Position numbers and translations under genes: made by a program. Below the pieces are notes generated by a model that saw only the letters and a program-made list of their open reading frames with translations, was not told the DNA's origin and did not search any database. Shown in pieces: positions 1-33,827 of a stretch of 33,827 bases of DNA. Every line of letters begins with the position of its first letter. Position 1 is the first letter of the stretch. Origin of the DNA: Candidatus Azobacteroides sp. (GTDB lineage: Bacteria > Bacteroidota > Bacteroidia > Bacteroidales > WRGA01); the NCBI GenBank assembly GCA_009787405.1, contig WRGA01000102.1, forward strand, positions 1 to 33,827, given 5' to 3'.

Positions 1-69
1 GCGTACCTGACGGCACGCTTGGTTGGTGCCGGCAACATTTTTCTACCGATATTTAGTGCCTGACGGCAC
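1..69. repeat. Degenerate copy of GTCCC/GGGAC hairpin repeat family
   Basis: This stretch shares the phrase TTTTTCTACCGATAT followed by a short hairpin with the element at 19352-19692. Here the hairpin is GTGCC-TGAC-GGCAC (56-69), whereas elsewhere it is GTCCC-TGAC-GGGAC, so both stem arms changed together. A second related hairpin with one mismatch lies at 1-18. The copy is cut by the window edge. Function is unknown. Confidence 0.6.
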
Positions 70-230
70 ATTTCAACACGTAATTTGTACAAAATATTGA
101 ATTTCACCCCGTGATTCGTATTATTACCGAAATTTCAAAGAAACATAAGACTGCATTCACTCCGACTAATTTATTAGGTGTTGTTTTTCAATATGTTACG
201 AATAAAAAGGTGAATTTGTAAAATAAATCC

Positions 231-261
231 TTGCCGGTTTGCAAAAAAATAACTAACATTG
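231..261 (+). promoter_or_regulatory. Candidate promoter of the thr leader/thrA
   Basis: TTG at 231-233, a 20-nt gap, and TAACATTG at 254-261 resemble the Bacteroidetes -33/-7 promoter (TTG, about 19-21 nt, TAnnTTTG), with one mismatch in the -7 box. It would start transcription near 267, about 40 nt before the leader peptide ORF at 310. This is inferred from consensus alone. The rest of 70-309 is AT-rich and shows no gene. Confidence 0.4.
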
Positions 262-309
262 CACCCTGTAAAAGATAAAGAAAGCATTAGTGTAAAAAAA
301 GAACGGCAC

Positions 310-369
310 ATGCAAAACAAACCTCCATATTTTTCTTATACAACTACAACGACCCCTTGGGGGGTATGA
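310..369 (+). CDS. Threonine operon leader peptide (thrL-like)
   Basis: A 19-codon ORF reads MQNKPPYFSYTTTTTPWGV and stops at TGA 367-369. Five Thr codons run without interruption (340-354) and use four different codons (ACA, ACT, ACA, ACG, ACC), so this is not a simple DNA repeat. It lies 146 bp upstream of thrA on the same strand. In attenuated amino-acid operons such peptides make ribosomes stall when the cognate charged tRNA is scarce. The function here is inferred from codon content and position. The ORF is far too short to stand on coding statistics, but a run of the pathway's end-product codon in front of the first threonine gene is hard to dismiss. Confidence 0.75.
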   Translation: MQNKPPYFSYTTTTTPWGV

Positions 370-380
370 TCAACTTTTCT

Positions 381-407
381 CGAAAATTCAGCTTTTCGTC
401 GGTTTTT
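381..407 (+). terminator. Candidate attenuator terminator
   Basis: CGAAAA (381-386) can pair with TTTTCG (393-398) around a 6-nt loop, and TTTTT follows at 403-407. The hairpin begins 12 nt after the leader peptide stop, where an attenuator would be expected. The stem is short and AT-rich, so it is weak evidence alone. I could not derive a convincing alternative antiterminator pairing by eye. Confidence 0.35.
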
Positions 408-515
408 ATTATGGCGTAAATTCAAATGATTTAATAACATTACATTTTGCGGGACATTTTTCGTAGTGCATAGAAACGTGTAATTCATAACTTGTAACCT
501 GTAACTTAATAAAAA

Positions 516-2951
516 ATGAAAGTATTAAAATTTGGTGGAACATCCGTAGGTTCCATAGAAAGTTTATCGAATGTAAAGAAAATAGTGGAGGTTTGCAACG
601 AGCCGCTCATTGTGGTTGTTTCCGCACTGGGCGGAGTTACCGATAAATTATTTGAAACATCGAGACTTGCTTCCCTGGGAGATACGTCATACGAAAAAGA
701 ACTGGTCAAAATCATCAATCGTCATTTAGCCATTATCGAAGGCATTGTGCCCGAAAAATACCGGAATGAGCTGACGGAAGATGTCATGGCTTTGTTGGAT
801 GAATTGTCGAATATTTATCGGGGAGTGTACCTGATCAAAGAACTTTCTCCGAAAACGAGCGATACCATTGTCAGCTACGGAGAAAGATTATCTTCTCTGA
901 TTATCAGTAAAGTGATTGACGGAGCGGAATTGTTCGATTCCCGTCAGTTCATCAAGACCAAAAAATTATTTGCAAAACACGAAGTGGATGTTGAATTGAC
1001 GACCAAGCTCGTTCAGGAATATTTCGTTTCCGGGCCGAAAGTTTGTCTGGTGCCCGGATTTATTTCTTCCGACAGGGAAACAAATGATGTGACCAATTTG
1101 GGACGCGGAGGTTCCGATTATACGGCTTCGCTTTTGGCGGCGATATTGAATGCCGATGTGTTGGAAATCTGGACGGACGTCGACGGTTTTCTGACAGCTG
1201 ATCCGCGGGTAATCAGTACGGCGTATGTAATCGATAAACTGAGTTATATCGAAGCGATGGAATTGTGCAACTTCGGGGCAAAAGTCATTTATCCGCCGAC
1301 CATTTATCCGGCTTATCATAAAAATATTCCCATTCGCGTGAAAAATACGTTTAATCCGAATGCTCCGGGAACCTATATTTCCCATGAAAAAGTGGATGGA
1401 AAAGGAAAAGCCATCAAGGGTATTTCCTCCATCAACGATACTTGTCTGATTACGATTCAAGGGTTGGGAATGGTCGGTGTCATCGGTGTCAATTACCGCA
1501 TTTTCAGGGCGTTGGCATCTTCGGGAATCAGTGTGTTTATGGTTTCTCAAGCCTCTTCCGAAAACACGACCTCCATCGGCGTGAAAAATTCGGATGCGGA
1601 TGCGGCATTGGTTGTTCTCCGTAATGAGTTTAAACGGGAAATCGAGCAAGGCGAATTAAATAACATCAAAGCCGAAAAAGATTTGGCGACGGTCGCCATT
1701 GTCGGAGAAAACATGAAACATACGCCCGGTATTGCCGGTAAATTATTCAATACGCTCGGTCGAAACGGGATTAATGTCATTGCCTGTGCGCAAGGCGCTT
1801 CCGAAACCAATATTTCTTTTGTGATCGATTTGAAGAATTTGCGCAAAGCATTGAACGTGATTCACGATTCTTTTTTCTTGTCCGAATACCGGGCCTTGAA
1901 TTTGTTTGTGATCGGGATCGGAACGGTGGGCGGAAGCTTGTTGGAGCAAATTCGCATGCAACAGCCGATGTTGATGAAGCAAAATTCGTTGAAAATAAAG
2001 GTGGTGGGCATTGCCGATGAATACAAAGCCGTGTTCAAGCGCGAAGGGATCGACTTGTCAAATTACCGGGAAGAATTGGAAAAGAACGGAAAACCCAATT
2101 CGCCCGAATTGATGAAAAGGGAAATTCTGGATATGAATATTTTCAATTCAGTATTTGTGGATTGCACCGCAAGTCCTGAAGTTGCCGGATTATACAAAGA
2201 GTTGTTGTCGAATAACGTATCGGTTGTTGCGGCCAATAAAATCGCCTCTTCGTCTAATTACAAGCATTATGCCGAACTGAAAGATATTGCCCGCAAACGG
2301 AATGTAAAATATTTGTTTGAAACCAATGTAGGTGCGGGATTGCCGATCATTAATACCATCAATAATCTGATCAACAGCGGCGATCGCATTTTGAAATTGG
2401 AAGCGGTATTGTCGGGAACGTTGAATTTCATTTTCAACACCATCAGCGAAGAAATACCGTTGAGCAAATCCATTTTAATGGCGAAAGAAGCCCGTTATTC
2501 CGAACCCGATCCCCGCATCGATTTAAGCGGGAAAGACGTGATTCGCAAACTGGTAATTCTTGCGCGTGAATCGGGATATGAAATCGATCAGGACGATGTT
2601 GTTAAAAATTTATTCATTCCGGATAAATATTTTCGAGGATCATTAGACGATTTTTGGAAAACCATTCCCGAAATAGATGCCGAATTTGAAGCGAAACGCA
2701 AAGTGTTGGCTGCCGAAAACAAACATTGGCGTTTTGTCGCCAAACTCGAAAACGGCATTGCCGAAGTAGGCCTGCAAGCCGTTGACAGCCGTCATCCGTT
2801 TTACGATCTCGAAGGCAGCAATAACATCATCATGATCACCACCGAACGTTATTATGATTACCCGATGATCATCAAAGGTTACGGCGCCGGCGCGGGTGTT
2901 ACCTCTGCGGGAGTTTTCGCCGATATTATTAGTATTGCAAATATTCGATAA
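516..2951 (+). CDS. thrA: Bifunctional aspartate kinase/homoserine dehydrogenase I
   Basis: This 811-residue fusion phosphorylates aspartate and later reduces aspartate semialdehyde to homoserine, the first and third steps of the threonine branch. The N-terminal kinase shows KFGGTSVGS at residues 5-13 and GRGGSDYT at 196-203. Two ACT-type regulatory segments follow, including SQASSE near 344-349, which suggests allosteric control by threonine. The dehydrogenase half begins with the dinucleotide-binding motif GIGTVGG at 467-473. Length matches the usual thrA fusion of about 810-820 residues. The ATG at 516 places the conserved KFGGTS motif at residue 5, as in other aspartokinases. A leader peptide rich in Thr codons lies upstream. 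The next threonine gene, apgM, is about 1 kb away because a repeat-flanked GxxExxY gene lies between. Confidence 0.97.
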   Translation: MKVLKFGGTSVGSIESLSNVKKIVEVCNEPLIVVVSALGGVTDKLFETSRLASLGDTSYEKELVKIINRHLAIIEGIVPEKYRNELTEDVMALLDELSNIYRGVYLIKELSPKTSDTIVSYGERLSSLIISKVIDGAELFDSRQFIKTKKLFAKHEVDVELTTKLVQEYFVSGPKVCLVPGFISSDRETNDVTNLGRGGSDYTASLLAAILNADVLEIWTDVDGFLTADPRVISTAYVIDKLSYIEAMELCNFGAKVIYPPTIYPAYHKNIPIRVKNTFNPNAPGTYISHEKVDGKGKAIKGISSINDTCLITIQGLGMVGVIGVNYRIFRALASSGISVFMVSQASSENTTSIGVKNSDADAALVVLRNEFKREIEQGELNNIKAEKDLATVAIVGENMKHTPGIAGKLFNTLGRNGINVIACAQGASETNISFVIDLKNLRKALNVIHDSFFLSEYRALNLFVIGIGTVGGSLLEQIRMQQPMLMKQNSLKIKVVGIADEYKAVFKREGIDLSNYREELEKNGKPNSPELMKREILDMNIFNSVFVDCTASPEVAGLYKELLSNNVSVVAANKIASSSNYKHYAELKDIARKRNVKYLFETNVGAGLPIINTINNLINSGDRILKLEAVLSGTLNFIFNTISEEIPLSKSILMAKEARYSEPDPRIDLSGKDVIRKLVILARESGYEIDQDDVVKNLFIPDKYFRGSLDDFWKTIPEIDAEFEAKRKVLAAENKHWRFVAKLENGIAEVGLQAVDSRHPFYDLEGSNNIIMITTERYYDYPMIIKGYGAGAGVTSAGVFADIISIANIR

Positions 2952-2993
2952 AGAGTTCAGAGGAATTCTTTTATTTATATCAACACCGAATAA

Positions 2994-3070
2994 AAAAATC
3001 TGTGCAATCCGTGAAATCTGTGCGTTAATTTTACTATTTCGCACAGATTTCACGGATTGCACAGATTTTT
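2994..3070. repeat. Perfect 31-bp inverted repeat downstream of thrA
   Basis: The arms 2994-3024 and 3040-3070 are exact reverse complements separated by 15 nt. Each arm is itself three 9-mers of the pattern ATCYGTGMR. The structure starts 43 bp after the thrA stop and could also act as a strong RNA hairpin ending in TTTTT. Related arms occur at 3544-3573, 3708-3722, 3744-3773 and 3909-3942, so it belongs to the array around the GxxExxY gene. Confidence 0.9.
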
Positions 3071-3154
3071 AAACTTGTGGGTTAATAGTTGTTTTTTTGG
3101 AAATCAGGAAACAATATTTTTGTAGAATTATTAATATATAATTTATACGAAGAT

Positions 3155-3532
3155 ATGGAAGATCTGAATAAAAAAACTTACGACATTCGAAAAGTATGCT
3201 TTGATATTCATAATAATTTGGGACCGGGATTATTGGAAAGTGTATATGAAGCGGTGTTGAGTTATAAGTTGTCTCAAAGGGGATATAATGTTAAGACACA
3301 AGTTCTGTTGCCGGTTATATATGAGGGCATAAAAATTGGCATGGGATTCAGATTGGATTTGTTGATTGATGATGAGATTATCATTGAGTTGAAATCTGTG
3401 GAAAGTTTACAACGGGTTCATGTAAAACAATTATTGACTTATTTGAGATTGGCAGATGTAAAATTAGGATTGTTGATAAACTTCAATTCCGATTCTTTGG
3501 ATAGAAAGAACTTTGTCAGATTGATCAATTGA
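3155..3532 (+). CDS. GxxExxY family protein (PD-(D/E)XK-like nuclease fold)
   Basis: The 125-residue product contains the family signature GLLESVY (GxxExxY) within a conserved NxxGPGLLE context. Further along are RLDLLIDDEIIIELKS-type residues that resemble the D...ExK core of PD-(D/E)XK nucleases. The family is common in Bacteroidetes and its role is not established. I chose the ATG at 3155 because translation then begins MEDLNKKTYD as in other members. The open frame extends upstream to 3089, but that part overlaps low-complexity sequence. The gene sits between thrA and apgM and is enclosed by inverted repeats on both sides, which suggests it arrived as a unit with them. Base composition is more AT-rich than thrA. 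Confidence 0.85.
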   Translation: MEDLNKKTYDIRKVCFDIHNNLGPGLLESVYEAVLSYKLSQRGYNVKTQVLLPVIYEGIKIGMGFRLDLLIDDEIIIELKSVESLQRVHVKQLLTYLRLADVKLGLLINFNSDSLDRKNFVRLIN

Positions 3533-3543
3533 TTTTATTGTTT

Positions 3544-3942
3544 CGCACAGATTTCACGGATTACACAGATTTTAAAATTAGAAAGTAATATTTAAATTTG
3601 TTATATTAATCAATTGGCTATTACGAATAATTCTTGGGGTAATTAATTATCAGTGGAATAAAAAAACAAAAACATGAGATAATCAATAAAATAGATCAGC
3701 ACCGAATAAAAAAATCTGTGCGCTATTAAAATTTTTATTATTTCACACAGATTTCACGGATTACACAGATTTTAAAAATGGGAAGTAATATTTTAAATTT
3801 GTCAGATTAATTAATTGACTATTACGAATAATACGTGGAGTAGTTATTATCAATGAAATAAAAAAACAAAAACATAAGATAATCAACAAAATTATATAAG
3901 TACCGAATAAAAAAAATCTGTGTAATCCGTGAAATCTGTGCG
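3544..3942. repeat. Inverted repeats enclosing two tandem ~148-bp units
   Basis: This 444-bp gene-free stretch between the GxxExxY gene and apgM is structured. A 30-bp arm at 3544-3573 is the exact reverse complement of 3913-3942. Between them are two similar units, 3574-3720 and 3774-3921, sharing blocks such as CTATTACGAATAAT and AATAAAAAAACAAAAACAT. A partial inner inverted repeat (3708-3722 with 3744-3773) separates them. The tail of the unit (ACCGAATAAAAAAATCTGTG) also occurs at 2985-3004, before the gene. No ORF is supported. Confidence 0.85.
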
Positions 3943-3976
3943 AGACGGGATTAAAAATTCAAATTAAAGAGAAACA

Positions 3977-5185
3977 ATGAAATATATCGTAATTTTAGGC
4001 GACGGAATGGCTGATGAGCCGATTGAAGCCTTGGGAAATAAGACGCCGCTGCAGTTTGCCGATACACCGAATATCGACAAATTGGCGAAACAGGGAAAAT
4101 CGGGCATGTTGAAAACCATTCCCGCCGGCTTTTCACCGGGAAGTGAAATAGCCAACCTGTCGGTATTGGGATACAACGTTGCCGAAGTGTTTGAGGGACG
4201 CGGTTCGCTCGAAGCCGCAAGCATGGGAGTGGAAATTTTGCCCGGTGAAATGGCCATGCGGTGCAATTTGATTTGCATCGAAAACGGAAAAATCAAAAAT
4301 CATTCGGCGGGGCATATTTCCAACGAAGAAGCAGAAGAATTGATTCAATATCTGAATGAAAATTTGGCAAATGATACCGTCCGTTTTTATCCCGGAGTAT
4401 CTTACCGGCATTTGTTGAAGATAAAAAACGGCAATAAATATGTCGATTGCACCCCTCCGCATGATGTGCCGGGAACGCCGTTTAAGGAGGTCATGATAAA
4501 AGCCGGAGTTCCGGAAGCGCAAGAAACGGTCGACTTATTAAACAACCTGATTCTTCGTTCGCAAGAATTGTTGGAAAATCATCCCGTAAACATAAAGCGG
4601 AAAGCCGAAGGAAAAGATCCGGCCAACAGTATTTGGCCTTGGTCGCCCGGATACAAACCGAAAATGAAAAAATTATCCGAACTTTACCCCATTCAATCGG
4701 GAGCCGTAATTTCGGCGGTGGATTTAATCAAAGGCATCGGCGTTTATGCCGGGTTGGAACCGATCGAAGTGGAAGGAGCGACCGGTCTTTACAACACTAA
4801 TTATGAAGGAAAAGCCCGGGCCGCCATCGATGCTTTGCGTAAAGGAGATTTCGTGTATTTGCACATTGAAGCCAGCGACGAAGCCGGACACGAAGGCGAT
4901 TTCAATTTGAAAGTAAAAACCATCGAATATTTGGATAAACGTGTTGTAAAGCCGATTACGGAAGAATTGCAAACTTGGGATGAGCCCGTTACCATTGCGC
5001 TTTTGCCCGATCATCCGACGCCCTGCCGGTTGAAAACGCACACCTCCGATCCGGTTCCTTTCATCATTTACAGATCGAATGAAAAAGGAGACGAAGTAAA
5101 AGAATATGATGAATTTTCCGCAGGGAAAGGCATTTACGGTTTGTTGAAAGGAAATGAATTCATGAAAGTTTTGTTCGGGCAATAA
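3977..5185 (+). CDS. apgM: ApgM-type phosphoglycerate mutase family; probable homoserine kinase
   Basis: This 402-residue protein belongs to the archaeal-type cofactor-independent phosphoglycerate mutase family (COG3635, alkaline phosphatase superfamily). Visible features are the metal-binding start GDGMAD (residues 8-13), the segment PGSEIANLS (54-62) with the presumed phosphorylated Ser56, and later HIEASDEAGHEGD and PDHPTP/HTSDP metal-ligand clusters. In Bacteroidetes it typically lies between thrA and thrC, and no thrB is visible in this window. A role as homoserine kinase, filling the missing step, is therefore more likely than glycolysis. I recall genetic work on a Bacteroides homologue supporting this but cannot check it here. 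The start at 3977 is supported by the typical MKYIVILGDGMAD N-terminus. Confidence 0.9.
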   Translation: MKYIVILGDGMADEPIEALGNKTPLQFADTPNIDKLAKQGKSGMLKTIPAGFSPGSEIANLSVLGYNVAEVFEGRGSLEAASMGVEILPGEMAMRCNLICIENGKIKNHSAGHISNEEAEELIQYLNENLANDTVRFYPGVSYRHLLKIKNGNKYVDCTPPHDVPGTPFKEVMIKAGVPEAQETVDLLNNLILRSQELLENHPVNIKRKAEGKDPANSIWPWSPGYKPKMKKLSELYPIQSGAVISAVDLIKGIGVYAGLEPIEVEGATGLYNTNYEGKARAAIDALRKGDFVYLHIEASDEAGHEGDFNLKVKTIEYLDKRVVKPITEELQTWDEPVTIALLPDHPTPCRLKTHTSDPVPFIIYRSNEKGDEVKEYDEFSAGKGIYGLLKGNEFMKVLFGQ

Positions 5186-5226
5186 AAACCATCATTAAAT
5201 CGTAAATCGTTTAATTGTAAATTAAA

Positions 5227-6075
5227 ATGGTTGATCAAGAAAAAATCAGAAATTACAACCAAAAGTTGTTGGCTGTTTTAGGAACGATTTTGGCAATAGG
5301 GTTATTGGTTGCTTTAATTGTGTTTGTTGTAACGCTTATCTCGGAATCCTTTTTTACTTCATGTGGTAATTCCGACAATAACAACGGATTAATTTCCGGA
5401 GAGCGGCTTGCCGGGTTGCAAAAAGACAGTTTGAAAAAACAGATCATATCTTACGATACGCCGATTTTGGTTGATACTGTAAATTCGGTGTATTTAATTC
5501 CCGTAGTTCCCGTAAATTTAAAGAAGGCGGAACGATTTGCGGATGCTTCTTCAGATGTTATTGTTGCATCGGAACCCGGGTCTGTAGCCGTAGATTCCTA
5601 TTCTTTCAAAAAACAATATGGAAGTAGCAGTGTCGAATATGTCAATATGCTGATTTATTCGCCTCTCCGGAATAAAATCGAGAAATTATTTTCAGATCGT
5701 ATCCTTCTTTTTTCAATCAATATATATGCTTCGAAAGAGGATATCCTGTTGTTTTTTTATGCCATGGAAAAAGATGATAACAAGGATGGCCGAATAAGCC
5801 CAGATGATTTCAGGTCGTTGTGTATTTATTCATTGAAAACCCAAGAAATGAAAGTCGTAAAAGAACCGGATGCAACAATAACAGGGTATCAATTGATGGA
5901 AAATTCGAAAGATTTATTGGTGAGATGCGGCATAGACAGGAATAAAGACGGTAAATTTGATTATTACTCGGAACCTTACGAAATACGGCGATATAATTAT
6001 GAAAAGCAAGTTTTGGAGCTTGTGATCCCAAACTCGTTGCACGATGAAATGCAAAAAATAATAGAAGGGAATTAA
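5227..6075 (+). CDS. Membrane-anchored protein with two EF-hand-like loops
   Basis: I do not recognise this 282-residue protein as a named family. Residues 14-39 form one hydrophobic segment after a short charged N-terminus, so it is probably an inner-membrane protein with its bulk in the periplasm. Two calcium-loop-like motifs are visible: D183-x-N185-x-D187-G188-x-I190...D194 and D237-x-N239-x-D241-G242-x-F244. The second lacks an acidic residue at loop position 12. It starts 41 bp after apgM and ends 17 bp before the GNAT gene, so it is probably cotranscribed. It has no obvious link to threonine synthesis. A run resembling AATCGTAAATNGT precedes its start, a low-complexity motif seen near other genes here. 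Confidence 0.7.
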   Translation: MVDQEKIRNYNQKLLAVLGTILAIGLLVALIVFVVTLISESFFTSCGNSDNNNGLISGERLAGLQKDSLKKQIISYDTPILVDTVNSVYLIPVVPVNLKKAERFADASSDVIVASEPGSVAVDSYSFKKQYGSSSVEYVNMLIYSPLRNKIEKLFSDRILLFSINIYASKEDILLFFYAMEKDDNKDGRISPDDFRSLCIYSLKTQEMKVVKEPDATITGYQLMENSKDLLVRCGIDRNKDGKFDYYSEPYEIRRYNYEKQVLELVIPNSLHDEMQKIIEGN

Positions 6076-6092
6076 GATTTATTAATGACAAA

Positions 6093-6584
6093 ATGATTCG
6101 AAAAGTACGATTATCCGATGCCGAAGATATTGTCGAGATTTACAATTATTACATTGAAAATACGATTATCACGTTTGAATTGTCGAAAATAGATTCGGAT
6201 GAAGAAAGAAACCGGATCAAAAAAATTCTCGATTATCATTATCCGTTCATCGTTTACGAAGAACAAGGCAAAGTGTTGGGGTACGCCTATTTGTCGAAAT
6301 GGCGGGAAAGAGTAGCATACAATAATACATTGGAGACAAGCGTTTATATTCATAAAGATTATTGTAACAAAGGATTAGGGTCGAAATTGTATAAAGAATT
6401 GATCGAATCGGGGAAAAAACAAGGAGCCCATGTTCTGATCGGAGGGGTGTCGATTCCGAATCCGCAGAGTGAAAAGCTGCATGAAAAAACAGGCTTTGAG
6501 AGAGTGGGAACATTTAAAGAAGTCGGATATAAATTCGGCAAATACATTGATGTCGAATTTTGGCAATTGAACATAAATCCGTAA
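6093..6584 (+). CDS. GNAT acetyltransferase, phosphinothricin/methionine sulfoximine acetyltransferase-like
   Basis: The 163-residue product has the layout of the PAT/bar-like GNAT subgroup: an N-terminal IRKVRLSDAEDIVEIYNYYI segment, a central ETSVYIHKDYCNKGLGSKLY region with the acetyl-CoA-binding R/Q-x-x-G-x-G/A-like turn (here CNKGLGS), and a C-terminal LHEKTGFERVGTFKEVGYKF. Such enzymes acetylate small amines or amino-acid analogues from acetyl-CoA. The true substrate cannot be read from sequence. It lies 17 bp after the EF-hand-like gene and 31 bp before the methyltransferase, all on the plus strand inside the split thr cluster. Confidence 0.85.
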   Translation: MIRKVRLSDAEDIVEIYNYYIENTIITFELSKIDSDEERNRIKKILDYHYPFIVYEEQGKVLGYAYLSKWRERVAYNNTLETSVYIHKDYCNKGLGSKLYKELIESGKKQGAHVLIGGVSIPNPQSEKLHEKTGFERVGTFKEVGYKFGKYIDVEFWQLNINP

Positions 6585-6615
6585 TCGGTTGCGGTTATAA
6601 AATAGCATACATAAA

Positions 6616-7353
6616 ATGGGGAGAAATTATAAAGGTATCAGCATCAATACTTCTAAGAATACGCATGAAGAAATATTTGCTTTGATGAATAAAAATATAA
6701 ACAATGTGATTGTCGATATTCCTTCAGGGAGCGGAGCATTTGTTCAACGCTTGAAAGATGCCGGCTATAAAAATGTAATTGCAGTTGATATTGAAAATAT
6801 TTTGCAAATCCGGCACGATAAATTTTTGATTGGGGACATGACTGAACCCTTGCCGTTCGAAAATGATTCATGTGATGCAGTTGTATGTATTGACGGGATA
6901 GAACATATCGGTCGACAATTTGATTTTGTAAAAGAGGTTTTCCGCATACTTAAAAAACACGGAGAATTTATTGTTTCTACCCCCAACATAAGTTCATTGA
7001 GATCGAGATGGAGATGGTTGACAACCGGACATCATCATAAATGCAATTCGCCTTTGGATGAAAATAATCCGAATCCGCTTCATCACATTGCAATGATTTC
7101 TTTCCCGGAAATCCGATATTTATTGCATCGGAGCGGTTTCAGAATAACCGAAATAAAAACAAATCGAATAAAACCGATAAGTTGGATTTATGCGTTTATG
7201 CTCCCATATGTATATATTGCCACGTATTTGGTTTATCGGAAAACGGGAAAAAAACAAAATCTATCGGAATTAAATAAAAGTGTTTTCGATCAAATGTTTA
7301 CAAAGGAAGTATTGTTCGGAGAAACGTTGATTGTCAAAGCCGTGAAACAATAA
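6616..7353 (+). CDS. Class I SAM-dependent methyltransferase
   Basis: This 245-residue protein has a Rossmann methyltransferase core. Motif I is DIPSGSGAF (about residues 34-42, replacing the usual D/E-x-G-x-G-x-G), then the acidic end of strand 2 (AVDIE), PFENDSCDAVVCIDGIEHI (Methyltransf_11-like) and FRILKKHGEFIVSTPN. A hydrophobic stretch near residues 189-209 could contact the membrane. The substrate is unknown. It precedes thrC by 57 bp on the same strand and probably shares its transcript. Confidence 0.8.
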   Translation: MGRNYKGISINTSKNTHEEIFALMNKNINNVIVDIPSGSGAFVQRLKDAGYKNVIAVDIENILQIRHDKFLIGDMTEPLPFENDSCDAVVCIDGIEHIGRQFDFVKEVFRILKKHGEFIVSTPNISSLRSRWRWLTTGHHHKCNSPLDENNPNPLHHIAMISFPEIRYLLHRSGFRITEIKTNRIKPISWIYAFMLPYVYIATYLVYRKTGKKQNLSELNKSVFDQMFTKEVLFGETLIVKAVKQ

Positions 7354-7410
7354 TCCGATATTTATATGTCTGCCGTGGCGGATATAGAATCGAATATAAC
7401 AAAATAGAAT

Positions 7411-8721
7411 ATGAAATACTACAGCACCAACAAACAATCACCGTCGGTTTCGCTGCAAGAGGCGGTAACAAAAGGGCTTGCTCCCGATAAAGGATTATAC
7501 ATGCCCGAAAAAATAAAATCGCTGCCCGATGAGTTTTACAAAAACATCGGAAACATGAGTTTTCAAGAAATGGCTTACCGAGTTGCCGATGCCTTTTTCG
7601 GGGAAGACATTGAACCGGATACGTTGAAAAATATGGTATATGATACGTTGAATTTCGATGCTCCGTTGGTGCATGTGAACGATCATATTTACAGCTTGGA
7701 GCTGTTCCATGGCCCGACGCTTGCCTTTAAAGATGTGGGAGCGCGTTTTATGGCGCGTCTGCTGGGTTATTTCATCAAAAAACAAGGCCAAAGTAATATC
7801 AATGTATTGGTCGCCACTTCGGGCGATACCGGAAGCGCTGTCGCAAACGGATTCTTGGGAGTGGACGGCATTCATGTGTATGTGTTGTACCCGAAGGGAT
7901 TGGTCAGCGAAATTCAGGAAAAGCAATTTACGACGTTGGGAAAGAACATCACCGCCGTGGAAATCGACGGCACGTTCGACGACTGCCAGCGATTGGTTAA
8001 ATCGGCCTTTTTGGATGAAGAATTGAATGCAAAGTTAAATCTGACTTCGGCCAATTCCATCAATGTCGCTCGTTTTCTGCCACAGGCATTTTATTATTTT
8101 TATGCTTATGCACAAGCCCTGAAACAAGGAAAAGCCGATAATGTCGTCATTTGCGTGCCGAGCGGAAATTTCGGGAACATCACCGCCGGGTTGTTTGCCA
8201 AACGCATGGGATTGCCTGTTAAACGGTTTATTGCGTCCAACAACAAAAACGATGTTTTTTTGGAATACCTTCAAACGGGAAAATACAATCCGCGTCCGTC
8301 GGTGGCTACCATTGCCAATGCGATGGATGTCGGCGATCCGAGCAATTTTGTCCGTATTTTGGATTTATATCATCATAATCATAAAAATATTTGCGCGGAA
8401 ATAAGCGGATGCCGGTACACCGACGACGAAATTCGTAAAACCATGCGGGACGTTTACAAACAAACGAACTATTTGCTCGATCCGCACGGAGCATGCGGAT
8501 ATGCGGCATTAAGGGATTTATTGCAAAAAGACGAAACGGGAATTTTCTTGGAGACCGCTCATCCCGCCAAATTTTTGGAAACAGTGGAAAATACGATTCA
8601 ATCATCCGTACCCATTCCCGAAAAACTGCAAGCCTTTATGAAAAAAGAAAAGCAAAGCATCCCGATGGGAAAAGAATTTGAAGAGTTTAAACGGTTTTTG
8701 TCGGAATCGGTAGGGAATTAA
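7411..8721 (+). CDS. thrC: Threonine synthase
   Basis: This 436-residue PLP enzyme converts O-phosphohomoserine to threonine, the last step of the pathway. The cofactor lysine is Lys107 in GPTLAFKDVGARF. The glycine-rich phosphate loop appears as ATSGDTGSAVA, and SANSINVARFLPQ and CVPSGNFGN are typical. The N-terminus MKYYSTNKQSPSVSLQEAV and the length match the long bacterial ThrC class. The last ~50 codons are duplicated twice downstream (8764-8889 and 9489-9650). The functional copy is this one, since the others are fragments with altered stops. Confidence 0.97.
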   Translation: MKYYSTNKQSPSVSLQEAVTKGLAPDKGLYMPEKIKSLPDEFYKNIGNMSFQEMAYRVADAFFGEDIEPDTLKNMVYDTLNFDAPLVHVNDHIYSLELFHGPTLAFKDVGARFMARLLGYFIKKQGQSNINVLVATSGDTGSAVANGFLGVDGIHVYVLYPKGLVSEIQEKQFTTLGKNITAVEIDGTFDDCQRLVKSAFLDEELNAKLNLTSANSINVARFLPQAFYYFYAYAQALKQGKADNVVICVPSGNFGNITAGLFAKRMGLPVKRFIASNNKNDVFLEYLQTGKYNPRPSVATIANAMDVGDPSNFVRILDLYHHNHKNICAEISGCRYTDDEIRKTMRDVYKQTNYLLDPHGACGYAALRDLLQKDETGIFLETAHPAKFLETVENTIQSSVPIPEKLQAFMKKEKQSIPMGKEFEEFKRFLSESVGN

Positions 8722-8748
8722 GTAAATACATTGTATATGAAAAAATTC

Positions 8749-8756
8749 TATCTTTG
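8749..8756 (+). promoter_or_regulatory. TATCTTTG -7 box in the first thrC-tail spacer
   Basis: TATCTTTG matches the Bacteroidetes -7 consensus TAnnTTTG. It lies 27 bp after the thrC stop and is duplicated at 8916-8923 in front of the antitoxin. No good -33 TTG at 19-21 nt is seen. Downstream of this copy there is only a thrC fragment, so it may be a relic. Confidence 0.3.
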
Positions 8757-8763
8757 TATATTG

Positions 8764-8889
8764 TTCGATCGTCCGTACCCATTCCCGAAAAATGGTAAGT
8801 CTTTATGAAAAAAGAAAAGCAAAGCATCCTGCCGGGAAAAGAATTTGAGGAGTTTAACCGTTTTTTGTCGGAATCGGTATGAAATTAAG
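8764..8889 (+). pseudogene. Duplicated thrC 3'-end fragment, copy 2
   Basis: This fragment aligns with thrC from about 8598 to just past its stop. Shared blocks include CCGTACCCATTCCCGAAAAA, AAAAAAGAAAAGCAAAGCAT and TTTTTGTCGGAATCGGTA. It differs from the functional end by small changes that it shares with copy 3 (CCTGCCGGG for CCCGATGGG, and GTATGAAATT for GTAGGGAATT). The following 45 bp also repeat the thrC downstream spacer, so the duplicated unit is about 167 bp and tandem. It has no start and is not expected to be translated. Confidence 0.9.
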
Positions 8890-8915
8890 TAAATGCATTG
8901 TGTCTGAAAAAATTC

Positions 8916-8923
8916 TATCTTTG
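8916..8923 (+). promoter_or_regulatory. -7 box for the toxin-antitoxin pair
   Basis: TATCTTTG is a full match to TAnnTTTG and lies 47 bp before the antitoxin ATG at 8971. The nearest TTG (8898-8900) is only 15 nt upstream, shorter than usual, so the -33 element is uncertain. The sequence is part of the duplicated thrC downstream spacer. Confidence 0.45.
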
Positions 8924-8970
8924 TATATTTGTTCGATTATACAAATAAATAATCCTTATATTTTATAGTT

Positions 8971-9207
8971 ATGAAACAGGTACCACCGGGAATAACGATT
9001 GAACGCAATGCGAAAGGTATTCCCACGTTTGCCCGTATTGACTTAAAAAAATACGGAAATAAATTGAAAGATTTTTTTGCATCTGAAGGAATTTCAATGG
9101 AAAAATCCCCATACAATCCCGAACTTGTCGCTAAAGTGAGGGAATCGGAAAAACAAATAGAAGAAGGCAATTATCATAAATTAGACCCGGATGATTTATG
9201 GAAATAA
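8971..9207 (+). CDS. Antitoxin of a type II toxin-antitoxin pair
   Basis: The 78-residue product has an N-terminal half with RIDLKKYGNKLKDFF and a C-terminal linear part with SPYNPELVAKVRESEKQIEEG and a closing LDPDDLWK. This form is seen in Bacteroidetes antitoxins paired with Txe/YoeB toxins. It overlaps the toxin start by 10 nt, the typical translational coupling. By family analogy the N-terminus would bind DNA and autorepress, and the C-terminal tail would cover the toxin active site. No other DNA-binding motif is obvious. The pair lies between thrC-tail copies 2 and 3. Confidence 0.8.
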   Translation: MKQVPPGITIERNAKGIPTFARIDLKKYGNKLKDFFASEGISMEKSPYNPELVAKVRESEKQIEEGNYHKLDPDDLWK

Positions 9208-9503
9208 TTTATTCGGATAATGCAGAAAAGGATTTAGCGTATTGGAATAAACACGGAACACAATCAGATAAAAATAAAATCAAAACGTTATTGCAATCCA
9301 TGAGTGAAACTCCGTTTGACGGAGTCGGTAAACCGGAAGCTTTAAAATACGATTTATCCGGATATTGGTCTCGTCGTATTGACAAAAAGCATAGAATTAT
9401 ATATCGTGTAATGTCGGATCGAATAGAAATAGTTTCATTCAGGGGACACTATATAAATGATGTTCTCCTTATTAATCAGTTGACGAAACCGCCAAATTTT
9501 TGA
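9198..9503 (+). CDS. Txe/YoeB family mRNA endonuclease toxin with extended C-terminus
   Basis: This 101-residue RelE-fold toxin has the YoeB signature GVGKPEALKYDLSGYWSRRI followed by DKKHRIIYRV. Likely catalytic residues are Glu47, Arg66, His84 and Tyr85 (RGHY). YoeB-family proteins normally end at or just after the His-Tyr, as E. coli YoeB does at 84 residues. Here 16 more residues follow, and the last four (PPNF) and the stop are encoded by the start of thrC-tail copy 3 at 9489. The toxin has therefore probably lost its own stop. Whether it stays active is unknown. It is coupled to the antitoxin by a 10-nt overlap. Confidence 0.85.
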   Translation: MEIIYSDNAEKDLAYWNKHGTQSDKNKIKTLLQSMSETPFDGVGKPEALKYDLSGYWSRRIDKKHRIIYRVMSDRIEIVSFRGHYINDVLLINQLTKPPNF

Positions 9504-9650
9504 AATAGTGAAAAATACAATTCGATCGTCCATACCCATTCCCGAAAAGCTGTAAGCCTTTATGAAAAAAGAAAAGCAAAGCATCCTGCCGGGAAAAGAA
9601 TTAGAGGAGTTTAACCGTTTTTTGTCGGAATCGGTATGAAATTAAGTAAA
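9489..9650 (+). pseudogene. Duplicated thrC 3'-end fragment, copy 3
   Basis: The match to thrC begins at CCGCCAAATTTTTG (thrC 8564-8577) and runs through the stop region and the following spacer up to about 9670. It extends further 5' than copy 2 but shares copy 2's diagnostic variants. One missing G relative to thrC creates the TGA now used by the toxin. The ATGAAAAAA at its distal end is the start of the next gene at 9661. Confidence 0.9.
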
Positions 9651-9660
9651 TGCATTATGT

Positions 9661-10419
9661 ATGAAAAAAATACTGCCAAAAAATATAGCAGAATGTATCG
9701 TTATTTGGGAAATACGTAAAATCGTTTTATATACCGTATACTTAATAAAAGCATTATTCCGATATAAACAAATATCGTTGCTGCGAGACGCTGTCTGCTG
9801 TTTCCCTCAATGGTACAAAAGTATAAAACGAAACAATGATCCTTTAAACTATGACCAACCATGGGTTGTGTATAAAGCCAAACAATTTCTGGACAAAATA
9901 TTGCATGCAGACATGACGGTGTGGGAATACGGATCGGGCAGTTCTACTTTATATTTTGCACGCAGGGTAAAACAAGTTTATTCCGTTGAATACGATAAAT
10001 TGTGGTTTCAACGCCTGCAGTCGCTTATTGAAGACCGGAAAATACTCAATGTATGCTACATGTTGGTTGAAGCGGAAGAACCGGATGAAGCGGAACCGGA
10101 TTCGATTTATATCTCACAATCATCAGGAAATACCAAAAATAAAAGTTTTGAAACGTATGTTAAAAAAATAGACAATATACCCGATCGTAGTTTAGATTTA
10201 ATTTTAATTGACGGTCGTGCAAGGAGTGCATGTATAGCGCATGCCAAACAGAAAGTTAAAATCGGCGGTCGGCTGGTGGTTGATAATTCCGACCGAAATT
10301 ATTATTTTAAAGGAAATGAAGATCTTTTCGACCCGGATTGTTGGAAACCGCTTCATTTTACGGGACCGGTTCCGTACAGTTTTGAGTTTTCAAGGACTTC
10401 TTTTTTTCAAAAGCAATGA
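9661..10419 (+). CDS. Methyltransferase-like protein (Rossmann fold)
   Basis: This 252-residue protein shows EYGSGSSTLYFA at residues 89-100, a SAM-binding loop, and DLILIDGRAR at 179-188 followed by IGGRLVVDNS, as in Methyltransf_24-like proteins. The substrate is unknown. Its stop overlaps the next glycosyltransferase start by 4 nt (ATGA), so the two are translationally coupled and may act on the same glycan or surface polymer. Its start codon lies in sequence derived from the duplicated thrC downstream spacer, where copy 1 also has ATGAAAAAA (8737). The first residues may thus be new. Confidence 0.7.
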   Translation: MKKILPKNIAECIVIWEIRKIVLYTVYLIKALFRYKQISLLRDAVCCFPQWYKSIKRNNDPLNYDQPWVVYKAKQFLDKILHADMTVWEYGSGSSTLYFARRVKQVYSVEYDKLWFQRLQSLIEDRKILNVCYMLVEAEEPDEAEPDSIYISQSSGNTKNKSFETYVKKIDNIPDRSLDLILIDGRARSACIAHAKQKVKIGGRLVVDNSDRNYYFKGNEDLFDPDCWKPLHFTGPVPYSFEFSRTSFFQKQ

Positions 10420-11351
10420 ATCCGATACAAACTGTCATGAAATCGCCGGCGCCCATCGCTCTTTTTGTATACAACCGTCCGCAACATCTGGAACGAACCA
10501 TCCGCTGTTTGAAAAATAATGAATTGGCGGGGGAGTCGGACTTATTTGTTTTTTCCGATGGCCCGAAAACAATTAAAGATGAAGCAAAAATAAACGAAGT
10601 CCGTTCAATAATACACTCCATAACCGGGTTCGGGAACCTGAAAATAATGGAGCAGGAGAAAAACATCGGTCTTGCAAATTCCGTCATAACCGGTGTAACC
10701 CGATTGACAGAGAAATTCGGCAAAGTAATTGTCATGGAAGACGATTTGGAATCATCTCCCTATATGTTGCGATATTTCAATGAAGCGTTGGATAAATACC
10801 AAAATGAAGAACAAGTGATGCATATCGGAGCCTATATGTATCCGATTAATCCGGACGGATTACCCGAAAGTTTTTTCTTCCGGATGGCCACCTCTTGGGG
10901 TTGGGCCACGTGGGCAAGAGCTTGGAAACATTTTGAACCGGATATCGAAAAATTATTCCATCAATTCGACGAAGATAAAATCACGGCTTTTTCTGTCGAC
11001 CGTAGCGAGAATTTTTGGAAACAGGTGAATGAACTTCGGACAGGGAAAATCAACTCGTGGGCAATACGTTGGTATGCAAGCCTGTTTCTGGCCGGAGGTT
11101 TAGCTTTGCATCCCGGTGTTTCCATGACCAACAACATAGGGAACGACGCTTCGGGCAGACATAGCGAATCAACCAACATGTACGATGTCAAAGTTTCCGA
11201 TAAAAAAATCACCGAATTTCCGGAAATTATTCAGGAAAACGAAGACGCTTACAACCGTATAAAACATTTTTATCGTACCCGTAAAGGATCATGGTTTAAC
11301 AGAGCCGTTCGATATATACGAACCAACGTGAACAGATATAATAAATTGTAA
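10416..11351 (+). CDS. Glycosyltransferase (GT-A fold, GT2/GNT-I-like)
   Basis: The 311-residue product opens with PIALFVYNRPQHLERTIRCL, typical of nucleotide-sugar glycosyltransferases. It has VFSDGP at 45-50 and the acidic metal-binding motif VMEDDLES (107-114), followed by SWGWATWARAWKHF, characteristic of a bacterial group related to the GNT-I/GT2 family. No membrane segment is seen, so it is probably cytoplasmic or peripheral. The sugar and acceptor are unknown. ATGA overlap with the preceding methyltransferase-like gene suggests a shared pathway. Confidence 0.85.
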   Translation: MNPIQTVMKSPAPIALFVYNRPQHLERTIRCLKNNELAGESDLFVFSDGPKTIKDEAKINEVRSIIHSITGFGNLKIMEQEKNIGLANSVITGVTRLTEKFGKVIVMEDDLESSPYMLRYFNEALDKYQNEEQVMHIGAYMYPINPDGLPESFFFRMATSWGWATWARAWKHFEPDIEKLFHQFDEDKITAFSVDRSENFWKQVNELRTGKINSWAIRWYASLFLAGGLALHPGVSMTNNIGNDASGRHSESTNMYDVKVSDKKITEFPEIIQENEDAYNRIKHFYRTRKGSWFNRAVRYIRTNVNRYNKL

Positions 11352-11374
11352 CTATCTTTAATACATAGTTTTCA

Positions 11375-13612
11375 ATGCGACCTCAAGAAATAAATACCCT
11401 GCATAAAGCAATCAATAAGCATATTCATAAACATGAATTGAAAATGGCGTTCGACAGTCTGAGATTGCTTATTAATCAAGCACAAAATTGGGAGTTGAGT
11501 CAACGATTGAGTGATATGGAAACCTCGTACCGGTTTTTGCTCCGGTATCTTGTCGACGGGGTAACGGATCCCGAACGGTCGAAAGTGTATCAAAATCTGT
11601 TGGCATCGGCTTATGAAGTGACCGATGATGTTTCATCCGAATTATTGTCGGAATTGTCGGGCAACTTTTTTTATGAACGACTCAGAACAAACAAATCATT
11701 GCATTTTCCTTCCCTGATTCATGAAATCAATAATCTGTATGAAGAAATATCATTGACTCATTTATTGGAAGAAGGGGCCGAAAAGAAACAAAAAATAAAG
11801 ATTTACACCAACTTACACGATCAGATTCTGACTGAATTGTTTGAGCGGGTTTGGACATTTCACCGTGCCAAAGAGCCGGATATTGATAGTTACAGGCAAT
11901 TGATGAGTAGCTCGTTGTTGGACATGGAAGACAAGGCTCAAATTATTTCGGCTTTGTTGTTGAATCTCATGCTGCGGTTCGACGAAAATAATTTGATGAT
12001 TCTTTTCGATGCATATGAAAACTCGGATGATGAACAAATCCGGCAACGGGCATTGATCGGCATCATGTTGGTACTGTATCTTTTCGACAAACGCATTCCG
12101 TTGTATCCGAAAATCAACAATCGGCTGTCCTTGTTGTCGGAAAATCCGGTGTTCCGCCTGAATGTTCGTACCGTCATCATTCAATTTATCCGGAGCAGAG
12201 AAACGGAACAAATCACACGGAAAATTCATGACGAAATTTTACCCGGAATGATGAAGGTCAGTTCCGTTATCCGGAACAAGCTGAACATGGACGATTTAAA
12301 CGAACCGGGATCGTTGGAAGAAAAAAATCCGGAATGGCAGGAAATATTCGACGATGCAGGATTGACCGATAAACTTCAGGAATTTACCGATATGCAACTG
12401 GAAGGCTCTGATGTATTTATGAGCACATTTGCCAATTTGAAATCTTTTCCGTTTTTTTACAATACCAGCCACTGGTTTTTACCGTTCAACATCAACTACG
12501 CTTTGCTCAACGACAATTTGCGGGATGAGAGAGCACCTGATTTTTTGAATATGATTACCCAATCGAATTATTTGTGCAGCTCCGACAAGTATTCGTTTTA
12601 TTTCAGCATCATGCAAATGCCCGAAAATTACCGGAACATGACCGTGCAGCAGTTTAAGGCGGAAGGATCGGAAATGCGCAGCCTCGAAAAAGAAGAAGAA
12701 TTGTTGTCGGGGACGAAGAAAGCCGAAAATATATCCAAACAATACATTCAGGATTTATATCGGTTCTTTAAATTGCATCCGCGAAGAAAAGATTTTGTGG
12801 ATATTTTTTCCCTTCCGCTGAATTTTCATCAAACATACGCTTTATCGCCGATTGTTTCCGATTCCGAAAGTTTACGCATCATTGCCGAGTTTTATTTCAA
12901 GAAAAACTTTTTCAAAGACGCGGAAGAAATTTTTACGCAGCTTTCGACCGATTCGGACATGAATAACGAACTTTTCGAAAAAATCGGATATTGCAGGCAA
13001 ATGTCGGATGATTATGCCGGCGCGTTGGATGCTTATTTGCAGGCCGACATCATCAAACCCGATAAATTTTGGACCATGCGCCGCATTGCGGGATGCTACC
13101 GACAGTTGAACCATCCGGAAAAAGCATTGGAATATTACCGGCGCATGGAACAGATTCAACCCGAAAATCTGACCGTTCAATTGAACCTCGGACACTGCCT
13201 GTTTGAATTGAAACGGTATGACGAAGCATTGAAATATTACTTCAAAGTGGAATATTTAGACGAAAAAAGACAGAAAGCGCTTCGTCCGATTGCGTGGTGT
13301 TCGTTTTTGTCGGGAAAATTGAAACAGGCGCAAAAATATTTTACGACGATTCTTTTAAATAAACCGGATGCGCAGGATTATATGAATGCGGGACATGCCG
13401 AGTGGGCTGCCGGAAATCGGAAACGGGCGATTCAATTATATTTGCAAAGTATCCGGAAAAACGAAAACAACATCGACCGTTTCATGGAAGATTTCGAGAA
13501 AGATATTCCCGATTTGGAAACAGGAGGCATTCGAAAGGATGAAATTTATCCCATGCTCGATCAATTGCAATATGAAATATCCATGAGCAATGATGCACAC
13601 CAAGCTCAATGA
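11375..13612 (+). CDS. Large tetratricopeptide repeat protein
   Basis: This is a 745-residue protein. The C-terminal third (about residues 490-700) contains about six TPR-like units, for example ALDAYLQADIIKPD, ALEYYRRMEQIQPE, ALKYYFKVEYLDEK and AQKYFTTILLNKPD. The N-terminal two thirds are helical and charged with no recognised domain. There is no signal peptide or membrane segment, so it is likely a cytoplasmic scaffold. It starts 23 bp after the glycosyltransferase on the same strand. TPR regions usually bind partner proteins, and the partner here is unknown. Confidence 0.85.
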   Translation: MRPQEINTLHKAINKHIHKHELKMAFDSLRLLINQAQNWELSQRLSDMETSYRFLLRYLVDGVTDPERSKVYQNLLASAYEVTDDVSSELLSELSGNFFYERLRTNKSLHFPSLIHEINNLYEEISLTHLLEEGAEKKQKIKIYTNLHDQILTELFERVWTFHRAKEPDIDSYRQLMSSSLLDMEDKAQIISALLLNLMLRFDENNLMILFDAYENSDDEQIRQRALIGIMLVLYLFDKRIPLYPKINNRLSLLSENPVFRLNVRTVIIQFIRSRETEQITRKIHDEILPGMMKVSSVIRNKLNMDDLNEPGSLEEKNPEWQEIFDDAGLTDKLQEFTDMQLEGSDVFMSTFANLKSFPFFYNTSHWFLPFNINYALLNDNLRDERAPDFLNMITQSNYLCSSDKYSFYFSIMQMPENYRNMTVQQFKAEGSEMRSLEKEEELLSGTKKAENISKQYIQDLYRFFKLHPRRKDFVDIFSLPLNFHQTYALSPIVSDSESLRIIAEFYFKKNFFKDAEEIFTQLSTDSDMNNELFEKIGYCRQMSDDYAGALDAYLQADIIKPDKFWTMRRIAGCYRQLNHPEKALEYYRRMEQIQPENLTVQLNLGHCLFELKRYDEALKYYFKVEYLDEKRQKALRPIAWCSFLSGKLKQAQKYFTTILLNKPDAQDYMNAGHAEWAAGNRKRAIQLYLQSIRKNENNIDRFMEDFEKDIPDLETGGIRKDEIYPMLDQLQYEISMSNDAHQAQ

Positions 13613-13663
13613 ACGAAATCGTACGGATATTCCGGGTGACCTTTAAAAAATAGTCTTGTACAC

Positions 13664-14578
13664 ATGAAAATGAATAACCCGCCTTTTTTGAAGCCCGGAG
13701 ACCAAGTAGCGATTGTGTCCCCGTCCGGAAAGATCAATCCCGATTATATCGCGGGAGAAATGAAACGGTTACAAGATTTCGGATTGATTCCGGTTCCCGG
13801 AAAATATGTTTCCGGAACGTATGGCCGTTATGCCGGAACCGATGCCGAGCGTCTTTTTGATTTACAGGAAGCATTAGACAATCCCGGAATCAAAGCCGTG
13901 TTTTGCAGTCGGGGTGGGTATGGATGCATTCATTTGGCCGATAAACTGCAATGGAATAAATTTCGGCGGCATCCGAAATGGATGATCGGATATAGTGATA
14001 TCACGATAATCCATTCGATGGTTCAACATTTGGGATTTACGTCACTTCATGCGCCGATGGCCCGTCATTTGACAGAAATGCCGGAAGATGACATTTCGGT
14101 ACGATATTTGCGGAAAATTTTGTTCGGAGAACGGATCCGGTACCGGCATCTTTCGCATGATTTAAACAGGAACGGAAAAACAACCGGTGTTTTGCGCGGC
14201 GGAAATCTATCCGTATTATACGGCCTTCGCGGAACCCGATTTGACCTTATTCCCGGAAATACCGTTCTTTTTTTGGAAGATACAGGCGAAAAGCCGTATC
14301 ATGTGGAACGAATGATGTATAATTTGAAATTGGGCGGAATACTTGAAAAATTATCCGGATTGATTATCGGGCAATTTTCCGATTATGAGGAAGACCCGGA
14401 AATGCCGAAACCTCTTTTCAAAACCATTGCCGATATGGTTTCGGAATATGCTTATCCCGTATGTTTCGGCTTTCCCGTGGGGCATGTGACGTATAATTTA
14501 CCGATGATTTGCGGCGGGATGCATGATTTTGAAGTCTCGGAACAAGGAGTGGATTTGAAGGTTGCATCTCCGGGATGA
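13664..14578 (+). CDS. LD-carboxypeptidase (peptidase family S66)
   Basis: The 304-residue product cleaves the L,D-bond of the terminal D-Ala in murein tetrapeptides during peptidoglycan recycling. The catalytic set is visible: Ser111 in MIGYSDIT, Glu205 in FLEDTGE and His274 in GHVTYN. The N-terminus PPFLKPGDQVAIVSPSGKI is typical of the family. No signal peptide is evident, which fits the cytoplasmic LdcA type. ATG at 13664 and an in-frame ATG at 13670 are both possible starts. It lies 51 bp after the TPR gene. Confidence 0.93.
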   Translation: MKMNNPPFLKPGDQVAIVSPSGKINPDYIAGEMKRLQDFGLIPVPGKYVSGTYGRYAGTDAERLFDLQEALDNPGIKAVFCSRGGYGCIHLADKLQWNKFRRHPKWMIGYSDITIIHSMVQHLGFTSLHAPMARHLTEMPEDDISVRYLRKILFGERIRYRHLSHDLNRNGKTTGVLRGGNLSVLYGLRGTRFDLIPGNTVLFLEDTGEKPYHVERMMYNLKLGGILEKLSGLIIGQFSDYEEDPEMPKPLFKTIADMVSEYAYPVCFGFPVGHVTYNLPMICGGMHDFEVSEQGVDLKVASPG

Positions 14579-14655
14579 TTTTCTTGAATAGTGTTGTCGA
14601 TCAATGAAAATCGGATGTAAAATCTTACCTTGTGTGTTTAAATTAATACAATATC

Positions 14656-14687
14656 TTGTCATAAAAGCGGAATTCTTTCTATATTTG
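14656..14687 (+). promoter_or_regulatory. Promoter of the BFN nuclease gene
   Basis: TTG at 14656-14658 is followed after 21 nt by a perfect Bacteroidetes -7 box, TATATTTG (14680-14687). Transcription would begin near 14694, about 25 nt before the start codon at 14719. This is the cleanest promoter match in the window. Confidence 0.65.
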
Positions 14688-14718
14688 TATCTAAATTCGA
14701 TTAAAAAAGAATGGTCAT

Positions 14719-15300
14719 TTGGATATACGAGTTAAACTGCAAGTTTTAGGCATACGTTACACTTACAGTCAGGCACAAGTAGGAGCGTACGCATTGGTTT
14801 TGGGCGAGGAAGGCGGTATACGTCGGGTTCGTATTATTATCGGTACTCCCGAAGCACAGTCCATCGCATTACAGTTGGAGAACCTCATCCCGCCCCGTCC
14901 GCTCACACACGATCTGTTTTGTACATTTGCGCGGGCATTCAATATTCAATTACTCGAAGTGTACATCAAAAAATTCGAAGAAGGCATGTTCTATTCCGAA
15001 TTACTGTTCGACGACGGAATAAATCAAATCCGGATCGATTCCCGCACCTCCGATGCCATTGCACTCGCTTTGCGGGCTAAATGTCCGATTTACATTACAG
15101 AGGCGATTATGAATCAGGTCGGAGAAGTTTTTGAAGAAGACCTGCCCCAAGAAGAAAATGTTTCGGACAAAGAAGAAATCGAAGAATACAATCTCGAAGA
15201 TCTTTACAACCGGCTTCAAGAAGCCATTAACAGCGAAGATTACGAAACCGCTTCATCCATTCGCGACGAAATAAAACGCAGAGAAAACAAAAATAAGTAA
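14719..15300 (+). CDS. Bifunctional nuclease (BFN/DUF151) with C-terminal UVR motif
   Basis: This 193-residue protein has a DUF151 domain over about residues 1-130 (AYALVLGEEGG, IIIGTPEAQSIALQLE, PPRPLTHDLF, RIDSRTSDAIALALR). An acidic linker leads to a UVR-type helical hairpin near 157-189 (EDLYNRLQEAINSEDYETAS). The two-domain layout is usual in Bacteroidetes. DUF151 proteins have been reported to act as nucleases, while the physiological role is not settled. The start is TTG at 14719. The nearby ATG at 14711 is out of frame, and no in-frame ATG lies upstream of the conserved MDIRVKLQVLGI-like N-terminus. Confidence 0.9.
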   Translation: MDIRVKLQVLGIRYTYSQAQVGAYALVLGEEGGIRRVRIIIGTPEAQSIALQLENLIPPRPLTHDLFCTFARAFNIQLLEVYIKKFEEGMFYSELLFDDGINQIRIDSRTSDAIALALRAKCPIYITEAIMNQVGEVFEEDLPQEENVSDKEEIEEYNLEDLYNRLQEAINSEDYETASSIRDEIKRRENKNK

Positions 15301-15371
15301 GTATGCAAATGTATAAATGTGCAAATAAATAAAAAATAAAAAAATCCATTACTATCTCCATATCCAAACCC

Positions 15372-15418
15372 TTAACCCATAACTCTTAATTCTTAACTTT
15401 TAACTCTTAACTCTTACC
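15372..15418. repeat. Imperfect heptanucleotide tract (TTAACTC-like)
   Basis: About six tandem units of TTAACTC with variants (TTAATTC, TTAACTT, TTACCCC) run up to 4 bp before the rarA start. On the other strand the unit reads GAGTTAA. The same heptad occurs at 19267-19302, 19742-19769 and 33584-33615. Function is unknown. Confidence 0.75.
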
Positions 15419-15422
15419 CCCC

Positions 15423-16691
15423 ATGTCGCACCCTCTGGCAGAACGAATGCGTCCCAAAACACTCGATGAATACATCGGGCAGAAACATTTAGTGGGAAAA
15501 AATGCCGTGTTGCGAAAAATGATCGATGGCGGGCGCATCAGTTCGTTTATTTTATGGGGCCCGCCCGGAGTAGGAAAAACCACGCTGGCCCAAATCATTT
15601 CCCGTCAACTTGAAATACCGTTTTATACGTTGAGCGCGGTCAATTCGGGAGTGAAAGAAGTGCGCGAAGTCATTGAAAAAGCAAAAAACGCCCGATTTTT
15701 CAATAACCGGAATCCGATTCTGTTTATCGATGAAATCCATCGTTTCAGCAAATCCCAGCAAGATTCGCTGTTGAGTGCGGTGGAAACGGGAATCGTGACA
15801 TTAATCGGCGCAACGACCGAAAATCCGTCTTTTGAAGTTATCCGTCCGTTATTGTCGCGGTGTCAGGTATATGTCCTGAAATCGTTGGAAAAAGAAGATT
15901 TGTTGGAGCTGCTGCATTATGCGTTGGCAAACGATGTCGAATTGAAAGAGAAAAGTATCAAACTCGAAGAAACGGACGCCATTTTACGGTATTCCGGAGG
16001 CGATGCCCGTAAGTTGCTGAATATTTTGGAATTGGTGGTAAATGCCGAGGAAGGCGACGAAATCGTGATCACAGACGAAAAAGTAACCGAGCGGTTACAG
16101 CAAAATCCGGCGGCATACGATAAAAACGGAGAAATGCATTACGACATTATATCCGCTTTCATCAAATCCATCCGGGGCAGCGACCCCGATGCCGCGATTT
16201 ATTGGCTGGCGCGTATGGTTGCGGGAGGAGAAGATCCGAAATTCATTGCACGGCGTCTGGTTATTTCGGCGGCCGAAGACATCGGCTTGGCCAATCCGAA
16301 TGCCTTATTGTTGGCCAATGCCTGTTTCGATGCGTTACAGAAAATCGGTTGGCCCGAAGGACGGATTTTATTGGCGGAGGCCACCGTTTATCTGGCATCG
16401 AGTCCGAAAAGTAATTCGGCGTATTTATCCGTCGAAGGCGCTTTGCAAGAGGTGAATGAAACCGGCAATATTCCCGTCCCGTTACATTTGCGGAATGCAC
16501 CCACTAAATTGATGAAAGAATTGAATTACGGGAAAAATTATCAATATGCACATGATTTCGAGAATAATTTTGTGCAACAAGACTATCTGCCGGAGGAAAT
16601 CAAAAACAGTCGTTTTTGGAAACCTCAAGACAATCCGTCGGAAAATAAATTGAAAGAACATTTGAATAGATTATGGAAAAACCGGTTTTGA
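15423..16691 (+). CDS. rarA: Replication-associated recombination protein A (AAA+ ATPase)
   Basis: This 422-residue protein belongs to the RarA/MgsA (WRNIP1-like) family, acting at stalled replication forks. Walker A is GPPGVGKTT (46-54) and Walker B is ILFIDEIHRF (99-108). The TLIGATTENPSFEV sensor-1 region and the C-terminal EDIGLANP, PKSNSAY and LRNAPTKLMKELNYGKNYQYAHD segments are typical. The ATG at 15423 gives the usual LAERMRPKTLDEYIGQ N-terminus. The ATG is placed only a few bases after a heptad repeat tract. Confidence 0.96.
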   Translation: MSHPLAERMRPKTLDEYIGQKHLVGKNAVLRKMIDGGRISSFILWGPPGVGKTTLAQIISRQLEIPFYTLSAVNSGVKEVREVIEKAKNARFFNNRNPILFIDEIHRFSKSQQDSLLSAVETGIVTLIGATTENPSFEVIRPLLSRCQVYVLKSLEKEDLLELLHYALANDVELKEKSIKLEETDAILRYSGGDARKLLNILELVVNAEEGDEIVITDEKVTERLQQNPAAYDKNGEMHYDIISAFIKSIRGSDPDAAIYWLARMVAGGEDPKFIARRLVISAAEDIGLANPNALLLANACFDALQKIGWPEGRILLAEATVYLASSPKSNSAYLSVEGALQEVNETGNIPVPLHLRNAPTKLMKELNYGKNYQYAHDFENNFVQQDYLPEEIKNSRFWKPQDNPSENKLKEHLNRLWKNRF

Positions 16692-16749
16692 TTTACGATT
16701 TCACAATTTACGATTTTACAATTTCATAATTCATAAATAATTTAACTCC

Positions 16750-18018
16750 ATGAGAAATTTGTACGTTATTGTTTGTTTTTGTTGTTGCATAAATCTGAAT
16801 GCACAAAACACCAAAATCAAAATTCTTCAACCGTTCAGGGTTGATCTGGAAATTGATTTTGACACGATGGGTAAAATTGCCGACCGGGCTTCGTATCTGG
16901 AAAATAAAGGGAGAGAAAACCTGACGCCTTCGGAAGACGAAGAGTTGGAAGGATATTACGAAAAATACGGAGATGAGACGGCATTATACGTCTGGGATAT
17001 TATCTGGGGATGCAGTTGGTATTGTGGCGGCGGGCCGAGAGAAGTAACGGCCTCTTCGTCGTTGAAATCCGTTCCCGTGAAAAAAGGAACTTCCGATTCG
17101 AAGGAACTCAAAGAATATTATTTAGAAAATCAACCGGAAAAATACATTCCCGACAGCATTACCTACGATGCAGGCAATGCTCACGATTTGTATTTGAAAA
17201 CAGCATGGGTGGAAGGAGTAAAAGGGTACGGAATCGGAGAGTATCTGACCTATACTTTTGATAATCATAGTGCTAGAATAACAACAATAAGTATTTACAA
17301 CGGATATGTGAAAAGCAAAAAGACATGGAAAGATAATTCCAGGGTTCGCTCCCTGAAAATGTACGTCAACGGAAAACCGTATGCCGTTTTACAGCTGAAG
17401 GATACCCCCGCCTGCCAGAATTTTGACTTGGGAGAGCCATTGGGACGTCGCCCGGACGGGAAAGATCTGGTGTTGAAATTTGAAATTACGGATGTTTATC
17501 CGGGCGATAAATACGACGATACCGCCATCACCGAATTGTTTTTTGACGGAATCGACGTTCATTGCGTCGGGAAAGGAACCCGAATTTTGATGAACGATCA
17601 TTCCCTTAAAAATATAGAGGCGATCAAAGCAGGCGATGTGGTCAAATCATTTGACATCACGCGAAACAATTACGTCGCATCAACGGTGAAGAAGGTGCAT
17701 AAAGCGACTCATGGCGAATTATTGAAATTAAAATTGGAAAATAATGCGGAAATAATGGTTACGGAAGAACATCCGTTTTTGACAAAAAATAAATCATGGT
17801 GTTCCCATGCTCCACAAAAAAGTTTGTACAATCAATGGATTGTCAATGAATATGAAGCAGGAGATCTGTTTGCATTTTATACCGGTGCAGAGAGTTTGAA
17901 CTATGTCAAATTGATCGAAATAGAGAAAATAAATTCACCGGGTACAGAAACCTATACGTTGGAATTGGAATCCGGCGATAATTTTATCGGGAACGGATTC
18001 ATTATCCGGGAAGAATGA
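16750..18018 (+). CDS. Secreted protein: NADase-type glycan-binding domain plus C-terminal Hint domain
   Basis: This 422-residue protein starts with a probable signal peptide (residues 1-18, cleaved before QN). A region at about 150-268 (AWVEGVKGYGIGEYLTY, ISIYNGYVKSKKTW, ITELFFDG) resembles the NADase-type glycan-binding/discoidin-like domain. A Hint (hedgehog/intein) domain spans about 272-422. It begins at Cys272 in HCVGKGTRILM, has NIEAIKAGDVVKSFD and the TxxH motif TEEHPF (338-343), and ends with LELESGDNFIGNGFIIREE. The canonical C-terminal His-Asn pair and a downstream extein are absent, so self-cleavage or ester formation at Cys272 is more plausible than splicing. The role is unknown. 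Confidence 0.75.
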   Translation: MRNLYVIVCFCCCINLNAQNTKIKILQPFRVDLEIDFDTMGKIADRASYLENKGRENLTPSEDEELEGYYEKYGDETALYVWDIIWGCSWYCGGGPREVTASSSLKSVPVKKGTSDSKELKEYYLENQPEKYIPDSITYDAGNAHDLYLKTAWVEGVKGYGIGEYLTYTFDNHSARITTISIYNGYVKSKKTWKDNSRVRSLKMYVNGKPYAVLQLKDTPACQNFDLGEPLGRRPDGKDLVLKFEITDVYPGDKYDDTAITELFFDGIDVHCVGKGTRILMNDHSLKNIEAIKAGDVVKSFDITRNNYVASTVKKVHKATHGELLKLKLENNAEIMVTEEHPFLTKNKSWCSHAPQKSLYNQWIVNEYEAGDLFAFYTGAESLNYVKLIEIEKINSPGTETYTLELESGDNFIGNGFIIREE

Positions 18019-18132
18019 TTTTTAATGAACAGCTGCGTCAGTCATTCATAAGTATATGGAAAAACAATTTATATTTTAAATTAAATTCTGTCATGTACGT
18101 AAATTGTAAATGGTCTAATTGTAAAATTAATA

Positions 18133-19269
18133 ATGCTTGATTTCAAAAAAATTCCGTCGCCTTGTTATGTGATGGAAGAAAATTTGTTGCGGAAAAATCT
18201 GGAGTTGATCCGTTCGGTCAAAGAACGTGCGGATGTAAACATCATTTTGGCTTTCAAGGCCTTTGCAATGTGGAAGGCTTTTCCGATTATCCGGGAATAC
18301 ATTCCGTATTCGACGGCGAGTTCGATTTATGAAGCACAATTGGCTTACGAAGAAATGGGAAGCAAAGCTCATACCTATTCGCCGGCCTATACGGAAGCAG
18401 ACTTTCCGGTTATTTTGAAATACAGCAGTCACATCACGTTTAATTCCGTTGAGCAGTACCATCGTTTCAAGTCGGCGGTGGAAGCCCATCCCGAAAAAAT
18501 ATCGTGCGGATTGCGCATCAATCCCGAATATTCCGAAGTCGAAACAGATTTATACAACCCGTGTTCTCCGCAATCGCGATTGGGAATTTTATGCGGAAAT
18601 TTAAAAGAAATCCCCGAAGGCATCGAAGGGTTGCATTTCCATGCCTTATGCGAATCTTCGTCGTATGCTCTGGAAAGAACGTTGCAGGCGGTCGAGGAAA
18701 GGATCGGACAATTTTTTCCCCGCATCAAATGGCTGAACATGGGAGGCGGACACTTGATGACACGCAAGGATTATGACGTGGAGCATTTGATTTCGTTATT
18801 GAAAAGTTTTAAACGAAAATATCCGCATTTGGAAATTATTCTTGAACCCGGAAGCGCTTTCGTTTGGCAAACCGGAGTGTTGGTTGCCGATGTGGTGGAT
18901 ATTGTCGATAACGGAGGAATAAAAACGGCGATATTAAATGTTTCGTTTACCTGTCATTTGCCCGATTGTTTGGAAATGCCGTATAAACCCGTTATTCGAA
19001 ACGCCACGGATGAAATCGAAGGAAAACCGGTTTACCGGATGGGCGGAAACAGTTGCCTGGCCGGTGATTTTATGGGAAACTGGTCTTTTGACAAACCGCT
19101 GAAAATCGGCGATAAAATTGTTTTCGAAGACATGATTCATTACACGATGGTCAAAACCACGATGTTCAACGGCATTCCTCATCCCGCAATCGGATTATGG
19201 ACAAAAGACAATGAATTTCAGTTGTACCGCGAGTTTGGATATGATGATTATAAGAACAGAATGTCTTGA
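18133..19269 (+). CDS. nspC: Carboxynorspermidine/carboxyspermidine decarboxylase
   Basis: This 378-residue PLP decarboxylase of the alanine racemase fold (type III) catalyses the last step of the carboxyspermidine route to spermidine. The cofactor lysine is Lys42 in AFKAFAMW. The glycine-rich phosphate-binding loop NMGGGHL, EPGSAFVWQTG and the active-site cysteine segment GNSCLAGDFMG are present. Length and motifs fit NspC better than diaminopimelate decarboxylase, which is encoded separately at 29914-31074. The partner dehydrogenase gene is not in the window. The start follows an AAATTGTAAA-type low-complexity leader. Confidence 0.94.
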   Translation: MLDFKKIPSPCYVMEENLLRKNLELIRSVKERADVNIILAFKAFAMWKAFPIIREYIPYSTASSIYEAQLAYEEMGSKAHTYSPAYTEADFPVILKYSSHITFNSVEQYHRFKSAVEAHPEKISCGLRINPEYSEVETDLYNPCSPQSRLGILCGNLKEIPEGIEGLHFHALCESSSYALERTLQAVEERIGQFFPRIKWLNMGGGHLMTRKDYDVEHLISLLKSFKRKYPHLEIILEPGSAFVWQTGVLVADVVDIVDNGGIKTAILNVSFTCHLPDCLEMPYKPVIRNATDEIEGKPVYRMGGNSCLAGDFMGNWSFDKPLKIGDKIVFEDMIHYTMVKTTMFNGIPHPAIGLWTKDNEFQLYREFGYDDYKNRMS

Positions 19270-19302
19270 AAGTTAAGAGTTAAGAGTTAAGAGTTAAGAG
19301 TT
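19267..19302. repeat. Heptanucleotide repeat (GTTAAGA)n
   Basis: Four near-perfect copies of GTTAAGA follow the nspC stop directly, ending in a degenerate GTTGAAA. It is the same heptad family as the tracts before rarA, near 19750 and before the AI-2E family gene at 33579. Confidence 0.8.
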
Positions 19303-19351
19303 GAAAGCTGGAAATTGAGGGTTGAATATTTATTCAATATAAAAAATATTT

Positions 19352-19692
19352 AATGATTATCGGATGTTGCACCTACCTATCCCCGTGGTGGGGTGTAAAA
19401 AATGTATTATTCGTTTTTTTGAAAAATCCGGCCTGAAAAATGTAGTTTTCTGTCCCATAGGGACAATATATTGGTAGAAAAGAGAATTCCTCCGGTGACC
19501 GAAGTCCCGTCAGGGACGTAATGCGGGAAGGAAAACATTTTGTCCCTGACGGGACAAGGGGAAGGTGGGATGTTTTTCTACCGATATAACGTCCCTGACG
19601 GGACAAAAAACAACGAATATTTTTTTGAAACATTGACACATTTTTTATATTCCGGCTGCGGGAATAGCCGGGTATAACATCCGATAATCATT
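19352..19692. mobile_element. 341-bp noncoding element with 17-bp terminal inverted repeats
   Basis: AATGATTATCGGATGTT at 19352-19368 is matched by its exact reverse complement at 19676-19692. Inside are four short palindromes of the GTCCC...GGGAC type at 19451-19465, 19504-19517, 19542-19555 and 19591-19604, with TATCGGTAGAAA-like phrases pointing inward from each end. The left half resembles the reverse complement of the right half, so the element is a large imperfect palindrome. A second copy starts at 33715. There is no ORF, so it would be non-autonomous (MITE- or REP-like). No clear target duplication was seen. The remaining parts of the 19270-19813 gap are heptad repeats and AT-rich sequence. 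Confidence 0.75.
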
Positions 19693-19741
19693 TAAATCAA
19701 TTAATTATTACTATTTACGCGACTTAAGCGCTTAATCCTAT

Positions 19742-19769
19742 AACTCTTAATTCTTAACTCTTAACTTAT
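19742..19769. repeat. Heptanucleotide tract (TTAACTC-like)
   Basis: Tandem AACTCTTAATTCTTAACTCT-type units lie just downstream of the minus-strand gene that ends at 19814. They are another member of the heptad family. Confidence 0.7.
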
Positions 19770-19813
19770 AAAGTTGAGCGGGATTCAAGTGGATTTTTAA
19801 AAACGAAAAATCG

Positions 19814-20662
19814 CTACACAAATTCATGATGAATGACTTCTCCGACAATTTCGAGCGGGATGCCGGAAATCTCGGCGGCTGTGGCAGAATAAGAACTGGA
19901 CGAAGAACCGATGATTTTATTTGTTCTCGACAAAGCATACAATTCGACCAAGGCGTTTTTTATACCTTCCTCGGAATTTCTTGCCAAAATATCGGATGTA
20001 CAAATAATTCTTTCCCCGAAGAGTTCCCGGAATTGATCTTTTACCTTTTCCGAGTCGGAAGCCAAGAAAAAAGTGACATTTTCGTTTTGTTTGATTTCTT
20101 GTCCGATTCGTTGAACAAATAATTCGGTCGGACTGAAACGAATGGATTGTTCGTTATCGGAGCGGCGGATATGGATTCCGATCGTATCGGCATGGAATAA
20201 AGACGTTAAAGTTTCGATTCTGTGTCTTGATTCATGATTCGGAATAAACAGTTTATATCTGTTGTCCCCCGGATGCAGACGAAGATAAGACGCACAATAT
20301 ACTTTTTCCGATTCTTTGATCGCGGAAAAGTCATATCCCCCCTTTAATTGATAAAACACCTCTTTTTCGGGTATTCTTTTGTTAAAATAAAATTTTTGAA
20401 ATAAAAGAGGGAATCTAAAATTTTTATTTCTCGGCCTGTCGTATAAGAAATAGTCGGAAATGGCGGCATCTTTGATGAAAATATTCGGAAATTCGGTTAT
20501 CGGATCGAATAAAGCTTTGAAATCACACCCCATTCCCCAATCTTTAAACCAAATGATTTCGACCCTGGTCGTTTTATCCTTGAACAATGAAAATGCCGAA
20601 TCGATTACGCGCATTCTGTTGCATAATCCTCCGACGGGAACCAATGTCAATTTACCGGACAT
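19814..20662 (-). CDS. Fucosyltransferase-like glycosyltransferase
   Basis: The 282-residue product shows GGLCNRMR at residues 11-18 and IGIHIRRSD at 161-169. This pair matches the GDP-binding HxRRxD motif of the O-fucosyltransferase/alpha-1,2- and alpha-1,6-fucosyltransferase superfamily. A late VELYALSRTNKIIGSSSSSYS segment resembles the conserved end of that fold. The donor is probably GDP-fucose or another GDP sugar, and the acceptor is unknown. No membrane segment is seen. The gene stands alone between a repeat element and a terminator, with a -7 box upstream. Confidence 0.7.
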   Translation of the reverse strand: MSGKLTLVPVGGLCNRMRVIDSAFSLFKDKTTRVEIIWFKDWGMGCDFKALFDPITEFPNIFIKDAAISDYFLYDRPRNKNFRFPLLFQKFYFNKRIPEKEVFYQLKGGYDFSAIKESEKVYCASYLRLHPGDNRYKLFIPNHESRHRIETLTSLFHADTIGIHIRRSDNEQSIRFSPTELFVQRIGQEIKQNENVTFFLASDSEKVKDQFRELFGERIICTSDILARNSEEGIKNALVELYALSRTNKIIGSSSSSYSATAAEISGIPLEIVGEVIHHEFV

Positions 20663-20710
20663 CTTGCTTTGTATTGATACGAGCCGAGGTTACAAGATTT
20701 ATAATCTTCG

Positions 20711-20718
20711 CAAATATA
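20711..20718 (-). promoter_or_regulatory. -7 box for the fucosyltransferase-like gene
   Basis: On the minus strand this reads TATATTTG, a full match to TAnnTTTG, 49 bp before the start codon at 20662. No TTG at the expected distance was found because a terminator hairpin occupies the -33 position. Confidence 0.45.
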
Positions 20719-20729
20719 CAAAATATAAT

Positions 20730-20758
20730 AAAAAAACGCAGCTTATTATTAAGCTGCG
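20730..20758 (-). terminator. Intrinsic terminator on the minus strand
   Basis: CGCAGCTTA (20737-20745) and TAAGCTGCG (20750-20758) form a perfect 9-bp stem with loop TTAT. On the minus strand the stem is followed by seven T residues (20736-20730). It would end transcripts of the small gene at 21009-21335. It insulates the fucosyltransferase-like gene, whose -7 box begins 11 bp further on. Confidence 0.8.
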
Positions 20759-20763
20759 TAAAA

Positions 20764-20779
20764 AAACTTAATTAAGTTT
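20764..20779. repeat. 16-bp perfect palindrome
   Basis: AAACTTAATTAAGTTT is self-complementary and lies beside the terminator at 20730-20758. It is AT-rich and could be a protein-binding site or chance. A simple (AATG)4 tract follows at 20820-20835. Confidence 0.5.
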
Positions 20780-20865
20780 GTTTTATGCATTCTGTTTCCA
20801 GAATAAGAATAAACTAGCAAATGAATGAATGAATGAATTTAATTATAATATGTTTATTCTATATG

Positions 20866-20903
20866 AACATGCCTCCCGGCGTGTTATTATACCTCCCGGT
20901 ATA
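20866..20903 (-). other. Two tandem hairpins with GGGA tetraloops
   Basis: AACATGCC (20866-20873) pairs with GGCGTGTT (20878-20885), and TATACC (20888-20893) pairs with GGTATA (20898-20903). Both loops are TCCC on the plus strand, which is GGGA (a GNRA tetraloop) on the minus strand. The stems differ in sequence but keep the closing CC/GG. They lie in the 3' region of the minus-strand gene at 21009-21335. TTTTT follows the second hairpin on the plus strand, so a weak plus-strand terminator is an alternative reading. Confidence 0.55.
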
Positions 20904-21008
20904 TTTTTGGCATTTAATTTTTACAATAATTGTTTCTATTCGTTTTATGATAAAGCAGGATTTATGTATTTTTCAGAATAATTCATATACTTATTGATCA
21001 CGTGTTTT

Positions 21009-21335
21009 TCATCTCGTGTTTGGATTTTCTTCCAGATATAACCAACCGTCTATTAAATTTTTCATCTTTTCTGCGATACAAGTTCTGACGCACCTTACGC
21101 TAATAATTCGGTCTGAGGTGTCAATGTTGATATCCGCACAACGTTTATGATAAGTAATATCGGCTCCGATAATATCATTAAGACTCGTGTGATAAGGTAC
21201 ATTACCCTCTATTTTAATTTCTTCTTTTTCAAGATCCACCCGGATGAAATCCGGAACAAAGACTAACTTCAGACGTCCTTTTATTAACGCGTTCCATATA
21301 TCTGATTTAGCTTCATAAAAATAATTTCGATTCAT
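21009..21335 (-). CDS. Hypothetical protein
   Basis: This 108-residue protein is not recognised. It is predicted soluble and mixed alpha/beta, with no signal peptide or membrane segment and three cysteines in the second half (including RCVRTC). The ATG at 21335 is supported by a -7 box (TATCTTTG on the minus strand at 21398-21405) about 63 bp upstream. It stands alone, followed by tandem hairpins and a strong terminator. Confidence 0.6.
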   Translation of the reverse strand: MNRNYFYEAKSDIWNALIKGRLKLVFVPDFIRVDLEKEEIKIEGNVPYHTSLNDIIGADITYHKRCADINIDTSDRIISVRCVRTCIAEKMKNLIDGWLYLEENPNTR

Positions 21336-21397
21336 TTCTTTTAATCTTGTTCAGGGGGATAATATCTTGATAATATCCGCAGTTTGAATTTCGACTA

Positions 21398-21405
21398 CAA
21401 AGATA
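21398..21405 (-). promoter_or_regulatory. -7 box for the gene at 21009-21335
   Basis: On the minus strand this reads TATCTTTG, matching TAnnTTTG. No clear -33 TTG is present. The 338-bp gap between this gene and the divergent regulator gene is otherwise AT-rich with no supported gene. Confidence 0.4.
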
Positions 21406-21642
21406 ATGTTTATTATTCATATTGTAAAATATATTATAAAATACTTTATTATATTTAACATTTTTTCAGATAAATAACAAGGTATGAAAGGACGCTGCGT
21501 TTTTGTAAATTACTGATTTTTAAAATATTATATATTTTTAAAAAAATCCGGTAATGATTAAAAGACAAAAATTAAAATATCCCATAAATCCTCTGTCAGG
21601 AATAAAGGAAGCACAAAGATACGAAGTTTTTTCTTTTTTTCT

Positions 21643-21650
21643 TACCTTTG
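21643..21650 (+). promoter_or_regulatory. -7 box for the MarR-type regulator
   Basis: TACCTTTG matches TAnnTTTG. Transcription would begin near 21657, which makes the longer open frame from 21554 untranslatable and supports the ATG at 21674. Confidence 0.5.
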
Positions 21651-21673
21651 ACTGTTCAAAAAGAATTAACAAT

Positions 21674-22159
21674 ATGGCAGAAAAAGAAAAATCACCATTT
21701 GCAACAGATAACCTTGCAGAAGACAGCGGCTTTTTAATGTTACAAGTTTCGAGCTTGTGGGCAGATTGCCATGATAGAATATTGAAAAAATATTATGATC
21801 TTTCCCACATGCAATATGCCGTATTAGCAAGTATTTATTGGCTCGTTTTGCATAGCGAAAAACAAGTCACTCAAACCATACTTTCCCAACATACCAAAAT
21901 AAACCCCATGGCCATCTCTCAAATGCTTAAAGTGCTGGAAGCCAAAGGATACATATACCGGACAACGCACTTGAACGATGTCAGAGCAAAAGCCGTCGAT
22001 CTCACGCAACAAGGACAGGAGCTGATGAATAAAGCTGTTTTGACCATATTGGAGGTGGATACCAAGTTTTTCCAAATATTAGGCAAAAATGTCAAACATT
22101 TTAATCGCTATATGTTTGAGTTGCTTCAAGCCAATGAGTATAAAAACGGCTCGATGTAA
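21674..22159 (+). CDS. MarR family winged-helix transcriptional regulator
   Basis: This 161-residue protein has the MarR layout: an N-terminal dimerisation helix (DSGFLMLQVSSLWADCHDRIL), the winged-helix segment VTQTILSQHTKINPMAISQMLKVLEAKGYIYR and the basic wing THLNDVRAKAVDLTQQGQEL. It would repress or activate nearby or distant genes in response to a small ligand. The target is unknown and no efflux or catabolic gene is adjacent. The start at 21674 (MAEKEKSP) is chosen over the upstream frame because a promoter -7 box lies between them. Confidence 0.88.
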   Translation: MAEKEKSPFATDNLAEDSGFLMLQVSSLWADCHDRILKKYYDLSHMQYAVLASIYWLVLHSEKQVTQTILSQHTKINPMAISQMLKVLEAKGYIYRTTHLNDVRAKAVDLTQQGQELMNKAVLTILEVDTKFFQILGKNVKHFNRYMFELLQANEYKNGSM

Positions 22160-22230
22160 CCCGATTCTCAATAAAAATTCCCTCAGATTTTGGTCGTGAT
22201 CAAGTTCCGGTTTAAAATATCGGGATAAAT

Positions 22231-22272
22231 AAAAAAGGAAAAATTGCCGAATTTGACAATTTTTCCTTTTTT
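22231..22272. terminator. Bidirectional terminator between regulator and tRNA-Arg
   Basis: A perfect 16-bp stem (22231-22246 with 22257-22272) surrounds a 10-nt loop. One side starts with six A and the other ends with six T, so it has a T-run after the stem on both strands. It serves the regulator gene on the plus strand and the tRNA on the minus strand. Confidence 0.85.
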
Positions 22273-22273
22273 G

Positions 22274-22346
22274 TGACCCCGACAGGACTCAAACCTGTGA
22301 CCTCCGGAACCGGAATCCGACGTTCTATTCACTAAACTACGGGGCC
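22274..22346 (-). tRNA. tRNA-Arg (anticodon CCG)
   Basis: Read on the minus strand, the sequence folds as a 73-nt tRNA. The acceptor stem is GGCCCCG/CGGGGTC with one G-T pair, the D stem GTTT/GAAC, the anticodon stem TCGGA/TCCGG, and the loop TTCCGGT gives anticodon CCG for codon CGG. The T stem is ACAGG/CCTGT. The discriminator is A and CCA is not encoded. A strong terminator follows directly. Confidence 0.95.
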
Positions 22347-22393
22347 GAATCGCAGCGCAAAAGTACATAATTATTCGTTTTTTCCAAACAAAA

Positions 22394-22975
22394 TTACCGG
22401 ACTATTTTTTCGGATGAAAAAAATCGGATGTCCGGGAAAAATTGTTCGAAGTTCGATCGGAAACCGGCGTAATTTTCTTTGAGAATTTTTATCGCATCGC
22501 CCGATTTATCGGGCAGGCTGGTATGCTTTGCCATAATATGCAAGGCATTGCCGATGCCTGAAAGTTTGGCGTAAGATTGCAGACGTTTGTGCTTGATCAA
22601 AAACGGAAGGAATAATTTGACCTCCCACGGAATACTGATCCAATGTTTAAGCAATGTCCGGTAACAAAATCCGGCGAAAGTATTTAAATCGACGGAAGCA
22701 TATCGGCTGAAATCGGCGGCCAGAAAATGATCGTAAAAAATATCGACGACAACTCCCGCATATTTTCCGTAAACGGGACGAAGCATTTTTTTACTTTCCG
22801 CGACGGCCGGATGTTGATCGGAAAATTCGTCGATGGCACGGTGAAGGATAATTCCGTGGGCAATTTCGGGCGGATATTCATTCACTTTTTTCCCTTTGAC
22901 ATGATCTGCGATAAAATTTCCGACAAGCAGATTCTCGTCATTATCCGACAGATATAAATGCATCAAATAATTCAT
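22394..22975 (-). CDS. acpH: Acyl carrier protein phosphodiesterase (AcpH/DUF479 family)
   Basis: The 193-residue product starts MNYLMHLYLSDNDENLLVGNFIADHVKG and has the His/Asp residues typical of the family (HRAID at 45-49, DIFYDHFLA at 78-86). AcpH removes the 4'-phosphopantetheine arm from holo-ACP, although many family members are untested. The start codon lies only 5 nt from the end of a -7 box (22980-22987), so the transcript may be leaderless. It is divergent from the radical SAM gene. Confidence 0.88.
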   Translation of the reverse strand: MNYLMHLYLSDNDENLLVGNFIADHVKGKKVNEYPPEIAHGIILHRAIDEFSDQHPAVAESKKMLRPVYGKYAGVVVDIFYDHFLAADFSRYASVDLNTFAGFCYRTLLKHWISIPWEVKLFLPFLIKHKRLQSYAKLSGIGNALHIMAKHTSLPDKSGDAIKILKENYAGFRSNFEQFFPDIRFFSSEKIVR

Positions 22976-22979
22976 GCTG

Positions 22980-23003
22980 CAAAGATAATATAAACTACCT
23001 TTG
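22980..23003. promoter_or_regulatory. Overlapping divergent -7 boxes
   Basis: CAAAGATA (22980-22987) reads TATCTTTG on the minus strand and TACCTTTG (22996-23003) reads directly on the plus strand. Both match TAnnTTTG and they are only 8 bp apart, back to back. The minus box serves acpH and the plus box the radical SAM gene. RNA polymerase footprints at the two sites would collide, so use is probably mutually exclusive. Confidence 0.5.
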
Positions 23004-23042
23004 CATCTAAGAATTAAGGATGTCGCAAAAAACGGTTTTATT

Positions 23043-23957
23043 TTGTATAACGATTTAAGTATTCTTTTAAGCAGATATTTTGACGGAAAAGTTCAGAAAA
23101 TTTCCGTTCATGCCAGATTTACCTGCCCCAACAGAGACGGGAGCAAAGGCGTGGGAGGGTGTACTTATTGCAATAATCAAACGTTCAGCCCCGAATATTG
23201 CCTGACGCAAAAGTCGGTTTCCGAACAATTGAGCGACGGTGTCAAATTTTTTTCCCGGAGATATTCCGAGATGAAATATCTGGCTTATTTTCAATCTTAT
23301 ACCAATACATATTCCGATTTACGGACGTTAATCGATAAGTATGAAGAAGCGCTTCGTTTTCCCGGAGTTGTCGGACTGATTATCGGAACACGCCCCGATT
23401 GTATGCCCGATGATTTGTCGGATTATCTGCAAAATTTATCGAAATCGACATTTCTGTTGATTGAGTACGGCGTGGAATCGACCTGCGACAAAACATTGGA
23501 ATACATCAATCGCGGACATACGTATGCTGATGCGGTGGAGGCCGTAAATAAAACCGCGGCGAAAGGAATTTTAACCGGGGCGCATCTTATTCTGGGATTA
23601 CCCGGAGAATCCCGGGAAATGATTTTGAATCATGCCGTCGAAATTTCCCGGTTGCCGCTGACCACCGTAAAGTTACATCAACTGCAATTGATACGCGACA
23701 CGCGGATGGTTCAACAATACAAAGAAAATCCCGGATTATTTCATTTTTATACCGTGGACGAATACATCGACTTGGTCATTGATTTTGTCGAACGATTAAA
23801 TCCCGGATTTATCGTCGAACGATTCATATCCCAATCTCCCAAAGAATTATTGATTTATCCCGACTGGGGCTTAAAAAATCACGAATTTACCGCCAAAGTC
23901 GAAAAACGTATGAGAGAACGAAATGCGTGGCAGGGAAAATTCTATCGCTATGAATAA
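23043..23957 (+). CDS. Radical SAM protein, TIGR01212/YhcC family
   Basis: This protein of about 304 residues has the [4Fe-4S] cysteine motif CPNRDG...GGCTYC (Cys28, Cys40, Cys43 from this start), then QSYTNTY, GTRPDC, EYGVEST and HLILGLPGE, all typical of the YhcC group. Its biological substrate is not established. The frame is open from 23001, but that TTG overlaps the -7 box, so translation must begin downstream. TTG at 23043 (LYNDLSILLSRYF) gives the usual N-terminal length. The ATG at 23019 is out of frame. A frameshift there cannot be excluded. Confidence 0.85.
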   Translation: MYNDLSILLSRYFDGKVQKISVHARFTCPNRDGSKGVGGCTYCNNQTFSPEYCLTQKSVSEQLSDGVKFFSRRYSEMKYLAYFQSYTNTYSDLRTLIDKYEEALRFPGVVGLIIGTRPDCMPDDLSDYLQNLSKSTFLLIEYGVESTCDKTLEYINRGHTYADAVEAVNKTAAKGILTGAHLILGLPGESREMILNHAVEISRLPLTTVKLHQLQLIRDTRMVQQYKENPGLFHFYTVDEYIDLVIDFVERLNPGFIVERFISQSPKELLIYPDWGLKNHEFTAKVEKRMRERNAWQGKFYRYE

Positions 23958-23989
23958 CTCCAATATAACATTAAAAATAAAGTCATATT

Positions 23990-24292
23990 ATGCAGACAAA
24001 CGACCACAAAATACGTGATTACAGCGCAGCATTAGAAGCTGAATACGGAATGCACGGAACTCCCGAAAGAGCTGAGTTTGACGAGGAAGCATACGCTTTT
24101 TATACCGGTCAAATATTACTTGAAACACGAAAGAAGGCAAGGCTGACACAAGCGGAACTTGCCAAACGAATAGGAGTGGACAAATCATACATTTCACGAG
24201 TAGAGAAAGGCATTACCGTTCCGAGTGTGGCAACTTTTTACCGTATAGTCAACGCTTTGGGACGTTCAGTTGAATTAACGCCTTCATTGTAG
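23990..24292 (+). CDS. XRE-type helix-turn-helix protein, antitoxin-like
   Basis: The 100-residue product has a Cro/CI helix-turn-helix at about residues 50-75 (RLTQAELAKRIGVDKSYISRVEKG) after a short N-terminal extension. This arrangement is common in antitoxins that follow RelE/HigB-type toxins. No toxin gene is adjacent: upstream is the radical SAM gene (32 bp away) and downstream a terminator. It is therefore either an orphan antitoxin or an independent regulator. Confidence 0.8.
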   Translation: MQTNDHKIRDYSAALEAEYGMHGTPERAEFDEEAYAFYTGQILLETRKKARLTQAELAKRIGVDKSYISRVEKGITVPSVATFYRIVNALGRSVELTPSL

Positions 24293-24327
24293 AAGGCGTG
24301 CAGATGCCGTGCCGGCGGCGGCTTTCT

Positions 24328-24361
24328 TTCCGATGTGTCCGGAAAATCGGAATGTTTTTTT
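24328..24361 (+). terminator. Intrinsic terminator after the XRE gene
   Basis: TTCCGAT (24328-24334) pairs with ATCGGAA (24346-24352) across an 11-nt loop, followed by TGTTTTTTT. It lies 36 bp after the stop of the gene ending at 24292. A second small hairpin, GAATGC-CCATA-GCATTC, follows at 24362-24378. Confidence 0.7.
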
Positions 24362-24391
24362 GAATGCCCATAGCATTCGATTCTAAAATTT

Positions 24392-25372
24392 TCATTCAAT
24401 ATAGGTCTCAAGAATTTTGCAGTTCATTTCAAGAGATAATTTAATGCTTGAATTGCATGATGCGGGAACCAAAACGGTATTTCCCTGCTTCAAATTGATT
24501 TGACAGCCGTTTTTATCCGTTAAAACGAATTGTCCTTCCATACAAATGTATATAACAAAAGAATCTGTATGTTCAAAATTTCTTACAATCTCTTTGTTTC
24601 CTTCTAACAGATTCGTTGTAAAATGCGGACAGGAAACTAATGGCGTCATTTCATTCCGTTTCGACTGATAACCGGTTTTATATTCCGGATACATATCATA
24701 ATCGATCGCATCTTTTGCCGATTCGGTATGCAATTCCCGCGAACGGCCCTGCGCATCTTTCCGGTTGTAATCGTAGATGCGGTATGTAATATCGGAAGTC
24801 TGTTGAATTTCCGCGATAAACGTACCTTTGCCGATGGCATGAACCCTTCCCGCAGGCAGAAAAAATACGTCTCCGGCGGCAATGTCGTGTTTTTGCAACG
24901 TATCGGCAAATGTATTGTTTTCGACGGTTTTTATATATTCTTCCGGCGTGATTTTTCGGGAAAAACCCGAATATAAAAACGAATTTTTTGCGGCGGAAAT
25001 CACATACCACATTTCGGTTTTTCCGGAACCGGCATTGCGTTTTCGCGCCAACTCGTCGTTCGGATGCACTTGAATGGACAAATCGCTTCTTGCATCGATA
25101 AATTTGATCAACAACGGAAACCGTCTGCCGTATTGCTTCAGATTTTTCTCGCCGATCAACTCTTTTCCGTACAAATTGATCAGTTCTTCCAAATTTTTCC
25201 CGGCCAAAGCTCCGTTTGCAACAACAGACACATTGTCTTTGACATGCGATATCTCCCAACTTTCGCCGATTCCGTCTTGCACCGGTTCGATGCGTTTGAA
25301 CCGACAAATATCATTTCCGCCCCAAATGGTGGCTTTCAAGATAGGGTTGAACAGTAAAGGATAAAGTACCAT
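24392..25372 (-). CDS. manA: Class I mannose-6-phosphate isomerase
   Basis: This 326-residue cupin enzyme interconverts mannose 6-phosphate and fructose 6-phosphate, feeding GDP-mannose and GDP-fucose synthesis. Metal ligands are visible as Gln101 and His103 (SIQVHPND), Glu120 (KTEMWYV) and His178 (PAGRVHAIGKG). Length fits the short bacterial class I form. It starts 4 bp after the lpdA stop on the same strand, so the two are cotranscribed. Product supply for the fucosyltransferase-like gene at 19814 is possible but speculative. Confidence 0.93.
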   Translation of the reverse strand: MVLYPLLFNPILKATIWGGNDICRFKRIEPVQDGIGESWEISHVKDNVSVVANGALAGKNLEELINLYGKELIGEKNLKQYGRRFPLLIKFIDARSDLSIQVHPNDELARKRNAGSGKTEMWYVISAAKNSFLYSGFSRKITPEEYIKTVENNTFADTLQKHDIAAGDVFFLPAGRVHAIGKGTFIAEIQQTSDITYRIYDYNRKDAQGRSRELHTESAKDAIDYDMYPEYKTGYQSKRNEMTPLVSCPHFTTNLLEGNKEIVRNFEHTDSFVIYICMEGQFVLTDKNGCQINLKQGNTVLVPASCNSSIKLSLEMNCKILETYIE

Positions 25373-25376
25373 GCCA

Positions 25377-26759
25377 TTAAGTTTTGGTGCGTTTTATGGA
25401 TGCATCGTGTACCGTATAAAGCGTATCTTTCATGATTTCATGCACGGTGGGATGCGGAAAAACAACTTTTTCCCATTGATCGATGTTCAAGTCTGCTTCA
25501 ATGGCCATGGTAGCGGCCGTGATCATCTCGGATGCGGGATTCCCTAATAGATGAACGCCCTTGATGATATTGCGGTTATCGACAAAAATTTTGCAAAGGC
25601 CGTTTGTGCCTTCATTTTCGGCGGTGAACCGGCCCGAATAAGACATCGGTAATTTCAGTATTTTATACGGAATATTCTCTTTCAGCAATTGCTCTTCGGT
25701 ATAACCGACCCATGCAATTTCGGGATTAGTGTATATAACGGACGGAATGGCTTTGTACGACATCCGGTCTTTTTCTCCCGCGATGTGGTTGACGGCTGCT
25801 TCCGCTTCACGAGCGGCCGTATGCGCCAAAAGGGAATATCCCGTGACGTCGCCGCATGCATACACTCCCGGTTGCGATGTTTGCATATTCTCGTCAACCC
25901 AAATACCGCCGTTTTTCGTTTTTTTAAGTTGCAGACATTCAAGTCCGAATCTTTCTGTACGAGGTTTTCGTCCGACACTCAAAAGAAGCCGGTCGGTCGG
26001 TATGACGATCCGTTCCCTGTTTTTATTCAAGACGGTTACTTCGGTTTCGGTTACGGATAAGATTTTGGTTTCGAGGTGAAAAACGACGCCGCGTTTCGCA
26101 TATTCCGTCCGCAGCATCCCGCAGAGTTCTTTATCCGCTCCGCTGATGATTTCATCCAATAATTCGACGATCGAAACCTTTACACCCAGACTGTTGAAAA
26201 AAGAAGCAAATTCCATTCCGATGACACCGCCTCCGACAATGGTCAGACGCCCGGGCAGTTCGACGGCGGATAAAGCCTCCCTGCTCGTCAGGAAATCGAT
26301 GTCCTGCAATCCTTCGATAGTGGGAATAATCGGTTTGGAACCGGTACAAAGCAACAGTTTTTTTGCGGAGAACGTCTGATCGTTGCAAACAACCGTAAAA
26401 TCATCGTTCTTTTTATTCAGGACAAACCCCTTTCCCTCGAGAATGACAATGTTATCCTTTTTCAGTTTCAGCTTAATGCCGGCAAGCAGCTTTTTGACGA
26501 TTTTATTTTTGCGCGATATGATTTTATTGAAATCGAAAGAAACGTCATTTGCCGTAACGGCATATTTAGAGGCCTGTCGAACCGTATCGAGTACCTTTGC
26601 GGAATAAAGAATGGTTTTGAGGGGAATGCATCCTTCATTTAAGCACACGCCGCCCAACGATTGTTTTTCGATCAGAAGCACGCTCATACCTTTGGAGCTT
26701 GCACGTTCGGCGGCTGTGTAACCGGCGGGGCCGCCACCCAAAATGATGATGTCGTACAT
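25377..26759 (-). CDS. lpdA: Dihydrolipoyl dehydrogenase (E3)
   Basis: This 460-residue flavoprotein oxidises dihydrolipoamide in 2-oxoacid dehydrogenase or glycine cleavage complexes. It has the FAD motif GGGPAG (8-13), the redox pair Cys39/Cys44 in GGVCLNEGCIPLKT, a second NAD motif VGGGVIGMEFA, the ACGDVTG segment and the C-terminal catalytic HPTVHEI. No E1 or E2 genes are in the window. It leads a two-gene unit with manA. Confidence 0.95.
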   Translation of the reverse strand: MYDIIILGGGPAGYTAAERASSKGMSVLLIEKQSLGGVCLNEGCIPLKTILYSAKVLDTVRQASKYAVTANDVSFDFNKIISRKNKIVKKLLAGIKLKLKKDNIVILEGKGFVLNKKNDDFTVVCNDQTFSAKKLLLCTGSKPIIPTIEGLQDIDFLTSREALSAVELPGRLTIVGGGVIGMEFASFFNSLGVKVSIVELLDEIISGADKELCGMLRTEYAKRGVVFHLETKILSVTETEVTVLNKNRERIVIPTDRLLLSVGRKPRTERFGLECLQLKKTKNGGIWVDENMQTSQPGVYACGDVTGYSLLAHTAAREAEAAVNHIAGEKDRMSYKAIPSVIYTNPEIAWVGYTEEQLLKENIPYKILKLPMSYSGRFTAENEGTNGLCKIFVDNRNIIKGVHLLGNPASEMITAATMAIEADLNIDQWEKVVFPHPTVHEIMKDTLYTVHDASIKRTKT

Positions 26760-26829
26760 GGGTTAAAAATTAACAGGTATAATGTCTATTTATTATAGAT
26801 ATATAACGCTGCCGGATTGAAAAAATTGT

Positions 26830-26960
26830 TTTGCCCGTCTGCCCGGTGGTTTGTTGCAGGCAGGTGGAACACTAAAGCATGAATGGGCGACAAATTTCCA
26901 AAATCCCGCAAAACCGGCTGCGAGCATATGCCTGACACTCGTTAGCTGCCGTATATTTTA
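26830..26960. other. GC-rich imperfect hairpins upstream of lpdA
   Basis: In the 292-bp gap between lpdA and the frameshifted gene, two GC-rich imperfect palindromes stand out. One is CTGCCC...GGCAG near 26839-26873. The other at 26915-26951 has CGGC/GCCG and CGAG/CTCG arms with extrahelical TTAG and a loop of about 13 nt. The second looks structurally like an integron attC site, but its box does not match GTTRRRY. The rest of the gap has no gene. Confidence 0.4.
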
Positions 26961-26992
26961 GTTCCTTTCTTACAATAATTTCTTTATGTGTC

Positions 26993-27043
26993 TTCGGATA
27001 TATTTCGGAAATTTCGGAAATAATTCGGAAATAATTCGGAAAT
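26993..27043. repeat. Five direct repeats of TTCGGA at ~11-bp spacing
   Basis: TTCGGA begins at 26993, 27004, 27013, 27024 and 27035 (spacings 11, 9, 11 and 11), mostly within TTCGGAAAT. The array lies immediately downstream of the stop of the frameshifted gene. Helically phased repeats of this kind can be protein-binding sites, but nothing else supports that. Confidence 0.6.
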
Positions 27044-27051
27044 TTTAAGAA

Positions 27052-28369
27052 TTATGGAAATATATAAACTGCTGATTTTGTTTCTCCTTGTTTCTTTAAT
27101 AGCTCTTTCTCAACTAATCCCATTAAATCCGCTCTTGCTGTTCGGTCTGTTACTTTATATGTCCCGGCATAATCCGAACTTGTTATTTCTCCTTTCTCTT
27201 TGAAAAGCGTCAACGCATCAATTTGCCTTTCATTCAATCCTAAGTTGCTCAACTCTTCTTTGTTGTAAATATCCTTGCGAAAAATTACCCAAAAGTCAGA
27301 GCCTTCATTTGTAAAAATTGGCGCAGGTAACCCTGTAGCCGCACATTGTTCTTCAATTTTTGAAATACCCCGCCCCCCATGATTCTACATAACTGCTGCG
27401 AAAAAAAGCGTTGGCAATATCGGGATTGTTAGGGCGGGAAGAATGATTTTGCAGCAGATTTTTAATTGTCCAATCTTCGGGTAATCGTCCTTCATTCCAA
27501 ATCATAATTTTATCGTTGTAAACCTTGATTTGGATAGGTGCACCACCCGGATATTCTTTGTGCGTTACGGCATTTAGTAATGCCTCGCGTAAGGCTTCTT
27601 TAGGGTATTCATGAGTTTCGATACGCGAAAGTCCGCGATAACTGATTAAGGCTTTAGTGTACTTCGTAAGCAGCAATTCCATTGTACGTTCAACTTGTTC
27701 AAACAAATTGCCGTGAATATCATCTTGATAACGCAAATCGCTGTCGGTGCGGAAGAAGCCGATTTTGACATACGCGCCCGTGGTAAATTTCTCAGGGTTA
27801 GCGTGAAACAAAAGCAATGCGGCTCGTTTCACATAGCCGTTTTCAAACAAATTCAGGTTTTCGAGCAGTTGTTCCGGTGTATCCTTACGACTTTTTTCAT
27901 CAAGGCGATTGCTCTCAATGCCTCTTTCCTTAAAAAATTCAAAAGTTTCCTGTTTCAAATCAGCAACGCTGATATTCGGAATGGGAACGCTGTCCCATTT
28001 TCTGCCGTATTTTTGCAATAAAAATTTATCCAGTGCCGCACCTTTCAGTTCTTGTTTAGTGCTGCCACTGCGAAAATGATACTCTCCTTTGTAATTTACA
28101 GGATTTGGTTGTGGCTCAACAGCAATTTCGATATAATCACCTTTCGGTGTTTCGTGCAAATCGACAGCAGCAACGATACCTAAAATTGTGGTTATCTTAT
28201 TGGGCAAATCTTCCAAAAGTTTTTTTACGTTTTTTACGCCAATAATTTTGCCGTTATCGTCTTTTCCAATAATAAGCGTACCGCCTTGAGCATTGGCAAA
28301 GCCGCATATCCACCGCAGATATCCGTCTCTCCAAATGGATTTATATTCAATATTTTGTGTTTCCTGCAT
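27052..28369 (-). pseudogene. AlbA_2/Schlafen-like ATP-binding protein, frameshifted
   Basis: Two frames together encode one protein. The 5' part has an AlbA_2 domain (QNIEYKSIWRDGYLRWICGF, ANAQGGTLIIGKDDNG) and a RecG-like HATPase_c_4 region (YPKEALREALLNAVTHKEY, SSYVESWG). The 3' part has a winged helix (LNERQIDALTLFKEKGEITSSDY). The frames join at a run of six G (minus strand, 27373-27378). With five G the reading continues SWGRGISKIEEQCAATG to the stop at 27052, about 438 residues. The likely start is ATG at 28369 (MQETQNIEYK), because a -7 box lies at 28389-28396. Such proteins are putative regulators or defence factors. The break may be a real mutation, phase variation or a sequencing error. 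Confidence 0.85.
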
Positions 28370-28388
28370 CTTAAAAAATTCTAAAATG

Positions 28389-28396
28389 CAAAAGTA
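28389..28396 (-). promoter_or_regulatory. -7 box for the AlbA_2 gene
   Basis: On the minus strand this reads TACTTTTG, matching TAnnTTTG, with a predicted start near 28382 and ATG at 28369. It lies inside the longer open frame that begins at 28399, ruling that start out. The rest of the gap to 28662 has only a small hairpin, GTAGTT/AACTAC at 28447-28463, and no supported gene. Confidence 0.5.
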
Positions 28397-28662
28397 CAAT
28401 ATTTTCTTTGCATATTTTAAAGTATAGGCCCCTCCAAAAAAAATAAGTAGTTGATAAAACTACGTTAAAGTTTTGTCCACGAGTGGAATGCTTTTGCAGA
28501 ACGCCCCGAATACTCGGAGTGTCTTTTTTAATTACAGTCTCACAGTGTTTACATTGATACCGGTTTAGTGCTATAACTTACTGTTTTTTTGTTACACCTC
28601 CACTTTCTCGATTTTAACCCTACAAATTTGTAGATATTTTGTTCGATATGACAGCTTCCGGG

Positions 28663-29862
28663 TTAATTGATGTAGTTGTAGGTGTAATCTTTTCTGCCGC
28701 GGAATTTTTGATATAATTTGTAAAACGAATTGACAACAGGCAAAATCAAATCGAAATAAATAACAGACAAATAAAATTTCCTTTCTTTGAGTTCTTCGGC
28801 GGTTTTATTGATGATGAATAGTTGCACGCAAAAACGGATGATGAAAAGCAAACCGGCAACGACGGCAAGAAACCAATGAATCAAAAGTAGAACCGAAAGC
28901 GCCATGATTCCGAAAAATAAAACATAATAAACATAACGGGAAAACACTTCGAATCCCAACCGGTATGTAACGTTTTTCGGGTAAAAACCGGACGTGAGGG
29001 CATTGCTCATTTTTCTCGTTTTCCAGTCGAATCGGGTGACACTGCTGACCGGAATACTTTCCGGAGAAAGTTCGATGCGTGTATTTGAGTCTGTGGCAAC
29101 TTGATTGACAAATAAATCATCATCTCCGGCTTGCAAATAAAGATATTTTGCAAAACCTTTATTTTTGAAAAATAATTCCTTGCGATAAGCCAGATTTTTT
29201 CCGAGTCCTTTGTAAGGCCGATGATTGACGGCGTATCCCAGATATTGCATGGCCGAAAATAAATTGTCGAAGGACGCCAAGCGGTTGAGATAGCCTTTTT
29301 TTCGTTCAAAACGGCTGTAACCGAGTACGATACCGGTATCCGGCGTAAAATTACGCATCATGTTGCGTATCCAATGTTTGCTTTCGACGTAACAATCGGG
29401 TTCCGTGAATAACAGCACATCATATTTGGCGGCTTTGGCCGCGATGGTAATGGATAACTTTTTGCGGCTCAGATATTTGGCATCTTCGGGTATATACGTA
29501 CTGTATAAATTGGGGTATTTTTTGGAATAAGTATGGATCAATGACCGGCATTCGACCGTAAAACTGTCGTTGACGATGATCACTTCGAATACCGGATAAT
29601 CTTGTTCTAAAATGGACGGCAGGCATTTTTTCAGATTCTCGGAATCATCTACGGAACAAATGATGATGGAAACGGACGGATAATCGGTGGTGTAAATAAT
29701 ATTGCCCTTTTTTTCGCGTTTGATGTAAGACAGCATCTTACGGTAATGACCGAGATAATAAATGATTTGTATGACAAAAAACAGGATAAACGTTGAAATT
29801 ACAGCTAATTCGATCGTATTGTAATCAAAATAAGACTGTAAAATATTCCATATATTTTCCAT
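28663..29862 (-). CDS. Membrane-bound family 2 glycosyltransferase
   Basis: The product is 399 residues. An N-terminal membrane helix (about 19-37) precedes a GT2 catalytic domain with SVSIIICSVDDSENLKKCL, VIIVNDS (94-100), the metal-binding TEPDCYV around Asp156, and AGDDDLFVNQ. Two or three hydrophobic helices follow near the C-terminus. This is the layout of processive or undecaprenyl-linked glycosyltransferases (COG1215), and the product is unknown. The ATG at 29862 is preferred to a TTG two codons upstream. It lies 51 bp after lysA on the same strand and may be cotranscribed with it. Confidence 0.88.
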   Translation of the reverse strand: MENIWNILQSYFDYNTIELAVISTFILFFVIQIIYYLGHYRKMLSYIKREKKGNIIYTTDYPSVSIIICSVDDSENLKKCLPSILEQDYPVFEVIIVNDSFTVECRSLIHTYSKKYPNLYSTYIPEDAKYLSRKKLSITIAAKAAKYDVLLFTEPDCYVESKHWIRNMMRNFTPDTGIVLGYSRFERKKGYLNRLASFDNLFSAMQYLGYAVNHRPYKGLGKNLAYRKELFFKNKGFAKYLYLQAGDDDLFVNQVATDSNTRIELSPESIPVSSVTRFDWKTRKMSNALTSGFYPKNVTYRLGFEVFSRYVYYVLFFGIMALSVLLLIHWFLAVVAGLLFIIRFCVQLFIINKTAEELKERKFYLSVIYFDLILPVVNSFYKLYQKFRGRKDYTYNYIN

Positions 29863-29913
29863 TTTCAATATGATGTTTTTTAAGGAGCGAAAAATAAATT
29901 TACTTATCGGTCA

Positions 29914-31074
29914 TCAGATCAATTCATCCGAATAATAAGACTTGGGCAACCGGCGGCAATTGTACCGGGAAGCCATGATTTCCCCGTATGCTCCGGCCGA
30001 GCGCAAAGCGATCAGATCGCCGCGTTGTGTTTGATTCAAGTCCGTTTCTTTCCCGAAACAATCCGACGATTCGCAGATGGGGCCGACCACATCATATTTT
30101 TCGACCGGCAGGTCAGACGTGATGTTTTCTATTTTATGATACGCATTGTACAATGCGGGACGTATCAAATCGGTCATACCGGCGTCGACAATCACAAAAT
30201 TTTTGCAGGAACCTTCTTTCACATACAGAACTTTGGTGATCAGGCTTCCGCATTGTGCGACAATAGCGCGGCCCAATTCAAAATGAACCGGCTGATCGGC
30301 ATTTGTGTGCAAATGCTTGTCGAAAATCTCGAAATAGTTTTTGAAATCGGGAATCGGCTGCTTGTTCGGATGCGAATAATCAATCCCCAATCCGCCGCCC
30401 ATATTGAGGTGCTCGATGAATATTTTTCGGGCAAGCAGATTCTTTTGAATTTCGTTGGCCCTTATACACAAACCGACAAACGATTCCGGATCCGTTATTT
30501 GCGATCCGATGTGAAAATGGATTCCGATCAGTTTGATATTCGGAAGATTCGGCAGCATGTCCAACACACCGTCGAGTTTATCCAAATTGATGCCGAATTT
30601 ATTTTCTTTCAATCCCGTGGTGATGTAATGGTGCGTATTGACCTTCACTTCCGGATTGATGCGCAAGGCAACGGATGCCGTTTTTCCTTTTGCGGCGGCA
30701 AGTTCTTGAATGACTTTCAGTTCGGCGGCCGATTCCACATTGAAACAGAAGATCTCCGCATCCAACGCCAAATTGATTTCCCAATCGGCTTTTCCGACAC
30801 CGGCAAATACAATTTTTTCGGCGGGAAATCCGGCACTCAAAGCGGCTTTGATTTCACCTCCGCTCACACAATCCGCACCGAAGTCGTATGCTGCGATCAT
30901 CGACAAAATTTTGGGATTCGCATTGGCTTTTACGGCATAGTGCATACAAAAACCGGGATATTTTTCAATCTCGTGTTTGACCGTTTGCAGTGTTTCGTGC
31001 AACAGCGTCGTGTTATAAAAATAAAAGGGAGTAGTCAACTCCCTGAATTTATGAATCGGAAAACAACCTTTCAT
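29914..31074 (-). CDS. lysA: Diaminopimelate decarboxylase
   Basis: This 386-residue PLP enzyme makes lysine from meso-diaminopimelate, the last step of lysine synthesis. The cofactor lysine is Lys49 in YAVKANANP. HFHIGSQ, the glycine loop NMGGGLGIDY, ELGRAIVA and the C-terminal GPICESSDCFGK are characteristic and separate it from NspC. It is somewhat shorter than the E. coli enzyme (about 420). It follows lysC by 39 bp on the same strand, forming a lysine operon. Confidence 0.95.
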   Translation of the reverse strand: MKGCFPIHKFRELTTPFYFYNTTLLHETLQTVKHEIEKYPGFCMHYAVKANANPKILSMIAAYDFGADCVSGGEIKAALSAGFPAEKIVFAGVGKADWEINLALDAEIFCFNVESAAELKVIQELAAAKGKTASVALRINPEVKVNTHHYITTGLKENKFGINLDKLDGVLDMLPNLPNIKLIGIHFHIGSQITDPESFVGLCIRANEIQKNLLARKIFIEHLNMGGGLGIDYSHPNKQPIPDFKNYFEIFDKHLHTNADQPVHFELGRAIVAQCGSLITKVLYVKEGSCKNFVIVDAGMTDLIRPALYNAYHKIENITSDLPVEKYDVVGPICESSDCFGKETDLNQTQRGDLIALRSAGAYGEIMASRYNCRRLPKSYYSDELI

Positions 31075-31113
31075 CAGTTAAAAATTAAGTTAAAAAATAA
31101 CATCGTTTAATAT

Positions 31114-32424
31114 TTAAAACAAATGATTGCTCAAAGTCTGTAATGTACGTTTTTTATCTTCCGCTTTCACCAAAAGAGAAATATTGTAATTGCTTCCGCC
31201 GTAAGCAATCATCCTGACGGGAATATCTTTCATCGCTTCCAGGATTCGGGATTCAAAACCGATGTTTTCCCATTCCATGTCGCCTACGATACAGATAATC
31301 ACCATGTTATCATCCACGGTAACCGTTCCGTATTTTTTCAGATCGTCCAAAATATCCTGCAGATTCTTGATGTTGTCGATGGTCAAAGAAACTCCGACCT
31401 CCGAAGTCGTCACCATGTCGATGGGTGTTTGGTAACTTTCGAAAATTTCAAAAACTTTTCTCAGAAATCCGTAAGCCAACAACATTCGTCCCGACTTGAT
31501 TTTGATGGCGGTGATGTTGTCTTTTGCCGCAACCGCTTTGATTTTCCCTTTTTCGAGATTATTGGAAATCAATGTTCCGGGAGCATTCGGTTCCATAGTA
31601 TTGAGCAGACGCACGGGAATATTGGTCAGCTTTGCCGGCAGCACACATGTGGGATGCAATATTTTTGCCCCGAAATAAGCCAATTCGGCAGCCTCTTCGA
31701 AATGTAAATTTCTTACCGGAGAAGTTCCTTCCACAAAACGGGGGTCGTTATTGTGCATCCCGTCGATGTCCGTCCAAATCTGAATTTCATCGGCATTGAC
31801 AGCCGCACCGATCAAAGAAGCCGTATAATCGCTTCCCCCGCGTTGCAGGTTGTCGATTTCGCCGTAGGCATTCCGGCAAATATATCCTTGAGTGATATAT
31901 AAATCCGCATTCGGATGTTTTTCTAATAATTCGGACAATTTTTCTTTGATGTAAACGGCATCCGGCTCTCCGTTTTTGTCGATGCGCATATAATCCAGCG
32001 CCGGTAAAAGAACGGATTTCACGCCGCATTCGTTGAGATATAAATTAACGAGTTCGGAAGAGATTAATTCACCCTGCGCCAAAATTACTTTTTCTTCGAA
32101 CAAGGTAAACAAATCTTTAGTGAACGAACGAATACAATCGAAGTTCGCTTTGACGTAATCGAGGGTTTTATCCTTATATTCTCGTGTTGCATACAATTCT
32201 TCAATCACCCCGAAATATTTTTTCTCGAGTGTGTTGATGATTTCACCGGCGCCGTCTGGATTTTTCTTATATAAATAGTCCGATATTTCCACCAAGGTAT
32301 TGGTGGTGCCGGACATCGCCGAAAGCACAATGATGTTTTTTTCTCCGTTGCAGATCAATTGGGTCACATCTTTCATTCGTTGTGCCGAACCTACAGAAGT
32401 ACCTCCGAACTTTAATACCTTCAT
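31114..32424 (-). CDS. lysC: Monofunctional aspartate kinase
   Basis: This 436-residue kinase starts the aspartate pathway. It shows MKVLKFGGTSVGS at its N-terminus, identical in its first 13 residues to thrA, and LQRGGSDYTASLIG in the active site. The C-terminal ACT segments include DMVTTSEVGVSLTI, where lysine usually binds. The frame is open to 32481, but that region contains the -7 box, so ATG at 32424 is the start. Its pairing with lysA points to the lysine branch, leaving thrA for threonine. Confidence 0.95.
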   Translation of the reverse strand: MKVLKFGGTSVGSAQRMKDVTQLICNGEKNIIVLSAMSGTTNTLVEISDYLYKKNPDGAGEIINTLEKKYFGVIEELYATREYKDKTLDYVKANFDCIRSFTKDLFTLFEEKVILAQGELISSELVNLYLNECGVKSVLLPALDYMRIDKNGEPDAVYIKEKLSELLEKHPNADLYITQGYICRNAYGEIDNLQRGGSDYTASLIGAAVNADEIQIWTDIDGMHNNDPRFVEGTSPVRNLHFEEAAELAYFGAKILHPTCVLPAKLTNIPVRLLNTMEPNAPGTLISNNLEKGKIKAVAAKDNITAIKIKSGRMLLAYGFLRKVFEIFESYQTPIDMVTTSEVGVSLTIDNIKNLQDILDDLKKYGTVTVDDNMVIICIVGDMEWENIGFESRILEAMKDIPVRMIAYGGSNYNISLLVKAEDKKRTLQTLSNHLF

Positions 32425-32480
32425 TTTATAATGTTTACAATTGGATAATGTACGATTTTTATACACCGATTTTTGCACCA

Positions 32481-32515
32481 CAAAGCTACAAAAAAATCTT
32501 TATTTTAATGCCAAA
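32481..32515 (-). promoter_or_regulatory. Promoter of lysC-lysA
   Basis: On the minus strand the -7 box TAGCTTTG (32488-32481) is preceded after 23 nt by TTTG (32515-32512). Transcription would start near 32475, leaving a leader of about 50 nt before ATG 32424. That is too short for a lysine riboswitch. Confidence 0.5.
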
Positions 32516-32550
32516 TAGCCAAATAATTGAATCACTGAATCCCCGGCTGT

Positions 32551-33579
32551 TCAATCATTCAGCGATTCGGAACGGGGAGTGTATTCCTGACGGTATATAT
32601 TGATGCATAAATAGAACAGGGAGACAAGCAAAGGCCCGAAAATCACTCCCCAAAAGCCGAAAAGCTTCAGTCCGGCAATCACGCCGAAAACCGTGATTAA
32701 CGGATGGACATCCGCCAGCTTTTTTTGCAGCAGAAAACGGATTAAATTGTCGATATTGGTGATGACAAGGAAGCCGAACAAAAGCAGTCCGATGCCGTTT
32801 ACCAAATTGTCGTTCATGATCATGGAAATACCCAAAGGCGCCCAAACCAACCCGGTACCCAGCAAGGGAATGATGGTGGCGAACCCTGTGAGAATCGCAT
32901 AAAAAAGCGGTTCTTTGACATCAAAGATTAAAAATCCGGCAAGAGCAACTCCTCCTTGTGCCACAGCCAACAGCGGAATGCCGATGGCATTGGCATGAAT
33001 CATGACTTTCACTTCCTGCAAAACGGCTGTTTTATTGTTTTCTTTGAGCGGCATTAAATCCCGAAAAGCCCGTTCTATCTTTTTGCCCTTTATAAATAAA
33101 AAATACAGTACAAAGATCATGACTAAACTGTTGATCACCAGCGAATAAATGCTTTGGGCCACTCCTTGCACGGTTGCGATTCCCCATTTGGGAATAAAGG
33201 ACAAATTCTCCCCGGTAAAAATTTCGTAACCGGTTTTTTGTTCAACGATATACGCCAATTCATTCAGTTTACCCAAAATGAATTGGAAATCGATGTCTAT
33301 CATCGAAATTTTGTCGGCCAGCATAATGGATACGACGGAAATGGGAATCAGGAAAAGCAATACGACTTCCACCAACAAAAGCGCCGAAGCTGATGACGGC
33401 CTGAATTTTTTCCTTTCCGTCAGGTAAATCATTTGTTTCCGCATCAATACATACAATGTAAAAGCGCCGAGAAATCCGCTCATAAATTCCTGCAATTCGA
33501 AGAAAATAATTCCTCCCAAAATCAAGATGAAAAGAATGAGCGTCATGCTCCAACGTTTTTCTTTGGCAGACCAAAACAT
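32551..33579 (-). CDS. AI-2E/PerM family membrane protein
   Basis: This 342-residue protein has about seven or eight hydrophobic helices. They include an N-terminal pair (MTLILFILILGGIIFFELQEF, FLGAFTLYVLM), a central soluble stretch (IDFQFILGKLNELAYIVEQKTGYEIF) and the C-terminal family block with ATIIPLLGTGLVWAPLGI and GVIFGPLLVSLFY. Members export varied small molecules or ions and the substrate here is unknown. It is convergent with nothing and shares the minus strand with lysC. A 10-bp inverted repeat overlaps its 3' end (32529-32560 region). A heptad repeat tract lies just upstream. Confidence 0.9.
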   Translation of the reverse strand: MFWSAKEKRWSMTLILFILILGGIIFFELQEFMSGFLGAFTLYVLMRKQMIYLTERKKFRPSSASALLLVEVVLLFLIPISVVSIMLADKISMIDIDFQFILGKLNELAYIVEQKTGYEIFTGENLSFIPKWGIATVQGVAQSIYSLVINSLVMIFVLYFLFIKGKKIERAFRDLMPLKENNKTAVLQEVKVMIHANAIGIPLLAVAQGGVALAGFLIFDVKEPLFYAILTGFATIIPLLGTGLVWAPLGISMIMNDNLVNGIGLLLFGFLVITNIDNLIRFLLQKKLADVHPLITVFGVIAGLKLFGFWGVIFGPLLVSLFYLCINIYRQEYTPRSESLND

Positions 33580-33583
33580 GTCA

Positions 33584-33615
33584 GTTAAGAGTTAAAAGTT
33601 AAGAGTTAAGAGTTG
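33584..33615. repeat. Heptanucleotide repeat (GTTAAGA)n
   Basis: Four units (GTTAAGA, GTTAAAA, GTTAAGA, GTTAAGA) start 5 bp upstream of the AI-2E family start codon. They are a member of the same family as the tracts near rarA and nspC. Confidence 0.8.
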
Positions 33616-33714
33616 ATGGGGTATAACATTAATATGCTAATTATCAATTATATATAAGTATATATCCAAAATTAATTTGTTTTTATTATTATTAAATATG
33701 CCGTAAAAAATAAT

Positions 33715-33827
33715 AATGATTATCGGATGTTATGCCCGGCTCTCCCTGCAGGGAGATGCAAAAAATGTGTCAATGTTTCAAAATATTCGTCTTTTTTTGT
33801 CCCGCCGGGGACATTATATCGGTAGAA
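33715..33827. mobile_element. Partial second copy of the 17-bp-TIR noncoding element
   Basis: It begins with the same 17 bp as the element at 19352 and continues with close similarity to the reverse complement of that element's right half. Shared blocks are AAAAAATGTGTCAATGTTTCA, a GTCCC-GCCG-GGGAC hairpin at 33799-33812 and TATATCGGTAGAA. It is cut by the window end. Confidence 0.75.

Follow-up and report, generated by a model that had tools for sequence, protein, structure and literature searches.

In E. coli and Salmonella, the thrA gene is directly preceded, as in the DNA analysed here, by a short open reading frame (ORF) rich in codons for the end products of the pathway; this ORF, thrL, encodes a peptide that uses Thr and Ile, and the Rfam family is named Thr_leader. 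The thrL sequence contains eight ACC codons (PMC1183508). A leader-peptide element of a Bacteroidetes biosynthetic operon has likewise been described under the name Bacteroid-trp (RF01692, "Bacteroidete tryptophan peptide leader RNA"), and the amino-acid leaders of the Actinobacteria and Firmicutes (PMC1262725; for hisS, PMC2965389) are also ORFs with control codons located upstream of genes for amino acids or for aminoacyl-tRNA synthetases. One 2010 paper (PMC2965389) knew of leader-peptide systems only from the Proteobacteria, the Actinobacteria, and its own Firmicutes examples; and the 5' untranslated regions of B. thetaiotaomicron contain small ORFs reminiscent of leader peptides, among which thr is not named (PMC7366714). 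The open-access literature that we searched does not describe a thr leader in the Bacteroidetes; a 2010 study by Lopatovskaya et al. that compared attenuation systems, cited in PMC4833913, may contain a prediction.

The window—by which we mean the whole stretch of DNA analysed, 33,827 nucleotides in length—carries a thr operon in the order thrA, hsk, and thrC, preceded by a short ORF and a hairpin that we designate P1:

310..369 (stop codon at 367-369), + strand: leader ORF, MQNKPPYFSYTTTTTPWGV*, kept in a same-genus relative and across the Bacteroidales
340..354, + strand: control codons, five Thr codons (ACA ACT ACA ACG ACC), with synonymous differences in the relative L083
352..365, + strand: hairpin P1, ACCCC-UUGG-GGGGU, 5 bp, supported by a pattern search, by gene context, and by an equivalent hairpin in covariance models
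516..2951, + strand: thrA, bifunctional aspartate kinase/homoserine dehydrogenase I (NF006959, 1023.9 bits; Pfam AA_kinase, ACT, and Homoserine_dh)
3977..5185, + strand: hsk, phosphoglycerate-mutase-like proposed homoserine kinase (TIGR02535, 567 bits; NF003242, 581 bits)
7411..8721, + strand: thrC, threonine synthase (TIGR00260, 315 bits)

A gene of the GxxExxY family (3089-3532) separates hsk from thrA, and hsk and thrC have three further genes between them, among which are those for a GNAT acetyltransferase and a methyltransferase. The leader ORF reads Met-Gln-Asn-Lys-Pro-Pro-Tyr-Phe-Ser-Tyr, then five Thr, then Pro-Trp-Gly-Val and the stop. The initial annotation, made from this DNA alone, had pointed to a short ORF with five mixed Thr codons before thrA, which description was exact both in the position (310-369) and in the gap of 146 nt between the stop codon and the thrA ATG at 516. 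On both strands of the 33.8-kb window we found only one run of at least five consecutive ACN codons, compared with a chance expectation under a first-order Markov model of about 0.03 per strand, and of 0.001 such Thr-codon runs within the 515 nt upstream of thrA. The window thus presents what characterizes a leader peptide: a run of end-product codons in a short ORF upstream of the biosynthetic operon.

Transcription of this ORF may start from a promoter recognizable by two elements:

231..233, + strand: TTG, candidate -33 element lying 20 nt upstream of the -7 box, matching the sigma-ABfr consensus
254..261, + strand: TAACATTG, candidate -7 box, sigma-ABfr-like

The sigma-ABfr consensus consists of TTTG at -33 and TAnnTTTG at -7 (PMC7366714), and the transcription start predicted from the window, near 268, would lie upstream of the leader ORF. 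A similar -7 box with an upstream TTG or TTT is present in 69 of 108 distinct leaders from the clades described below, and lies a median of 41 nt upstream of the position where the leader ORF starts. That the ORF has no Shine–Dalgarno sequence, as had been remarked, is true, yet normal for the phylum, since the Bacteroidetes normally lack that sequence (PMC7366714). The G-run of P1 was considered as a Shine–Dalgarno-like sequence serving another ORF, whose ATG at 366 overlaps the stop codon of the leader, and discarded, that arrangement not being conserved beyond the genus.

Two other genomes of the genus were available, one of them with an intact thrA (83% identical to that of the window) and readable upstream DNA (L083), in which the leader is MQINPKYLFSYTTTTTPWGV* and the Thr run is ACG ACT ACT ACA ACC, in which three codons out of the five are synonymous substitutes for those of the window. 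The loss of the Thr-run ORF in close relatives, which had been named as evidence against a leader peptide, is accordingly the opposite of what we observed. A comparison of the thrA upstream regions of the Bacteroidales, also proposed in that annotation, revealed that a Thr-codon ORF and P1 recur before thr genes.

P1, a short GC hairpin, emerged as the constant RNA feature of those regions when we read 80 Bacteroidales loci. Its 5' arm is made up of the final Thr codon and a portion of the Pro codon next to it, the hairpin therefore overlapping the end of the leader ORF, and the P1 sequence of the window (ACCCCTNNGGGGGT) has a single exact match in the whole genome, at 352-365. The contents of the loop vary—a Trp, Arg, Gln, or Leu codon, or a stop codon—and the leader stop codon falls anywhere from inside that loop to about 26 nt past the hairpin, which variation indicates that what is conserved is the hairpin and not the C-terminus of the peptide. 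Since the pairs are nearly invariant, the support for P1 comes from conservation, with almost none from covariation. Judged from sequence position alone, a hairpin so placed at the end of the ORF could be opened or closed according to the position of a ribosome. The initial annotation had overlooked P1, and it is this hairpin at 352-365, instead of the downstream stem cited there, that is conserved as an RNA element. In Phocaeicola and the Tannerellaceae a GGG:CCC pairing could form an alternative hairpin before P1, which pairing is absent in the window.

The genomic specificity of the combination was assessed with a pattern for a Thr codon plus P1 (ACNACCCCTTRGGGGG) in 393 genomes of the order, with the reversed pattern as the control: 24 matches, one per genome, were obtained versus three for the reversed pattern. 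In twenty-one cases thrA follows the match at a distance of 61-226 nt; in two, whose Thr runs are 8 and 11 codons long, thrB-thrC follows; and the remaining match, within an unrelated coding sequence, is probably due to chance. A further pattern, ACCCYTNNGGGGNTNR, was badly chosen and made for an uninformative search. Close to the thrA locus of Bacteroidales bacterium SW299 there is a CRISPR repeat (CRISPR-DR49; L041, positions 1-96, minus strand).

We also built covariance models of the Tannerellaceae version (R1) and the Bacteroidaceae version (R2) from the part that follows the control codons, both models taking in the last two bases before P1 and hence having a slight bias to ATG. R1 matched 37 of 80 Tannerellaceae genomes and R2 matched 30 of 101 Bacteroidaceae genomes, each of them once; the 60 loci fetched from those matches were all at thr genes (55 at thrA and 5 at hsk-thrC), and 13 more loci from two further genera were all at hsk-thrC, for a total of 73 of 73 preceding thr genes. 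In the second of the two further genera, two genomes had two matches each, all at hsk-thrC. R1 produced no match in the window or in L083, so that for this genus only the ORF, the Thr run, and P1 are established; the structures present downstream of P1 in the well-sampled clades are absent in the window. A scan of the window with Rfam returned only a tRNA at the gathering threshold and no leader family, Thr_leader and Bacteroid-trp included, and a scan of ten relatives gave no relevant match.

The structures of those clades differ beyond P1. The Tannerellaceae leaders have three hairpins, P1 to P3, the last of which is followed by a U-run; among 32 distinct rows 96.5% of the cells pair, in an alignment fitted to the model, and 14 of the 23 pairs are changed on both sides, a number that none of 500 shuffles reached. 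The Bacteroidaceae leaders have P1, a P2 whose CUACGYG loop is almost invariant (alignment A4), and beside it a covarying P3, with a covariation score of 0.293 versus 0.163 upon shuffling, this alignment too having been fitted to the model; some hsk-led members of the Bacteroidaceae type seem to have no P3. The covarying hairpin that the initial annotation recommended seeking in relatives was thus found in the leaders of these two families, but not in P1, whose pairs hardly vary. The Tannerellaceae are peculiar in another respect: their leader peptide is conserved as AYYTWAL(T)MTPWGV (e.g. in L004, L009, L010, and L174-L203), with only two or three Thr codons before the Pro codon, and among 27 distinct leaders the changes in the YYTWAL codons fall at third positions, the first and second ones hardly varying. 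From the sequences, this pattern looks like selection on the peptide, which might possibly be an arrest peptide.

The control codons proved to follow the genes that the leader precedes. The thrA product provides the precursor that Met and Thr share, hsk and thrC serve to make Thr only, and Ile derives from Thr. We counted the residues before P1 in the 108 distinct leaders, with the frame set by P1 and the start codons excluded. The 93 thrA-led leaders contained 22% Thr (356/1590 residues) and 12% Met (189/1590), while the 15 hsk- or thrB-led leaders contained 34% Thr, 9% Ile, and a single Met among 401 residues. Within the Bacteroidaceae-type set, an internal Met occurred in all 35 thrA-led leaders versus 1 of 13 hsk-led ones; among the thrA-led leaders, 92 of the 93 had Met or Thr as the codon directly before P1, and among the others 14 of the 15 had Thr or Ile there. 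A Fisher test of Met against operon content gave 7e-9 when computed by leader, a value to be read with the relatedness of these sequences in mind: the hsk-led leaders belong to a few genera within a single family and the thrB-led leaders to another family, so that the independent events are few. What is kept, then, is the amino acid and not a fixed DNA sequence—the Thr codons are mixed, ACA being the commonest—and that amino acid is matched to the genes. The window itself and some other loci, such as those of the Coprobacter type, are thrA-led with Thr-only leaders, from which we conclude that Met is not obligatory. Seven hsk-led genomes have thrA at a separate locus, where we found no thr leader of the P1 type. 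In two hsk-led genomes (G412 and G579; loci L225 and L226) the split-off thrA is preceded by a short ORF of another kind, in which ARRxGFMP occurs and a GCCC-NNN-GGG hairpin sits right at an ATG CCC (Met-Pro), which element is possibly a Met-only analogue of P1.

The proposed terminator fared less well than the codons:

381..407, + strand: weak stem CGAAAA/UUUUCG of 6 bp (381-398) plus a T-run (403-407), unsupported as a terminator

The stem and the T-run are indeed there, as had been annotated, with a gap of 4 nt between them; but the stem, at -2.4 kcal/mol, is equalled or bettered by 6 of 15 shuffles, and we rejected it as an intrinsic terminator on that ground. The fold of the whole 131-nt leader was likewise no better than shuffles (z = +0.89). 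When the leaders were scanned for a hairpin plus U-run between P1 and the first gene, no conserved intrinsic terminator emerged, and many leaders were without a detectable candidate; L083, for its part, has a good hairpin with a U-run after P1 (-9.6 kcal/mol, 0 of 15 shuffles). Nor did we find a mutually exclusive antiterminator in single-structure predictions, whether the 5' arm of P1 was included or left out: upon deletion of that arm, which deletion mimics a stalled ribosome, the downstream hairpins stay in the predicted folds, so that the classical exclusive (2:3) antiterminator is not seen. Pairing of the P1 G-run with a downstream U-rich tract, though appearing in several folds, was rejected, because pairing between G-rich and U-rich stretches is expected anyway and because the U-rich tract is transcribed too late to prevent an intrinsic terminator from acting. 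A cascade of P1, P2, and P3 like that of the his operon was also set aside, the complementarity between the 3' arm of P2 and the 5' arm of P3 amounting by eye to only about 4 bp in the Tannerellaceae; in Bacteroides we found none. The caution that the mechanism may differ from that of the enterobacteria stands.

Two other loci bear on what occurs in this group. The genome of the window contains a near-threshold Bacteroid-trp leader (L219; G000:C109:14989-15132, 44.9 bits against a cut-off of 49) with the ORF MIKQSGYTFWWWRLTINRFVRS*, including WWW, and a strong terminator, located upstream of a trpB-like ORF with an unrelated ORF in between; its presence means that leader-peptide control probably operates in that genome. 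In another genome of the order (G024), the locus L101 upstream of thrA is a textbook thr attenuator: its parts are the ORF MKHQLHTIITITTTRPQTS*, a strong terminator (about 13 bp, followed by a U-run), and an alternative antiterminator, which the RNA adopts if the 3' half of the terminator is missing. Insofar as these structures are predicted, L101 and L219 show that classical attenuation occurs in the Bacteroidales group.

We consider that ribosome-mediated leader-peptide control of the thr operon by charged tRNA-Thr is, with good probability, the best explanation of these results, and that the leader almost certainly senses the supply of threonine, along with that of methionine in many relatives. 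A promoter near 231-261 would give rise to a leader whose Thr control codons lie directly against P1. If charged tRNA-Thr were ample, the ribosome would pass P1 and stop, P1 would re-form behind it, and expression would be low; if Thr-tRNA were scarce, the ribosome would stall on the Thr codons with its footprint over the 5' arm of P1, and, with P1 thus blocked, RNA polymerase would proceed into thrA. P1 would accordingly have a role like that of the 1:2 (pause or protector) hairpin of the known attenuators, and the transcription of the leader would end at a lineage-specific intrinsic terminator or by way of Rho. The translation of the ORF, the stalling of the ribosome, the direction of control, and the termination step are all elements that we infer. 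Of the attenuation by charged tRNA-Thr proposed at the outset, the part that ties a leader peptide to the thr operon is strongly supported because of the conservation, the genomic specificity, and the control codons that follow operon content, but the part concerning the terminator is not. Several findings weigh against our explanation: the window has no convincing terminator or antiterminator, the folds give no mutually exclusive 2:3 structure, the pairs of P1 hardly covary, the downstream structures of the well-sampled clades do not occur in the window, and the Tannerellaceae leaders have few Thr codons and a conservation of AYYTWAL that is not explained by control codons alone.

If, as one alternative, the operon were under classical enterobacterial attenuation, the 381-398 stem with its T-run would be a terminator opposed to an antiterminator as in E. 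coli thrL; the position and order of the parts fit that scheme, as do the hairpin and U-run of L083 with its clear margin over shuffles, the covarying P3 and subsequent U-run of the Tannerellaceae, and the full 2:3/3:4 switch of L101, but the marginal stability of the window's own stem, the many leaders devoid of a detectable terminator, and the failure of the folds to predict an exclusive antiterminator make us regard it as unlikely here. If, alternatively, a ribosome over P1 decided whether Rho or an RNase attacked the untranslated leader, no intrinsic terminator would be needed, and the fact that the ORF and P1 alone are universal, while the part after P1 is clade-specific and often lacks a terminator, agrees with such control; the covarying P2 and P3, however, suggest that structure matters in some clades, and we hold this scheme only tentatively, as a possibility of some substance.

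An arrest by the nascent peptide (aromatic residues followed by TTTTTPWGV, or AYYTWAL in the Tannerellaceae), perhaps with a ligand and with the Thr codons as part of the signal, would account for the third-position changes in YYTWAL and for the recurrence of aromatic residues upstream of the Thr run in many leaders; we nevertheless think it improbable, for the residues at the C-terminus differ between leaders (W, R, Q, or L, or else a stop codon within the loop of P1) and most clades have no peptide conservation outside Thr, Met, and Ile. That the ORF should be a product of chance, or encode a small functional protein acting in trans, might be entertained on the grounds that short ORFs are common and that this one has no Shine–Dalgarno sequence; but all the model loci (73/73) and 23 of the 24 pattern matches lie directly upstream of thr genes, and codon identity tracks operon content, so that the joint proposal is scarcely credible, and a chance ORF in particular is excluded by the conservation data. 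Leader-peptide control by charged tRNA-Thr, our preferred reading, admits a bolder extension, which we put forward as speculative and rather doubtful: a thr leader family spanning the Bacteroidales whose switch would consist of the codon run and the abutting hairpin only, with neither an intrinsic terminator nor an antiterminator conserved, whose sensed amino acids would be re-tuned upon operon rearrangement—Thr plus Met when aspartokinase/homoserine dehydrogenase is in the operon, Thr plus Ile when only the Thr-specific branch is—and to which an arrest-like peptide would have been added in the Tannerellaceae.

The Bacteroidales are dominant gut bacteria, about whose sensing of their own amino acids little is known. 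The thr leader offers one locus, across many families, for direct tests of ribosome-based sensing without Shine–Dalgarno initiation, and the change between Met and Ile as the second codon along with operon content serves as a natural experiment in which to ask what such peptides respond to. Should the switch prove to need no intrinsic terminator, the textbook model of attenuation would be extended.

With respect to the known systems, the hsk-led leaders of the Bacteroidales share with thrL the use of Thr and Ile, whereas many thrA-led leaders have Met instead of Ile as the second control amino acid; and in contrast to the ACC codons of thrL, the Thr codons of the Bacteroidales are mixed, with ACA the most frequent. 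P1, moreover, abuts the control codons in the Bacteroidales, where we saw neither a strong terminator nor an antiterminator conserved across the leaders. Bacteroid-trp differs from the thr leader in sequence and in structure, the trp leader having a strong GC-rich terminator that the thr leader of the window does not have, and the leaders of the Actinobacteria and Firmicutes belong to other phyla, precede other genes, and have other RNA structures. The thr leader of the Bacteroidales appears, provisionally, to be an undescribed variant of a kind known from E. coli thrL and Bacteroid-trp.
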